In this document: positions 1 to 64,000 of the stretch, one piece after another
How positions within the stretch are numbered: position 1 is the first letter of the stretch
How the letters are laid out: each line of letters opens with the position of its first letter
DNA from: Prosthecobacter debontii
GTDB taxonomy: Bacteria; Verrucomicrobiota; Verrucomicrobiia; Verrucomicrobiales; Verrucomicrobiaceae
Assembly: GCA_945869695.1 (NCBI GenBank)
Contig: CAMBPV010000002.1
Span: 32,786 to 96,785 of the forward strand
Direction: 5' to 3'
Length of the DNA stretch: 64,000 bases
Translations under genes and position numbers: made by a program
The notes under the pieces: generated by a model
Told to the model about the DNA's origin: nothing
The model's input: the letters and a program-made list of their open reading frames with translations, nothing else
Databases searched by the model: none

Positions 1-35
1 TTGGGAATCGTGCTGGCCATTGCCTATTAGCCTCG

Positions 36-998
36 ATGAGCGCTCCACGATTTTTCAGACTTGGCACCCTGCTCTGCTTTCTTCTCCCATCCTGCCAGCC
101 GGAGGATCAAGCCGCACTCGGCGGAAAAACCATGGGCACCACCTGGTCACTGCAAATCGCACGCCCCCTGACCACCGGAGAACGGGGGAAACTTCAGCAG
201 CGACTGACAAGCGAGCTTGATTCGATCGAGCGTGTCTTTTCGACATGGAATCCTGATTCCGCGATCTCTCGTTTCAATGAATCGAAAAGCACGGAAACCA
301 TCCCAGTGACTTGGCCGCTGGCGCAGGTCCTCGCCTCTGCTCTTGATCTATCACGGCAGACCGAAGGCGCATTTGATCCCACGATGGGTCCCCTCATTGA
401 ACTCTGGGGGTTCGGCTCAGGAGGAAGAAGAACCGAACCTCCGACTCCCGATGAGATCAGCACCGCTCTCTCGAAGTGTGGGGCAGACAAACTCACCGTC
501 ACCCTGAATCCGCCCACGTTGCGAAAGGCCATCCCGGATCTAGAGGTGAACCCCTCAGCGCTCGTCGAAGGCTATGCGGCGGATCAGCTCAGACATCTCC
601 TCAAGTCCAGCGGGTATGAGGGTTGGCTCCTGGAGATTGGCGGAGATATTCTCGCCGATGGCCTTTCTCCCGACGGCAGACCGTGGCGAGTGGGCATTCA
701 GACTCCTGGCGCTGCCCTGAACGATTCCTTTTCTGATCTGCCTCTCTCCAATCAAGCGCTCGCCACCTCCGGCACTTACCGCCAGCGTTTCGAGCACGGC
801 GGGCGCATCTACTCTCACCTGATCGACCCGAAGACTGGCTGGCCCATCGAGACCAAGCTGGTTTCCGTTTCCGTCGTCTCGCCCTCGTGCATGAAGGCCG
901 ATGCTTTCGCCACGGCCTTGATGATTTTGGGGCGTCAGAGAGGCGAGCCATTGGCCCAAAGGCAGGGTCTGCGCGTCTTTTGGATCGAGGAAAACTGA
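36..998 (+). CDS. apbE: FAD:protein FMN transferase (ApbE family lipoprotein)
   Basis: Lipobox-like N-terminus (FLLPSCQ), GGKTMGTTWS, FDPTMGPLIELWGFG, LEIGGDI, SHLIDPKTGWP and DAFATALMILG motifs typical of ApbE. Confidence 0.9.
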   Translation: MSAPRFFRLGTLLCFLLPSCQPEDQAALGGKTMGTTWSLQIARPLTTGERGKLQQRLTSELDSIERVFSTWNPDSAISRFNESKSTETIPVTWPLAQVLASALDLSRQTEGAFDPTMGPLIELWGFGSGGRRTEPPTPDEISTALSKCGADKLTVTLNPPTLRKAIPDLEVNPSALVEGYAADQLRHLLKSSGYEGWLLEIGGDILADGLSPDGRPWRVGIQTPGAALNDSFSDLPLSNQALATSGTYRQRFEHGGRIYSHLIDPKTGWPIETKLVSVSVVSPSCMKADAFATALMILGRQRGEPLAQRQGLRVFWIEEN

Positions 999-1083
999 GA
1001 TTCACGGAGCGCCGGGAAAAAGAGCGCTCACGGCTTGTTTTCCGTAGCACGCAGGGGCAGCACAAGCTAGGATCGCCGCGCCC

Positions 1084-2058
1084 ATGGTGCGACTGATCAC
1101 ACAGCAAGGACAACTCATTGACTGGAACGAGGAGAAGACCCATCCGTTTCCAGACAACTTGGTGTTCCTGGATCTGCTCAACCCCTCCCGCACGGAGGAG
1201 TTGGACGCCGAAAAATGGCTCGAGTATCAGCTTCCGACACGGGAAGAAATGCAGGAGATCGAGGAGTCCAGCCGGTTGTATTCCGAGAAGGGTGCTCTTT
1301 ACATGACGGCATGGATTCCCGTGGGTCTCGACACGCCAGATCCGGATACGACGCCCATTTCGTTCGTGCTTGCACCCGACTGTCTCACGACCGTTCGCTA
1401 CGCAGATCCGCTAGCCTTCCGCGCCCTCGCAGATCAGGTGAAACGTCAGTGCAAAATGCCCATCTCCAGTGATGCCGTTTTCTTGCTGCTCTGTGAGTTG
1501 ATCATTGGCCGCATCGCGGATGCCCTCCAGAATGTCGAAGGTGATCTGAAACGCATCAATCGAGAAATCTTTGTGGTGAACCCGAGCAAAGCCAGCACGA
1601 CGGTGGAGCGCGATCTGGCAGAGGTCATCAAGCTCCTCGGCCGCCGCAGTGCACTGGTGGCAAATTTGCGCGAGAGCCTCGTCAGCATCAGCCGCATCCT
1701 TCAGTTCTTCCTGAACAATGGCGCATCCTGGATGAGTGGCGCACTGGCCGCCCAGTTCAGAAGCGTCATGCGAGACGTTAAATCTCTCGATGACTACACC
1801 AATCAGCAGACTCAAGAAATGACGTTCCTGCTCGAGTCCACCCTGGGCCTCATCAACATCCAGCAGAATCAGATCATCAAGATCTTCACCATTGCCAGCG
1901 TGCTCTTCATGCCCCCGACACTCATCGCGTCCATTTACGGCATGAACCTTCACATCCCGGAGGCAAAATTCGAGTATGCCTACCCGATGGTGATCATCCT
2001 CCTCATCATTTCCGCGGTGATCCCCATCGTGTTCTTCAAGCGGAAGAAGCTTTTGTAA
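1084..2058 (+). CDS. corA: CorA-family magnesium/divalent cation transporter
   Basis: C-terminal two-TM region with YGMN motif (SIYGMNLHIPE) after a long helical domain. Confidence 0.9.
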   Translation: MVRLITQQGQLIDWNEEKTHPFPDNLVFLDLLNPSRTEELDAEKWLEYQLPTREEMQEIEESSRLYSEKGALYMTAWIPVGLDTPDPDTTPISFVLAPDCLTTVRYADPLAFRALADQVKRQCKMPISSDAVFLLLCELIIGRIADALQNVEGDLKRINREIFVVNPSKASTTVERDLAEVIKLLGRRSALVANLRESLVSISRILQFFLNNGASWMSGALAAQFRSVMRDVKSLDDYTNQQTQEMTFLLESTLGLINIQQNQIIKIFTIASVLFMPPTLIASIYGMNLHIPEAKFEYAYPMVIILLIISAVIPIVFFKRKKLL

Positions 2059-2073
2059 TTCTCATCCCGCTCA

Positions 2074-3960
2074 ATGCAGGCTGTCTTGACCTTTCTCTCT
2101 TCGATACGGAATCGCCCAGTCTGGATCGTCGCCGCTCTCGCCATCATTGAGGTGGGGATTCTCCTTTTAGGTCCGGACGTCAAAGAAGCGAGGGCGAAAA
2201 TAGCCGCGAAGCCCGGAGACGTTCCTTGGGAAGCCGATGCCGATTTGGGCCTCCATTTAGCAGCCTTGCTGAACGTGGGAATACTTGTCGTCTTAGCCCT
2301 CACGACCCGATGGTGGGCACGCGGTTTTTCGGATCAATCACAGACATCGAAAGAGGTAAAATTAGTCACTAACCCCATGGCTGCGTGGTTCTGGCCACTG
2401 GTTCTGGTGGCCGTCGTTATGGGCACAGCCCTGCGACTGCCCCTCGCCAGTCGCAGCCTCTGGTGGGATGAATGCTGGGTCATCCGACAGTGCTCACACG
2501 GCAGTTGGAAGGCTGACAAAAAGAACCCCGAAGAGCAAATCTTCTCACCCACTTCGTGGAAGCGCTGCGCCTTCTATTATCAGAAGCCCACCAATCATGT
2601 GCCGATGTCATTGGCGCAAAAAGCGAGCCTCGATACTTGGCGGAAGCTTACCGGTTCCGAGCCTCATGAGATGAGCGATCTCGCAGCCCGAGTTCCTGCT
2701 TTGTTGTTTTCTGCGGCAGCCGTTGCTTTGATGGCCGCCCTGCTCAGGCAATGGGGACGACCAGGCGTCGGGGTCGTGGCTGCGTGGATACTGGCCCTGC
2801 ACCCTTGGCACATCCGATACGGAGTCGATGCAAGAGGCTATGCTCTGGTAGTCCCGCTTTGCCTGTCCGCTCTTCTGGCGAGCTCGTGCATCATCGAGAC
2901 GCGGGGCCGGAAACTTCGCTACTGGGTGTGGTTGGGATTGAACCAGTTTTTATGGCTGTGGGCTTTTCCCCATGCGCTGCTCGACGTGGGCATCATGTTT
3001 GGGATGCTGGGATGGATCCTTTTCCGCCAGCAAACCACCGCAGCAGACCGATGGGCTGTCATCGCGAGGCTGATGATCACTCACTTGTTCGCCGCCATGC
3101 TGCTGCTTCAGGCATTCTTGCCCAACTTCATGCAAGCCAAACGCTGGGCAGGTCAAGAAGCGGACACGCACTACTTTGATCAGACTTTGCTTCTTGAGAC
3201 CCTCAGCCAAGCGGTCACGGGATCACCTTGGGAGATCGCGGAGACTTCTTCAGCCTCGGAAACTGAGTCAACGCCCTCGGCTAAATCCCTGTCTGGCACA
3301 GCCTTCACTCGTCTGCTTCTCTTTCCTCTGTTAGCGGTCAGCTTTTTTGGACTTTGGGCCGTCAGCTTTGATCGTGGCAGTCATCATTGGCTCATCTATG
3401 GCATCGTCTTGAGCACATCGGCCTTTATGCTTCTCACCCGAATAGCAGAGGCCTATTTTTATCCTCGTTTTGCCATGGTTTTGCTCGTGCCCGTCGTCAT
3501 CGGAATGGCGATGTGCTGTCGGGATCTTTGGGGCCGCAGTTCCGCCCTCCAGCGCACGCTCGCTGCGGGTCCGGTGCTGGCGGCTTTCCTCCTGGCCAGT
3601 CAGCCCGCGCGCTCCGCCTTATTGAGCCTGCCCTACACCGGTTACCGCGACATCGCAGAATACTTGAGAGCACAGCCCGGCGATCCGCGCGTCGCTTGTT
3701 TCGGACTCGGGCGTGAGGCCCTTCCCGTTTATTACCCGAAGTTTACGGGTGTCGTGACGCCCGCTGAAATTCAGGCCGAGCTCGATCTAGCACGGGCGGA
3801 GAAACGAGACCTTTTTCTCGTTCAAGGCTACGACAGTTTTCACCGCTCTTTTGTTCCCGATGGCTTCAAACTCATCGATGACCCCAGCCTTTTCAAAAAG
3901 GTGCGCGACTTCCCCGGGATCGAGAATCAGTTTCTCTTCCACGTCTTCAAAGCTCAGTAA
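2074..3960 (+). CDS. Multi-pass membrane protein, glycosyltransferase family 39-like
   Basis: Many TM segments; early acidic motif in RSLWWDECWVIRQ; HPWHIRYGVDARGYAL as in GT39-like proteins. Confidence 0.65.
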   Translation: MQAVLTFLSSIRNRPVWIVAALAIIEVGILLLGPDVKEARAKIAAKPGDVPWEADADLGLHLAALLNVGILVVLALTTRWWARGFSDQSQTSKEVKLVTNPMAAWFWPLVLVAVVMGTALRLPLASRSLWWDECWVIRQCSHGSWKADKKNPEEQIFSPTSWKRCAFYYQKPTNHVPMSLAQKASLDTWRKLTGSEPHEMSDLAARVPALLFSAAAVALMAALLRQWGRPGVGVVAAWILALHPWHIRYGVDARGYALVVPLCLSALLASSCIIETRGRKLRYWVWLGLNQFLWLWAFPHALLDVGIMFGMLGWILFRQQTTAADRWAVIARLMITHLFAAMLLLQAFLPNFMQAKRWAGQEADTHYFDQTLLLETLSQAVTGSPWEIAETSSASETESTPSAKSLSGTAFTRLLLFPLLAVSFFGLWAVSFDRGSHHWLIYGIVLSTSAFMLLTRIAEAYFYPRFAMVLLVPVVIGMAMCCRDLWGRSSALQRTLAAGPVLAAFLLASQPARSALLSLPYTGYRDIAEYLRAQPGDPRVACFGLGREALPVYYPKFTGVVTPAEIQAELDLARAEKRDLFLVQGYDSFHRSFVPDGFKLIDDPSLFKKVRDFPGIENQFLFHVFKAQ

Positions 3961-4957
3961 AAGCGACCTGCATTTCCAGTGGGGTCTCTCCCTTTTCGCT
4001 GATGATTTTGACGGTCAGACTCCGGGAATCCCAGTCGATGCGCAGATGTCCGACGTTGGGCAAATGATAGGTTTTCAGCAGGACACGATTCTTGTTGGGG
4101 GTCGGCGTGCCTCGAGGATGTTTTTGCGTCATCGAGCTGGAAGTGAAATCGAACACTCCGAGCCTCGAAAACTCACACCAATGTCGGTCGCCACTCAAAA
4201 CAAGCGCGGGCTGACCTCGAAGCAGCGTGAGCAATCGGCGCTGCTCATGCGGAAAATTACCCCAACACTCTCCGCCATGCGCTTCGGGGGCCAATTGAAT
4301 GCTGGAGACGATGATGCGTAAATCCGCCGGCTCGCCAAGCACCTTGGCCAACCAGTTCCACTGGTCTTCACCCAAGATTGAAGTGGATTCATCGTCCGTG
4401 GGAACCGCTGTCCCTCCCAACATCGCTCGATCCTTCGCGACCTTTTTCAAAGGACTGCGAAAGTAGCGTGTATCGAGCATGATAACCTGCAAGCGCTTTC
4501 CGACGGGGCCAAAAGTCTGCGCATGGTAAACCCCCTCCTGCTTGCGTCGCGGTGAGTCAGCGGGTTCGTCGAGCCAGTTCCAGAACTCAGCTTGGGCCTC
4601 TTTTTTGTGAGCGTATTCCACGCCGCCATCATTCTCGCCAAAATCGTGATCGTCCCAGGTTGCGAGGATAGGCTTGCTCTTCAGGCCCTGGAAAAAGCGG
4701 CTGCTTTTCAGCAACGCATACTTTTCCTTCATCATCGGGATACCGCCTTTGTCAGCGTATACGTTGTCTCCCATGAAGATGAACAGATCACGCGGCAGAC
4801 TGAGCGTTTGATCGAGCATGGGGTGCTCATGGGTATCGAGGCAGGAGCCGAAGAGGATGTCGCGGATCGGTTGTTCCTCGGCGGCGCTCGCAGCGATCAA
4901 ACCTAGAGCAGGAATGCCGGAGATGAAGTGGCGGCGAGTGCGGGTGAAAGGCTTCAT
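3947..4957 (-). CDS. PhoD-like alkaline phosphatase/phosphodiesterase with Tat-like signal
   Basis: MKPFTRTRRHFISGIPALGLIA signal, FMGDNVYAD, ATWDDHDFGENDGG, VLSGDRHWCE metallophosphatase motifs. Start taken as internal ATG at 4957. Confidence 0.85.
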   Translation of the reverse strand: MKPFTRTRRHFISGIPALGLIAASAAEEQPIRDILFGSCLDTHEHPMLDQTLSLPRDLFIFMGDNVYADKGGIPMMKEKYALLKSSRFFQGLKSKPILATWDDHDFGENDGGVEYAHKKEAQAEFWNWLDEPADSPRRKQEGVYHAQTFGPVGKRLQVIMLDTRYFRSPLKKVAKDRAMLGGTAVPTDDESTSILGEDQWNWLAKVLGEPADLRIIVSSIQLAPEAHGGECWGNFPHEQRRLLTLLRGQPALVLSGDRHWCEFSRLGVFDFTSSSMTQKHPRGTPTPNKNRVLLKTYHLPNVGHLRIDWDSRSLTVKIISEKGETPLEMQVAFTEL

Positions 4958-5514
4958 CGTGTGCCTCCAAAAAGTTGAACCAGCTTGATCTCGACAGACC
5001 GACCGTCTTGCTCCACCCAGAGACTGCCTTCTTGGAGGGTGAACTGGAGGGTCATCGAGCGGTCGGCGAGGGCACCGAGAGCCTGACTTTGATCCGCCGG
5101 GATCTGCCAGACGGTGAGATTTTCCACACGAGCCAGTTTGGAGGCGATGCCACTCCACCACGTAGCCGCACCCGAACTAAAGGAATAAACCGTGACCTTT
5201 TTTGATCGTCCGCAGACGCGCACCAGCCGTTTTTCATCGGGTTGCCCCAGCTCAATCCAGTGCTCAGTCAGTCCCGTGAGATCCGTCTGACAGAGCGCGG
5301 GCTCATCTGCCTCCCACATGTCTTTTCCAAACTCGAGCGCCCCCTGATCATTCGTCGGCGGTGCATTCAGCACGAAGGCCAGCAGCCGCACCATCATCCG
5401 CTCCTCGGTCTCCGAGGGATGCCGCGCGATCGTGAGCGCGTGGTCCGCGTAGTGATTCTGATCCAGATCGGAGAACGAAATGCTCGCCCGGTAAATGATT
5501 GCCTTCAGTGCCAT
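4954..5514 (-). CDS. yaeQ: YaeQ family protein
   Basis: MALKAIIYRASISFSDLDQNHYADHALTIARHPSETEERMMVRLLAFVLNA is characteristic; overlaps the PhoD-like start by 4 nt. Confidence 0.9.
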   Translation of the reverse strand: MALKAIIYRASISFSDLDQNHYADHALTIARHPSETEERMMVRLLAFVLNAPPTNDQGALEFGKDMWEADEPALCQTDLTGLTEHWIELGQPDEKRLVRVCGRSKKVTVYSFSSGAATWWSGIASKLARVENLTVWQIPADQSQALGALADRSMTLQFTLQEGSLWVEQDGRSVEIKLVQLFGGTR

Positions 5515-5584
5515 TGGATGAGATAGGTGCGGGAAGGAGCAGGGTCAAGGCCACGCGCTCGCTGCTGATGAAGCAAAGAAGGAA

Positions 5585-6889
5585 ATGGCCTTGGCCTCCG
5601 TTGACACGGGAGTGCATCATTCTTTCCCACTCCCACTTTTTCTCGCGCTCACCGGTGCTCAGCTCATCGCGGCGGACCTCTCCGTTTCGAGTTATCCCAG
5701 CCTTCAAGACGCGCTGACCGCCAATCCCGGAAAACAAATCTTTGTTCCAGCGGGAGATTATGTGATCAAAGAGAAGCTCAAAATTCGAGGGGATCGCGCA
5801 GGTTTGTTTGGGCCTGGCCGCATCATTCAGGAACGCAGCGATCAGCCGATCCTCGAAATCGAAAACGCCGAGGGCGTGGAGATCCGGGGCCTCACTCTCA
5901 CTCGACCCGATGGAAATCAGGACACTCGGAGCGAGGCGATCTTGGCCATCAAGTGCCGCGATCTCGTGATCGACAATGTGCGGGTCATCGATAATCGAAC
6001 CGCGTCGGGCGCGATCACGGTTCGGGAGTCAAAGGGCGCCCGAATCAGCCACTGCCTCGTGCGCAATTACATGCGACTGAGCGTCGATGATCGCACGGCA
6101 AGCGCGGACTGGGGCTACGCCTTTAACTGCACTGACGGCACAGGCATCTCCATCTCCTACAGCACGGGAACCTTGATCGAGGGGAACCGAGTGATCGAAG
6201 AAAACCTCGTTCCGACGCCCGATATCAAAGAGAAGTTCAAACTCGGCACCTGGGTCAAGCGGGCCGCGAAGAAAGGAACCATCGTCAACCAGCAGACGTG
6301 GGACTCCGGCTACACGGACGCCTGGCAGCAGGGCTCCGGCATCGTCGTGACCGCGCCGGAGACCAGCGATCAAACAAGGCTCATCGGCAATCATATCGAA
6401 AACGCCGCACAAGGGATCGACCTGCACTGCGATCACGTCATCGTTTCGAACAACATCGTCACGAACGCCTTCATCGGCATGAAAGCGATGCATGGTTCTC
6501 GCAATGTGTTGATCATCGGGAATCAGTTTTCAAAAAACAGCCTTTGGGCCATCGGACTGATGCCCGGAGCCGGGGCCAAAGCGACGAATGTTGATGGCGG
6601 GTCCATCATCTCGAATAACATCATCTCAGACTTCGGTCGCGGAGATGCCCATTGGATCTGGGGAAATGAGCGGTCGCCCTTGAAGTTTGACACCGGCCAA
6701 CAGCCGGATGATCCCCCGCTTACCGATGTGATCGTCCAGGGCAACGTGGTCGATTGCAGAGGTGAGCCGCTCTACAAATATGCCGTAATTATCCCCGGCG
6801 GCCCCAATGCACCACGCGGGATGCATTTCTCAAACAACCTCTTTCATGCGGGAACCCAAGGCATCGCAAACATCGACCTGCCGCCTTAG
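5585..6889 (+). CDS. Right-handed parallel beta-helix repeat protein
   Basis: SYPSLQDALTANPGKQIFVPAGDY plus repeated IxxNxI rungs. Confidence 0.75.
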   Translation: MALASVDTGVHHSFPLPLFLALTGAQLIAADLSVSSYPSLQDALTANPGKQIFVPAGDYVIKEKLKIRGDRAGLFGPGRIIQERSDQPILEIENAEGVEIRGLTLTRPDGNQDTRSEAILAIKCRDLVIDNVRVIDNRTASGAITVRESKGARISHCLVRNYMRLSVDDRTASADWGYAFNCTDGTGISISYSTGTLIEGNRVIEENLVPTPDIKEKFKLGTWVKRAAKKGTIVNQQTWDSGYTDAWQQGSGIVVTAPETSDQTRLIGNHIENAAQGIDLHCDHVIVSNNIVTNAFIGMKAMHGSRNVLIIGNQFSKNSLWAIGLMPGAGAKATNVDGGSIISNNIISDFGRGDAHWIWGNERSPLKFDTGQQPDDPPLTDVIVQGNVVDCRGEPLYKYAVIIPGGPNAPRGMHFSNNLFHAGTQGIANIDLPP

Positions 6890-6953
6890 ATGGTAAGGCA
6901 CCCCAACCGGTTGAAAGGCCGGTGAAAGAGGGGAAAGACACGTGGACACGAAC

Positions 6954-7364
6954 TCACGCCCGGACGGCCAAAGGCGTTTCCTCCACCACGGCCGGTGCCC
7001 GCAGGTCCAGCCGCACCGTGCCGTAGTCCAGCAGCCCCGGCTCCGGCTGGTTCACCGTTGGGATGGAAAAGAAAAGCAAACGCCGGTCATCACCCGGGTT
7101 CGCCCGCACCACGCCCGCCTTCCGCATCACCCTCAGATGCTTGCTCACTCCGTCGAAGTCGCGTTTCAGCATCGTCGCCATTTGAGACGCGCACAGCGGC
7201 CCGTGCTGCACCATCAGCTTCAGCATCTGCCACCTCAGCGGATTCCCCAGCGCGGCAAAAAAACTCGGTGCATTCGGCGGGGGCGAGACCACCCGCGCCG
7301 CTGGTGAGGCAGCCGGCGTCAATGTTCCCGCCGTAGACCCGGTCGAAGAAGTCGAAGTGCTCAT
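6954..7364 (-). CDS. ArsR-family winged-helix transcriptional regulator
   Basis: FFAALGNPLRWQMLKLMVQHGPLCASQMATMLKRDFDGVSKHLRVMRKAGVV. Confidence 0.8.
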   Translation of the reverse strand: MSTSTSSTGSTAGTLTPAASPAARVVSPPPNAPSFFAALGNPLRWQMLKLMVQHGPLCASQMATMLKRDFDGVSKHLRVMRKAGVVRANPGDDRRLLFFSIPTVNQPEPGLLDYGTVRLDLRAPAVVEETPLAVRA

Positions 7365-7406
7365 GCCTGACATTTCTCTAGGCATAGTTTTGCCCCAATC
7401 CTAACC

Positions 7407-7808
7407 TCAAGCATTTCCCGAAAGAACCCCTCTGGGGCGAAATGGCAACGTGGTGATCGAGACAAGAAAACCGCAGGCAATGCCGGTGGGGAAAACCACG
7501 GGGGCGTAATCCCGAATCACAACGAATGGCATCCAGAGGTAAGGGATCACAAACAACACGGCTCCGATGATTGGGCTGAACACACCCATCACGGGAAGAA
7601 CCAGCCAATGCAGCGTCCGGCACATGCGGTAGAGCCGAAGCCAGGTCACGGCTGACACAGTGGAGCTCCAAACCGTCCATCCGATGTCGTGAGGCTCGAT
7701 AAAGTTCACTTGCCCGACATGATACTTTGCCATGAGCCAGTAGCCGACCAAAGCCATGACCACAGCGACCGCCACTACTATCAAATGTTCGGTGATCGCT
7801 TTCATCAT
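7407..7808 (-). CDS. Hypothetical membrane protein
   Basis: Several hydrophobic segments in a clean ORF. Confidence 0.5.
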   Translation of the reverse strand: MMKAITEHLIVVAVAVVMALVGYWLMAKYHVGQVNFIEPHDIGWTVWSSTVSAVTWLRLYRMCRTLHWLVLPVMGVFSPIIGAVLFVIPYLWMPFVVIRDYAPVVFPTGIACGFLVSITTLPFRPRGVLSGNA

Positions 7809-7889
7809 TCGATCATACGTGAGTTGTTAGAAGGGCGAAAGAGGTTAGCGGTTCTGTCCAATCGATACAGTTGCATCTGCGCGGCCACG

Positions 7890-8174
7890 ATGGCATCCTA
7901 CACTATGACCGTGACCATGACCATTCCAGATGATCTCTCTGACGAACTGAGATCATCGTTTCCAAATGTGGGCCGCGCGGCACTCGAAGCACTGGCGGCG
8001 ACTGCGTATTCCCAAGATGTCCTCTCGCTCGCTCAGGTAGGTCGGCTCCTCGGGCTTTCCTCCCGATGGGAAGCGCAGACTCTTCTGTCCCGACATGGAG
8101 TATGGCCTGGCACCACAGTGGAGGATCTGAGGTCCGATCTCGAAACACTCGAAAAACTCCGCGCTGCTGACTGA
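7890..8174 (+). CDS. UPF0175-family antitoxin-like protein
   Basis: MTIPDDLSDELR...ALEALAATAYSQDVLSLAQVGRLLGLSSRWEAQTLLSRHG; overlaps the next ORF by 1 nt. Start chosen at internal ATG 7890. Confidence 0.75.
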   Translation: MASYTMTVTMTIPDDLSDELRSSFPNVGRAALEALAATAYSQDVLSLAQVGRLLGLSSRWEAQTLLSRHGVWPGTTVEDLRSDLETLEKLRAAD

Positions 8175-8653
8175 TGCTCATCGTGAGCGATACCTCGGCT
8201 CTTTCAGTGCTGGCGGAAACGGCTCTATTGCCCCTTTTGCCCGCTCTATTCCGCCAGATCGTCATCACCGAATCTGTGCACCGAGAATGCCGAGATGTCG
8301 GTGCACCTTCTGAACTTCGGGCGTGGATAGAAAATCCACCCGATTGGCTGACCATCGTTCCAGACCCAGCCAATCTTTTACCCGAAGTGTCGAGTCTCGA
8401 CGAGGGAGAGGCCGCCTCTGTCACCCTCGCATGGGAGCACCGGCCTGGTAGCCATCTGATTTTGGATGAAAAACGCGGGCGACGCATCGCCAAGGCTCTC
8501 GGATTGTCCCTAACCGGTGTCCTAGCCATTATCGCGGATGCCACCAATCTAGGTCTAGTGGATTTCGATACTGCCTTGAGGCGCTTGGTGGAGGCAGATT
8601 TCCATGTGTCGGACGATGTGATCGCAGAAGTCCGGCGACGATTGGTCAATTAA
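8174..8653 (+). CDS. DUF3368 PIN-like toxin
   Basis: MLIVSDTSALSVLAE start, VHRECRD..., LDEGEAASVTLAWEH, LILDEKRGRRIAKALGLSLTGVLAII. Confidence 0.8.
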   Translation: MLIVSDTSALSVLAETALLPLLPALFRQIVITESVHRECRDVGAPSELRAWIENPPDWLTIVPDPANLLPEVSSLDEGEAASVTLAWEHRPGSHLILDEKRGRRIAKALGLSLTGVLAIIADATNLGLVDFDTALRRLVEADFHVSDDVIAEVRRRLVN

Positions 8654-8676
8654 CTTCCGTTCTGCAATCGCTAGAA

Positions 8677-8838
8677 CAGTTGGGTACATTCATTTTCCCA
8701 AACGTGTGGCTCAACGGTCCGGGGAACTACTGGTACGTCCGTTTTGGCGGAGGCTACCGGGCCGTCTGCCAGCGTGAGGACGACTCTGTTGTCTGGCTCT
8801 GGGTTGGATCGCGGCAGGACTTTGGAAAGGCCTTTTGA
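8677..8838 (+). pseudogene. C-terminal remnant of a RelE-like toxin
   Basis: Manual reading of frame 1 gives LEQLGTFIFPNVWLNGPGNYWYVRFGGGYRAVCQREDDSVVWLWVGSRQDFGKAF*, like RelE-family C-termini; no start codon or N-terminal half. Confidence 0.5.
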
Positions 8839-8929
8839 AAGAAGACGACAGAGGGACAGATACTTGCTGCTGCTTTGGCCGGGTAAAGCAATGAAAGGAC
8901 GGACAAATTAAACCACGACCATGGTTCGA

Positions 8930-9310
8930 TCACCATTCGAACCGGATGTGATTGGCCATCACACCGCACGCCACTACTGTGAGGGGCAGCAGCAGCCAAC
9001 CTAACCCCAAGTCGAACCTAATGAAAACGAAGGCGAGCACCATGCAGAATGAGTAGCTTGCGATTTCCCAAGTCCCTGGAAATCTGCCGCTCGTGGGGAC
9101 GATAAGCATTACGTCGACAAGGCCGGAGATAAAGGCTCTGTCAAACTGAAGGACTCCTTGAGCATACATGATCAAGCGATTCCACGAATCTGTGATCACA
9201 AAACCTATTCCTCCACCAAGGCTGCAAGCGAAAAGAAAGCGGATCACGCGGCCAAGGACGCTTTTTGCCGCCGAGCCGATGACTTCGAGAGGCGGCGCTA
9301 AAAGGTTCAT
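8930..9310 (-). CDS. Hypothetical membrane protein
   Basis: Hydrophobic segments; clean ORF. Confidence 0.5.
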   Translation of the reverse strand: MNLLAPPLEVIGSAAKSVLGRVIRFLFACSLGGGIGFVITDSWNRLIMYAQGVLQFDRAFISGLVDVMLIVPTSGRFPGTWEIASYSFCMVLAFVFIRFDLGLGWLLLPLTVVACGVMANHIRFEW

Positions 9311-9329
9311 GGCCGCGTGAGGTTAAAAC

Positions 9330-10706
9330 TCACACATGAATCGGATGCCCCTTGGCGACTTCGGTGGCCTCTTTGACCATTTCGCTGAGCGTTGGATGGG
9401 CGTGGATGGTGGCTTCGATTTCGTCCCAGGTGGCTTCGAGATTCATGGCGAGGCCGATCTCGGCGATCATCTCGGTGCTCTCGCTTCCGATGATGTGGGC
9501 GCCGATGATCTCGCCGTGGGGATCGCCGTAGAGAATCTTCACGAAACCTTCCGACTCGCCCGCTGCCAGAGCCTTGCCGCTGGCCTGGTAGGGGAACTTG
9601 CCGATCTTGAACTTGAGGCCTTTTTCCTTCGCGGCGCGCTCGGTGAGACCGATGCTGGCGACTTGCGGATGGCAGTAGGTGCAGCCCGGGAAGACGGTGA
9701 CTTTCTTCGGCTTGTGATTGGTGAACATGCCTTCGACGCACTGAACGGCTTCGTAGCTGGCGACGTGGGCGAGCCAAGGTGGCCCGATGATGTCGCCGGC
9801 TCCGTAGATGCCTTTGACGCTGGTTTGGTAACGGTCATCGGTTTGGAGCCAACCGCGATCGGAGAGCTTCAGCTCGATGCCGCCTGGCAGCACGGGCTTC
9901 ACGCCGATGGCCACGAGGCAAACGTCGGCTTCCAGGGTTTCATTGGCTGCGCCTTCGACGGTGATCTTCACGCCCTTGCCGTCCTCGGAGGTGCCGGTGA
10001 CTTTGGTGTTGGTGAGAATGCGGATGCCGGATTTGGTGAGGCTCTTCTCCAGCGTCTTGCTGACTTCGGTGTCCTCGACGGGCAGGATGTCGGGCAGCAT
10101 TTCCACGACGGTCACCTTGGTGCCGTAGGCGTTGAAAAAGTAAGCGAACTCGATGCCGATGGCACCTGCACCGACGACGATGATGCTCTTCGGCTGAGTT
10201 TCCATCGTCATGGCTTCCTTGCTGCCGATGACGGTCTTGCCATTGAAGGGAAAGCCGGGCATGTCGCGCGTCTTGGCTCCCGTGGCGATGAGGATGTTTG
10301 CAGCGTCGTGAGTGGCCTTGGTGCCATCCGCAGCGGTGACTTCCACCTTGCCCGCAGCAGGGATGCCGGCGGTGCCTTTGAGGTAGTCCACCTTGTTCTT
10401 TTTGAAGAGGAACTCGATGCCCTTGTTCAGCTTATCACTGACACCACGACTGCGGCCGATGACTTTGGACCAGTCATACTCGATGCTGCCGATCTTGAGG
10501 CCAAACTCCGCCGCACGATGGGTCAGGGTGTGATAAAGCTCCGCATTTTTCAGCAGGGCTTTGGTTGGGATACAGCCCCAGTTCAGACAGGTTCCCCCGG
10601 CACGGTCATTTTCGACACAGGCCACTTTTTTACCAAGTTGGGCTGCACGGATGGCTCCGACGTAGCCCGCAGGCCCGCCGCCGATAACAATAAGGTCGTA
10701 AGTCAT
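9330..10706 (-). CDS. lpdA: Dihydrolipoyl dehydrogenase
   Basis: MTYDLIVIGGGPAGYVGAIRAAQLGKK, GGTCLNWGCIPTKALL, IYGAGDIIGPPWLAH, C-terminal HAHPTLSEM. Confidence 0.95.
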   Translation of the reverse strand: MTYDLIVIGGGPAGYVGAIRAAQLGKKVACVENDRAGGTCLNWGCIPTKALLKNAELYHTLTHRAAEFGLKIGSIEYDWSKVIGRSRGVSDKLNKGIEFLFKKNKVDYLKGTAGIPAAGKVEVTAADGTKATHDAANILIATGAKTRDMPGFPFNGKTVIGSKEAMTMETQPKSIIVVGAGAIGIEFAYFFNAYGTKVTVVEMLPDILPVEDTEVSKTLEKSLTKSGIRILTNTKVTGTSEDGKGVKITVEGAANETLEADVCLVAIGVKPVLPGGIELKLSDRGWLQTDDRYQTSVKGIYGAGDIIGPPWLAHVASYEAVQCVEGMFTNHKPKKVTVFPGCTYCHPQVASIGLTERAAKEKGLKFKIGKFPYQASGKALAAGESEGFVKILYGDPHGEIIGAHIIGSESTEMIAEIGLAMNLEATWDEIEATIHAHPTLSEMVKEATEVAKGHPIHV

Positions 10707-10788
10707 GGACGGCGGCGAGTTAACGCAGAATGCGTGCCGGTTCAAGACGGGAGTTGCCAGCGGTGGCGGCCCTCTCGGGAAAAACGCT

Positions 10789-13700
10789 CTATTTCTTGCT
10801 CAGCGGGTGCTCTTTGAGGATTTCATCGACCATGTAGAAGATCGCGCGCTCCTGGGTGGCTTCCCGGACGCGTTTGACGTCTTCCACTTTGACCATGGGT
10901 AAATTATTCCCGAAGGACTGATGGACGTAGGAGATGACGGCGGCCACTTCCTCGTCTTTGAGAAGCGGGCCAAAGCCCATCATGGGCGGTGTTCCTTTTT
11001 CCGGACCGTATTTTTTCCCCTGAAATTCAAGCGGGCCATAGAGGCCTTTGAGCACGATCTTGATGACGCGGTCGCCATCGCCTTCGAGCCAATTGCTCCG
11101 GACCAGACCGGGGTAGATGTTGTCGACTCCTTTGCCATCGGCCTGGTGGCAGGTCACGCAGTGGGCCTCGCGGTTGAAGACTTCTTTTCCGAGGTCGTAG
11201 AGTTTTTTATCGGCTCCGGAGAGCTTCTTGTCGGTGGGGCCAAAACTAGCGTCGGGGGTGGCGCGCAGTCTGGCGGCCAGGAGGGGATCTTTTCCGATGA
11301 TGTCTTTCCCCTCAGGCAGGGTGCCGAGCTGTTTCATGGTCTCACGGAAGCAGTAGTCGATGTAGTAATCCTTTTCGAGCGCCACGAGCTTGGTCAACTC
11401 GATGGCCTTGGGCACGTCGGGACCCTTGATGAAACTGAGGGCGCGGACGGCCTCAAGGCGCACGCGTGGGGCGGGGTCCTTGATGGCGGCTTCGAGAATG
11501 GAGAGCACGCCCGGCACGCGATCACTCCAGTAGTTCGCGACACGGACGCCTTGAGCGCGGGCACGTGGCTCAGGTGATTTCAGCACGGCCCGGAGCAGGT
11601 CCACATTCACGACATTGTGCCACTGATGCACCCAGAGGGCCTCCAGGCGATGGTGCTCGTAGTTTTTGTCGCTCTTGTCGAGCGCGGCTTCCCATTTCTG
11701 AACAGCGGCGATGACCTTTTTCGAGTCATGGGTATCGAGCTCGATTTTGGCCAACTGGCGGACGTTGTCTTCATGCTCCTTCAGCAGCTCGACGAGGTTC
11801 TCGACGGACTCGCCATGAATTTTCTTGGGCTTGAGCAGCGGACGGCTCGGGTAGGTGAGTCGGTAGATGCGGCCATGCTGGTGATCGCGGTTGGGATCGC
11901 GCAAATGGTGCTGCAAATGGCCGATGAGCATCTGGGACCAGTCCATCACGTAAAGCGAGCCATCCGGGGCCACGGCAGCACCGCTGGGCCGGAAATTGGG
12001 ATTGGCTGCCACGTCTGTCTTTAGGAGGGCGGGCTCGAGGGTCTCCCCTTTGATGCCGGAGCCCTCCTCGGTGACCTTGGCGCGGAAGATGCCTTGGAAA
12101 CCGATGACGTTGGTGTTCAAAAAGGTGCCTTGCCAGTCGTCGGGGAAGTGACGGCTGCTCAGGATGGCCGTGCCGGGGCAGGGGCGTGAGGGACGATTCC
12201 AGAACTCCTTCATCTTCGGGTGCGCGCCACTATCGAGGTGACCACTGAAGGCTGGCCCGAAGTAGTTCGCATTGCCGGTGGCATCTGTGATGATGTCATT
12301 CCCCCAGTAGTCGAAGACGCGGCCATGCGGATTCGCAAAGCCATACGGCACATAGCGGTCGAAGCGGCTCGTGCGGGGTTCGAAACGATAGATCGCCCCG
12401 TTCACATTGCGCACCGGGCCTTTGAGCGTCTCGACATTGGTGCGGTGGAAGACACCGTCACTGAAGTAAACTGCACCGCCCGGCTCGTAGCAGATGGAAT
12501 TGGTTTCATGGTGGGAGTCCGCCGCATCGAGGCCATGGACGATTCGCTCTTTCCAGTCGCCTTTGCCATCTCCATCGGTGTCACGAACGAACCACATGTC
12601 GGGCGACTGCATGACCAGCACGCCGTCTTTGTAAAGCTGGAAGCCGGTCGGGCAGTTCAGACCATCCAGGAAGGTGGTGCACTTGGTGAACTTCCCCGTT
12701 TTGGGGTCGATATCAAAGACGAGCAACTTATCAAAGACCTTCGTCGTCGGTGTGGTCTCCGGGTAGGCAGGCCAGGCAGCGACCCACAGGCGGCCGCGGG
12801 TGTCGAAGTTCATCTGCACGGGATTCACCAGATCGGGAAACTCGATTTCAGAGGCGATGTATTCGACCTTCACGCCTTCGGGGGTGGAGAGGTATTTGAG
12901 CGTTTCCTCGCCGTTGAGATAGGGCACGGCCTCGGGTCGGTTGGGAGCCACTTCGGGCACGGGCGGGAGATTGTCATCCCGGATCTCGATCGTCTTTCCC
13001 TGCGCTGCCGCCCAGACGGCCTTGTCGCGATTGGCCGTCTTCACATCACGCTGAGCCAGCTCGGCACCGAGCACGGCGGCGTTGTCGATGCCATTGGTCT
13101 TCGTGACGGCATCAGCATACTTGATGCGGGAGCGCTGACCGAAGATGTTGAACTGATCCACCGTGCGGTAGCGGTGATGCCACTGGACGTTTTTCTCCAG
13201 CACCGCTTCCCGGATTTTGGCGATGTAGAGATCATCCGTGCTCGGCGCTTCTTTGCCAAACAAGGCTTTGAATTGAGCGGGTGCCAGAGTCTTGTCCCCT
13301 TCTTCCGTAAGGAGAATGCCATTGAGCGTGAGCGGCTTTGATGCCGCTGCGTAGAGAGCCTTGGAGGCCGCAAAGAGATCGACAAACGGCACCCCATTGG
13401 CCTTTGCGATCTCCGCCATGGCAGCGGTGTAGGCCTGGAGATTTGCGTTGTTGGCAGAGCCATCGGGGAAGTTGGTTGGGTCCTTCAGATCCTCATGCGC
13501 GATGGGGGAGAGCAGGACAAGCTTTGGCTTTCCTCTGCCGTAGTCCGTTGCGAGCTGTTTTTTGAGATATTCATCCAGCGCTTTCTTGAAGTCCACTAGG
13601 CCAGCCTCGCCTCTGAAGGATTCATTGAAGCCCCAATACGCGAGGATCACGCTCGCATGGAAATCGGCGCCCGAGGTGTAGACGACATCGGTTTGTCCCA

Positions 13701-13998
13701 CCTTGGTGGCCAGCGTGCCCGGCTTCATGTTCAGGAAGTATTCGGTCGTCGGCACCTCGTCACTCCGCGGATGCACATTCACTTCATCTGCTGCGAAACC
13801 GAGATTTCGCACCGTCAATTCGTGCTCAGGATAGGCCTTGTGAATCAGAGACTCCAGCCAGCCATGGTGCTGCTGACGATCCGCCAGGCCACTGCCAACG
13901 ATGGCGATGTGATCACCTTTTTGAAGTTCGAGCTGGGCTTGACCGGGGGATTCAAAGACGCCCAAAAGGGCGAGGAGACAGAGGGAACGGATTTTCAT
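10789..13998 (-). CDS. PVC-type heme-binding protein: SGNH-like N-terminus, membrane-bound dehydrogenase-like propeller, HEAT repeats, C-terminal cytochrome c
   Basis: N-terminal GDHIAIVGSGLADRQQHHGWLESLI, propeller segment VNPVQMNFDTRGRLWVAAWPAYPE, C-terminal HCVTCHQADGKG heme motif. Confidence 0.85.
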   Translation of the reverse strand: MKIRSLCLLALLGVFESPGQAQLELQKGDHIAIVGSGLADRQQHHGWLESLIHKAYPEHELTVRNLGFAADEVNVHPRSDEVPTTEYFLNMKPGTLATKVGQTDVVYTSGADFHASVILAYWGFNESFRGEAGLVDFKKALDEYLKKQLATDYGRGKPKLVLLSPIAHEDLKDPTNFPDGSANNANLQAYTAAMAEIAKANGVPFVDLFAASKALYAAASKPLTLNGILLTEEGDKTLAPAQFKALFGKEAPSTDDLYIAKIREAVLEKNVQWHHRYRTVDQFNIFGQRSRIKYADAVTKTNGIDNAAVLGAELAQRDVKTANRDKAVWAAAQGKTIEIRDDNLPPVPEVAPNRPEAVPYLNGEETLKYLSTPEGVKVEYIASEIEFPDLVNPVQMNFDTRGRLWVAAWPAYPETTPTTKVFDKLLVFDIDPKTGKFTKCTTFLDGLNCPTGFQLYKDGVLVMQSPDMWFVRDTDGDGKGDWKERIVHGLDAADSHHETNSICYEPGGAVYFSDGVFHRTNVETLKGPVRNVNGAIYRFEPRTSRFDRYVPYGFANPHGRVFDYWGNDIITDATGNANYFGPAFSGHLDSGAHPKMKEFWNRPSRPCPGTAILSSRHFPDDWQGTFLNTNVIGFQGIFRAKVTEEGSGIKGETLEPALLKTDVAANPNFRPSGAAVAPDGSLYVMDWSQMLIGHLQHHLRDPNRDHQHGRIYRLTYPSRPLLKPKKIHGESVENLVELLKEHEDNVRQLAKIELDTHDSKKVIAAVQKWEAALDKSDKNYEHHRLEALWVHQWHNVVNVDLLRAVLKSPEPRARAQGVRVANYWSDRVPGVLSILEAAIKDPAPRVRLEAVRALSFIKGPDVPKAIELTKLVALEKDYYIDYCFRETMKQLGTLPEGKDIIGKDPLLAARLRATPDASFGPTDKKLSGADKKLYDLGKEVFNREAHCVTCHQADGKGVDNIYPGLVRSNWLEGDGDRVIKIVLKGLYGPLEFQGKKYGPEKGTPPMMGFGPLLKDEEVAAVISYVHQSFGNNLPMVKVEDVKRVREATQERAIFYMVDEILKEHPLSKK

Positions 13999-14118
13999 GG
14001 GGGATAAAACGGGAGGGAGACCAACGGGAGCAATCGTGGTTTTTTACCGTGAATTGCCAGCGCTGCGGTGAAAGCCCTCGATCCCGTCAATTAACCAGCC
14101 CAGGAAAGGGAAGCGCGC

Positions 14119-14598
14119 TCAAAGAGCCGGTTGGAGCTTTGCCCAGCGTCGGGTGCGGTAGTGGCGGTAGGCAAAAAGAACGGTCAGGTAGGCCCGAACA
14201 CCCGTCTCTGAAATCAACCGCCCCCACCAGCCCGACCCGAACTGGTAGGTCACGCGGTCGTGCATTCGGGTAGCTCCGTCACCCGCCGGCTCGAACCGAT
14301 GCTCGTGAACGAAAAGCCGGAAGGGACCCTGAACGATCTCATCCACCAGCAAGCCGGGCGGTGAGACGACCTTCCAGCGGCAAACCCAGTGCATGGGGAT
14401 CACCCACCAGTCCCGGCAGTGCAGTTCGATCAGCCGCCCCTCCTCTGCCAGACCATCAGTCGAGATGCTCACGAGCTTCATCGTCGGAGGCATCACCACC
14501 GACAGATTCTGGGGATCGGCGTGAAAAGAGAAAAGAACCTTAGGAGGCACAGACACCTGAGTCTGAGCTTCGAAAATGCTGAAATCGGAGGCGGGCAT
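14119..14598 (-). CDS. SRPBCC-family protein
   Basis: FSFHADPQNLSVVMPPTMKLVSI...RFEPAGDGATRMHDRVTYQF. Confidence 0.7.
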   Translation of the reverse strand: MPASDFSIFEAQTQVSVPPKVLFSFHADPQNLSVVMPPTMKLVSISTDGLAEEGRLIELHCRDWWVIPMHWVCRWKVVSPPGLLVDEIVQGPFRLFVHEHRFEPAGDGATRMHDRVTYQFGSGWWGRLISETGVRAYLTVLFAYRHYRTRRWAKLQPAL

Positions 14599-14744
14599 GA
14601 AGGAAGGGGCAGTTCGGGTGCGGATAGTTTGGTGCTCCTGAGAACGATTTGAAGGGAGAGAAAGACTAGCCCCAAAACAGAAATATCAGAACTTAAGAAT
14701 TTCGTATTGCCTCATGAATAAATCACACCGGGGAATGGCGTTAG

Positions 14745-14939
14745 GGTAGGGAGAACACATTCAACGCGGGGGGAGGTGTCGGAAACATTGACTTACCAAA
14801 CCTGACGGGCGTGCAACTCTGGGACACCTCCGCTTTTGCATCTCATGGAATCGTCGTGGTGGTGCCCGAGCCAAGTCGCCTGATGCTCTTGATGGTTGGC
14901 CTGCTCGTTCTCTTCTTCCGTCGGCGGCGAATCAATTGA
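14745..14939 (+). pseudogene. Orphan C-terminal tail of a PEP-CTERM protein
   Basis: Manual translation after an in-frame TAG (14742-14744): GRENTFNAGGGVGNIDLPNLTGVQLWDTSAFASHGIVVVVPEPSRLMLLMVGLLVLFFRRRRIN*. VPEP + TM + RRRR, with no upstream start. Confidence 0.7.
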
Positions 14940-14975
14940 TTGGCTCTGGGGTTTTACTTCCTCGATCGGCGGCAG

Positions 14976-15452
14976 CTACTTTTTCGAAGCTGCCAAGCTC
15001 TTGAGGTTGGCAAAGTCGCCCTCCTCGCAGCACCGAACGAAACCTTCGGTGAAGCGCTTCAATTCGTCCCAGGCATGGCGAATTTTGGCGGCTTCAGGAT
15101 CGGTGATGGCATTGTCGGAGGCGGCTTGGCTGATGGAGCCGAGGAGATCAGCAAACTGCTGCACAATCTCCTGAGTGGCGGGCATGACCTCAAATCCTTG
15201 TTTGCAGGTGCTGGGCGGATTCCGCACAAAGTAACCGCCCGCGCGCTGACTCAGCCACTGGATGAGGTGCTCATCCCGGGTGATTTCAAAGAGCTGGGCG
15301 ATCCGGTCGAGTGGATTCGGGACGCCGCTGCCGTCTTTGTCATCGGGCTGCGCCCACTTGTAAACGAGAGAGAGCGAGACACCCATCGCTGAGGCGACTT
15401 CTTTGGCGTGACTCTTTTCCAATGCAAGGCGGAGAACGTCGTGAGATTCCAT
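14976..15452 (-). CDS. Helix-turn-helix, phage-CII-like DNA-binding protein
   Basis: VLRLALEKSHAKEVASAMGVSLSLVYKWAQP followed by a helical C-terminus. Confidence 0.5.
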   Translation of the reverse strand: MESHDVLRLALEKSHAKEVASAMGVSLSLVYKWAQPDDKDGSGVPNPLDRIAQLFEITRDEHLIQWLSQRAGGYFVRNPPSTCKQGFEVMPATQEIVQQFADLLGSISQAASDNAITDPEAAKIRHAWDELKRFTEGFVRCCEEGDFANLKSLAASKK

Positions 15453-15566
15453 GGGAGTAGATCGAAGCATCTCGGAGAACGGGGCGGCTCGCAAGTGTGG
15501 ACTTTTGAGGGTTTCAATAGCGGATCTGAGTTGCGCGAGGGTGCGTCCTCGTGAATGCGTGGCTCC

Positions 15567-17045
15567 ATGACGAAGTCGTATGATCAGGTCTGTGCGCTCG
15601 CACGCGAAGTCTCAATCATCAACAGCAGTGCCTCGGTTTTAAGCTGGGACCAGGAGACCTACATGCCGGACCGGGGCCTGGGCCATCGCGCGCATCAGCT
15701 CGCTTATCTGACAGGGAAGGCGCATGAACTGGCCACAGGAAAAAAGTTTCGCACGAGGCTGGAGAAGGCTGAAAAGGAGAAGCGCGCTTTTGACTCCAAA
15801 GAAGCGGCGAACTTGCGGGAGTGGCGCAAAGAACTCGAGCGCGCTGTGCGCATCCCGAAGAACCTGGTGGAGGAAGAAAGTGAAGCGACGTCTCACGGCA
15901 AAGCTGCATGGGTCGAGGCGAGAAAAAAATCAGATTACGCGCTCTTTGCCCCCCACTTGGAAAAGCTGCTGGGCATCGCCCGAAAAAAAGCGGAGCTCTG
16001 GGGATATGAAGGTGAGCCCTACGACGCCCTTCTGGCGGGGTATGAAAAAGGGGCCAGCACCCGGGAGATTGATAAATTGTTCTCAGCCCTGAAGCCGGAG
16101 TTGACTCAGATCGCCCGAGGCGCGGTCGAGGCGAGTAAGGGCGTCTCTCCGACAGCATTGCGGGGGAAGTATCCGATCGAGAAACAACAGCTCTTGAATC
16201 GTGAGATTGCTGAGAGTTTGGGTTTTGATTTTGAAGCAGGCCGGATCGACACCACGGCGCATCCGTTTTGCACGACGCTGGGTGCGGGTGACGTGAGACT
16301 GACGACTCGATACGACGAGCGTGATTTCACCTCCTCACTTTTCGGGGTGCTGCATGAGGCGGGTCACGGCATGTATGAGCAGGGGCTTTTGCAGGAGGAC
16401 TTTGGTTTGCCTTCGGGGACAGCTGTTTCCCTCGGCATCCATGAGTCCCAGTCGAGGCTGTGGGAGAATCACGTGGGCCGCTCGCGTCCATTTTGGGAGA
16501 AGTGGTTACCGCGGGCTGCGGAGATTTTCCCTCACTTGAAGAAAGTGACCCTGGACGAGTTTCTGCGCTCGATCTGGAAGGCCGAGTTTTCGTTCATCCG
16601 AGTGGAGGCGGATGAGGCCACCTATGATTTGCACATTCTGCTGCGCTTTGGACTGGAGCGTCGGTTGGTGGATGGCTCACTCAAAGTCAAAGACGTGCCT
16701 CAGGCGTGGAATGACGGATTCGAGGAGCTCTTCGGCATGAGGCCGCCAGATGATGCGCGGGGATGCCTTCAGGATATCCACTGGAGCATGGGCGGGCTCG
16801 GTTATTTCGCGACTTACACGCTCGGGAATCTGAATGCAGCACAGCTTTTTGCAGCGGCGAAGAAGCAGCGGAAGATCGGTGATTCACTGGCTCGTGCGGA
16901 CTATGCGCCTCTCTTGAAATGGTTGCGCGAGATGGTGCATGCAAAGGGCAGCCTCATCATGCCCCGAGAGCTGATCCGCAGTGCTACGGGTCGGGAGATC
17001 CAGCCCAAATGGCATCTCACGCACCTCCGAGAGCGGTTTCTTTGA
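15567..17045 (+). CDS. M32 carboxypeptidase (Taq carboxypeptidase family)
   Basis: SWDQETYMPDRGLGHRAHQLAYLTG, HEAGHGMYEQG zinc motif, GIHESQSRLWENHVGRS. Confidence 0.95.
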   Translation: MTKSYDQVCALAREVSIINSSASVLSWDQETYMPDRGLGHRAHQLAYLTGKAHELATGKKFRTRLEKAEKEKRAFDSKEAANLREWRKELERAVRIPKNLVEEESEATSHGKAAWVEARKKSDYALFAPHLEKLLGIARKKAELWGYEGEPYDALLAGYEKGASTREIDKLFSALKPELTQIARGAVEASKGVSPTALRGKYPIEKQQLLNREIAESLGFDFEAGRIDTTAHPFCTTLGAGDVRLTTRYDERDFTSSLFGVLHEAGHGMYEQGLLQEDFGLPSGTAVSLGIHESQSRLWENHVGRSRPFWEKWLPRAAEIFPHLKKVTLDEFLRSIWKAEFSFIRVEADEATYDLHILLRFGLERRLVDGSLKVKDVPQAWNDGFEELFGMRPPDDARGCLQDIHWSMGGLGYFATYTLGNLNAAQLFAAAKKQRKIGDSLARADYAPLLKWLREMVHAKGSLIMPRELIRSATGREIQPKWHLTHLRERFL

Positions 17046-17046
17046 G

Positions 17047-17958
17047 TTACAATTCCCTGAGCCCGTAAACGTCAATAGGATCGGGCTGCCCCTTCACGAG
17101 ATGGGGTCCCTTCGCATCAAAAACGCCCGATGCATCGGGCATTTGATGCACAAAACCGGAGCCCACCAGCACAGGCACCCCCAACTGTCGGGTCAGGCCC
17201 TCGATGCGGAAGGTCAGATTCACAGCTTCACCCACCGCGGTGTTCAAGCCTCGGCCCATGGCTCCCAGCGCCACGGGGCCGACATTGAGACCCACATTGC
17301 ATTGGACGATGATTCCTTTGGTCTCGCGGAGCACTTTGCGCGTCGGCGAGTGAGCGGCCTCAGGTCGGCTGAGCATGCGCGCGGCCTCGAGAGCACGGAG
17401 TCGGGTGTCAACGTCACTGGCGGGCCAGTAGGCGAAGACACCATCGCCGATGAATTTATCGATCACGGCTCCGAGTGGCTTGAGGATCGCTTCACAGTCG
17501 GCATACCACTCACGCAGCATCATCGCCACCTCCTCAGCGGTGAGTTGAGAGGAGATACGCGTAAAGTCTTTCAAGTCTCCGACGAGGAGCGTGGCCTCCA
17601 CGGTCTTCACGGGCAGATTCACCGCCGTGCGCAGCATTTGCGTCTTGCCGCCCACTAATTCTTGAGTGCTGCCACTTTCGTCCTGATCAAAAATCAAAAG
17701 GAGCGTTCCGAGCTGAATTTGATCACCATGGCGGAGCACACGTGCGGCGCTCAGCGCCACGTCGTTCACGTAAGATCCGTTGGCACTGCCGAGATCGGTG
17801 ATCCAAAAGAGACGGCCCTCTTTCCGGATGGTGGCGTGTTGGCGGGAGATTCCCGTGTCATTGAGTCGGATCGTCGCGTCATGGCTACGCCCGAGCAGGT
17901 TAAAGTCCTCCAAAAGGTGCGTTTCACCGCTGTCTGCTACTCGTAATAATGCTGCCAT
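17047..17958 (-). CDS. FHA domain + class III adenylate/guanylate cyclase
   Basis: FHA: LLGRSHDATIRLNDTGISRQHATI...DLGSANGSYVND; cyclase: TLLVGDLKDFTRISSQL, IDKFIGDGVFAYW. Confidence 0.85.
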   Translation of the reverse strand: MAALLRVADSGETHLLEDFNLLGRSHDATIRLNDTGISRQHATIRKEGRLFWITDLGSANGSYVNDVALSAARVLRHGDQIQLGTLLLIFDQDESGSTQELVGGKTQMLRTAVNLPVKTVEATLLVGDLKDFTRISSQLTAEEVAMMLREWYADCEAILKPLGAVIDKFIGDGVFAYWPASDVDTRLRALEAARMLSRPEAAHSPTRKVLRETKGIIVQCNVGLNVGPVALGAMGRGLNTAVGEAVNLTFRIEGLTRQLGVPVLVGSGFVHQMPDASGVFDAKGPHLVKGQPDPIDVYGLREL

Positions 17959-18089
17959 TTAATGTGTCAGCGTCCTTTGAAGCGAGTCTGAGCGCAAATG
18001 TCAAGCCAAGGTCTTTGACGATTTGAGAAATGTATTTCCGCCTTGCTCGGAATCGGAGTGCATACGATGGGTCCTCTTTCAGTGCCACC

Positions 18090-18812
18090 ATGTTTCATAG
18101 GTTATCTTTTCAGTTTTTGTGCGGTGCCGGGTGTTTGCTGGTTTTGGCGGTATTGGGACTTCCCTTGGAGGCACATCAGATTCCGAGCTTGTCCGTGGAG
18201 GCGTTGTTTTCCAAAGACCGCACTTACTTGGTCCGCATCAATGTAGATCCCCGGCTATTTCTCTCGGCGCAGCCCTCCTCCTTGCCGCCTGTGCCCGTCC
18301 AGTGGTTCCAGGATCAGTCCGATGCCGAAAAGAAGAAAACCTTCGAGACGGCTGCAGCCTATTTGAAAAAAGCGCTGCAACTGAAATTCAGCACTGGGCT
18401 TGTGCCCTTACCTCCCTCCGTGTTTCAGCCGATGGACGGCGCTACCAATCAGCCCATGGCGGAGTCCACCCAGGAGGTGCATTTACTCGCTGAAGCGAGA
18501 GGCAAAGCGCCAGAAGGGGCGACCACTTTTGAGGCCTTGTTGTCCCAGGATGCAGGCGTGAGCATGATCTTGCTCAGCAGTTTTGAAGGTGAGATGGAAA
18601 AGCGGCCGAATGTGGTCTTCCCCGGTGAAAACAGTCGTCCTTTTCCGCTGCGTTTCGTCGCAGAGACACCCTCAGCTCCCGTGATTTCTCCGGTCGAGCC
18701 GGAACCGCGTGGCTCGGGGTTCTCCTTGCTCGCATTGGGGCTAGGCGCTCTCCTGCTCGTCCTTCTCTTCGTTGGGTTCCTCACTCGCCGTAGCCGTCGC
18801 GGGAGCCTCTGA
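18090..18812 (+). CDS. Hypothetical exported protein with C-terminal TM and basic tail
   Basis: Signal-like N-terminus (MFHRLSFQFLCGAGCLLVLAVLG) and GLGALLLVLLFVGFLTRRSRRGSL tail. Confidence 0.5.
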   Translation: MFHRLSFQFLCGAGCLLVLAVLGLPLEAHQIPSLSVEALFSKDRTYLVRINVDPRLFLSAQPSSLPPVPVQWFQDQSDAEKKKTFETAAAYLKKALQLKFSTGLVPLPPSVFQPMDGATNQPMAESTQEVHLLAEARGKAPEGATTFEALLSQDAGVSMILLSSFEGEMEKRPNVVFPGENSRPFPLRFVAETPSAPVISPVEPEPRGSGFSLLALGLGALLLVLLFVGFLTRRSRRGSL

Positions 18813-19400
18813 GGGAACCTCGGGAGGGGCACCAGGGTTAAGCTTGCCACTGGCATCAAAAGACATTCCCAAGGCCTTGGCAGCCTCCGCAGCAGGTCCG
18901 CCAAATCCGAGCAGCATGGCCACCTCGTCTTGAACTTGGACAAGCTCATCCAGCCTGAGCTCGGGATCTCGCACGATGAAGACTTCCCCCGTCTTCTTGT
19001 TTTCGTAGAACAGCATTTTACCGGTCTCGGTCTCCTTGGTGGCGGTGGGACTGAGGATGCGCTTCCTCTCCAGCATCAGAGCTAAAATGTAGCGGGCGTT
19101 CTCGGTGTTGGGCTCATCCTCTTCGATGAATCGCTGCAGCAATGTCATAGCGCTCTCTTTCGAGGTGACCTCGGGCCGTTCCTCCGCCACATGAGGCGTG
19201 TATGCCGTCTTCCAGTAGGCGATGGGTTTCCGCTCGGAGAGCTCCTGTTCCCATGCGTCCAGAGAGACATCGCGCCGAAGGTAGCCGCTGGTTTCAGGGT
19301 CAAAATAAATCGCAGTGTAGAACGGCTCACCTTCTGAAAAAGCGCGCCCTGAAAGCGAGCACAGATGCGCACGGCTACGAATGTTCCAGGCTTGTATCAT
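18741..19400 (-). CDS. Hypothetical protein
   Basis: Clean ORF beginning IRSRAHLCSLSGRAFSEGEPFYTAIYFD; convergent overlap with the upstream gene. Confidence 0.55.
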   Translation of the reverse strand: MIQAWNIRSRAHLCSLSGRAFSEGEPFYTAIYFDPETSGYLRRDVSLDAWEQELSERKPIAYWKTAYTPHVAEERPEVTSKESAMTLLQRFIEEDEPNTENARYILALMLERKRILSPTATKETETGKMLFYENKKTGEVFIVRDPELRLDELVQVQDEVAMLLGFGGPAAEAAKALGMSFDASGKLNPGAPPEVPSEAPATATASEEPNEEKDEQESA

Positions 19401-19430
19401 GGTATCAGGTCGGATTAAAAGGCTGATGTC

Positions 19431-21137
19431 CTAGATGGACACCCGGCGGCGGGGAGCGACTGGTTTCTTTTTGCGTCTAAACATCTGAAAAAGCCAAGAG
19501 AAGGAGGGAAGATCTCGATTCCGAGAGCGATAAGCAAACAGAATCACACCCACACAACCCACGATAAGGTGGGGAATCCAAACAGCGATCTCGGGTTTCA
19601 ATTTCATGCCTTTTCCCATACTCACAAAGAGCTGGTTGAGGAACACAAGACCGATCAGCGTCAGGATGGCTCCAGCCACTCCACCCAGAGCACCTCTTCT
19701 CGAATAGGAGACTCCTAGCGGAGCGGCGATGATGACCGCAATGAGGCACTGCATCGGAAAGGCAAAACGGTGGAATAACTGAGTGCGGAAAGCAGCCAGC
19801 TTCCCTTTGATATCCTCACTGTGAGCCTTCAGGTACGAGACCAACTCCTGAACGCTCATGAAGTCAGGCTGGAGAGAGGAGCTGATGATACTCCACGGCG
19901 TCTCCGGCCAGTTCTCCACGTCGAGCCGATTCGGAGTATCGTTAAATCCGTGGCGAATCTGGGTCTCAGGATTCCCATCCACGTAAGTGCGCTCAATGCA
20001 GTGGTAGAAAGACCACATTCCTCCCGGCCACCAGTAGGCAGCACCTGCACGGATCGAGTGGATGAGCTGGCCCTTTTCATTTTCCGTGAAGACCTCGACC
20101 CCACGTAACTTTCCCTCGCGAAGATTGAAGGGGAAACTTCCAATGAACCAGGTGCGTCGAGTCGGGGCATCATGATACATGAGTGACTGCGCCAGGGAGG
20201 CACCGCTTCCATCTGACTCGCTCAGGGCTAGCATGATCGCCTGCCGGTTACCCTCCGCCCGCGGAGCCCAGTAATAATTTGCTGCGAGGCTGAGGAAGGA
20301 GACCATCAGTCCCACGGTGAACACGGGCTTCATCACCTGCCAAAGGCTCTTGCCTGAACCGAGCATGGAGATCAACTCATTACTCCTCGACATCCGGGTG
20401 AAGGTAAAAAGAGTCGAGAGCAGGAGCACGGCCCAGATCGTCTCCACAAAAATGTAGGGAACCAAGCTGAGGTAGAAGGTCGCGATCTGACTGATGGGCG
20501 TCTTTGCCTCCTGGAAATCACGCAGGCTGTCCAGCATGTCCCACATCATCCAAAGCAGGCAAATCGCCACAAAACAAAAAACCAGCGGTTGAACAAAAGA
20601 GCGCAGAACGAAACGGTCCAAAAGCTTGCAACTCGCGTAGTAGGAAAGCGCCACCGCCGGCATCAGGCAGGCGATGGCGATCATCACCAACTTCAAAATG
20701 TAACCCTCCACCCAGGGCGGCTCCCCCATCACCGTCAGCCGTGAGTATTCAAGCTGATCGTGCAGATCATTGCACACGGCCCAAGTGGCCAGGAATCCAC
20801 AGGCAATCCAAGTGGGCCATTTTAACTGATCAATGTCGGGCAAAGCACGAAGGAGCCCGAGGTGATAAACAATCCCACCCAAGAGCGCCCACAGTTTCAG
20901 GTAGGGCATCAGGTAGTAGAAGGCCAGAAGTGCAGGTGACGGCGATAACCAGCCTTTCACCATTTCGGGGCCGTGATCGGGCATCCAAGGCAACCTCGAT
21001 TCGTGGTAGCCCGCCTGCTTGGCAAACAGCATGACTCCCACTGCAATTACCAAGGATGCAGCTCCCAAGTGCGGGGTCCTGCGCATCCAGAGCCAAAGGC
21101 CTTGGAGCAATTTGAAAAATGGATCAAGCAAACGCAT
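19431..21137 (-). CDS. LptF/LptG (YjgP/YjgQ) family permease
   Basis: RFVLRSFVQPLVFCFVAICLLW, SRSNELISMLGSGKSLWQVMKPVF, C-terminal four-TM block. Confidence 0.85.
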   Translation of the reverse strand: MRLLDPFFKLLQGLWLWMRRTPHLGAASLVIAVGVMLFAKQAGYHESRLPWMPDHGPEMVKGWLSPSPALLAFYYLMPYLKLWALLGGIVYHLGLLRALPDIDQLKWPTWIACGFLATWAVCNDLHDQLEYSRLTVMGEPPWVEGYILKLVMIAIACLMPAVALSYYASCKLLDRFVLRSFVQPLVFCFVAICLLWMMWDMLDSLRDFQEAKTPISQIATFYLSLVPYIFVETIWAVLLLSTLFTFTRMSRSNELISMLGSGKSLWQVMKPVFTVGLMVSFLSLAANYYWAPRAEGNRQAIMLALSESDGSGASLAQSLMYHDAPTRRTWFIGSFPFNLREGKLRGVEVFTENEKGQLIHSIRAGAAYWWPGGMWSFYHCIERTYVDGNPETQIRHGFNDTPNRLDVENWPETPWSIISSSLQPDFMSVQELVSYLKAHSEDIKGKLAAFRTQLFHRFAFPMQCLIAVIIAAPLGVSYSRRGALGGVAGAILTLIGLVFLNQLFVSMGKGMKLKPEIAVWIPHLIVGCVGVILFAYRSRNRDLPSFSWLFQMFRRKKKPVAPRRRVSI

Positions 21138-21195
21138 GGGAGATAACGCCCTAGGCGGGCCCGGACGGCGAGACTCGGGCCGTCCGCCGTTCCCG

Positions 21196-21777
21196 TCAAC
21201 CTCGTCTAGCGTCAGAAGGCATACTCTGCATGCCTAAAGACGTCGCCACCAACGCCCGTCCCGCCGTCTCGGAAATCACCTTGCTCGCGTTCACATCCAG
21301 AGCGCTTTGATGCCCGAGAAAATCCAGCAGGATACGCACCCTCTCCTCGCCCGAGTGCACCCGCTCGACGATACCCACCAGCCCCCGCATCGGTCCTTCC
21401 GTTACCTCGACCGTATCACCCACTTTGATTCCGATCTTCACCTCACGCACCTCCGCCTCACTCATTTCGCTTTTCAGGCGGCGGATGGTCTCATCAGAGA
21501 TGGAAATCGGGATACCGCCAAATTCCACCACCCGGATCACATTTTGGGAGTGCTTCACCGCGCGCAACCAAGTGCTCGCATCGAAGCGGGCAAAAAAGTA
21601 ACTTGGAAACAAAGCCTCCACAAACCACACCTTGCCTCTCGTCGTGCTCCTTTGAAACCGGATGCGCGGACAGTAGGTCTCGATCTCAGGTCCCAGATCC
21701 CGCAACATTGATGAAGCGGTGTGTTCACACTTCGGCTTTGTGTGCACGCAGTACCAAGCGAGTTCAGGGGCGATCAT
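21196..21777 (-). CDS. NusG-like transcription (anti)termination factor (RfaH/UpxY type)
   Basis: AWYCVHTKPKCEHTASSMLRDLGPEIETYCPRIRFQ NGN domain; VGDTVEVTEGPMRGLVGIVERV KOW motif. Confidence 0.85.
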   Translation of the reverse strand: MIAPELAWYCVHTKPKCEHTASSMLRDLGPEIETYCPRIRFQRSTTRGKVWFVEALFPSYFFARFDASTWLRAVKHSQNVIRVVEFGGIPISISDETIRRLKSEMSEAEVREVKIGIKVGDTVEVTEGPMRGLVGIVERVHSGEERVRILLDFLGHQSALDVNASKVISETAGRALVATSLGMQSMPSDARRG

Positions 21778-21922
21778 GAGGAGGGTGGGAGAAAGGGACG
21801 CTGCCACCTTCGTGCCAGCCCGTAAAACCGAAAGGCACAAGTTGCCCCCGACTCGAAAAATCTCGACACAGCCGCCGACGTGCAGTGAAGTGAGCACGCA
21901 TCGTCAGCCCTCAAGAAACCCC

Positions 21923-23260
21923 ATGTTCCGCACCTCCCCCATCGCCACGGAGAAAATGCCGCCTGGCATTCCCTACATCATCGGAAACGAGTTCGCGGAG
22001 CGCTTCAGTTTCTACGGCATGAAGGCCATCCTCATGGTGTTCATGACCACGGCCATGGTGACGCACGGAGGAGCCAAGGACCTCATGACCGAGGCAGAGG
22101 CCTCCAAGTGGACTCATGCTTTCATTTCGGCCGTCTATTTCACGCCTCTTCTCGGTGCTCTTTTAGCCGACCTTTGGCTGGGAAAATACAAGACCATCAT
22201 TGGCCTCTCCTTGATTTACTGCTTGGGCCACCTGGCCCTGGCGATAGACAACACCCGCTCGGGGCTATTTTTCGGTCTCACACTGATTGCCATTGGGTCG
22301 GGTGGAATCAAACCCTGCGTCTCGGCGCATGTCGGAGACCAGTTTGGTCAGCGGAATGCCCACCTCCTGCCTCGCATCTATAACTGGTTTTACTTCGCCA
22401 TCAATTCGGGGTCGCTGCTCTCCATGATCATCACCCCCTGGTTGCTGAAGGTTTACGGCCCGCACATCGCCTTCGCGCTACCCGGCGTGCTCATGTTCAT
22501 CGCCACGATTTTGTTTTGGATGGGCCGTCAAGACTTTGCGCACATCGTCCCGGAGCGCAAAAAATTCCTCCATGAGCTCCGGCAGCCCGCATTCCTCCGC
22601 ACTCTCGGTGCGCTGGCGGTCCTCTACGTATTTGTGGCCATGTTCTGGTCTCTCTTTGATCAGACCGCATCTCGCTGGGTCACACAGGCCGAAAAAATGG
22701 ACCGTCATCTCTTCGGCATCGAGCTCTTGCCCTCTCAGCTCCAGAGTGTCAATCCGGTCCTCGTCGTGCTGCTGATTCCTCTTTTCTCCCTCTGGATTTA
22801 TCCCGCTGTGGGGAGACTTGTCGAGCTCACGCCCCTGCGGAAAATTGCCTTTGGATTCTTCGTCGCCATTCCCTCCTTCATCATTCCGGCTTGGATCGAG
22901 TCGCAGATCACCGCCGGCTTATTGCCCAGCGTGTGGTGGCAGATTTTGGCCTACCTGTTCATCACCACAGCCGAGATCCTCATCTCCATCACCTGCCTTG
23001 AGTTTTCCTACACGCAGGCCCCGCCGAGACTGAAGTCTTTCGTCATGGCCCTTTACTTGTGCAGCGTTTCTTTGGGGAATCTCTTCACCTCACTCGTCAA
23101 TGCGTGGATTGAGCAAAACAAAGGCAGCTCCACCCTCGACGGTGCCGCCTACTATTGGTTCTTCGTGAAATGCATGGCCATCACCGCCGTGCTCTTTGTT
23201 TTTGTCGCCCGCTTCTACCGTGGCCAGACTCACATGCAATCGGAGCAGCCAGAGAAATGA
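21923..23260 (+). CDS. POT-family MFS (peptide/proton) transporter
   Basis: PYIIGNEFAERFSFYGMKAILMVFM, ISAVYFTPLLGALLADLWLGKYKTI signature. Confidence 0.9.
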   Translation: MFRTSPIATEKMPPGIPYIIGNEFAERFSFYGMKAILMVFMTTAMVTHGGAKDLMTEAEASKWTHAFISAVYFTPLLGALLADLWLGKYKTIIGLSLIYCLGHLALAIDNTRSGLFFGLTLIAIGSGGIKPCVSAHVGDQFGQRNAHLLPRIYNWFYFAINSGSLLSMIITPWLLKVYGPHIAFALPGVLMFIATILFWMGRQDFAHIVPERKKFLHELRQPAFLRTLGALAVLYVFVAMFWSLFDQTASRWVTQAEKMDRHLFGIELLPSQLQSVNPVLVVLLIPLFSLWIYPAVGRLVELTPLRKIAFGFFVAIPSFIIPAWIESQITAGLLPSVWWQILAYLFITTAEILISITCLEFSYTQAPPRLKSFVMALYLCSVSLGNLFTSLVNAWIEQNKGSSTLDGAAYYWFFVKCMAITAVLFVFVARFYRGQTHMQSEQPEK

Positions 23261-23444
23261 ACCCGCGGCCAAACAACGCCCCCTTCTCCAGTCTAAATCC
23301 GCCCGATTCAGCCTAGCCATGTGTTGAGCAAAAGTTTCCAGCCCAGGCTTCCGAACTTCTGCTCCTACAGCCGACGCGAACGACTCACCAGATGGAGGAC
23401 ACTGCATTCGCGACTTGGATTCATTAGTCGCATCCGTCGCGCAG

Positions 23445-23795
23445 TCACGCTCCGAGCCCGTCGCTCGATAGGGCGCAGCGCTGCATGGAGTGAGACTTCC
23501 AGTTGCCAATGCGGATCGCCGTTAGTTCGGTTTCGTTGTTGTCATATACGATGTTTCTTTTCGAGGGTGCCTCACCCGTCCAGTGGGCCAGGTTATCTTC
23601 GCCATCAATGCAAACTTTGTTCGACGCCTTGAGCTGACCCCATACATCCTCAATCCCTGCCGCCACCGCAAGCGTCGCAAACAGATCTTCATTCGTCTGG
23701 ATACCGTTCGACACCCTCCACGCGTTGATGCGCGCAGGCCAGCGGATCAGCATCGGTACCCGCAACCCGCCTTCCTCTCGGGAGTTGCCAATCGC
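23445..23795 (-). pseudogene. Sulfatase C-terminal fragment
   Basis: Within ORF 23445..24128: NSREEGGLRVPMLIRWPARINAWRVSNGIQTNEDLFATLAVAAGIED...NKVCIDGEDNLAHWTGEAPSKRNIVYDNNETELTAIRIGNWKSHSM; N-terminal catalytic half absent. Confidence 0.7.
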
Positions 23796-23847
23796 CCACA
23801 GATTCGATACTCTTCGCGGCAACCTCGCTTCACCCCTCTCACACCCC

Positions 23848-24276
23848 ATGAAATCACACACCCTCCACCTCTCCACGCTCGCCGCGGCTCTGCTGTCCTC
23901 CTGCGCCAGCACTGAAACCGACCGCGACTTGTTCCTGCAAGCCGATGCCAACAAAGACGGCAAACTGTCCCTGACCGAAGTCAACAAGGTCGGCCTCCCT
24001 CGACTCTTCAATCGCTTCGACCTCAATGGCGATGGCCACGTCACGCTCGAAGAAGCCCGCGAGGTCGAACCCGGATTCGACGCCAAAGTCTTCGCCGAGC
24101 GGGATCTCAACGGCGACGGAAAAGTCACCTATGCCGAGTCTGAAAAGGTTGCGCTCTCCAAAGGCGGCCTGAAGAAGCAGTTCGCTGGGGTGGACACCAA
24201 CGGTGACGGCTCCATCGACCAGGCCGAAGCCGAAGCTCACACCGCCAAACTCGAAAAACAAACCGCCGCCCAATGA
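23848..24276 (+). CDS. EF-hand domain lipoprotein
   Basis: Lipobox (LLSSCAS) and repeated DANKDGKLSLTE / DLNGDGHVTLEE / DLNGDGKVTYAE / DTNGDGSIDQAE. Confidence 0.85.
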   Translation: MKSHTLHLSTLAAALLSSCASTETDRDLFLQADANKDGKLSLTEVNKVGLPRLFNRFDLNGDGHVTLEEAREVEPGFDAKVFAERDLNGDGKVTYAESEKVALSKGGLKKQFAGVDTNGDGSIDQAEAEAHTAKLEKQTAAQ

Positions 24277-24302
24277 ACCTTCACCCCCACCGCTCACCCG
24301 CC

Positions 24303-24581
24303 ATGAAGACTCTCATCCGCATCCTCCTTGTCACCCTGACTGCACTCGAATTGGTCAGTTGCGTCGCCCCTCATCCCAGCCCCGTCGTCCGGGGTCGCCG
24401 CCGAGGCGGCGTCGCTGGCGCCGCCATCGGTGGAGCCGTTGGTGGCTGGGAAGGAGCCGCCGCCGGAGCCCTGATCGGAGGCACCGCCGGTGGCATGGCC
24501 GGTCGCGCTCGTCGCAGCTACTACACCGGCACCCCCTACTACGCTCCCGCCCGCAGCTACCGAGGTAGGGGCTACTATTGA
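24303..24581 (+). CDS. Small glycine-zipper lipoprotein
   Basis: RGGVAGAAIGGAVGGWEGAAAGALIGGTAGGMAG after a signal peptide ending ELVSC. Confidence 0.7.
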   Translation: MKTLIRILLVTLTALELVSCVAPHPSPVVRGRRRGGVAGAAIGGAVGGWEGAAAGALIGGTAGGMAGRARRSYYTGTPYYAPARSYRGRGYY

Positions 24582-24601
24582 GCACAGCAGCTCCCTTCCC
24601 A

Positions 24602-24636
24602 CAGGCAGCCCAACCCTACAAAGGTCGGGCTACCTG
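24602..24636. repeat. Imperfect inverted repeat/hairpin
   Basis: caggcagcccaaccctacaaaggtcgggctacctg. Confidence 0.5.
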
Positions 24637-24682
24637 CAAATAAACCACCTTTTCCCTCATACCAAGAGCCTCCTCCTCACCC

Positions 24683-24961
24683 ATGAAAACCACGCTCCTC
24701 ATCAAAGCGCTCGGCGCTTTCAGCTTGGTCTCAGGGCCGGTCTTCTCTCAAACCGCCGACACCCTTTATCACGGAGGTTCCATCCTCACCATGGCTGGCA
24801 AGGAGGCGGCGTATGTCGAGGCTCTGGCCGTGAAGGACGGCAAACTCGCCGACCTCGTCATCCTCGACAAAAACCCGCTCAAGATCGAGCCGATGGCCAT
24901 CAAAGACATCAAGGTGCTTGAAACAATCAAAGAAGGGAAGCCCGTCTATTCCGCGAGGTGA
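24683..24961 (+). pseudogene. Internally deleted amidohydrolase (metal-dependent hydrolase): N- and C-terminal ends only
   Basis: Signal peptide, ADTLYHGGSILTMAGKEAAYVEALAVKDGK fused directly to LADLVILDKNPLKIEPMAIKDIKVLETIKEGKPVYSAR; no catalytic core. Confidence 0.7.
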
Positions 24962-25072
24962 GTCTCACTCCACTACCAGGTCTTCTGCAACGTCGCCGTC
25001 ACCCCTGGATTCGCATCGGCGGCGATCTCCAAATCACATCAACCCCGCTTTCGGTACAAACCCAATAAGCCC

Positions 25073-25921
25073 ATGAAAATGCTTCTACCCGCCGCTGTCT
25101 TCATGCTGATGGTCTCCGTCGGCATGAGTCTAAGTCCCCGACAATTGTTGGACAACTGGCGACGATTGACGCCGGCCATTTGGATGAAACTGGTGGCGGC
25201 GACTTTTCTCCTGCCGCCGCTCCTCGCTCTTTTGCTTGGGCATTTTTTGCCACTGGATGGCCCGACCACGGCGGGACTCTTTCTCGTCTCCGTGGTGCCG
25301 GGTGCGCCATTGATGACGCGCGGAGCGGCGAAGAAGGGTTTCGATAGGCAGATCGCGGGGAGCTATCAGGTGTGGGGCGCGCTTCTGACGCCTTGGATCA
25401 TTCCTCTTCTCATTTGGGGTGGTGGCTGGTTGTATGGACGGGATATTTGGGTGTCACCGATGAAGCTGGTGGGTGTGGTCGTACAGCAGCAGTTCGCTCC
25501 CCTGCTTTTAGGGATGGCGCTGATGTGGCTGGCTCCTTCCTTTTCCATCAAGGCTCAGCGCATTCTGAATCAAGTCGGCAATGCGCTGCTCATTTTCATG
25601 CTCATCCTGGTGCTTTACAAAATGGGTCCGACCTTGGCTCAGGCGAGCCCTTGGGTGGCTTTAGCCGCGCCGATCCTCGCCATCGGCTGCATACTCGCCG
25701 TTCGTCTGCTGCTCGGTCGGGCAACACCCGTGGTTCAGACCTTGTCCATCTGTAATGCGAATCGTCACGTCGGTCTGGCTTTGCTGCTATCGGGTCAGCA
25801 CATCCAGGATCAGCGGCTCATACCCGCGATCGCCGCCTATGCTCTTGCGGCCATGGCGGTCATGGGTCTCTATGCGAAGCTGGCTTCACGTGATGGGATC
25901 GAGTCAAGCCAATCAACCTGA
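25073..25921 (+). CDS. Bile acid:sodium symporter-like (BASS) transporter
   Basis: Multi-TM; FMLMVSVGMSLSPRQL and VPGAPLMTRGAAKKGFDRQIAGSYQ. Confidence 0.65.
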   Translation: MKMLLPAAVFMLMVSVGMSLSPRQLLDNWRRLTPAIWMKLVAATFLLPPLLALLLGHFLPLDGPTTAGLFLVSVVPGAPLMTRGAAKKGFDRQIAGSYQVWGALLTPWIIPLLIWGGGWLYGRDIWVSPMKLVGVVVQQQFAPLLLGMALMWLAPSFSIKAQRILNQVGNALLIFMLILVLYKMGPTLAQASPWVALAAPILAIGCILAVRLLLGRATPVVQTLSICNANRHVGLALLLSGQHIQDQRLIPAIAAYALAAMAVMGLYAKLASRDGIESSQST

Positions 25922-25929
25922 AACTTTCT

Positions 25930-26727
25930 ATGGACAAGATTCTCTCCTCAATCTTCCACAATCAATGGATGGTGATCGGTGTGGTTGGGCTGTTAATGCT
26001 CGTGCTCACTGAAATCGGATTCCGGGCTGGATTGAAACTCTGGATCGCAAAAGACGAGGCCCGCAGAGGCCAGATCGGTGGCATCCAAGGAGCAGTTCTG
26101 GGAATGCTTGCCTTGTTACTGGGCTTTACGTTCTCCATGGCGGTGGCCCGCTACGAAAATCGACGCGACCTCGTGTTGCAGGAGGCGAACTCCATCGGCA
26201 CCACTTTTCTCCGCGCATCGCTTTTGCCAGACACCCACAAGATTGCCGTCGAAGAAATGCTTCGCCGCTACGTCGATGTCCGGCTGGACTTCTACAATGC
26301 TGGAACTGAGGTCAAGAAGATTATTGAAGCCGAGAACGAGACCGCTGCCCTTCAGCGGGAGATGTGGGCACATGCCACCGCCTCCGCCAAAGAAGCGCCG
26401 ACGCCGATCACGGCCACTTTCATTGACACGCTGAATGAAACCATCGACCTCGATGCCTCCAGCCTCGCCGCGCTTCGTGCCAAAGTTCCGAGCGCCGTTT
26501 GGCTGCTCGTTCTCGTCGTTGCAGGGATCGGCTGTTGTTCCTGCGGCTATGGCGCCGGTGCCAGTGGATCACGCAGCATTTTCTCAAACGCGATGCTTCC
26601 TTTGCTCGTCGCCGTCGTGATCACTCTCATCGCCGATCTCGACCGTCCGCGACAGGGATTGGTCGGCATCAGCCAGCAACCGCTCCTCGATTTAAAGGCA
26701 AGCCTTTCGAATACCCAATCCAAATAG
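25930..26727 (+). CDS. DUF4239-like membrane protein
   Basis: GIQGAVLGMLALLLGFTFSMAVARYENRRDLVLQEANSIGTTFLRA. Confidence 0.65.
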   Translation: MDKILSSIFHNQWMVIGVVGLLMLVLTEIGFRAGLKLWIAKDEARRGQIGGIQGAVLGMLALLLGFTFSMAVARYENRRDLVLQEANSIGTTFLRASLLPDTHKIAVEEMLRRYVDVRLDFYNAGTEVKKIIEAENETAALQREMWAHATASAKEAPTPITATFIDTLNETIDLDASSLAALRAKVPSAVWLLVLVVAGIGCCSCGYGAGASGSRSIFSNAMLPLLVAVVITLIADLDRPRQGLVGISQQPLLDLKASLSNTQSK

Positions 26728-26989
26728 ACACCCCTTGATGCAAGGCCCTCCGATCTCATCCGATGCAGCGCCACCGGCTCATTCGAACGCCCAAAAAGGC
26801 CAGCCGAGGCAGCGGAGACCGACCAAGTGAGCGACCAAGTCAAAGCAGCGTTCAGGTAAGGTCGAGCCCCATTTCTGATCACGGGAATTCATTGCACCAT
26901 GAACCCACTTGAGGCCGGGCTGCTTCCGTGGCACTGCTCATCGATCGGAGGGCCAGCCCTTCACACACCCACCTGAATTCGAATCCATC

Positions 26990-28051
26990 GTGAAAGAAGA
27001 TCTTTCCAACCCCACTCCTCCACCGCCATCTCTCACCGGAGGGCGGGCTCGTTTTCTGGATTCGGTTTGGCTCAAGATGGCAGCCGGCATCGCGGCTTTG
27101 CTTTTTTTACTCTGGGCCTTCGGCGCGCTGTACTTTGATTTCCCTTTGGCGAAGAGTTTCGCTCCTTGGGTCTTTTTGATCGGTGTGGCGGCGATGCTAT
27201 TTGTGATCCGGGGTGCCTGGAAAAAAATCGCGAGCGTCTTCGTGGCTTGTGGGATCGTGCTGGCGTGGTGGCTGACGCTGGAGCCGCGCAAAGATCGCCC
27301 TTGGCAGCCCGATGTGGCGGAGCTCGCGTGGGCGGAAGTGAAGGGCGACGAGATCACGCTGCACAACATCCGCAACTGCGACTACCGCACAGCGACGGAT
27401 CTCACGCCCCGGTGGGAGAACCGGACGGTGCGGCTCTCGCAGATCACGGGCGTGGATTTGTTTGTCAACTACTGGGGCTCACCCTTGATGGCGCATCCGA
27501 TTGCGAGCTTCCAGTTCGCCGATGCACTGCCCATTTGTTTCTCCATCGAGACCCGAAAGGAGGTGGGCGAAAAGTACTCAGCCATCGGAGGCATCTATCG
27601 GCAATTCGAACTGACGTACATCGCCGCCGATGAGCGCGATGTGATCCGCCTGCGGACGAACTACCGAAAGGGCGAAGAATCCTACCTCTACCGCACGAAA
27701 GTCACACCCGAACGCGCTCGAGAGAGGTTCATGGAATACGTGAACACGCTCAATGATCTGCGCGGGCAGCCCCGCTGGTACAATGCGGTGACGACCAACT
27801 GCACCACCGCCATCCGCAGTCAGCACCCGCAGCACCAGCGCCTGCCGTGGGACTGGAGGATGCTCGTGAATGGCAAGGGAGATGAGATGCTCTTCGAGAG
27901 AAATGCTTTTTTCACCGACGGATTGTCCTTTGCGGAACTGCGACCCAAAGCCCTGATCAACTCGGCCGCACTCGCTGCCGATGCCTCACCTGATTTCTCC
28001 AGGCTGATTCGCGTGAATCGTCCCGGTTTCTCCAGTCCTCCCGCACCTTGA
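26990..28051 (+). CDS. DUF4105 domain membrane protein
   Basis: EITLHNIRNCDYRTATDLTPRWENRTVRLSQITGVDLFVNYWG, WYNAVTTNCTTAI. GTG start at 26990 proposed. Confidence 0.8.
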   Translation: MKEDLSNPTPPPPSLTGGRARFLDSVWLKMAAGIAALLFLLWAFGALYFDFPLAKSFAPWVFLIGVAAMLFVIRGAWKKIASVFVACGIVLAWWLTLEPRKDRPWQPDVAELAWAEVKGDEITLHNIRNCDYRTATDLTPRWENRTVRLSQITGVDLFVNYWGSPLMAHPIASFQFADALPICFSIETRKEVGEKYSAIGGIYRQFELTYIAADERDVIRLRTNYRKGEESYLYRTKVTPERARERFMEYVNTLNDLRGQPRWYNAVTTNCTTAIRSQHPQHQRLPWDWRMLVNGKGDEMLFERNAFFTDGLSFAELRPKALINSAALAADASPDFSRLIRVNRPGFSSPPAP

Positions 28052-28150
28052 TCGAACCCGGGCGCAAAAATGAATTCAGAGCAAAAGCGCCTAACAAACT
28101 TGGAAGCTCGATCTAACGAGGAGAGCGCATGAAACCCACTTTAAATTAGG

Positions 28151-28179
28151 ATGACAAATTCAACGGGACCCATTATAAA
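28151..28179 (+). promoter_or_regulatory. Candidate sigma70-type promoter for the RiPP operon
   Basis: ATGACA, 17-nt spacer, TATAAA; lies 72 bp upstream of the SnoaL-like ORF. Confidence 0.45.
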
Positions 28180-28250
28180 AACAGCGTGAAGAGGATGGGT
28201 GCACAACACCGTTCCTCATTATCTCAGCCAAACTCACCTCCCCCCATACC

Positions 28251-28739
28251 ATGAACCGTCGAAATTCAATCATCACCGGGCTCACAGCGGTCACTGCCAT
28301 TGCCGGCCTCACTTCCACGGCCAAGGCCGAGGATGCAGAATCCAAAAATCCTGAACTGGAGAAAATCCGGGCTTTGCTCAAGGCGCACGACGATGCCATG
28401 ACCAGCCACAATATGGAGGGCGTTCTCGCCACGCTGGCTCCCAAGGCCGTCATTATCGGGTCGGGTCCAGGAGAAGTCTGGTCTGGGACGGAGGAGATTA
28501 AAGATGCTTATGAGCATTTTTTCCAAGGTTTCGACAAGGGTCAACAAGACTTCACGTATCAATTTAAATTCGGGGAGCTCGCCACTGGGATGGGCTGGCT
28601 GATGGCGTCGGGCGAGGTCAAAGGTAAAAAAGACAACAAGGACTTCGCGTTCCCGATGAACATTTCCCTCACAGCCTCGAAGGCCAGCGGTGATTGGAAG
28701 ATCGCGGCGATGCATTTCTCGACCCTGACAGGAAAGTAA
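28251..28739 (+). CDS. Exported SnoaL/NTF2-like (DUF4440-type) protein
   Basis: Signal MNRRNSIITGLTAVTAIAGLTSTAKA; LLKAHDDAMTSHNMEGVLATLAPKAVIIGSGPGEVWSGTEEIKDAYEHFF. Confidence 0.75.
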   Translation: MNRRNSIITGLTAVTAIAGLTSTAKAEDAESKNPELEKIRALLKAHDDAMTSHNMEGVLATLAPKAVIIGSGPGEVWSGTEEIKDAYEHFFQGFDKGQQDFTYQFKFGELATGMGWLMASGEVKGKKDNKDFAFPMNISLTASKASGDWKIAAMHFSTLTGK

Positions 28740-28780
28740 GATCGCAATTTTTCGGACCAATCTCAAACCTCTTCGATGCT

Positions 28781-29050
28781 ATGAGCGATACACCATCCAA
28801 CGAAAACGTGGTTCCCCATGAGGAAGCAGAACTTCAAAACCGGAGACTCTTCCTCCAAGGCATGGGGAAGTGGTCCGGGGCGGCGATTGCCGCCGTGGTC
28901 GGAACCGTGATCGGCACTGGGACGGAGGCGCAAGCCGGATCTTGGATCAATCGGCGAGGTGGCGGTGGTGGCTGGATCAATAGGCGGGGTGGTGGAGGTA
29001 GCTGGATCAATGGCCGGGGAATTGGCGGTTGGATCAATGGTCGTTATTAG
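28781..29050 (+). CDS. GrrA-like Gly-rich RiPP precursor with four WIN motifs
   Basis: 89 aa; leader ...NRRLFLQGMGKWSGAAIAAVVGTVIGTGTEAQA then GSWINRRGGGGGWINRRGGGGSWINGRGIGGWINGRY; next to a radical SAM/SPASM gene. Confidence 0.8.
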   Translation: MSDTPSNENVVPHEEAELQNRRLFLQGMGKWSGAAIAAVVGTVIGTGTEAQAGSWINRRGGGGGWINRRGGGGSWINGRGIGGWINGRY

Positions 29051-29073
29051 GAGCAGTATCCTGATTTCATCTC

Positions 29074-29874
29074 GTGCCTGAAAATCCTGCCGCGCCCATG
29101 GTGTTCCTTCCGGCGACACTCGCGGAGGACTCCAGCGGTGGCCCATTTACCGTCGTCGTGCAGACGCGTGAGGAGTTCACGCATTGGCTGCGCGCTCCGA
29201 ACCCAAACGCTGAAAGCATTCAAGTCGAGGGGCTGATCGGTGACCCAGAAGTCTGGGCACTTGCGGCCCAAGGGGGGATGCAAATCCCGCTGGATGTCAT
29301 CCTGAGCGATCCTGCGCTGGAGTTCTCTTCTCTCTACCGGCTTGTCGATGTCCGCTTGGTGCGTGAGGTCAGGGTCAGCATTCCGACCCGGCCAGGCTTC
29401 CTGAAAGCCCTGCGGCTCGCGGCGTCTCTGCAACTGCCTGTGCGGCTTCTCCCCGGTCAGCCGAGCCCTCAGTCTTTGGTTGAGTTGAACGAGGCGGCCC
29501 ATTTTTATCTTCGGGATCCCATGGTTGAAGTTCCTGTCGAGTTTTTCCATTCGGTGTTCTCAGCCTTCCGCGGTATGGAAGAAGGCACACTTTGGACTTT
29601 TCTTGAACAGGACCCTGCCTTTTTCTGCCACGTCGACCCTGCGGGCCAAGCGCTCCACGAACCCGATTTCGTTGAGGCCCATCTTTCGGACCTTCTCAAG
29701 ACGGGTGCCGAGTGTGCCACATGCCGATGGCAGCCAATCTGCGCTGGCTATTTCAAATGGCCCGATCCCGCTTATGATTGCGCGGGAGTAAAGGAACTCT
29801 TTGCCACGCTCGAATCTGCGGCCGTTGAAATCACTCGTGATCTGGCCACCCAAGAAATTGAATCCTCCTCATGA
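29074..29874 (+). CDS. SPASM-like cysteine-rich partner protein of the RiPP cluster (no CxxxCxxC)
   Basis: GTG start; C-terminal ECATCRWQPICAGYFKWPDPAYDC resembles an auxiliary-cluster motif; 4-nt overlap with the rSAM gene. Confidence 0.65.
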   Translation: MPENPAAPMVFLPATLAEDSSGGPFTVVVQTREEFTHWLRAPNPNAESIQVEGLIGDPEVWALAAQGGMQIPLDVILSDPALEFSSLYRLVDVRLVREVRVSIPTRPGFLKALRLAASLQLPVRLLPGQPSPQSLVELNEAAHFYLRDPMVEVPVEFFHSVFSAFRGMEEGTLWTFLEQDPAFFCHVDPAGQALHEPDFVEAHLSDLLKTGAECATCRWQPICAGYFKWPDPAYDCAGVKELFATLESAAVEITRDLATQEIESSS

Positions 29875-31073
29875 GCAACCGTGTTTTTAGCGTCATCCTC
29901 CTTCCCACTGCGGAGTGCAATGTGGCATGCACCTACTGCTTCGAGCACAAGGAGCCCCATCGTCTTTCGATGCTGCTAGTGCCGCTGCTCACTAAGCAAC
30001 TCCTCGATCACATCGAGCACGAAGGCATCGAGGAATGCGAGATCTATTGGCAGGGTGGCGAGGCAATGATCATGGGTCCTGCGTGGTTTGTGGAAGCCGG
30101 GAAGATCATGGACGATGCGGCCGCGGTGCGAGGTCGCCGCTTCACCCACTACCTCCAGACAAATCTCATCAGTTACTCGCCCGCCTGGAATGAAGTGCTA
30201 AAGGATATGTTTGGCGGATCGCTCGGCACCTCGATGGACTTTCCGAATCTCCACCGCAAGCTCTTCAGCGGAAGCGCGGAGGGTTACACTGCAATCTGGA
30301 CGCAGCGACTCCGCGAGGCGCAGGCCGCCGGCATCGACATCGGCGTCATCGCGGTGCTTCACCAAGGCAGTATCGACGCAGGTGCCGATGCCTTTTACCG
30401 CTACTACACCGAAGAACTTGGGCTCAAAAGTTTCCAAGTGAACACTCCGTTTCCTGGAGGACCGGCAAAAGCGGTGGAAGCGGAGTTTGACCTCGACAAA
30501 ACCGCGCTGGCGAGATTCCTCTCTGAACTTTTTGATATCTGGATGGAGCGCGGACACGCCGCAGGCATCTCGCTTGGTCCATTCGACTCACTCATCCATC
30601 ACTTCACGGGTGCGCCCGCGCGACTGCCTTGCATTTGGAAAGAGAACTGCTCGAATCAATTCATCAGCGTGGATTCCAAGGGCTCTGTGGCGCAGTGTGA
30701 CTGTTGGGTGACAAGCTACCCCGAGACGTTTTTTGGCAATGTCTTCCGCGATGCCGATCTCACGCAGATGCTGCGCACCAGCCCCGCAAGACGGGAGTTT
30801 ATTGAGCGCCCGAAACATCTCGTCGAGCATGAGGACTGCCTCGAGTGCCGCTTCCTTTCCATCTGCCACGGCGGATGTCCTGTGCGCACCTACAGTGCGC
30901 TGGGCACCATGCTGGCAAAGGATCCTTACTGCGAAGTTTACAAAGCCGTGTTCAGCCGCGCAGAAACCCACAGTCGTGCGCTGCTCCGCCGCCAGCCTCG
31001 GTTTACCGGTGCCACAAAGCCGACGATTCAAACCGGTCCGGCGAGCATGACAACGGTGGCGATCCCTCGATGA
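29871..31073 (+). CDS. Radical SAM/SPASM peptide maturase (GrrM-like, putative cyclophane-forming)
   Basis: LPTAECNVACTYCFEHKEPHR (CxxxCxxC); SPASM cysteines in CIWKENCSNQF...CDCW...CLECRFLSICHGGCPVR...YCEVY. Confidence 0.85.
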   Translation: MSNRVFSVILLPTAECNVACTYCFEHKEPHRLSMLLVPLLTKQLLDHIEHEGIEECEIYWQGGEAMIMGPAWFVEAGKIMDDAAAVRGRRFTHYLQTNLISYSPAWNEVLKDMFGGSLGTSMDFPNLHRKLFSGSAEGYTAIWTQRLREAQAAGIDIGVIAVLHQGSIDAGADAFYRYYTEELGLKSFQVNTPFPGGPAKAVEAEFDLDKTALARFLSELFDIWMERGHAAGISLGPFDSLIHHFTGAPARLPCIWKENCSNQFISVDSKGSVAQCDCWVTSYPETFFGNVFRDADLTQMLRTSPARREFIERPKHLVEHEDCLECRFLSICHGGCPVRTYSALGTMLAKDPYCEVYKAVFSRAETHSRALLRRQPRFTGATKPTIQTGPASMTTVAIPR

Positions 31074-31106
31074 AGGCGAGTCATCTTCTGAAAGAGCATC
31101 CTGAAC

Positions 31107-32657
31107 ATGATGATGAGCCAAATTCAACGACGGAGTGCAATGGCAATCGCGCCGCTTCTCGTGATTCTTTGCGGCAACCTGATCAGTTGCGCCTCCAAAC
31201 CAAAGCCAGCGGTCACTCGAATCGTAGGCTCTACAAACGGCACTCCCTTCACTCCAATGAACTCAAAACACAGTGGAACCGCATCCGGCATTTTACCTCT
31301 GGCCTCTGGGCCGAAGGCTTTCGTGGCGCGGATGGCTCTCGCCGGAAACGCGCAGCACACCCTGGATCTCCAGTATTACATTTGGCACGGCGATCAGACG
31401 GGCAAACTGCTCGCCGGAGCCGTGATCCAAGCGGCGCAGCGCGGGGTGAAGGCGCGCCTCTTGCTGGATGACATGGGCACTGCGGCGAAGGATCGCAGCT
31501 TACTCATTCTCGACAGCCACCCAAACATTGAGGTGAAACTCTTCAATCCGATCAGCCTGCGCTCTCACCGGATGCTCGGCACGCTCTTGGACTTCAAGCG
31601 CGTGAACCGGCGCATGCATAACAAGTCATTCACAGCCGATGGGAAGGTGGCCATCGTGGGCGGACGCAACATCGGGGATGAATACTTTGGCGCGGCGGAT
31701 GGAATGAACTTTGCCGACTTTGACGTGGTGGCCAAAGGCCCGGTGGTGAGGGAAGTTACGCAGACCTTTGAGCGCTACTGGAACTGCGCGGCTGCGGTGC
31801 CGATCTCGGAGGTCAGTGGCGAGAAGGTCTCCGCCTCGGATCTGGAAAAAGGTCAGCACGAGCTTCTGGCTCATCGAGAAAAGATGGAGGGCACGCCGTA
31901 TGCAGCTGAGTTAAGATCGAGCCAGCTGGTGACCACTCCCTTGAGTGAAATCCGCTTCCTCGAGGGCAAGGCAGTGGTGGTCAGTGATCAACCCGAAAAG
32001 GTGACGACGCGCCCTGAGGATGCCTCCACGCACCTGGCACCGCAGATGCGGGACATCGTGCAGAACACGAAAAAGGAAATGATATTGGTGTCGCCCTATT
32101 TCATCCCTGGCCAGGAAGGTGTGGAATGGATGGCGGGGCTGGAACATCGCGGTGTGGCGGTGAAGGTGATCACGAACTCGCTTGCCTCCACGGATGTGGC
32201 CGCTGTCCATGCCGGCTATGCGCGGTATCGAGAGGGCTTGCTCAAGGCAGGCGTGGAGCTCCGTGAACTGAAAGCGCTGCCGATGACGAGCGACGCGGGC
32301 GGATCTGGCTTCAGCCTCACGGGCTCCTCCAAAGCGGGCCTTCATGCGAAGACGTTTGTGTTTGATCGACGCTGGGTTTTTGTGGGCTCGATGAATCTGG
32401 ATCCGCGCTCCTTGAAGCTGAACACGGAGATGGGCATGATCATCGACAGCCCCGAGCTCGCTGCGCAAATGCTCGCGCGCGTGGAGGAAAATCTGCCGCA
32501 ACGCACCTATCGGGTCGAACTCACGGATTCAGGCCTGCAATGGACGACTCAGGAGAAGGGTGAAAACGTGATCCTGAAGGCGGAGCCCAAAGCGGGTTTC
32601 AAGAAGCGACTCCTGTCGCGAGTCTGCTCGATGCTGCCCATCGAAGGCCAGTTGTGA
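31107..32657 (+). CDS. Phospholipase D/cardiolipin synthase-like lipoprotein
   Basis: Two HKD motifs: MHNKSFTADGKVAIVGGRNIGDEYF and LHAKTFVFDRRWVFVGSMNLDPRS; lipobox LISCAS. Confidence 0.85.
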   Translation: MMMSQIQRRSAMAIAPLLVILCGNLISCASKPKPAVTRIVGSTNGTPFTPMNSKHSGTASGILPLASGPKAFVARMALAGNAQHTLDLQYYIWHGDQTGKLLAGAVIQAAQRGVKARLLLDDMGTAAKDRSLLILDSHPNIEVKLFNPISLRSHRMLGTLLDFKRVNRRMHNKSFTADGKVAIVGGRNIGDEYFGAADGMNFADFDVVAKGPVVREVTQTFERYWNCAAAVPISEVSGEKVSASDLEKGQHELLAHREKMEGTPYAAELRSSQLVTTPLSEIRFLEGKAVVVSDQPEKVTTRPEDASTHLAPQMRDIVQNTKKEMILVSPYFIPGQEGVEWMAGLEHRGVAVKVITNSLASTDVAAVHAGYARYREGLLKAGVELRELKALPMTSDAGGSGFSLTGSSKAGLHAKTFVFDRRWVFVGSMNLDPRSLKLNTEMGMIIDSPELAAQMLARVEENLPQRTYRVELTDSGLQWTTQEKGENVILKAEPKAGFKKRLLSRVCSMLPIEGQL

Positions 32658-32682
32658 TCAGATCACGGGCGGCGGGCTCCAT

Positions 32683-33600
32683 TTACCACATCACGGAAAA
32701 GCCAGCGGTCAGCGTGTCGGTATCTGCACCGACGTCCGCATACGTCCGCGTGCCGATGTAGGAGATCTTGACGCCGAGAGAGCGATTGATGGGCACGCCG
32801 AGCGCCAGCCCCCAGCCGAGATTGCTCTGGCTGTCGTCATTGGCCTTTCCGTTCACCGTCGTCTCACCGCCGATGCCGTAACCGAGGCTGGCGCTCAACC
32901 AGAGGCCGGGCCGGAAGGTGTAAATGAGATGACTGTCAGCAGTGAAGAATGGATCCTGCTCGAGGTGCCTTCCGTTGAAGAACTCGTCATTGTCCGTGTA
33001 GAGCCATGCCGCCGTGGTCAGCTCCATGGACCACTTGCCGCGATTATGCACCACGCCGAACTGCGGCCGAAAGGTGAAGCGGTTGTTGCCGAGGTTGATC
33101 AGTTTATCCTCCATGAATTCTCCGGTCGGGAGTTGCACGGCCAAACCGGCACCCACGATGGTCTCAGGCTCTTTCCGCGCGCGATACTCCGCAAACTCCT
33201 TCCCCGCGAGAGGCGGCGCACCGTAGAGATTCATGGCAAAACGCACATTCGTATCCGCCCAGCCTTCACGGCTGATGCCCGCAGGCGCACCGTTGAGCAG
33301 CCCCGACCACTCGCCGGTTTGATAGGCCTGAGTGAGATCGACACGGGCGGATTTTCCCAGGAGTTCAAAGCTCTGGATGTATTTGAGAGCCGTGGTGTGA
33401 AGCGTGAACTCGGCATCCTCGATCCTCAGAAGCGGATCCAAAAAGATGTCGCCAGTGGTGTAGGCATAGGCACCGCCTAAAAAGTGACTTCCGAGGGGCA
33501 GGTGGCTCCAGCGGCGCGGCTCGATGTCCTGCGCGTGGGAATCGAGGGAGAGAAATCCAAGGGCTAAGACCGTGGCGAGGGTGAGGGCGATCCGATTCAT
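32683..33600 (-). CDS. Outer-membrane transporter-like protein (phenol MetA pathway type)
   Basis: Signal peptide MNRIALTLATVLALGFLSLDSHA; beta-rich GAGLAVQLPTGEFMEDKLINLGNNRFTFRPQFG. Confidence 0.65.
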   Translation of the reverse strand: MNRIALTLATVLALGFLSLDSHAQDIEPRRWSHLPLGSHFLGGAYAYTTGDIFLDPLLRIEDAEFTLHTTALKYIQSFELLGKSARVDLTQAYQTGEWSGLLNGAPAGISREGWADTNVRFAMNLYGAPPLAGKEFAEYRARKEPETIVGAGLAVQLPTGEFMEDKLINLGNNRFTFRPQFGVVHNRGKWSMELTTAAWLYTDNDEFFNGRHLEQDPFFTADSHLIYTFRPGLWLSASLGYGIGGETTVNGKANDDSQSNLGWGLALGVPINRSLGVKISYIGTRTYADVGADTDTLTAGFSVMW

Positions 33601-33602
33601 GC

Positions 33603-34604
33603 TCACTTGCTTGCGGGTTGAGCTTTCAACCATTGTTCAGAGCGTGCGAGACGCACCTTTTGATCGGCGATGGAGTTACGCTCCACGCGCAGTTCGCGGT
33701 AACGGGCAAAGAGATGCGCCATGTCACGACGCGCATCGGCTGCCACGGCTTGGATGAGATCTTCCATCTGAAGCGCATCCCGAAGTCCGATGGGTGAAGG
33801 CGTTGAGGATGCCGTGCCGGAGGTGACGGCGTAGAGCTGCTCGATCCGCTCCTGGCGCAGGGCCGTCACTCGATCGAGTTCGGCTTGGACGTTTTTGTGG
33901 GATTCCTCATTGAGCTTGGGGTTGGTGATCTGCTGCTCCAGATCCCTTTGCTTCACCTTGAGGCGGTCGAGGGATTCCTGGAGCGTCTCACGGACTCCGT
34001 CTTTGGCTCCGCTCGTTTGTTGGGTGGAGCGGCGGTTTTGCTCATACTCGGGGTTCTTGCGGATGGTCGTGTTCCAGCCGCCAAAAGCCGAGCCATTTTC
34101 ATAGATGTACTTGTCGTAATCTTGGTGGGTGTCCATGCTCAGCGTGAGATCCACCACCATGTTGATCATGTTATTGATCTTCGAGTCAAACTCGGAGCGC
34201 TCCTTCACCAAGTCCTCGCGCTGGAAGGAGTTGGTGGACACCCGCAGGGCCTCTTCCAGTTTGGCGCGTTCCGTCGCGTAATACTTCGCCGCCTTTTCGA
34301 TCCGCTCGATGACTTCCCGTTTGATGCGCGTCACTTTCGTCTTCGAGTCCTGGCTGTCCGTGCTGGATTTCAGCATCGTCAGGACGCGGCCCACATTGGC
34401 GTTGAGCGTGCTGTCCAGCTCCTCGATCTGGCCCACGATCCGCGTCGCGCGCTCTTCCCGACCTCGGATGTAGCGGGTCATTTCGGTGACATAACTCTCC
34501 ACCTCCTCCCGGGAGGGCGTCGGCACCTCAGCAGGAGTCTGCGCCTGCAGATTGGAAAGGAATAGGGTCACCCCAAGGACGGCTGGATAAAGAATGGTTT
34601 TCAT
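33603..34604 (-). CDS. Hypothetical exported coiled-coil protein
   Basis: Signal peptide then long charged helical segments. Confidence 0.55.
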   Translation of the reverse strand: MKTILYPAVLGVTLFLSNLQAQTPAEVPTPSREEVESYVTEMTRYIRGREERATRIVGQIEELDSTLNANVGRVLTMLKSSTDSQDSKTKVTRIKREVIERIEKAAKYYATERAKLEEALRVSTNSFQREDLVKERSEFDSKINNMINMVVDLTLSMDTHQDYDKYIYENGSAFGGWNTTIRKNPEYEQNRRSTQQTSGAKDGVRETLQESLDRLKVKQRDLEQQITNPKLNEESHKNVQAELDRVTALRQERIEQLYAVTSGTASSTPSPIGLRDALQMEDLIQAVAADARRDMAHLFARYRELRVERNSIADQKVRLARSEQWLKAQPASK

Positions 34605-34767
34605 GGCTCAGTGCCCCAAGACTGTGACAACGCCCCGCCAAAAGCAATCACGAATCACTGGCGTGGATTCAGACTTCGGTCTGCCGCAGAGGGGATGGAT
34701 CTTGGGCGTCTGAATCACCCTTGCCAACATCCTTTGCCATCGGGCAAAGCGGGATTATCCTATTGGC

Positions 34768-34986
34768 ATGATCGAGCGCATCACTTTCAATCCGAATCAA
34801 TGTGGAGGTCGCCCCTGCATCCGGGGGCTGCGAATCCGTGTGAAGGATGTGCTCGATCTGCTGGCAGCCAAAGTCCCTGAAGCGGAGATCCTGGAAGATT
34901 ATCCTTATCTGGAGCCCGAGGACATCGCCGCCTGCCTCGAATACGCTGCTGCCGAATTGGATCACCCCGTTCTCGTCTCCCGTTAG
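34768..34986 (+). CDS. DUF433 antitoxin
   Basis: ITFNPNQCGGRPCIRGLRIRVKDVLDLLAAKVPEAEILEDYPYLEPEDIAACLEYAA. Confidence 0.9.
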   Translation: MIERITFNPNQCGGRPCIRGLRIRVKDVLDLLAAKVPEAEILEDYPYLEPEDIAACLEYAAAELDHPVLVSR

Positions 34987-34989
34987 GCC

Positions 34990-35319
34990 ATGCGTTTCGT
35001 GGTGGATGCCCAGTTGCCGCCCGCCTTGGCACGGCTCCTGACCAGTCACGGTCACACCGCCGAGCACGTTTCGGACATTGGTCTCAGCGATGCCAATGAC
35101 TCGGCGATCTGGGCCTATGCCTTGCAGAATCAGGCCATCATCGTCACGAAGGATGAAGACTTCCACCATCGCTTCAGCCATACTTCAATCGCTCCCGTCA
35201 TTGTCTGGCTACGCATCGGCAACACCAGTCGCCGGGCGCTCCTTCATTGGGTCGAGCCGCTGATCCCCCAGATCGTCCAATTGATCGACCAAGGTGACCG
35301 CTTTGTCGAGGTGCGGTGA
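34990..35319 (+). CDS. DUF5615 PIN-like toxin
   Basis: MRFVVDAQLPPALARLLTSHGHTAEHVSDIGLSDANDSAIWAYA, IVTKDEDF; 3 bp after the DUF433 gene. Confidence 0.9.
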   Translation: MRFVVDAQLPPALARLLTSHGHTAEHVSDIGLSDANDSAIWAYALQNQAIIVTKDEDFHHRFSHTSIAPVIVWLRIGNTSRRALLHWVEPLIPQIVQLIDQGDRFVEVR

Positions 35320-35358
35320 TTTTCCTGGGTGGGTGTCAGAGCAAGCGACTTGTTTTTG

Positions 35359-35384
35359 AGCACTAGCTGTCAGGCATCTCGGCT
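35359..35384. repeat. Direct repeat copy 1 (gagcactagctgtcaggcatctcggc)
   Basis: 24/26 identical by eye to 35847-35872. Confidence 0.7.
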
Positions 35385-35452
35385 TTAGCGGCTGATAGTT
35401 TTGGGTCTGCTGAAACTGGTGTTTTTGTTCTTCAATCGCTGGAACGCATGGC

Positions 35453-35749
35453 TCAATATTTCTTCCAGTGGGTTTTGTATCCGTGGAGAGGTCGCAAAAT
35501 CAATGTCTCGTCCTCAAACCAATAGTCCACCCATGTAGGTCCCTCGAAAGTCGTGTAATGGAGTTTGGCTCCTTCGGTCCAGAATTTCAGTTTTGCGACA
35601 GTCGGTTGATTTTCATATTTGGGATGCTCCCATAAAAACACGCCATCTTCTAGGAAATGAAGCAGCTCGCTATCCAGATCATAGTCGGGGATCTCCGATT
35701 TGATGGGTCTCCAATCTCCCAGAAGTGAGTTTGATTCCGAGGTCTTCAT
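35453..35749 (-). CDS. Small hypothetical protein
   Basis: 98 aa ORF, MKTSESNSLLGDWRPIKSEIPDYDLDSELLHFLEDG. Confidence 0.55.
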   Translation of the reverse strand: MKTSESNSLLGDWRPIKSEIPDYDLDSELLHFLEDGVFLWEHPKYENQPTVAKLKFWTEGAKLHYTTFEGPTWVDYWFEDETLILRPLHGYKTHWKKY

Positions 35750-35846
35750 TTTTCATCTAACGATGTTTGGCCACATTGAGACATGGACGTTTCGGTGCTC
35801 GAAAACAACCCAATCGTTCTAAGAACCTGCTCAGATCAAGCCGTCG

Positions 35847-35872
35847 GAGCACTATCTGTCAGGCATCTCAGC
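35847..35872. repeat. Direct repeat copy 2 (gagcactatctgtcaggcatctcagc)
   Basis: 24/26 identical by eye to 35359-35384. Confidence 0.7.
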
Positions 35873-35883
35873 GTCTCTCAGCA

Positions 35884-36735
35884 TTAATGTGAGCTCGCCT
35901 TCGTCGCCTCTACACACGAAGCAATGGCCTGATCCAAATAGTCGAGATAAGACACGTCATCACTCAGTTCCAAGTTGAAATCCATGGTTTCCCGAAACCC
36001 GCGCAAGGCTGGAAGCAAATCGGGATCACCCAGTTCTTTCGCCGCTTCGATACTCAGGCGTCCGACTACTTCGTTCTCCCACTCATCCAAGATCGCACGC
36101 TTTGCCCGGGGATCATGACGCACCGCCAGCCCAAGCAGCGCCTCCCCTCGAATCTCTGAATCCGAATCCTTCAGCGCAGAATACAGAGCCTCGCGGATCT
36201 CCGGCGTGTCACAATCCGTCAGCGAGCCCAGCCCAAACACGGCCCAGTTCCTGATGTCATGATCCTCGTCCGCCGCCAGCTTGATCAGGGCGACGATGGC
36301 ATCAGGGTCATCGTGCGTGGAGAGACCGTGAACGATACCATAGCGAACGTGCGGGTCTGGGTGATCAGCCTGCTTGATGAGATAAGGGATGGCTCGAGGG
36401 TCTGCTCTGTGGCCCAGGGACATCGCAGCCGCATGGATCACACGGGGATCAGCGTCATTGAGCAGAGGAATCAATACATCGACAGATTCGGTTAAAAATG
36501 TCTGATCACCCCAGCCTAGCTGCCCAAGAACATCGGCTCCAATGGCGCGATCCAGCGGATCAGCGCTCTGACTGTACTCAACACCGAGAAGGAACTCTTC
36601 CTCGCCCCCTCGGTAGTGAACTAGTGCCAGATGCACTTCCGCATTCTCCTCACAGATAGCTTCACGACACCGCTCAACCACAGCGCGACTAGGCGTCTGA
36701 TCACCTTCATACCTTTCGTCATAGCGCGGGTTCAT
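35884..36735 (-). CDS. HEAT-repeat protein
   Basis: LLNDADPRVIHAAAMSLGHRADPRAIPYLIKQADHPDPHVRYGIVHGL repeats. Confidence 0.8.
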   Translation of the reverse strand: MNPRYDERYEGDQTPSRAVVERCREAICEENAEVHLALVHYRGGEEEFLLGVEYSQSADPLDRAIGADVLGQLGWGDQTFLTESVDVLIPLLNDADPRVIHAAAMSLGHRADPRAIPYLIKQADHPDPHVRYGIVHGLSTHDDPDAIVALIKLAADEDHDIRNWAVFGLGSLTDCDTPEIREALYSALKDSDSEIRGEALLGLAVRHDPRAKRAILDEWENEVVGRLSIEAAKELGDPDLLPALRGFRETMDFNLELSDDVSYLDYLDQAIASCVEATKASSH

Positions 36736-36820
36736 GACGGATAATAGAGCACGATCAGGGACAAATACCTCGTTCCTTTTCCCTGCGGCTCAGCCGCCTG
36801 CCGAGTCACCGGTTCCCAAG

Positions 36821-37039
36821 CTACGGCGTCGGAGGCTCGGGCTCTTCTTCGTCTTCGGAGGTGGGGACTTCGAGGAGGCTTTGCTGCATGTAGAGCGTTA
36901 GCTTTTCGGGCTGGCGGGGGAACATCTCCATGAGCTTGCAGAGATTGAGGTAGAACATGAGCTGGAGATTCTCACGGGCGAGGCGCTTGCCTTCCTCGGT
37001 GGTGGTTTTGGCTCCGGTGGAGCTCTGGAGAAATACATG
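36821..37039 (-). pseudogene. C-terminal remnant of an unidentified protein
   Basis: Open frame HVFLQSSTGAKTTTEEGKRLARENLQLMFYLNLCKLMEMFPRQPEKLTLYMQQSLLEVPTSEDEEEPEPPTP* after an in-frame TGA; no start for the full segment. Confidence 0.4.
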
Positions 37040-37110
37040 TCATCTTTTTGCATCTTTTTGGCGGTGCAGTCTTGCCTCGACGGCGCAGGTTCCGTAGTTT
37101 CTCCATCATC

Positions 37111-38415
37111 ATGAAACACTTCTCGCTTCTCTTGCTAGGTGCCTGCCCGCTACTCGCTGCTGACATCGCCACCCGTGATGCTCTCTTTGCTAAAAGCACG
37201 GAGGAAATGTTCCCGGCACTCGTGGAGATCCGCCGTGACATCCACAGCCACCCCGAGCTCTCGAATGAAGAGGTGCGCACCGCCGCACTTGTCGCGAAGA
37301 AGCTCACGGAGCTCGGCCTCGAAGTGAAAACGGGCGTCGCCAAACATGGCGTCGTCGCTTTGCTCAAAGGCAGCAGTGCTGGCCCATGCGTGGCCGTGCG
37401 AGCTGATATGGATGCATTGCCGATCAAAGAACTGCGCAGCGTGCCCTATCGCTCCCAGAACCCCGGCGTCATGCATGCCTGCGGGCATGACGTGCATGTC
37501 ACCTGCGCTCTCGGGCTAGCCGAGCTGCTGAGCAAGCATCGCGATCAAGTGCATGGCAGTGTGAAGTTCCTCTTCCAACCTGCCGAGGAGGCGATGCCAG
37601 CGACCTTCAAAGGTGACTGGGGCGCGAAGCTAATGGTCGCTGAAGGGGTGATGGAGAATCCCAAGCCCGTTGCCGTCTTCGGACTGCACACCACCGCCCT
37701 CGTGCAGCCTGCCGACACCACGGATGACGGCGTGCATTATTTGAAAGCAGGCCAGATCGGCTTCACGCCAGGCATCGACAATGCCAACAGTGACCGCTTT
37801 CACATCATCATCCGTGGAAAGATGGCGCACGGCTCGACACCCCACAAAGGTGTGGATGCCATCGCTGTTTCGGCGGAGGCCATCATGGCGCTGCAAATGA
37901 TCAAGAGCCGCCAGACGAACACGCGCCAGCCGCTCGTGATCAGCATCGGCACCATCAGCGGCGGCGACCGCGAAAACATCATCGCTGAAAAAGTCGAACT
38001 CGGCGGCACCGTCCGCACTTACGACTCCGCCTTCCGCGATGGCGTGATCGAGCAGATGCACCGCATCCTCAAAGGCATCACGGACGCGCATGGAGCCAGC
38101 TATGAAATGGAGTATCGCAAGACCTACCCGAGCATCCTCAATGACCCAAAGCTCGTCGAGGCTACCCTGCCCTCCTTTCAGCGGCTTTTCGGCGCAGAGA
38201 ACGTCGTGAAGCTCATCCCCGGCATGGGCGGCGAAGACTTCTCCTTCTTCGCTCAGGTCGTGCCCGGCTTCTATTTTCGAATCGGTGTCGCCAATGAAGA
38301 AAAAGGCATCACCGCGGGTGGTCACACCCCGATGTTTGACTGCGATGAGGAGTCGATCAAAACCGGTGTGCAGGCACTTGCCGCCGCCGTTTGTGACCGT
38401 CTGGATGCCAAGTGA
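37111..38415 (+). CDS. M20-family amidohydrolase/peptidase
   Basis: IRRDIHSHPELSNEE, HACGHDVHVT, GMGGEDFSFFAQVVPGFYFRIG. Confidence 0.92.
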   Translation: MKHFSLLLLGACPLLAADIATRDALFAKSTEEMFPALVEIRRDIHSHPELSNEEVRTAALVAKKLTELGLEVKTGVAKHGVVALLKGSSAGPCVAVRADMDALPIKELRSVPYRSQNPGVMHACGHDVHVTCALGLAELLSKHRDQVHGSVKFLFQPAEEAMPATFKGDWGAKLMVAEGVMENPKPVAVFGLHTTALVQPADTTDDGVHYLKAGQIGFTPGIDNANSDRFHIIIRGKMAHGSTPHKGVDAIAVSAEAIMALQMIKSRQTNTRQPLVISIGTISGGDRENIIAEKVELGGTVRTYDSAFRDGVIEQMHRILKGITDAHGASYEMEYRKTYPSILNDPKLVEATLPSFQRLFGAENVVKLIPGMGGEDFSFFAQVVPGFYFRIGVANEEKGITAGGHTPMFDCDEESIKTGVQALAAAVCDRLDAK

Positions 38416-38458
38416 GGAAACTTGAGCGTTGAGCTAGAGGTCATTCGCTGGGAGAGAA

Positions 38459-38589
38459 GATGCCAGACACTTTTCCTTCCCCACCGCAAGAGATCAGAAG
38501 ACCGCAGAGAATACCTCTCTAAATTTCATCTCTGCGGTCTTCTAAACTCTGCGGTGGCAAAAGGTTGGGGAGGCAAAATGTCTGGCATC
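38459..38589. repeat. Palindromic element (about 131 bp), REP/MITE-like
   Basis: Outer arms gatgccagaca (38459-38469)/tgtctggcatc (38579-38589); inner arms agaagaccgcagaga (38496-38510)/tctctgcggtcttct (38529-38543). Confidence 0.8.
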
Positions 38590-38594
38590 CACTC

Positions 38595-38666
38595 CGTGTC
38601 TACGGGATGAGGACGCAGGTGTCTGCGCAGTGGAGCAGGAGTGCCCTGATCAAAGAGAATCCGCAG
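38595..38666 (-). pseudogene. Truncated DUF5615 toxin N-terminus
   Basis: LRILFDQGTPAPLRRHLRPHPVDT followed immediately by the palindromic element; canonical start also missing. Confidence 0.65.
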
Positions 38667-38698
38667 GGTCAGGCGGGGGTAAGCAAACTGGACTCCGC

Positions 38699-38890
38699 CT
38701 ATTTCAGCACCGCCTCTGCCTGGGCACGTTGCACGCCAGGAAACCATTCAAGAAAATCGTCCACCGTCGCCCCGTCCTCCAAGTTCTCGAACAAGGCCCG
38801 CACAGGGACTCTCGTCCCACGAAAGATCCATGCTCCACTGACCCGCTGAGGGTCGCGCTCCACCGCCTGACAATCTTGCCAATCGATCAT
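38699..38890 (-). CDS. DUF433 antitoxin-like protein
   Basis: MIDWQDCQAVERDPQRVSGAWIFRGTRVPVRALFENLEDGATVDDFLEWFPGVQRAQAEAVLK. Confidence 0.85.
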   Translation of the reverse strand: MIDWQDCQAVERDPQRVSGAWIFRGTRVPVRALFENLEDGATVDDFLEWFPGVQRAQAEAVLK

Positions 38891-39078
38891 GGTGGGAGAA
38901 TACTCGCTTCGGCACTGACTGGCAACCATGCGTTCGAGCCGAGCCTCACGGCAAAACCTCATCGGTCATTGTGAAGGACTGCTTCTGTTGGAGCGGCATC
39001 AGCCGCTCAGTCAGATTGCGCGTTCCTTTGACGAGCAAGTCTGAATCTCCGGCCGCCGTGAGGGCACCCGGCAAAAGT

Positions 39079-39111
39079 GAGAAAAGATGCCAGACACTTT
39101 TCGCAAGATGT
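39079..39111 (+). repeat. 33-nt dispersed repeat copy
   Basis: gagaaaagatgccagacacttttcgcaagatgt; one mismatch to 40296-40328. Confidence 0.8.
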
Positions 39112-39141
39112 GATTCAGGGCCATTCCGCCCTCACCCGCAT

Positions 39142-39780
39142 TTACTTATGGTTGTTGAGGAGCAACCATAGCAGTCCAAGCGCCGAAACGATCAATACCA
39201 CCGCCACTGACCACGCGGTTGATAAGGTCCGGTCTTCGCTCGGTGTTAATGGCGCTGGCGCAATTGACGGACCGTTTTGTGGTGGTGATGGGTGCGCAGA
39301 CTGCACTCTATTCGTCAAAGGTCGAATCGGTTGCGACTGGGGCAGCTTACTCTCGGCTTCGCTCGGTGTTGCATAGGCTCCGTCTGTCGCAGGTGATGAG
39401 CATCGTATCGTCTGTTCTAGCAGTTTGGGATTGGCCTTCCAGAACACACTTGACTCAGCGCCAGGGTTCAGCCGTCTCCAGCCAACGAACGAAGTGGCGA
39501 CTTCATCTAGTGCAACAACATCGCCTTGCGCAGGTGGTTCTGTCAGTAGGTCTCGATTCGCCGTATCGCTGAGGATGTAGTGCTTTTCGCCTCTCAGAAG
39601 CAAAACCAGAGACCAATCCGTGACGTGACTTCTTTGATTGATGAAGGTTGCTAGTGGCAAGTCCAATTTGCCCTTGCTGTTAGTTGGGAAGGCACTTCCA
39701 CGTTTGATCTCATCCGCATAAGCGAGGTTAAGCAAACAACAGAAGAAACAAACAATACGCCTGGGGGTGTGTGGATGCAT
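39142..39780 (-). CDS. Hypothetical exported protein with C-terminal TM
   Basis: Signal-like MHPHTPRRIVCFFCCLLNLAYA and SVAVVLIVSALGLLWLLLNNHK tail. Confidence 0.5.
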   Translation of the reverse strand: MHPHTPRRIVCFFCCLLNLAYADEIKRGSAFPTNSKGKLDLPLATFINQRSHVTDWSLVLLLRGEKHYILSDTANRDLLTEPPAQGDVVALDEVATSFVGWRRLNPGAESSVFWKANPKLLEQTIRCSSPATDGAYATPSEAESKLPQSQPIRPLTNRVQSAHPSPPQNGPSIAPAPLTPSEDRTLSTAWSVAVVLIVSALGLLWLLLNNHK

Positions 39781-39793
39781 GATGTCGATTTGT

Positions 39794-40354
39794 TTACTGT
39801 GCAGGCACAAACTGGCTGCTCTTTTGCGCCTTCCTGAATGTGGGCATCACAGGTCCTTCTCCGTCGCCCTCATCGATCTTTCGGAAGAGGTAGGTCTTCT
39901 TTGTGAGCATGGGTTGAGCAAAGTTATTGCCATCAATATCGACATCCCAAGACGTTTGCCAGCGAACCCACTTCAGGAACTTACGAGTTTTCGTTGGAAC
40001 ATGCTCCGCGTAAACCCAAGTTATGAACGTCACATCTCGTTTGAGGTTGGTTAGTGCAGTCCATGTGGTGACCCCATCTGTGTTGGGATTCTTGTAAATC
40101 GGCACCCCACCAAACTCGAACTGGGTCGGCGCGGGCGTATCTGTGTATTCTAGCGTGATAGTTTCATTTCCCGTTACGAATTTTCCGAATGGGAATTGCT
40201 CATCCGGATTGGGGAAGTTTGGATCGGGGAAACCCGGTTGGGGGCCAGAGCTAACTGCATCCATGCCAGGGACCGGATCCAATGAAGTGACAAACGAGAA
40301 AAGATGGCAGACACTTTTCGCAAGATGTTGGTGTCCAGAAGGTAGGTCATTCAA
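39794..40354 (-). CDS. Hypothetical protein, N-terminus uncertain
   Basis: ORF with coherent composition downstream of a repeat; N-terminal part reads through the 33-nt repeat, so the true start may be near 40265. Confidence 0.4.
   Translation of the reverse strand: MNDLPSGHQHLAKSVCHLFSFVTSLDPVPGMDAVSSGPQPGFPDPNFPNPDEQFPFGKFVTGNETITLEYTDTPAPTQFEFGGVPIYKNPNTDGVTTWTALTNLKRDVTFITWVYAEHVPTKTRKFLKWVRWQTSWDVDIDGNNFAQPMLTKKTYLFRKIDEGDGEGPVMPTFRKAQKSSQFVPAQ
40296..40328 (+). repeat. 33-nt dispersed repeat copy
   Basis: gagaaaagatggcagacacttttcgcaagatgt; one mismatch to 39079-39111. Confidence 0.8.
40321..40350 (-). pseudogene. Truncated PIN-domain (VapC-type) toxin start
   Basis: MTYLLDTNIL in an ATGA overlap with the upstream antitoxin stop, then runs into the 33-nt repeat. 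Confidence 0.6.
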
Positions 40355-40604
40355 AACTCGGCGGCGTGAGTTGATCCGTCGTTCCCCACTCCATCGGCGT
40401 GAAGAAATCCTTTTCTGGACAGTCGCGTAGCACGTCCAGTGGCCGGCGCTTTGGCTGCGTGGGAGCAGCGACCATCGCGATCAGCCTGTATTCGCCATCG
40501 CACACCTTCTCGATCACAAACTCCTGTCCCGTGAGAATACCTTCGCTCAGCCGCAGTGCGGCGGGAATCTCAAGCTGGCCCGTGGATGAAACCTTCGTCG
40601 TCAT
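40347..40604 (-). CDS. AbrB/MazE-like (SpoVT-AbrB fold) antitoxin
   Basis: MTTKVSSTGQLEIPAALRLSEGILTGQEFVIEKVCDGEYRLI. Confidence 0.8.
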   Translation of the reverse strand: MTTKVSSTGQLEIPAALRLSEGILTGQEFVIEKVCDGEYRLIAMVAAPTQPKRRPLDVLRDCPEKDFFTPMEWGTTDQLTPPSFE

Positions 40605-40876
40605 GGCGGAACGTTAAGCCTCTGCCATGAGGCCGTCAATGCTCGCATCCAGGTGACCGCCGGTTGGAGGTAAGCGAACCCTCTTTCCGTTTCCTTTTCT
40701 CCTCCACTCCCTGTCTCCCCTGCCCGGATCCACCCTATCGCCATCCTTCGCAACCGACGATTGCTGCGCCCCCGTCGCCTCTTCCCCGGACTAAATGCCT
40801 GGCATCGTTTTTCTCCGGTTCAGGGTGATTTTGTGAAGAATCTACCATTCGTCATCAGGGTTTGTGATTTCCCACA

Positions 40877-40932
40877 GATTCAAGCAGGCCCGCAGATTCC
40901 CTCTGAAACCAATCTGTGGGCCTCCTTGAATC
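40877..40932. repeat. Hairpin: 22-nt imperfect inverted repeat
   Basis: gattcaagcaggcccgcagatt / aatctgtgggcctccttgaatc (20/22 pairs), 12-nt loop. Confidence 0.75.
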
Positions 40933-41110
40933 AGCACGAGTGATTATTCCACAGATGGAAAGCAAGGAGTGACGGGTTCGCTTCGCGGCTTCGCAGCTAG
41001 CCGTCAGGGCTGATGGCTGGAAGCCCTCACTCCTTGAGAGAGGCAGAGAGAACGGAGATGTTCTAAATCTTGTTCGATGCTTCCTGCTGTGGAATAATCA
41101 CTCGTGCTGA
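40931..41110. repeat. 180-bp element bounded by perfect 24-bp inverted repeats
   Basis: tcagcacgagtgattattccacag (40931-40954) / ctgtggaataatcactcgtgctga (41087-41110), with nested caaggagtga/tcactccttg. Confidence 0.85.
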
Positions 41111-41170
41111 ACCTGCTCTTCCTGGAGTTTGAGCCTTGAAGTTTGAGGGGGCAGACTCGAACGATGGGGG

Positions 41171-41788
41171 ATGTTTTTTCGCCTGTTGGTTTTATCCCTT
41201 TTGATGACGAGTTGCTCGACGGTGCAGACGGTGAGCCAGCAGGGCTTTCGGTTTGGGCAGAAGCTGGTGACGAGTGATCTCCCGCAGGCGGCGCGTTTTG
41301 TGAAGGGGCGGGTGACGGGTCTGTTCCGGGGCGATGGCTCTTTCTGGGAGGCGGATGGGATGCGGGGTAAGCCGTCGGTGGTGGTGAGCCTGGGTGAGCA
41401 GATGGTTTACCTGTATAAGGGCGGCCAATTGGCGGGCGGGTCTCCGATCTCGTCAGGGGCTGAGGGTTATGACACGCGCCCGGGTCGCTACCGGATCACG
41501 GAAAAGGATATCGATCACAAGTCGTCGATCTACGGGGACTACGAGGATGCGTATGGGAATGTGATCCTGACGAACATCGATAACCGCAAGGATCGGCGGC
41601 CTCCGGGGACGCGGTTCGAGGGGGCGAAGATGTATTATTTCATGCGCATCTACGGCGGGGTGGGGATGCATCAGGGGTATCTGCCGGGGTATCCGGCGTC
41701 CCATGGGTGCATCCGCTTACCGGGTCACATGGCGGAGAAGTTTTTCCGCGAGGTGAGGCTGGGCACGCCGGTGCGGGTGGTGCCGTGA
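41171..41788 (+). CDS. L,D-transpeptidase (YkuD domain)
   Basis: MHQGYLPGYPASHGCIRLPGHMAEKFF signature; lipobox SLLMTSCST. Confidence 0.92.
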   Translation: MFFRLLVLSLLMTSCSTVQTVSQQGFRFGQKLVTSDLPQAARFVKGRVTGLFRGDGSFWEADGMRGKPSVVVSLGEQMVYLYKGGQLAGGSPISSGAEGYDTRPGRYRITEKDIDHKSSIYGDYEDAYGNVILTNIDNRKDRRPPGTRFEGAKMYYFMRIYGGVGMHQGYLPGYPASHGCIRLPGHMAEKFFREVRLGTPVRVVP

Positions 41789-41891
41789 GGGGATGCGTCG
41801 CCGGAATGAACTGTCCGTTGTTCAGCGTGTGATCGGGGATGTGAACACGCTAAAGCGTGAACAACGTACGGTGATCTACCCGCAGCGAGTT

Positions 41892-42356
41892 CTATTTGGC
41901 GGGGCGCTTTTTGAGGGTCATGCGCTTGAAGCGGAGGTTTCCGCCTTCGGAGACGGACATGACCTGGGGATCATCTGCAAAGAGATTATGCACGATGCGC
42001 CGGTAGTAACTGTTCATGGGATCGAGCTCCATGGTCTGGCCGGTGGCGCGGACGCGGTCGGCTGCCTGCTTGGCGTGCTCAATGAGTTTATCCTCGCGCA
42101 TGGAGCGGTAATACTCGACGTCGACGCGGATGCGGGGTGCGTCTTCGATGTGGCGGACGAGGATGCGATTGACGAGGTACTGGATGTCCTCAAGGACTTC
42201 TCCGCGACGGCCGATGAGGGCGTCTCCGTCTTCGGTGAGGATCTGAAGCGTTGGGCCTTCGGGGCCCTCGCTGTCTTTGATCGTGACGGCAAATCCGAGG
42301 TATCCCAACATGGAGTCGAGGATGCTGCGGGCGTGTTCGAGCGGTGTGAGAGTCAT
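41892..42356 (-). CDS. jag: Jag/SpoIIIJ-associated KH-R3H RNA-binding protein
   Basis: LIGRRGEVLEDIQYLVNRIL; R3H-like YYRRIVHNLFADDPQVMSVSEGG; next to yidC. Confidence 0.9.
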   Translation of the reverse strand: MTLTPLEHARSILDSMLGYLGFAVTIKDSEGPEGPTLQILTEDGDALIGRRGEVLEDIQYLVNRILVRHIEDAPRIRVDVEYYRSMREDKLIEHAKQAADRVRATGQTMELDPMNSYYRRIVHNLFADDPQVMSVSEGGNLRFKRMTLKKRPAK

Positions 42357-42374
42357 GGGAGTGAGGAGTGAAAA

Positions 42375-44177
42375 CTAACCTCCGAGGCGAGGTGGGCCTT
42401 TTTTGTTCTTCTTTTCTTTCCCGCCACCGGGACTGAACATGGAGGGTGCGGCAGGTGCGGCTTTGGGTGCGCGCTCGATTTTTTCAAGGGTGGCCTCTTT
42501 GGAGGTGAGCTTGGTGATCCAGGCCTGGAAGATACTGAAGATGTTCTGGGTGGACCAGTAGAGGGAGAGGGCGGCGGCGAAGCTGTAGCAGAAGAAGAGG
42601 AAGAAGAAGGGCATCAGCATGAAGATGCGCTGCTGCATCTTATCCGTGGTCTGCGGCTGAGGCGTGAGCTTCATCTGCAAGAACATGGTGACACCCATGA
42701 TGAGGGGGAGAGGATTGATATCAAAGCCGCCGACCTGGGCGACGGTGTCTGCGGCGGAGAGGTCCTGCACCCAGAGGAAACCCTGACCGCGAAGCTCGGC
42801 GGCGTATTGAAGCACGCGGTAGAAGCCGAAGAAGATGGGGATCTGGATGAACATGGGCAGGCAGCCGCCCAGGGGATTCACGCCGTAGTCGCGGTAGAGC
42901 TTCATGACCTCGGCGCTTTGTTTGGCCTGGTCGTCTTTGTATTTTTCCTGAAGCTCTTTCATTTTGGGCCCAAGGAGGGCCATGCGCTTCATGGTGGACT
43001 GGGATTTGGCATGGACGGGCCAGAGGCAGGTGCGGACGATGATGGTGAGGAGGATGATGGCGAGACCCCAACTGCCGGTGAAGTCATGCATCCAGCGCAT
43101 GATGTTGGTGAGCACCCGACTGACGACGGTGAACCAGCCGTAGAACATGACGTAGGAGCGCTGCCAGCCGATCTCGCGGAGGCGGTGGTACTCTTTGGGG
43201 CCGAGATAGATCTCGTAGTCGAGGGTCTTCGACGCGCCGGGCGCGAGGTCGATGGGCGGCAGGCCGACGGCTCCTTGGACGCCGTAGTCGCTGGTGGCGC
43301 CTTTCATGTCCTTGAACTCATCACCGGTGTGGTCCACGAGCTGGCGGGTGGCCCAGATTTTACCGGGCTGGTCCACGCCTTCTTTGGTGGAGATGATGTG
43401 GGCGTAGAAGCGGTCCATGACGCCGCCCCAGCGGAGACGATCATAACTGCCGCGAAACTCGGATTTCTCGCTGCTCATCATGCCGCCTTTGAAGTAGTTC
43501 ACGTCATGCTGGTCTTCGTCGCCGGCGTTGTTCCAGAAGAGTCCGGGGTAGATGATTTCATCGGGCCGGAGGGAGGCGGCGACGCCGGCGTAGAGGTAGA
43601 ACTCGGAGCTGACGAGCTGGGCGGATCCGGTGTTTTTGATGTCGAGGGTGAGAGCGAGGAGATGCTCGTCGGATTTGGGTCCGGTGGTGAGGCTGTAGGT
43701 CTTGGTGATCTGGGCACCCTCGGCGGTCACGCCTTGGAAGACGATGTGGGTGTCGTCTTTCTCGAGGATTTTGTAAGGGGTGAGGTCGGTGCTGGTGGCC
43801 TCACGGCGGAGGGCTCCGATGGGCTCGCGTCCGTGTTTATTGAGCTCGACCTTGTCATGTCCGGCGAGGATGGCGCGGGTGACGCCGCCACCGCGTGTGG
43901 AGAACTGGTAGGTGACGGTGCCGACCTTCAGCTCGTGCTTTTCTTCCGGAAGGTTGGCGGCGGCAGTGAGAGGCGCTGCGGGGGTGACGGCCGCAGCAGC
44001 GGGGGGCGGGACGGGAGGAGCGCCTTCTGCGGGTTTGGAGACGGCGGAGGCGGGTGCAGCAGCGGCTTTGGCGGCGGCCTCTTGTTTGGCTTTTTCAATG
44101 TTCTGGGTACTGAACCAGAAGTTCACGCCCATGAGGACGAGGCAGAGGGTGATGGCGGTCCAGGCTTTCTTATCCAT
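42375..44177 (-). CDS. yidC: Membrane protein insertase YidC
   Basis: MDKKAWTAITLCLVLMGVNFWF; GWGLAIILLTIIVRTCLWPVHAKSQSTMKRMALLGPKMKELQEKYKDD. Confidence 0.97.
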   Translation of the reverse strand: MDKKAWTAITLCLVLMGVNFWFSTQNIEKAKQEAAAKAAAAPASAVSKPAEGAPPVPPPAAAAVTPAAPLTAAANLPEEKHELKVGTVTYQFSTRGGGVTRAILAGHDKVELNKHGREPIGALRREATSTDLTPYKILEKDDTHIVFQGVTAEGAQITKTYSLTTGPKSDEHLLALTLDIKNTGSAQLVSSEFYLYAGVAASLRPDEIIYPGLFWNNAGDEDQHDVNYFKGGMMSSEKSEFRGSYDRLRWGGVMDRFYAHIISTKEGVDQPGKIWATRQLVDHTGDEFKDMKGATSDYGVQGAVGLPPIDLAPGASKTLDYEIYLGPKEYHRLREIGWQRSYVMFYGWFTVVSRVLTNIMRWMHDFTGSWGLAIILLTIIVRTCLWPVHAKSQSTMKRMALLGPKMKELQEKYKDDQAKQSAEVMKLYRDYGVNPLGGCLPMFIQIPIFFGFYRVLQYAAELRGQGFLWVQDLSAADTVAQVGGFDINPLPLIMGVTMFLQMKLTPQPQTTDKMQQRIFMLMPFFFLFFCYSFAAALSLYWSTQNIFSIFQAWITKLTSKEATLEKIERAPKAAPAAPSMFSPGGGKEKKNKKGPPRLGG

Positions 44178-44182
44178 TGAAT

Positions 44183-44440
44183 TCAGTGTGTTACCTTTTG
44201 GGAGTTAGAGGCGGGTGGCACGGGGTCGTGACCACATTGGCCCCAGGGATGGCAGCGGCCGATGCGCTTGAGACCCAACCAGCCTCCGCGCAGACAACCA
44301 TGGGCTTCCACAGCCTGCAAGAAGTACTCGGAGCAAGTGGGGGTGAACCGGCAACCCGAACCGGGCCCGCCCACAAAATGGAGGACGGGAGAGAGGAAAA
44401 GTTGATAGCCACGGATGAGGATGCGAATCAGCCATTTCAT
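44183..44440 (-). CDS. yidD: Membrane protein insertion efficiency factor YidD
   Basis: IRGYQLFLSPVLHF...CRFTPTCSEYFLQAVEAHGCLRGGWLGLKRIGRCHPWG. Confidence 0.95.
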   Translation of the reverse strand: MKWLIRILIRGYQLFLSPVLHFVGGPGSGCRFTPTCSEYFLQAVEAHGCLRGGWLGLKRIGRCHPWGQCGHDPVPPASNSQKVTH

Positions 44441-44796
44441 GGATGGTTTGGCGTTTTCAAGATTTCAGCCCGTTTGGCGAGTCGCAGCCAGTCTTTTTCA
44501 AGCTCGGCGAATTCAGCTTCGGGTGATCTCCAGCGCGCGATGAGGACCAGGTGGCAACCTTCGATGATGCGCTCTTGGTGAGCTCGGATGACTTCCCGGA
44601 GACGGCGCCGAATTTTATTTCTCATGACCGCACCACCGACCTTCCGGGAGGTGATGAGACCGAAGTGGAAACGGTGCGCTCCCGCCCCCGGGAGCACGGA
44701 AAGAACCAAATAGCGCCCGGGATAGGACTTCCCCTCAGCTCGAAGCTGCGCGAATTCACGCGAGCTTTTGATCCGAAGGGAAGAGGGGAGGCGCAT
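44437..44796 (-). CDS. rnpA: Ribonuclease P protein component
   Basis: LRIKSSREFAQLRAEGKSYPGRYLVL, SRKVGGAVMRNKIRRRLREVIR; operon context. Confidence 0.93.
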   Translation of the reverse strand: MRLPSSLRIKSSREFAQLRAEGKSYPGRYLVLSVLPGAGAHRFHFGLITSRKVGGAVMRNKIRRRLREVIRAHQERIIEGCHLVLIARWRSPEAEFAELEKDWLRLAKRAEILKTPNHP

Positions 44797-44815
44797 GAGA
44801 ACGCGCGCCGCAGCG

Positions 44816-45001
44816 CTACTTGCCCTCGGCGTGGGTGTGGCGCTTGAAATGAACCTCGACGCCCTTCGGCAGGAGGCGCTTACGGCCTTCGGAACGGCGG
44901 CGACGGAGGATGCCACGCCCGCTGACGGTTTTCATGCGGGCACGAAAGCCGAACTGCTGTTTGCGCGTTCTTTTGGATGGTTGGTAGGTCCTTTTGCTCA
45001 T
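44816..45001 (-). CDS. rpmH: 50S ribosomal protein L34
   Basis: [41 protein letters not shown]. Confidence 0.97.
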
Positions 45002-45216
45002 AAGCGGATTTGGTCTGAAAGTTGCTGATAGGGCTCCTCAGGTTGGCTTGGGGAAACTCAGGCCAGCCCGGCGAAGGGGACGTAGAGATTACCAGTCACT
45101 GCCCCTTTGTCAAACTGAGCCTGCAACCTGAATGCGACCCCATGACCACAATTCCGATAGCACCTGACGCCGAATTTCATTTCCTCCCACCCGGAGAGTC
45201 GCTATCATGGGACTCC

Positions 45217-45693
45217 ATGACAGGAAACATTAACACAGACCATGCGCGGATCGAGCCTGCGGCTCTGGAGGATCTGCCCCAGCTGGTGGAGCTCCTGATC
45301 GCGCTCTTCAGCGAGGAGGCCGACTTTGCTCCGAATCGCGACAAGCAGGAGCATGGTCTGAGACTTATTTTGGAACAGCCCAATCGGGGGAGGATTTTTG
45401 TTTTGCGCACGGACCATCAGGTGGTGGGCATGGTGAATCTGCTCTTCACCATCAGCACGGCGGAAGGTGGGCTGGTGGTGCTGATGGAGGACATCGTGGT
45501 GCACCCTCAGCACAGGAGGCAGGGGTTTGGCAGTCTGTTGCTGGAGCACGCGATCAACTTCGCTCAAGAGCGGGGTTTCCGGCGTATCACGTTGCTGACA
45601 GACAAGATCAGTGCTGAATCTCAGGATTTCTTCCAGCGGCACGGGTTTAGTTTCTCCACCATGATCCCGATGCGACTGGTCTTTAACCGCTGA
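45217..45693 (+). CDS. GNAT-family N-acetyltransferase
   Basis: VHPQHRRQGFGSLLLEHAINFAQERGFRRITLLT. ORF opens at 45022; start uncertain. Confidence 0.85.
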   Translation: MTGNINTDHARIEPAALEDLPQLVELLIALFSEEADFAPNRDKQEHGLRLILEQPNRGRIFVLRTDHQVVGMVNLLFTISTAEGGLVVLMEDIVVHPQHRRQGFGSLLLEHAINFAQERGFRRITLLTDKISAESQDFFQRHGFSFSTMIPMRLVFNR

Positions 45694-45705
45694 ACCCCGA
45701 ACCCC

Positions 45706-46023
45706 ATGACGCCTACACTCGCCTTTCCGATCTGGTGGTCTTCACCTCACTCGGCGGTCCCGGTGACTCCGGCTTCGGATCTTTTTGTGCTGAGCACCCT
45801 GGCGACGCTGTTTTTTATCCTGGGCTGTTTTCTCCTCTGGCTGTGGCTGGCGTGGCGGAGGAATCAAAGGCTGGCGGCCTACCACCAACTCATGGAGGAA
45901 CTGGAAATGGACTCGGGGAGCGATACCGCTCGAGCGATCTCCCAACCTGCCGAATCTCAGGCTGAAGAAACTGAAGAGTCGTCCGCGCCCTGGGAGAAGC
46001 CTGCGGACTGGTGGAAAGAATGA
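45706..46023 (+). CDS. Small hypothetical membrane protein
   Basis: Single strong TM segment (LATLFFILGCFLLWLWLAW). Confidence 0.5.
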   Translation: MTPTLAFPIWWSSPHSAVPVTPASDLFVLSTLATLFFILGCFLLWLWLAWRRNQRLAAYHQLMEELEMDSGSDTARAISQPAESQAEETEESSAPWEKPADWWKE

Positions 46024-46095
46024 ACCGCGGCCCGATCCGCAGCGTTCCCTCCTTGATTGTAAACTTGGCCCCCGCGAAGGTGGCCCTCCCCTGCG

Positions 46096-47418
46096 ATGCC
46101 CCCTGCGTCTGACTCCTTCCAAAGAATCCAGTCCATCCGTGCCGCCTTTCCTGAAGGTGGATTTTTTCGGGATAAGGAGTGGGTTTTGTCTCCCTCGGCT
46201 TTTCCTCTCGATGAGGAGACCGTCGGGCTCATCGAGGACCTCGGTCCCGCGCTTCTCGCGTTCCAGTCGGCCTGCAATACTCTCTACATCGAGAGCGCCG
46301 ATGGCAAGCAGCACCCCTGGGTCAGTGCCTTACTCGATCAGGGCAAGCCGCCTGACCTCGTCGCGCTGAGTCGGAAGAAAGCCTGGCAAAACGATCTGCC
46401 GCGCGTCATCCGGCCTGATTTGGTTTTGACCGAGAACGGTGTGTGCATTTCAGAGCTGGACTCCATACCCGGTGGCATCGGGCTGACGGCGTGGTTAAAC
46501 CAGACTTACGCGAGGCTCGGTGACGAGGTGATCGGAGGGGAGCATGGGATGCTGGATGGATTTGCGGCGGCCTTTCCGAGGGAGGACATTCTCATCTCCC
46601 GGGAGTCCGCAGATTATCAGCCTGAAATGGAGTGGCTGGTGGAGCAGGTCAATCACCGCAGCAGGAGTGCTAAACGGACGGTGATGAACCCGTGGAATAT
46701 CACGTCCCAAGAGCTGAATGGCGCATCGATTTATCGGTTCTTCGAGTTATTTGACCTCGCGAATGTGGAGCGCTCGGATGAGTTGCTGAAAATGGCTGAC
46801 GCCGGAGAACTCCAGGTGACGCCACCTCTCAAGCCATATTTGGAAGAGAAGCTCTGGCTGGCGCTTTTCTGGGTCCCTCAGCTCGAACGCTGGTGGCGGG
46901 AATCGCTGAGCGAAAAGCACTGGGATCTGCTGTGTGCGTGTATTCCCTTCGGTTGGGTGCTGAATCCTGCGCCACTTCCGGTGACTGCCGTCTATCCGGA
47001 GCTGGGCATTCACTCGTGGGAGGAGATGAAATCCTTCGGCCGAAAGCAACGCGAACTGGTGGTGAAGATCAGTGGCTTTTCAGAACGCGGATGGGGATCT
47101 CGCGGGGTTTTTATCGGGCACGATTTATCCCAAGAGGCCTGGGGCGCAGCGATCGATGAAGCGCTGGGGTCTTACTCTCAGAGCCCTTTTGTGATGCAGC
47201 GCTTTCGAGCAGGACGGGTCCTGAATCATCCCGCGTGGCGAGATGAAAAAGGGATGGCTGAGCTGGTCCAGTCACGAGTCAGACTCTGTCCGTATTATTT
47301 TGTCGTCGGTGAGGAGGCGCGCCTTTCCGGAGCGCTGGCGACGGTTTGCCCTGCGGACAAAAAGATTCTTCACGGCATGAGGGATGCGATGATGCTGCCC
47401 TGCCGACTGAAGAGCTGA
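46096..47418 (+). CDS. Hypothetical protein, possibly ATP-grasp-like
   Basis: Long clean ORF; VLTENGVCISELDSIPGGIGLTAWLN weakly recalls ATP-grasp-type enzymes. Confidence 0.45.
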   Translation: MPPASDSFQRIQSIRAAFPEGGFFRDKEWVLSPSAFPLDEETVGLIEDLGPALLAFQSACNTLYIESADGKQHPWVSALLDQGKPPDLVALSRKKAWQNDLPRVIRPDLVLTENGVCISELDSIPGGIGLTAWLNQTYARLGDEVIGGEHGMLDGFAAAFPREDILISRESADYQPEMEWLVEQVNHRSRSAKRTVMNPWNITSQELNGASIYRFFELFDLANVERSDELLKMADAGELQVTPPLKPYLEEKLWLALFWVPQLERWWRESLSEKHWDLLCACIPFGWVLNPAPLPVTAVYPELGIHSWEEMKSFGRKQRELVVKISGFSERGWGSRGVFIGHDLSQEAWGAAIDEALGSYSQSPFVMQRFRAGRVLNHPAWRDEKGMAELVQSRVRLCPYYFVVGEEARLSGALATVCPADKKILHGMRDAMMLPCRLKS

Positions 47419-47422
47419 AAAA

Positions 47423-48769
47423 TCAACCGATCAGCTCACGCATGGGCGCATGATTTCCCTCGATGAGGTATTGGGGACGGCCGGTGAGATCGGTGAGCGT
47501 CGCTTTTGAAACATCAATGCCGAGTCTCTGATACAAGGTGGCAAACACTTCCCCGAAGGCGACGGGGCGCTCGGTCGCCTCCCCTCCGATTTTGTCGGTA
47601 GCACCGATGACTTGGCCGTGATTCATGCCTCCGCCAGCGAGAAGCGCACAGGAAACGCGCGGCCAGTGGTCACGCCCACCTTTGGCATTGATGATCGGCG
47701 TGCGACCGAACTCACCCCATACGACGACCGATACATCCTGATCCAGCCCGCGCTCGTGGAGGTCGGTGATCAGGGCGCTCAGTCCTCGATCCAACAGCGG
47801 AAGGTCCTCGCGCAGTTGGCCAAAATTGTTCGAATGATAATCCCACCGGCTGAAAGCCAACGTCACGACACGCGCACCGGCCTCGACCAAACGACGGGCC
47901 GTGAGAAAATGCTCGGTGAGCCTCGGGCCTCCATCGTCTCGATTGGCATTCACACCCTTGCCGTAGCGCTCGAGGAGTTTGGGATTCTCCTTGGAGAGGT
48001 CCAGAGCATTGAGCAGTTTTGAGCTGGTCAAGACATCCATCGCCTGCTGGTGAAAGACATCCATGCCGCCCATGAGCCCACTGGCATCCACGTCTCGACG
48101 GAACTGATCAAAGCCATCGAGCAGGGCCCGGCGGTTTGCCAAACGCTCCAGGGTGACTCCATTGAGAGACATGTCCTGCGTGCCGCCGCCGCGATTGGCC
48201 TGAAACGGCGCGTGCGCGATGCCGAGAAAACCAGGCTCTCCCGTGCGAGCCCAGGGCATGTGCCCCATTTTGGGTGCCAGCCCCACAAAGCTGGGCATGG
48301 CAGGATCAACGGCTCCCTGAAGACGGGAGATCACCGATCCCATGGAGGGCCAGCCTCCTGGCGGCTGCCGCTTGGATGGGTGACCGGTGAGGCATTGGAA
48401 CGCATCATGACTGGTGTCGCAGTCTGACATGGAGCGGATCAAGGTGCATTTATCCATCATGCCCGCGAGAAGGGGCAGGTGCTCGCAGATCTGAATGCCG
48501 GGCACGCTGGTGGAGATGGGCTTAAACTCTCCGCGAATCTCCGAAGGGGCATCCATCTTCAGGTCGAAGATGTCCTGGTGAGAGGGTCCCCCGGGCAGGA
48601 AAACCATGATCACCGCTTTGTGTTTTTTGGAACTGCTCTGCTGTGACTCGGCTCGGAGCAGGTCGGGCAGCGAAAGCCCCCCCATGGCGAGTCCTCCGAT
48701 CTTCAGGTAGTTCCGTCGGGAGATTCCATCACAAAAGCCGCCACGGGGTTGGGTGTGAAGCGAGAGCAT
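47423..48769 (-). CDS. DUF1501 domain protein with Tat-like signal
   Basis: [69 protein letters not shown]. Confidence 0.93.
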
Positions 48770-48814
48770 CCCTTCAATAAGTCAAACGCCAGCTTTTTCT
48801 TTCACCGGAGGGTG

Positions 48815-51220
48815 TTATCCGTCTTTTTTCACACCCCGCGCCGAGAGCACATTTTTCACGAGGCGCAGGAGATCGATGGGCTCATAAGGCTTTGGCAGAA
48901 CCGCAGCAAAACCGAAGGCCGCAGGTTTGGCCATGGCGGGGTCATCGGAGTAACCGGACGAGACGATCGCGAGGACGTTCGGGTCAAACGCACGGAGCTT
49001 TTCCATGGTGCGCACGCCTCCCATCCCGTTGGGGATCGAGAGATCCAGAACGACAAGGTCATAAGGACGCCCCTCGTGCATCGCCTCTTGATAAAGACGG
49101 ACGGTTTCACTTCCCTCTGCGCTTTCTCCCACGTCGAAGCCATGATTGGCCAAGTTACGCGTGATGAGGCTGCGCACGAGAGGATCATCTTCGAGAACCA
49201 ACACGCGTGACGACGGAGGCGGAGCCGTATCAAAGGCACTGCTAAGACCGAGCGCATCGACTTCCTCTGCATCGGAATCGACTGGCAGGTAAAAACGCAC
49301 CGAAGTGCCGCGACCCAATTCTGAACGAACGGAAAGAGAACCCCCATGCGCTTTTGCGATGGATTCACAGACGGTCAAGCCCAGTCCTGTCGCATTCTCC
49401 GCTTTGCGGGTGCTGAAGTAAGGCTCAAAAATGTGCGTCAAGTTTTCAGGAGAAATGCCTTCCCCCGAGTCCTGCACCTCGATGACCACACCTGTGGGTT
49501 GAACAGGGGTATCGAGCACCATTTCATTCGGGAACATCTCAGACGGATCAGGCGCAAAGCATCGCACAACCAACTCACCTCCATTTGGCATCGATTGCTC
49601 GGCGTTGCGCACCAGATTGCTCAACAACCTGCGGATCTGCGCGGCATCCACGGGGACCGTCGGCACGCCGTCTTGGACCTCGACGCGATACTGAAGATGA
49701 TTTCCGCGTGAGTGATTCTGGAAGAATTTTTCGATCAACTCGCTGAAGTGGGTCTGCCGTTTGATCGGAGCGCCACCGCGGGCAAAGGTGAGCAATTGCT
49801 GAACGAGGTTCTGCGCCTGAAGAGTGGCCTGCTTAGCCGTTTGAAGCTCGGGCACACGCTCGGTGTTCCCGCGAAGGCGCATCTCAGCAAGGGAAAGATT
49901 CCCCAGCAAAACGGTGAGCAGATTGTTGAAGTCATGCGCGAATCCACGGGCCAGTAAACCGAGTGACTCCAGGCGGTCCATCCGGCTTTTCCGCTCAGCT
50001 TCTTCACGGCGACTCGTGACGTCTTTGACCAGCAGCAGAAGTCCTTCTGCAAAAGGGTAGCCGCGCAGCTCAAGCCAAGCCTGTTTTTCTTCAAAATACA
50101 GCTCACGATTCACGGACTCGCGATGCAGCATGGCATGAGCGAGAGCTTCATGATGGGCCTCACGCATGGCGGAAGGCACGAGATCCCAGAAGTGCATACC
50201 TAAAAGGTTGGCGCGTGACTGCTCAAACAACTTGGTGGCGCTGGCGTTGGCGTAGATCAACCTCCAGCGTCCGTCGAGAGCGATGAGAGGATCGGAAATG
50301 CTCTTAACTACGTCAATGAGGGGCGCGGGTGTGGGAACAGCGTCTGCGATCGGCACAGTGTCTTGTGGTGCAGTGGGCAGCGGAACTGCCTGGAGTGGCA
50401 CGGCCGGAGCAGGCGATTCAGCGCTCGGTGCTCCCGGGGCTGTCAAGGTCCCCGTGGTCGGGCTTTGTGCCATGGCGAGACGTCGAAAGAGGATGATCAG
50501 ACCCGAGAGACTGTTGCGCTGATCACGCACCGCACCGGTTCGATCCTGAATCGGAACACGCTCTCCATTTCGATTGGTCATCCAAACGGTGCGCTCCTCC
50601 GCACGGCCTGTTTCATCTGCCAATTGGATCTCAGCCTGCTCCCCATTGGCATGAAAAATCCGGAACACTTCATTCAGTGATCGGCCCACAGCCTCCTCCG
50701 CCTGCCACTCGGTGATGCGTGACGCAGCGGGATTCATGAAGGTGATCACGCCGGCGAGATCGGCGGCGATCACACCATCCGCCAAGCCCTGGAAGGCCTC
50801 AAAGTAGCTCTGCTCACGGCGCAGTCTTTCCATCTCCTCTTTGAAGCGCGTGGCGGCCACTTCGACGGTGAGACGGAGTTCATCTTCATTGAAGGGCTTT
50901 AATAGGTAGCCGTGGGGTTGAGTCTCACGAGCCCGGGCAACAGTCTCGAGGTCCGCACAGGCCGTCACGTAAACGATTGCAGCAGGACCCTTTTCGTGCA
51001 GCCTTCGTGCCGTCTCGATGCCGTCCAACTGACCGGCGAGGTGCACGTCCATCAGGACCAAATCGGGTAACAGACTGTCAAACTTCTCCAAGACTTCCTC
51101 ACCCGATGCAAAGACGCCCAAGACCTCGTAGTCCAACTGGCTGAGCGTTGCAGCTATGTCGCAACCCACGAGACCTTCGTTCTCGACGATCAACACCCGA
51201 ATCTTGTCTAAAGAAGTCAT
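48815..51220 (-). CDS. Hybrid histidine kinase: N-terminal REC, PAS domains, HisKA/HATPase, C-terminal REC
   Basis: RVLIVENEGLVGCDIAATL...LVLMDVHL; GLLARGFAHDFNNLLTVLLGNLSLAE; VLVLEDDPLVRSLITRNL...LVVLDLSIP. Confidence 0.93.
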   Translation of the reverse strand: MTSLDKIRVLIVENEGLVGCDIAATLSQLDYEVLGVFASGEEVLEKFDSLLPDLVLMDVHLAGQLDGIETARRLHEKGPAAIVYVTACADLETVARARETQPHGYLLKPFNEDELRLTVEVAATRFKEEMERLRREQSYFEAFQGLADGVIAADLAGVITFMNPAASRITEWQAEEAVGRSLNEVFRIFHANGEQAEIQLADETGRAEERTVWMTNRNGERVPIQDRTGAVRDQRNSLSGLIILFRRLAMAQSPTTGTLTAPGAPSAESPAPAVPLQAVPLPTAPQDTVPIADAVPTPAPLIDVVKSISDPLIALDGRWRLIYANASATKLFEQSRANLLGMHFWDLVPSAMREAHHEALAHAMLHRESVNRELYFEEKQAWLELRGYPFAEGLLLLVKDVTSRREEAERKSRMDRLESLGLLARGFAHDFNNLLTVLLGNLSLAEMRLRGNTERVPELQTAKQATLQAQNLVQQLLTFARGGAPIKRQTHFSELIEKFFQNHSRGNHLQYRVEVQDGVPTVPVDAAQIRRLLSNLVRNAEQSMPNGGELVVRCFAPDPSEMFPNEMVLDTPVQPTGVVIEVQDSGEGISPENLTHIFEPYFSTRKAENATGLGLTVCESIAKAHGGSLSVRSELGRGTSVRFYLPVDSDAEEVDALGLSSAFDTAPPPSSRVLVLEDDPLVRSLITRNLANHGFDVGESAEGSETVRLYQEAMHEGRPYDLVVLDLSIPNGMGGVRTMEKLRAFDPNVLAIVSSGYSDDPAMAKPAAFGFAAVLPKPYEPIDLLRLVKNVLSARGVKKDG

Positions 51221-51248
51221 TAATTATAGCAAACAGGGAATGTTAACT

Positions 51249-54125
51249 CTAATTATCAATATGCGCCATAGGAAAACGTAAATTAAATTCGGTTCCGTTG
51301 TTGGGGGCTCCCGAGAGTCTGAGTTCGCCACGCATTTGCTCAGCGAAGACTCCGAGAATTTTCAAGCCCAGCCCCGATGCCGTGGCGGAGTCAAAATTTT
51401 CGGGCAAGCCAGCGCCATTGTCACTGACCACAAACTCACCGACCCCATTTTCGAGGGTTAACCGGACTCGGATGGCTCCGTTTCGCCCATCGGGGAAAGC
51501 GTATTCGAAGGCATTGGAGAGGGTTTCGTTGAGAATCAAGGCCAGGGGCATCATCCACTCGTGATCGAGCGGGACAGACGTGATGTCGAGCGTCAGCGAG
51601 ACTTGCTCCTCCGGGACGGCATAACACTCCCGCAGACGCTGAGCGAGACCCCGGGCAAAGTCCGCAAAGTCAGGGCCTTCATCTAGCACCAGCTGATACA
51701 GGTGCTGATGGAGGGCGGCGATGGAACGAACGCGATTCTGGCTGGAGCGCAGCACATCCCGAGCCGGCTGATCCGCCAGAGAGTTCATCTGGAGATTCAA
51801 CATGCTGGAGATGATCTGGAGATGGTTCTTGATCCGATGATGGGTTTCACCCAGGAGGAGCTTCTCGCGGTCGAGGTCAGCCACGGGCCATTGGGAAACG
51901 GGCCTGATCAAGTGCGTGCCGGGCGACAGAGGCTCGACCGACGGAGCGGGCAAAGCTGGAATTTCAGGCTGCTGCACCTGTTCTTCAAAAAGATCGACCG
52001 AGTTTCCGCCCTCGGACGCGGCTTTGGCAAAAAAGCGCCCGCTGCCTTTCATCCCACCTTTCCCATAGTAGTTCCATTCGAAGGCTTCTTCGGGTGAAGC
52101 GATCCGCGCCTGCAGGTCGCCGTAGAATCCTGTCGGGTCCGAGGGACGGAACAATCCATGGAGCCAGCCTCCTTGGGCCTCTGGGGTCGCAAATCCAAAT
52201 CGAGCCGCCGCGTCATCGGACCATTGGGTGATGCGGCCACTTCCGTCGGTCTGGAGAAGCCAAAGGATGGCCGGAGGCTTTGGCGCTTCGACGATGGCCG
52301 CAGGCGGCTCTGACTTTTCAACCCTGACCGGGGGCGCTTCCGGGGGCGTTGGGCTCGCCGGGAGAACTTCTTCGCTTCCCTGAAGGAAGTGGATGGCCGT
52401 ATGCACATCTCCGGCAGCATCTGGAACAAGGGCGATGCGGAGATTGGCTTCGCGTGCAGATCCATCGGGCCGGAGAATCGTCACATCGAGCACGGTCGAA
52501 CGCCGACCCTCGTCCCGCATGACGCGCAGGCCCTCGCGGCGTTTGACGACACTGTCTGGCGCCAACCAATCTTCTGAGTTGAGGCGCCTCAGCTCCCCCT
52601 TTGAACGACGGAGGAGCCGCTCCGCAGCCTGATTTGCCTCAAAGATCGAGCCGTTTTTGTCGATGAGCACGACTCCCACCGGGGTCTCGCCGAGCAGCGT
52701 CCTGAATTTGGCCTCGTTTGAACGAAGCTGTTCCTCCATGCGACAGGTGTCGGTGACGTCATGAATCGAAATGAGCAGTCCCCCGCCAGCGAGGGAGACG
52801 GGTCGGAACTCGAGTTCCTTCAGGAGTCCATCTGCGGTGGCCAGAGAGAGGACACGCGTCAATTGCCGGCGCCAGATATCGTTGGACCAGACCGCAGAAA
52901 CTGACTTTTTGTGGTCCTCAGTCGGGCACGCACTGAGCAGCCAAGTCTCCACGTTTTCACCCTGCTGAAGCCCACGCCCCAGTAACTTGGCGATGTGCTC
53001 GTTGTGATGAATGGGCATGCCTCTCTCGTTCAACACCACGAGTCCGCAAGAGAGTGAGTCAAGAACCGCACGCTGCCGAGACTCACGCTTTGCGAAGGCG
53101 GCCTCGACATCGCGGAGGATCGCCGTTTCTTGACGCGCTAGGCGAAGTTCCTCCACCAAGCTAGGGTCCTGGGGGCCGCTGGGAGGGGGTGTCCCTTTTT
53201 CCCAGGGCGCACTTTCCAACGCTAGGGCGTAAACTTGATTGCCTGCGGCTCCAGTCGGACGAGTCAGCAGCCACTGGGAAGGCAAGGATGCCCCCACCCC
53301 TGTCGCAGCACTGGCCTCGTCATTCCGGTGGATGCGCATCACTTCCGTCGCAGGCTCTTTCGACATCGCGACGCGGTGAATGGCTGCTAAAGACTGATCT
53401 CGCAGACTCAACGGATCCGCGCCATCTCCGTAAGCTGACCAAAAGTAAGTGACTCCCTCTTGCACTCCTTTGGACAAGATCGGTCCCAAAGCCGCTACAT
53501 TTGCCTTCTGTATCTTGCCCGTGATGTCGAGCAAGAGGATGGGAATGGCGGAATCGAAGAGTCCGTTGCCCAAATTCTCAATCGGTCTTGGTGCCCCCGC
53601 TTCAGGCGCAGCTTTCGTTTCAGCAGGCAAGGCCGCTTGGGTGACCTTCGCGGGACCCGGATACTTCTCACAACTCACCATGAGGCCGCCCACTGAGGCG
53701 TCGGCCCTCCGACGCCAGGGCCTTACTTCCCACCGGTAGACGATTGACTCCCCTTTCTGTCCACTCAAGGCATCGTGCTCGCTGCGGACGACGTGGCCCT
53801 GAAGCGCCCTCTCATAAACCTGCTTCCATCCGGGGTGCAAGTTTGGAAAAACCTCGAACTGGCTCCGTCCCAAGAGCGGAACAACCTGCTGCAACCCAAA
53901 TTCATCGACCCACATGCGATTAGCCACGAGATACCGCATCTGGTCATCGAACATGGCTAGGGCGATCGGCGCATTCTCAAGAAGAATATCGGGATGGTGC
54001 TCGGCGCCCCCCTCCCCTGATGGCCCCCCGCCACCTTCGACTCCCCCGGCCGAGGAGCTTCGATCACTCGAAACGAGTGGCATTTTGGCTTGAACGACAG
54101 TGCGAAGAATGGAGGGAGTCGGCAT
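51249..54125 (-). CDS. Multi-PAS sensor histidine kinase (HisKA_2-type)
   Basis: Several PAS segments; LLLGETHHRIKNHLQIISSMLNLQMNSL phosphoacceptor; HATPase SDNGAGLP. Confidence 0.9.
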   Translation of the reverse strand: MPTPSILRTVVQAKMPLVSSDRSSSAGGVEGGGGPSGEGGAEHHPDILLENAPIALAMFDDQMRYLVANRMWVDEFGLQQVVPLLGRSQFEVFPNLHPGWKQVYERALQGHVVRSEHDALSGQKGESIVYRWEVRPWRRRADASVGGLMVSCEKYPGPAKVTQAALPAETKAAPEAGAPRPIENLGNGLFDSAIPILLLDITGKIQKANVAALGPILSKGVQEGVTYFWSAYGDGADPLSLRDQSLAAIHRVAMSKEPATEVMRIHRNDEASAATGVGASLPSQWLLTRPTGAAGNQVYALALESAPWEKGTPPPSGPQDPSLVEELRLARQETAILRDVEAAFAKRESRQRAVLDSLSCGLVVLNERGMPIHHNEHIAKLLGRGLQQGENVETWLLSACPTEDHKKSVSAVWSNDIWRRQLTRVLSLATADGLLKELEFRPVSLAGGGLLISIHDVTDTCRMEEQLRSNEAKFRTLLGETPVGVVLIDKNGSIFEANQAAERLLRRSKGELRRLNSEDWLAPDSVVKRREGLRVMRDEGRRSTVLDVTILRPDGSAREANLRIALVPDAAGDVHTAIHFLQGSEEVLPASPTPPEAPPVRVEKSEPPAAIVEAPKPPAILWLLQTDGSGRITQWSDDAAARFGFATPEAQGGWLHGLFRPSDPTGFYGDLQARIASPEEAFEWNYYGKGGMKGSGRFFAKAASEGGNSVDLFEEQVQQPEIPALPAPSVEPLSPGTHLIRPVSQWPVADLDREKLLLGETHHRIKNHLQIISSMLNLQMNSLADQPARDVLRSSQNRVRSIAALHQHLYQLVLDEGPDFADFARGLAQRLRECYAVPEEQVSLTLDITSVPLDHEWMMPLALILNETLSNAFEYAFPDGRNGAIRVRLTLENGVGEFVVSDNGAGLPENFDSATASGLGLKILGVFAEQMRGELRLSGAPNNGTEFNLRFPMAHIDN

Positions 54126-54237
54126 CAGGAAAATTATTTTATATATCCGAATCTAATTTCCGAGAAGCTTCTCAACAAGTTGAAAGAATAAAATTTTAAA
54201 AAAAGCGGCTCGGAAACCTGGTTTTTCAATTCTTCGT

Positions 54238-54678
54238 CTATTCTCGGTGATAGGGCTCGCCTCGATTGATGGTGCCTGCCCGATAGATCTGCTCCAAAAG
54301 CACGATCAGGGCCATTTCATGTTGGAGAGTCATCGTCGAAAGAGCCCACGTCTCCTGAACCGACTCACGAAATCGCTGACTGTGGCCATCCGCACCTCCA
54401 ACAAATAAACACACCCGTTTCGTGGCCGAGAGTTCTTTCGACTTGATCCACTGCGCCAAGGCGGTGCTCCGCATCTGCTTACCTCGTTCATCGAGAGCAA
54501 TCCGGTAGGACCCCTCTCCCGCGAGCATCATGGCTTTCTCCACCTGCTCGACTGGACCCTCTTTCAGCGCCATCCATTCGACTTTTGCAGTCCGGCTCAA
54601 TCGTGCCAGATAGTCCGCCACTGCATCTCGAGCCCAAGGCAGCGCGGGTTTACCAATGGTGACAATCTTCCAGTTCAT
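54238..54678 (-). CDS. rlmH: 23S rRNA (pseudouridine-1915-N3)-methyltransferase
   Basis: MNWKIVTIGKPALPWARDAVADYLARL, YRIALDERGKQMRSTALAQWI, C-terminal EQIYRAGTINRGEPYHRE. Confidence 0.93.
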   Translation of the reverse strand: MNWKIVTIGKPALPWARDAVADYLARLSRTAKVEWMALKEGPVEQVEKAMMLAGEGSYRIALDERGKQMRSTALAQWIKSKELSATKRVCLFVGGADGHSQRFRESVQETWALSTMTLQHEMALIVLLEQIYRAGTINRGEPYHRE

Positions 54679-54874
54679 TCCTGATTTATAGCAGAGGAGG
54701 AACAACGGCGCAGAACATTCGAAGCTGGCTAAAAAATTATGTCATTTATATATTTTTTGCGATAAACATCAAAAATGTGAATCATTTGAGTGATTGTTGT
54801 TGCGCAATTCGCAAAAAAAGCTTAAATTTGTCTCGCGAATTCAAAAATAATCTCATTATTAAACAACTCATCCT

Positions 54875-55756
54875 ATGTCCCACACATTACGCTTCCTGAC
54901 AATTGGAGCCATCGCAATGGTCTCCGTGACGTCTTGCTCCCTCCCTCCCCGCCAGGCTTGGACTCAAATTCAAAGGGAAGGCCTCATCCCATTTGTGGCT
55001 GAACAGTGGAATGGTGGCGTCGCTCCAGCTAACAGAAGCGCACCCAGCAGCCAGCAGATGATCGCCACCAAGCAGGCTCCTGCTAGCAAGCCAGTGGCCT
55101 CTGCTCCAACCACACCTGCTCCTGTCGTGGCTGGCAACACGACTCCGTCTCCTGCGATGCTGGATGCGCAAGAGATCCCAACCGCTGGCAGTGTCCCCGG
55201 ACTCTCTGGATATGTCCGCTCCCCTTACACCAATCCTCCACGCCTCGTTGATGTGCGCGGCATGAGCGTTGGATCAAAGGTGGTCTGCCCATTCACAAAC
55301 AAGCCTTTCTTGGTGCCAGCTGCAGCCCAAGCCGCCCCTCAGCAGGTCGCATCCGCCCCAGCACCAACGCCTGCCCCAATTCCTCAGTCAGCACCAATCC
55401 CAATGGTGCCCGCAACCATCCCGGCTCCATCCACAGTGGCTGCTCTCACAAAACCACAGCCTTCCGCCCCTCCTGTTGTCGCCCCCCAAACGAAGCCTCA
55501 GGCGCAACCAACACCAGCGGCTGAGCAGCCAAAAGCCGTCGCTCAAGAGATCCCATTTGGAAACTCAATCGCAGGTCGCCCAGGCTTCGTGAACAGCCCC
55601 TTTGCTGCAAAACATCAGCTTGTGGACGTCACCGGTCTTCCGACCGGCATGGAAGTGAAGTGCCCTTACACAGGAAAGCTCTTCCGCGTTCCACCACAGG
55701 ATCAAGCTCAGGATAAGGCCCCGACGACCGACGTCGCCTCCCCAGAGAAGAAATAA
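54875..55756 (+). CDS. Pro/Ala-rich lipoprotein with two SPY/F-LVDV-CPYT repeats
   Basis: VPGLSGYVRSPYTNPPRLVDVRGMSVGSKVVCPFTNKPFLVP and IAGRPGFVNSPFAAKHQLVDVTGLPTGMEVKCPYTGKLFRVP. Confidence 0.65.
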   Translation: MSHTLRFLTIGAIAMVSVTSCSLPPRQAWTQIQREGLIPFVAEQWNGGVAPANRSAPSSQQMIATKQAPASKPVASAPTTPAPVVAGNTTPSPAMLDAQEIPTAGSVPGLSGYVRSPYTNPPRLVDVRGMSVGSKVVCPFTNKPFLVPAAAQAAPQQVASAPAPTPAPIPQSAPIPMVPATIPAPSTVAALTKPQPSAPPVVAPQTKPQAQPTPAAEQPKAVAQEIPFGNSIAGRPGFVNSPFAAKHQLVDVTGLPTGMEVKCPYTGKLFRVPPQDQAQDKAPTTDVASPEKK

Positions 55757-55782
55757 ATTTCAGGGTTAGTGTTGTTGTTTGG

Positions 55783-55818
55783 CCCCGCTCCGGTTCGCGC
55801 TGGAGCGGGGTTCTTTTT
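55783..55818 (+). terminator. Rho-independent terminator
   Basis: ccccgctcc-ggttcgcgct-ggagcgggg followed by ttctttttt. Confidence 0.85.
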
Positions 55819-55948
55819 TGAGGGAAGATTCCACCGTGTCGCCGATTTTTGTCACGCCTCGTCAAGCGATAACTCTTCCCCGTGAGAAGTTCGCTTGCCC
55901 TGCCATGGGGGCTCGCTAACTCAGCGGACCTCAATTTCAAACAACCTC

Positions 55949-58306
55949 ATGGAACTCAACATCAACGTCGCCCACGTCGAGCGCATCGCCGCCGAAATGA
56001 AACTGCGCCCCATCCAAGTAGGGGCTACGGCTAAACTCATCGCCGACGGTGCCACCGTGCCCTTCATTTCACGCTACCGCAAAGAAGCCACCGGTGAACT
56101 CGACGAAGTCGCCGTCGCCACCATTCGAGACCGCCTGGAGCAACTGGCCTCCCTCGATGAACGCCGCGGCTCGATCATCAAGTCTTTGGAAGAGCGGAAT
56201 CTTCTCACCGTCGAACTTCAAAAGAAGCTCGATGCCGCCCAGACGGTCACCGTTTTAGAGGATATCTTTGCCCCCTTCAGACCCAAACGCCGGACGCGCG
56301 CCACCATCGCCAAAGAAAAAGGGCTCGAACCCTTGGCAGACTTCATCGAAGCCAATCAGCCCAATCAGACCGCAGATATCGAAGGCGAGGCCGCCAAATT
56401 CATTGATGATGCCAAGGAGGTCAAAACGGCCGAAGAAGCCCTCGCCGGAGCACGTGACATCATCGCCGAGCGCATGAGCGACGACGCCACCGCCCGTGCC
56501 ACATTGAGAAAGCTCTTTGCTGAAGAGGGCGTGGTCGTATCAAAAGCTCTCATGGGAAAAGAAAAGGAAGCGGACGCTCAGAAATTTCGCGACTACTTCG
56601 AGTGGACCGAGCCGCTCAAGAGCATCCCCTCTCACCGTTTGCTGGCCATTCGGCGCGGAGAAAAAGAGGGCTTCCTGATGATGCGCATCACACCGCCCGA
56701 GGAGAAGGCCATCCAGATTCTCGAGCACCTTTTTGTCAAAGGGTTCACACCCTGCGCCAAGCAGATGCGCTTGGCAGCCGAGGACTCCTACAAAAGGCTG
56801 CTCAACTCGTCGATGGAGACCGAAGCGCGCCTCGAGTCCAAGAAAAAGGCCGATGCGGAGGCCGTTAAAGTTTTCGCAGACAATTTCCGTGAGCTCCTGC
56901 TCGCAGCTCCGCTCGGTCAAAAGAGACTGCTGGGGATCGACCCCGGATTCCGCACCGGCTGCAAGGTCGTCGTCCTCGATGCTCAGGGTAAACTGCTCTT
57001 TAATGATGTGATTTATCTGCTCGGTGAAGGCAACAGCCTCATGCACGCCAAGACCTTGCTCACCAATCTCGTCGAGCGATTCAAAGTCGAGGCAATCGCC
57101 ATCGGAAACGGCACCGCAGGCCGGGAGACCGAAATGTTCGTGAACAAAATAGGCCTGCCGAAATCAATCCCAGTCATCATGGTGAACGAGAGCGGCGCTT
57201 CCGTTTACTCCGCTTCAGACGTCGCACGCGAGGAGTTTCCTGACCATGACATCACGGTGCGCGGCGCAGTTTCCATCGGACGTCGTTTGGCAGATCCGCT
57301 GGCTGAATTGGTCAAGATCGACGCCAAAGCGATCGGAGTCGGCCAATATCAACATGATGTGGATCAGAATCTTCTGAAGGCCAGCTTGGACGATGTCGTT
57401 ATCAGTGCCGTGAATGGCGTAGGCGTTGAAGTCAACACCGCGAGCAAGCAGCTCCTCTCTTACGTGTCCGGCTTGAACTCAGCACTCGCGGCCAACATCG
57501 TGGCTTATCGCAACGAGAACGGACCTTTCAGCACCCGCGCGGAGCTCAAAAAGATTCCCCGCTTAGGAGACAAAGCCTTCGAGCAAGCCGCCGGCTTTCT
57601 ACGCATCCGAGATGCCAAGCACCCGCTGGATGCCAGCGCCGTGCATCCCGAACGCTATGAACTGGTCGAAAAAATGGCGACGGATGTCGGATGCACCGTC
57701 GGCGATCTCCTCACCAAGGCCGACCTCCGCGCCAAAATCGACCCCAAAAAATATGTGAGCGAGGAAGTGGGTTTGCCGACTTTGAAGGACATCATTAGCG
57801 AGCTCTCCAAACCGGGCCGCGATCCGCGCAAGCAGTTTGAGGTCTTCAAATTTGTCGAAGGTGTGAACAAGCCCGAGGACCTCGTCGTTGGCATGAAGCT
57901 GCCGGGCATCGTCACCAACGTCACTGCTTTTGGCGCCTTCGTCGACATAGGCGTTCATCAGGACGGTCTCGTGCATGTCAGCCAACTGGCTGATCACTTT
58001 ATCCGCGACGCCAATGAGGTGGTCAAAGTGCAGCAAAAAGTCCAGGTCACTGTGACCGAAGTCGATCTCCAACGGAAGCGCATCGCCCTCTCCATGAAGT
58101 CGAAACCCGACTTCGAAAAGAAAGCGAGCAATGGCGGCGGCCCCCGCCCAGCAGGCGCCACTGGCGGTGGGAACGGCGGCGGGAATCGAAGCTTCAGCGG
58201 CGGAGGTGGCGGGCAGAGATCATCGGGCGGCGGCATGGGAAATCCCTTCGGCGGAGGTGGCGGCGTGGACTGGTTCAGCGCAGCGTCGGCAAAAGGGAAA
58301 AAGTAG
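55949..58306 (+). CDS. tex: Tex-family transcription accessory protein with Gly-rich tail
   Basis: FISRYRKEATGELDE, LLGIDPGFRTGCKVVVLD, S1 domain GIVTNVTAFGAFVDIGVHQDGLVHVSQLAD. Confidence 0.95.
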   Translation: MELNINVAHVERIAAEMKLRPIQVGATAKLIADGATVPFISRYRKEATGELDEVAVATIRDRLEQLASLDERRGSIIKSLEERNLLTVELQKKLDAAQTVTVLEDIFAPFRPKRRTRATIAKEKGLEPLADFIEANQPNQTADIEGEAAKFIDDAKEVKTAEEALAGARDIIAERMSDDATARATLRKLFAEEGVVVSKALMGKEKEADAQKFRDYFEWTEPLKSIPSHRLLAIRRGEKEGFLMMRITPPEEKAIQILEHLFVKGFTPCAKQMRLAAEDSYKRLLNSSMETEARLESKKKADAEAVKVFADNFRELLLAAPLGQKRLLGIDPGFRTGCKVVVLDAQGKLLFNDVIYLLGEGNSLMHAKTLLTNLVERFKVEAIAIGNGTAGRETEMFVNKIGLPKSIPVIMVNESGASVYSASDVAREEFPDHDITVRGAVSIGRRLADPLAELVKIDAKAIGVGQYQHDVDQNLLKASLDDVVISAVNGVGVEVNTASKQLLSYVSGLNSALAANIVAYRNENGPFSTRAELKKIPRLGDKAFEQAAGFLRIRDAKHPLDASAVHPERYELVEKMATDVGCTVGDLLTKADLRAKIDPKKYVSEEVGLPTLKDIISELSKPGRDPRKQFEVFKFVEGVNKPEDLVVGMKLPGIVTNVTAFGAFVDIGVHQDGLVHVSQLADHFIRDANEVVKVQQKVQVTVTEVDLQRKRIALSMKSKPDFEKKASNGGGPRPAGATGGGNGGGNRSFSGGGGGQRSSGGGMGNPFGGGGGVDWFSAASAKGKK

Positions 58307-58365
58307 CCGACTCATGCATGGACTGATTCATTGCGCGGCCTTTGTTTTCAGTTCACGGTCGCCTC

Positions 58366-59106
58366 ATGAAACTCCGTCGGCTTGATCAGCTTCTCTCCTC
58401 TCTCGGCTATTGCAGCCGGAAGGAGGCAGCGGATCTGGTCAAAGAGGGGCGCGTGCTCGTGTCAGGCGTCAGTCCTAAAAAGGCTGAATCAAAGGTGGAT
58501 GCTCATGCGGTCACCTTGGATGGAAGTCCATTGGAAGCCGTCGATGGACTCGTAGCCATGTTTCACAAACCCCTGGGTTATGTCTGCACGCACAGTGATG
58601 GAGAAGGACCCACCATCTACGAGTTGCTCCCTCAGCGCTGGTCAAACCGGAACCCTGCCATCACGAGTGTGGGTCGCCTCGATAAAGATACCAGCGGGCT
58701 TTTGCTTGTCACCGATGTCGGCACCCTCGTGCACCGTTTCACCTCCCCGAAATCGGAGGTGGAGAAGGTTTACCTCGTCGAGGTTGATCGAGATTTGGAT
58801 GAAACTCTGATCAGCACCTTTGCATCTGGCACCGTGATGCTACGCGGAGAATCCAAACCTTGCTTGCCGGCTCAACTCAAGATCACTTCGGCACGCAGCG
58901 CGAGTCTGACCCTCACCGAGGGTCGGTATCATCAGGTGCGCCGCATGTTTGCATCCCAAGGCTGGCATGTTGAAAAATTGCACCGCGAGAGGTTCGGCGA
59001 GTATCTCCTCGGAGACCTTCAGCCCGGCCAGTGGCGAATCGTGGAATCGAGCTCGATTACAACCCATCCGCTCCACCCGGAATTCGCGGATCATGAACAG
59101 GAGTAA
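58366..59106 (+). CDS. RsuA-family 16S rRNA pseudouridine synthase
   Basis: S4 domain RRLDQLLSSLGYCSRKEAADLVKEGRV; VGRLDKDTSGLLLVTDVG; GRYHQVRRMFASQGWHVEKLHRERFG. Confidence 0.93.
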   Translation: MKLRRLDQLLSSLGYCSRKEAADLVKEGRVLVSGVSPKKAESKVDAHAVTLDGSPLEAVDGLVAMFHKPLGYVCTHSDGEGPTIYELLPQRWSNRNPAITSVGRLDKDTSGLLLVTDVGTLVHRFTSPKSEVEKVYLVEVDRDLDETLISTFASGTVMLRGESKPCLPAQLKITSARSASLTLTEGRYHQVRRMFASQGWHVEKLHRERFGEYLLGDLQPGQWRIVESSSITTHPLHPEFADHEQE

Positions 59107-60733
59107 ACCGCTTTTTCCCGGCGTCCCAATGCACGCACTGACAAGCCCCAAAGGAAGCTGATTTCGAAAGCGGATGCCCCAATCCCTCCACTCGATCCAG
59201 CGTCTCCTCGCCAAAGGCCGTCTCGATCTTCAATTCATCAGGTGCCCATTGATGATGAAAACGCGGAGCCGCCAGGGCTGCCTGCGGTGACATCCCTTGA
59301 TCGATGATGTTCGAGATGGCGATCAACGTCTGAGTGATGATCGTCGGACCACCTGCTGCCCCGACGCTGAGAATCGGTTTTCCGTTTTTCAGAACCAGGG
59401 TCGGGCTCATGCTCGAGAGCGGCCGTTTTCCCGGTGCGATGGCATTGGCTTCGGCACCGATGAGTCTGAAAGCATTCGGAACACCCGGCTGCACCGAGAA
59501 ATCATCCATCTCATTGTTCATGAGCACGCCCGTCGTGGGAATGATGACCTTGGAGCCAAAGGCCGTGTTGATGGTCTGCGTGAGTGCCACCCAATTCCCA
59601 TCCGCATCCGCCGTCGAAAGATGGGTGGTGTGCTTGCCAAAGACGTCTCCCTCCCATCTCGGGGGGAGATTGTGCCCCGTTACTTTCGTTGCCTGATCCA
59701 GATTGATTTTTGCAGCCAATTCTATGCCATAACTGGGATCCACCAATCCTTGAGGCACTTTCACAAAATCAGGATCGCCCAGCCAGTAAGCACGGTCGGC
59801 AAAGGCAAGCTTCATGGCTTCGGTGATCACATGGACGCGGCTGGAGGCGCGCAAATGTCTCACGGGGAAGTTTTCCAGAATGTTCAAGATCTGCGCCACA
59901 TGAACGCCTCCAGAGCTGGGAGGCGGCATGCAGATCAGGTCATAACCTCGATACTTGGACAAAATGGCAGCGCGCTCGATGGGCTTATAGGCGGCAAAAT
60001 CCTCTGCCGTTAGCATCCCGCCATTTTCATTCATCCACGCGGCTGTCTTTTGGGCAAAGGTTCCGCGGTAAAACCAATCGATACCCGAATCCGCAACGGC
60101 TCGATAGGTGGAGGCCAGATTCTTTTGAACCAATAGGTCACCCTTCCGAAGCGGGGATCCGTCTGCCTTCAGAAGCGTCGATGCAGACTCGGGAAAGGCT
60201 TTTAACTTGTCGGCAGTGGCAGCCAGCTTCCGGGCATACACTTCATCAATCGGAAAGCCCTTTTCGGCCAAGTCCGCAGCCGGACGCAGCAGGTCTGCAA
60301 GCTTGAGTTTTCCGTGCTTCCGGAGCGCATGATCATATGCCGCCAGAGCCCCTGGCACGCCCGAGGCCAAGGCTCCCGTTTTGCTTGCCTCATTGTCGAG
60401 CACACCCCCGATCAGATACATATCCCGACTGGCTCGACCTGACGCTGTTTCGCGACCATCAATGGCCGTCACCTGTCCGTCGGCGGATCGGATGACGATG
60501 AAACATCCACCGCCGATTCCGGAGTTATGTCCATCGACCACTCCGAGTGTCAGCGCCGTGGCGATCGCGGCATCGACCGCATTTCCACCGCTTCGCACCG
60601 CATTCACCCCCGCCTGAGTCGCCAGGGGATGGACTGAAGCGATGGCGAGATTCTTAAACGTCTTAGGGCCTTCCTGACCCGAGGCACTGAGGAGGATGAA
60701 ACTCCACGAGAAGAGGGCAATAAACTTCGTCAT
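59057..60733 (-). CDS. ggt: Gamma-glutamyltransferase
   Basis: VRSGGNAVDAAIATALTLGVVDGHNSGIGGGCFIVI; HTTHLSTADADGNWVALTQTINTAFGS; PLSSMSPTLVLKNGKPILSVGAAGGPTI. Confidence 0.95.
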   Translation of the reverse strand: MTKFIALFSWSFILLSASGQEGPKTFKNLAIASVHPLATQAGVNAVRSGGNAVDAAIATALTLGVVDGHNSGIGGGCFIVIRSADGQVTAIDGRETASGRASRDMYLIGGVLDNEASKTGALASGVPGALAAYDHALRKHGKLKLADLLRPAADLAEKGFPIDEVYARKLAATADKLKAFPESASTLLKADGSPLRKGDLLVQKNLASTYRAVADSGIDWFYRGTFAQKTAAWMNENGGMLTAEDFAAYKPIERAAILSKYRGYDLICMPPPSSGGVHVAQILNILENFPVRHLRASSRVHVITEAMKLAFADRAYWLGDPDFVKVPQGLVDPSYGIELAAKINLDQATKVTGHNLPPRWEGDVFGKHTTHLSTADADGNWVALTQTINTAFGSKVIIPTTGVLMNNEMDDFSVQPGVPNAFRLIGAEANAIAPGKRPLSSMSPTLVLKNGKPILSVGAAGGPTIITQTLIAISNIIDQGMSPQAALAAPRFHHQWAPDELKIETAFGEETLDRVEGLGHPLSKSASFGACQCVHWDAGKKRFTPVHDPRIPGGADGL

Positions 60734-60761
60734 GCCCCACTATCCACCTTTCAAAAAAATG

Positions 60762-61034
60762 TCACCTTTTTTGCTCGGCAGGTGAGGAACGAAAGTTCTT
60801 CCAAGCCTGCTGGTAAGTGTAAGCCACGGCAAAAATTCCAAAAAAGAGCAAGATGGCCCTGCCTAATTCGGGCACGCCCTCGATCTGGAAAGGGACGACT
60901 GCCTGCGCATTCACCGTTTCCAGACCTGCTTGAACAATATCAGCAGCCTCCGTCTTGCCCATGACCAAGTAGCCCGAAGCTGTCAACGCAACGGTCGCGC
61001 AGACAAGCCAGTATGATACTAAACGGAAATTCAT
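60762..61034 (-). CDS. Small hypothetical membrane protein
   Basis: Two TM segments; start at MNFRLVSYW. Confidence 0.5.
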   Translation of the reverse strand: MNFRLVSYWLVCATVALTASGYLVMGKTEAADIVQAGLETVNAQAVVPFQIEGVPELGRAILLFFGIFAVAYTYQQAWKNFRSSPAEQKR

Positions 61035-61141
61035 GGGATAATGACTAAGATCCAAAATTTGGCCGAATAGTTCAAGAATAATGTTTTTATAAAAATGAAC
61101 ACGGAACGGATAGAAATGGGCGTTGCATACGCTGGGAGTTC

Positions 61142-61921
61142 ATGTTTGATGATCAAAACCAAGCGGTTCCCATGGGCGATATCACAATCGGCAAACGAAA
61201 ATTTCGGCGCGTACTTCTGAAACTGAGCGGTGAGGCGCTCCGGGAGCCCGGCAACACCGACAATATCTCCCCACCCATTGTGGAAGACATTGCGGCTCAG
61301 ATCAAACAGGCACACCAGACGGGACTTGAGATCGCCCTCGTTGTTGGCGGCGGAAATTTCTGGCGTGGAGTCAGTGCCAGTAATCGCGGCATGGAGCGCG
61401 CGACAGCCGACTACATGGGAATGCTCGCCACGGTGATGAATTCCCTCGCAGTGCAAAGCATGCTCGAGGCCATGGATGTGCCGACACGCGTGCAGTCAGC
61501 CATTGAAATGAAAAACGTGGCAGAGCCCTTCATCCGCCGGGTGGCCATGCGTCATCTCGAGCTGGGGCGGGTGGTGATTTTTGCGGCCGGCACGGGCAAT
61601 CCCTTCTTTTCGACAGACACGACTGCTGCCCTGAGAGCGAGTGAGATCGGCGCAGACTGCGTGCTGAAAGCCACCAAGGTGGACGGCATCTACGACTCTG
61701 ACCCCAAAAAGAACCCCAACGCGGTGCGCTACGAGCAGACCACGTTTCACAATGCACTGACCCGCCAGCTCAAAGTCATGGACGCCACGGCCTTCTCCCT
61801 TTGCATGGAGAATAACATGCCCATCGTCGTGTTTAGCATGGTGGAGGCTGACAACATCCGCCGCGCTTTGATTGGCGAGCCCATCGGCACGCTCGTGACC
61901 GCAGAGATGCCGGCGGAATAG
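61142..61921 (+). CDS. pyrH: UMP kinase
   Basis: [48 protein letters not shown]. Alternative ATG at 61172. Confidence 0.96.
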
Positions 61922-61925
61922 GCCG

Positions 61926-62507
61926 ATGATTTTTTTAACTATGGACCCTGAATTGACCATGATGGAGGCGGACGAGTCGATGACGAAGGCCGTCGAGTAC
62001 GTCATCCATGAATTTGCCGCCGTTCGCACCGGGAAAGCCTCCCCTGCCCTGGTGGAAAACCTCGACGTGCATGTGCGCAGCTACGGCAGCAACATGAAGC
62101 TGAAACAGCTGGCCATGATCTCGACCCCGGATGCACGGCTGATCCGCATTGAGCCCTTTGACTCCTCCACCCTTCAAGACATCGACCGCGCCATCCGCGA
62201 GTCTCGCTTGGGACTGAATGGATCCATCGAAGGAAAAGTGATTCGCCTCCCCATCCCCGTTCTCTCACAAGAGCGGCGCGAGCAGATGGTGAAGATGATC
62301 AAACAGATGGCTGAAGAAGGCCGAGTACGAGTGCGCTCCGTGCGCCGCGACACGATCGAAGTTCTCAAAAAAGGACAGAAGGAGGGACTCATCACCGAAG
62401 ATGATCTCCACCGCTATGAAAAGGATACGCAGGCTCTCACGGACAAAAGCGTGGCTGACATCGATCATCACGTGATGACGAAGGAAAAGGAAATTCTGAC
62501 GGTCTGA
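61926..62507 (+). CDS. frr: Ribosome recycling factor
   Basis: FAAVRTGKASPALVENLDVHVRSYGSNMKLKQLAMISTPDARLI; VRSVRRDTIEVLKK. Alternative ATG at 61941. Confidence 0.96.
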   Translation: MIFLTMDPELTMMEADESMTKAVEYVIHEFAAVRTGKASPALVENLDVHVRSYGSNMKLKQLAMISTPDARLIRIEPFDSSTLQDIDRAIRESRLGLNGSIEGKVIRLPIPVLSQERREQMVKMIKQMAEEGRVRVRSVRRDTIEVLKKGQKEGLITEDDLHRYEKDTQALTDKSVADIDHHVMTKEKEILTV

Positions 62508-62549
62508 AGATCGAGCATCCAGGACAACCAGAATCGCTTTCCCGCCTCC

Positions 62550-63224
62550 ATGTTTCCGGCTGAAGACTATCTCGATCTGACTCACACCAATCACGCTCAC
62601 TTGTTCAAGACGGGAGAGCCGGTGTGGACCGCCCTAACTCGGATCGAGACCTATCTGGACTTTCGGCTCCAAGCGGTCAATCGGACACAAAACGTGCCCT
62701 GGGCCTACCTCGGTGAACATGTGTTCGTGGACGAGGACACCGTCATCGAGCCCAATGCCGTGATCAAAGGCCCCTGCTGGATCGGCAAAAACTGCCAGAT
62801 CCGATCCGGGGCCTACATCCGGGAAAACACCATCATCGGTGATGGGGCCGTGATCGGGAACTCCTGCGAGCTAAAGAATTGCATCATCTTCGACTCCTGC
62901 GAGGCCCCTCATTTCAACTACGTGGGAGATTCCATCCTCGGCTACAAAGCCCATCTCGGTGCTGGAGTTATCCTTTCAAACGTGAGGCTGGACCGCGCTG
63001 AGGTCACGGTGAACGGAAAAGACAAAGACATCAAAACAGGCCTTCGGAAATTTGGCGCCATCATCGGTGATCACGCCGAGATCGGCTGCAACAGTGTGAT
63101 CAATCCCGGCACGCTCATCGGGCGCAAGAGTGTCATTTACCCACTCACCAGCTTCGGTGGCGTTTTGCCTGCCAACACACTGCTCAAAACACGCCAGCAG
63201 CAGATAGCGGTTCCTCGCGCTTAG
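62550..63224 (+). CDS. Left-handed beta-helix (hexapeptide repeat) protein, nucleotidyltransferase-like C-terminal type
   Basis: VFVDEDTVIEPNAVIKGPCWIGKNCQIRSGAYIRENTIIGDGAVIGNSCELKNCIIFD repeats. Confidence 0.8.
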   Translation: MFPAEDYLDLTHTNHAHLFKTGEPVWTALTRIETYLDFRLQAVNRTQNVPWAYLGEHVFVDEDTVIEPNAVIKGPCWIGKNCQIRSGAYIRENTIIGDGAVIGNSCELKNCIIFDSCEAPHFNYVGDSILGYKAHLGAGVILSNVRLDRAEVTVNGKDKDIKTGLRKFGAIIGDHAEIGCNSVINPGTLIGRKSVIYPLTSFGGVLPANTLLKTRQQQIAVPRA

Positions 63225-64000
63225 CCAGCGAGATTCAAACACCGGTCCAATGCCTTCAGCGCCGCGGAAGAAGCAGGAGATTCACCATCCTTAGCGAAGG
63301 GCTTCAGCAGTCGGACCAGTCGTTCTGAGGGCTCGCGCAGTTGCTCTTTCGTGAGCGAGCGAGTACGGTTCTCACACATCCATGATGCGATCCCGATGAC
63401 TTCTGCCAACGAGGGGACTCCCGGATGGTCAGCTAACGTCGTGGGATAGTTTTGGAGGGTGCGCTCGAAGGTGGTGATGAGTTCGGAAAATCTCGCGCTG
63501 GCTTGTTCGGGCGAGACCGTCCCCCCCTTTTCCAGAGCGTGGGAAGGATGCTTTACCATCGTCCGCAGCTTCGCATACTGGGCCATGAACCACGTCAGCC
63601 CCGGATCCTGGGGTTGGGATAGACCCAGCGCCAGATCAGCCGTCGAGATCGCGCTTTCTCCGCTCCCGCCTCGGAAGTCACCCAGGTAAGCCTGCGCGAC
63701 CGCCAGGTAGGCCAAAGTCTCCGCACGTTGGCTCAGACGTGAAGCGAGAGTGTCCGCCTTCCCTGTCCCATCAGGGATGGCTCCAGTGCGGACTTCCAGC
63801 GCCTGTAAAAAGCATCGGACAGCAGCCTCCAGCGGCTCCATCGATCGAGGTTCACCCTCCGACTTCACCAGCATCACCACACCCTGATCATGGTGAATCG
63901 ATGCCCAAAGCTCAGGGTTCAACTCCCGCTCAAACGCACCCGTTGCGATGCGCATGGCCTCCTCCGCACCGTCCAGCTCTCCTTTTTGCGAGGAGGTCTT
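63221..64000 (-). CDS. TPR-like hypothetical protein, partial (5' end beyond window)
   Basis: Frame stays open upstream of the 63955 ATG to the window edge (KTSSQKGELDGAEEAMRIATGAF). Confidence 0.5.
   Translation of the reverse strand, partial: KTSSQKGELDGAEEAMRIATGAFERELNPELWASIHHDQGVVMLVKSEGEPRSMEPLEAAVRCFLQALEVRTGAIPDGTGKADTLASRLSQRAETLAYLAVAQAYLGDFRGGSGESAISTADLALGLSQPQDPGLTWFMAQYAKLRTMVKHPSHALEKGGTVSPEQASARFSELITTFERTLQNYPTTLADHPGVPSLAEVIGIASWMCENRTRSLTKEQLREPSERLVRLLKPFAKDGESPASSAALKALDRCLNLAG

Follow-up and report, generated by a model that had tools for sequence, protein, structure and literature searches.

The 64,000-nucleotide stretch of Prosthecobacter debontii DNA analyzed here (the window) contains four closely spaced forward-strand genes, in the order of a small SnoaL/NTF2-like protein with the look of an exported protein, a precursor peptide, a 266-residue partner protein, and a radical SAM (rSAM)/SPASM enzyme. 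The first gene (28251–28739) encodes a SnoaL/DUF4440 protein of the NTF2-like fold (Pfam SnoaL_3, E = 1.6e-12), and the second (28781–29050) a precursor of 89 residues, whose homologues at other loci have the same leader and W-x-N cores. The third (29074–29874) has a GTG start and a product predicted to be a degenerate rSAM/SPASM-like protein, and the fourth (29871–31073) encodes a putative peptide maturase of 400 residues with CxxxCxxC at residues 16–23. The SnoaL-like and precursor genes are separated by 41 bases and the precursor and partner genes by 23, and the partner and rSAM genes overlap by 4 bp (29871–29874); this spacing and the gene order indicate one transcription unit. Promoter and terminator consensus scans of the operon gave nothing convincing, but it should be recognized that such consensus sequences say little in Verrucomicrobiota. 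The order of precursor, 29074 gene, and rSAM/SPASM gene given in a preliminary description of this DNA is borne out by the ORF coordinates and a match of the enzyme to the SPASM model TIGR04085; the SnoaL-like gene, which lies within the region described but was not mentioned, is a fourth conserved member. The characterization of the 29074 product as cysteine-rich was not upheld, there being five Cys in 266 residues, of which a single invariant motif near the C terminus accounts for four. Two neighboring genes, encoding an Lnb_N-domain protein (26909–28051) and a PLD/cardiolipin-synthase-like protein (31107–32657), were rejected as cluster members because they are not conserved beside the homologues. 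Elsewhere in the window, the ORFs at 34768–34986 and 34990–35319 match DUF433 and DUF5615 (PIN-like) in Pfam, a gene pair in a typical toxin-antitoxin-like arrangement.

The core of the precursor, 37 residues rich in Gly and Arg (GSWINRRGGGGGWINRRGGGGSWINGRGIGGWINGRY), is encoded at 28937–29047 exactly as first described, and its four Trp-Ile-Asn units have the spacings of 10, 10, and 9 residues originally given, with Trp at residues 55, 65, 75, and 84 (codons at 28943, 28973, 29003, and 29030). No tandem repeat in the window is stronger than the one at 28943–29019, which overlaps the precursor ORF. That the precursor is not a product of chance follows from its presence with the same neighbors, in the same order, in about 20 other genomes. 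A pattern count in 20 precursors gives 112 W-x-N units, each peptide having 4 to 10 of them, and neighboring units lie 6 to 13 residues apart; the middle residue is Ile in 63, Val in 39, Leu in 7, Phe in 2, and Asn in 1, and the residue that follows is mostly Arg or Gly. Since the units were picked by the W-x-N pattern itself, the independent facts are the near-absence of Asn and Trp outside them: 112 of the 114 core Asn lie inside units, and most cores have no other Trp, the exceptions being mainly in a soil subfamily, where it occurs as NRW. Cys, Asp, Glu, and Lys are absent from all 20 cores, and a sactipeptide or ranthipeptide was rejected on the absence of Cys. The fixation of Trp and Asn at positions i and i+2, while their surroundings drift, is the pattern predicted by a bond between the Trp and Asn side chains, and three-residue Trp-Asn cyclophanes are the modification that this paired conservation would lead one to expect. 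The proposal in the preliminary description of such a ring at each W-I-N is thus retained as the most likely product, on the strength of the paired conservation and the precedents of OscB, XncB, and dynobactin synthase. Two characteristics of triceptide systems are present: conserved aromatic-x-x core units, here the W-x-N units of the 20 precursors, and an enzyme with a SPASM domain encoded beside the precursor, as found at all loci.

In the soil subfamily, comprising Verrucomicrobiota MAGs (L030, L031, L032, and L040), the units have the form W-I-N-R-W-G-P-R-R, with an extra Trp and a Pro, more Arg, and fewer Gly, and may yield differently linked rings. When 289 genomes of the order were scanned with the repeat pattern, every coding match was within this operon and no orphan precursors were found. 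One genome (G160) has a 22-nucleotide tandem repeat, TGGATCAACCGCTTCCTCCCAT, at the ends of two contigs (C14, 82–178, and C155, 53–105), that mimics the W-I-N pattern; because the unit length is not divisible by three, this is a DNA repeat and not a W-x-N peptide.

Residues 1–52 of the precursor (28781–28936), whose nature was not remarked on in the preliminary description, look like a Tat-type signal peptide that ends at the first ring. An n-region of about 20 residues is followed by NRRLFLQG, then by an Ala/Gly stretch of weak hydrophobicity, and finally by AQA immediately before the Gly that begins the core. Of the 20 precursors, 19 have the motif RRx[FC]L and the remaining one has KREFL; the peak hydropathy of the leaders, over 15 residues, has a mean of 1.62, some have Arg or Lys in the c-region, and Ala50 and Ala52 are invariant in a nine-row alignment. 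Among the 129 ORFs of the window, the precursor alone has such a motif near its start. The host genome also encodes TatC (156.8 bits against a cut-off of 132.7). At the level of motifs, therefore, the precursor has what is expected of a Tat substrate, namely a twin-Arg motif, a modest h-region, an AxA-like site, and a host tatC, but it should be noted that the assignment to Tat as opposed to Sec was made by motif and hydropathy only. The SnoaL-like protein also has an N-terminal export signal, MNRRNSIITGL...AKA; its homologues begin with MNRRN or MRRR, with Met1, Arg3, and Arg4 invariant, and are encoded directly 5′ of the precursor at every locus with enough flank.

The rSAM enzyme scores 52 bits on the NCBIfam SPASM model TIGR04085 (cut-off 27) and belongs to a family of 17 members, the others being 66–89% identical to it. 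Eight cysteines are invariant in this family (254, 260, 276, 323, 326, 332, 336, and 354) and align with the eight SPASM ligands of the anaerobic sulfatase maturase anSME, as assigned for anSMEcpe; Cys276-Asp277 aligns with the CD of anSMEcpe. A Foldseek search with the AF2 model, which is mediocre (pLDDT 71) and served for fold identity only, placed anSMEcpe first (E = 3e-15), with ChlB and 5why, a thioether maturase entry, next. The enzyme nevertheless falls far short of the cut-off of every maturase model, scoring 142 bits on anSME (TIGR03942, cut-off 349), 132 on DynA (NF041298, cut-off 450), 119 on DarW (NF041300, the cut-offs for DynA, DarW, and DarE being 450–650), 104 on DarE (NF038005, cut-off 650), 68.4 on GrrM (TIGR04261, cut-off 310), and 53–62 on the XyeB/XncB, YhhB, AmcB, and FxsB models (cut-offs 370–450), bit scores on different models being only a rough guide to kinship. 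It is accordingly regarded as representing a family of its own and not as a GrrM. No rSAM relatives at intermediate distance (E < 1e-35) were found outside this family in 388 genomes of the phylum. A second rSAM protein of the host genome (C160) was rejected as another copy of the operon enzyme, being anSME-like and only 28% identical to it.

The partner matched no family in Pfam or NCBIfam, and a search of PDB sequences with its profile was also without a match. Its AF2 model is of high confidence (pLDDT 92), but Foldseek detected no PDB structure below E = 0.001; the top probability (0.97) and the top query TM-score (0.49) were both for TigE (8vpo), an rSAM/SPASM protein of RiPP type, with E only 0.016. 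Profile comparison with hhalign aligned 109 C-terminal columns of the partner with the SPASM part of the rSAM enzyme encoded next to it (E = 2e-5, probability 77), placing Cys214-x2-Cys217-x5-Cys223 over Cys323-x2-Cys326-x5-Cys332 of the enzyme; partner Cys236 is then the likely counterpart of Cys354. These four cysteines, which form the C-terminal motif C-x2-C-x5-C-x12-C, are invariant in 21 homologues, and three members of the partner family match the SPASM model weakly, but the partner has no CxxxCxxC. It is likely to be a degenerate rSAM/SPASM protein that has lost the SAM cluster and probably one auxiliary cluster, a view in which we have moderate confidence. The rSAM enzyme starts directly at the barrel, leaving no space for an N-terminal recognition domain, and our guess is that the partner acts in leader recognition or in electron supply. 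A lone homologue in another genome of the order (G119; L021, 7320–8141) is 35–36% identical and keeps the four-Cys motif, with no recognizable precursor or rSAM gene nearby; it is either a remnant or a partner with a different role. At a further locus (L019, 9461–10350, in G056), the partner and rSAM genes, which nearly overlap elsewhere, have some 0.9 kb of repetitive DNA between them.

With the partner as query, nine homologues besides that of the window were found in 289 genomes of the order, eight of them in the same four-gene operon, and a scan with the rSAM alignment, using one genome per species, gave 19 loci, some being contigs already found through the partner. The order SnoaL-like gene, precursor, partner, and rSAM gene is kept at every locus where the contig is long enough. 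When the flanking ORFs were compared all against all, wide recurrence was confined to these four genes (and their shadow frames) and did not extend to the window neighbors. The operon is thus known from about 20 genomes of soil and water bacteria, in Verrucomicrobiota and two Eremiobacterota MAGs, including Chthoniobacter flavus Ellin428 (L028), Verrucomicrobium sp. BvORR034 (L024), Verrucomicrobia bacterium LW23 (L041), an Akkermansiaceae MAG (L035), and the Candidatus Eremiobacterota MAGs (L026 and L027). Its occurrence is sporadic: among the genomes sampled, about 3% of those from the order carry it, and 2 of 388 in the sample drawn across the phylum. The rSAM tree places the Eremiobacterota pair inside a clade of seven rows (support 99/97), the rest of which are from Verrucomicrobiota and one further MAG, and upstream of the operon the DNA of the two MAGs is syntenic over about 7 kb. 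This nesting and the shared flank have the appearance of horizontal transfer, and a cross-phylum transfer is the probable source of the operon in Eremiobacterota, although a binning error remains conceivable. Carriage on plasmids was rejected, as plasmid matches were only to generic SPASM proteins of 29% identity, and in a loose W-I-N scan of viral contigs none of the matches listed and inspected was an in-frame Gly-rich repeat.

Direct precedents exist for the bond proposed here. OscB joins Trp C7 to Asn Cβ, XncB joins Trp C6 to Asn Cβ between positions i and i+2, and dynobactin synthase joins Trp C6 to an Asn Cβ at i+3 (PMC11002830). The GrrM/OscB triceptides (TIGR04261/TIGR04260) resemble the present system in having a Gly-rich repeat precursor, an rSAM/SPASM enzyme, and aromatic-x-Asn units, and the preliminary description had called the operon GrrA/GrrM-like. 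That it is a divergent member of this group appears quite unlikely. OscB does join Trp to Asn and all 17 rSAM enzymes match TIGR04261 significantly (best E = 2.8e-25), but at 68 bits against the required 310 this score is below those for anSME, DynA, DarW, and DarE, and the precursor does not match TIGR04260. The operon has in addition a Tat-type leader, an extra SPASM-like partner, and a SnoaL-like companion in place of GrrP; the earlier remarks that no GrrP is present and that the accessory genes differ from the standard GRRM layout agree with this, no operon protein having such a match and only four genes being conserved. Among models of peptide maturases, the enzyme scores best on DynA, DarW, and DarE, and dynobactin also contains a Trp-Asn C–C bond, so that a relative of DarE or DynA might make the rings of an excised antibiotic directed at an outer-membrane target of competitors. 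This too is unlikely, given scores far under the family cut-offs, the many repeated units, a Tat-type leader where a dedicated exporter would be expected, and the lack of a conserved immunity or transporter gene. Known dynobactin and darobactin precursors carry one ring set, not 4 to 10 repeats.

The highest score of the enzyme is on the anaerobic sulfatase maturase model, which leaves room for another oxidation, and anSMEcpe shares with it the fold, the cluster cysteines, and the CD motif, but the substrate of the operon enzyme would be a repeat peptide. Some other modification of W-x-N than C–C cyclophane formation, such as an anSME-like oxidation of the Asn β-carbon, an ether, or a C–N link, is therefore to be considered, particularly as DarE and dynobactin synthase also form ether and C–N links (PMC11002830, PMC9055067). 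We regard it as rather unlikely, because oxidation of a single residue does not need a Trp two positions before the Asn, an arrangement that holds for 112 of 114 Asn, and because Trp-Asn C–C links from i to i+2 are precedented. Surface proteins can also combine Gly/Arg-rich repeats with an export signal, and the repeat protein might be an unmodified structural peptide, with the neighboring rSAM enzyme acting elsewhere; its strict association with the rSAM gene in a gene order that does not vary, the paired conservation of Trp and Asn, and the 4-bp overlap of the partner and rSAM genes make this very improbable. The enzymes of the XyeB/XncB, YhhB, AmcB, and FxsB groups are SPASM proteins that form cyclophanes, in XncB between Trp and Asn, but the operon differs in its precursor and in scores far under their cut-offs. 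The bufferins, which are MNIO RiPPs, likewise have a signal peptide as leader and a partner encoded with the modifying enzyme (PMC12452194), but use MNIO, Cys, and Sec where the operon has rSAM, W-x-N, and Tat. By its sequence features the operon appears to work like a triceptide system, yet by score it stands outside the GrrM, DynA/DarE, and anSME families.

We therefore favor, with considerable confidence, the interpretation that the operon makes a RiPP, namely an exported peptide with multiple cyclophanes and a Tat-type leader. The scheme starts from the computed features, namely the operon and its conservation, the paired Trp and Asn, the leader motif, the SPASM cysteines, and tatC, and proposes from them the rings and the atoms they join, the use of Tat, and the roles of partner and peptide. 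In the cytoplasm, the rSAM/SPASM enzyme, aided by the degenerate partner, would link the indole of Trp with the β-carbon of Asn in each W-x-N, giving four rings in the window precursor and 4–10 in its relatives. The crosslinked, compact precursor would then leave the reducing cytoplasm, the site of the oxygen-sensitive enzyme, through the Tat translocon, and signal peptidase would cut between AQA and Gly just ahead of the first ring. The ring peptide, basic through its Arg residues, would stay in the periplasm or envelope or be released, and the SnoaL-like protein, with its own twin-Arg N terminus, would meet and possibly bind it outside the inner membrane. It should be noted that the steps after ring closure are drawn from the leader motif and genome context. 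A more specific version has a Tat signal peptide as leader, the Trp-Asn rings as the "folded" state that licenses export, a SPASM-only pseudo-rSAM protein for recognition or electron transfer, and an exported SnoaL-like protein as receiver; it is put forward tentatively, as somewhat less likely than not. The product is perhaps a cationic peptide of the periplasm or cell surface; possible roles are those of a dynobactin-like antimicrobial, a cationic envelope-binding peptide, or a ligand carrier, and the variable number of repeats speaks for multivalent binding rather than for an antibiotic with a single target.

The operon was not found in NCBIfam 2026, Pfam 2025, or open-access papers, although subscription papers on triceptide or rSAM genome mining might list the rSAM cluster, and the combination of a Trp-Asn ring peptide with Tat-type export appears to be new to the family libraries and open papers searched. 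Its presence in named isolates (C. flavus Ellin428 and Verrucomicrobium sp. BvORR034) makes the scheme testable. Signal peptides as RiPP leaders have been described as original to the MNIO peptides, for which the question of how premature Sec export is avoided is open (PMC12452194). If the present interpretation is correct, the problem of premature export would have a simple solution in a Tat leader attached to an rSAM-crosslinked peptide, since the peptide would be exported only once folded. The operon would further provide multi-ring cyclophane repeats from a compact source, the triceptides would gain a cell-biological setting, and a pseudo-rSAM partner would enter triceptide chemistry.
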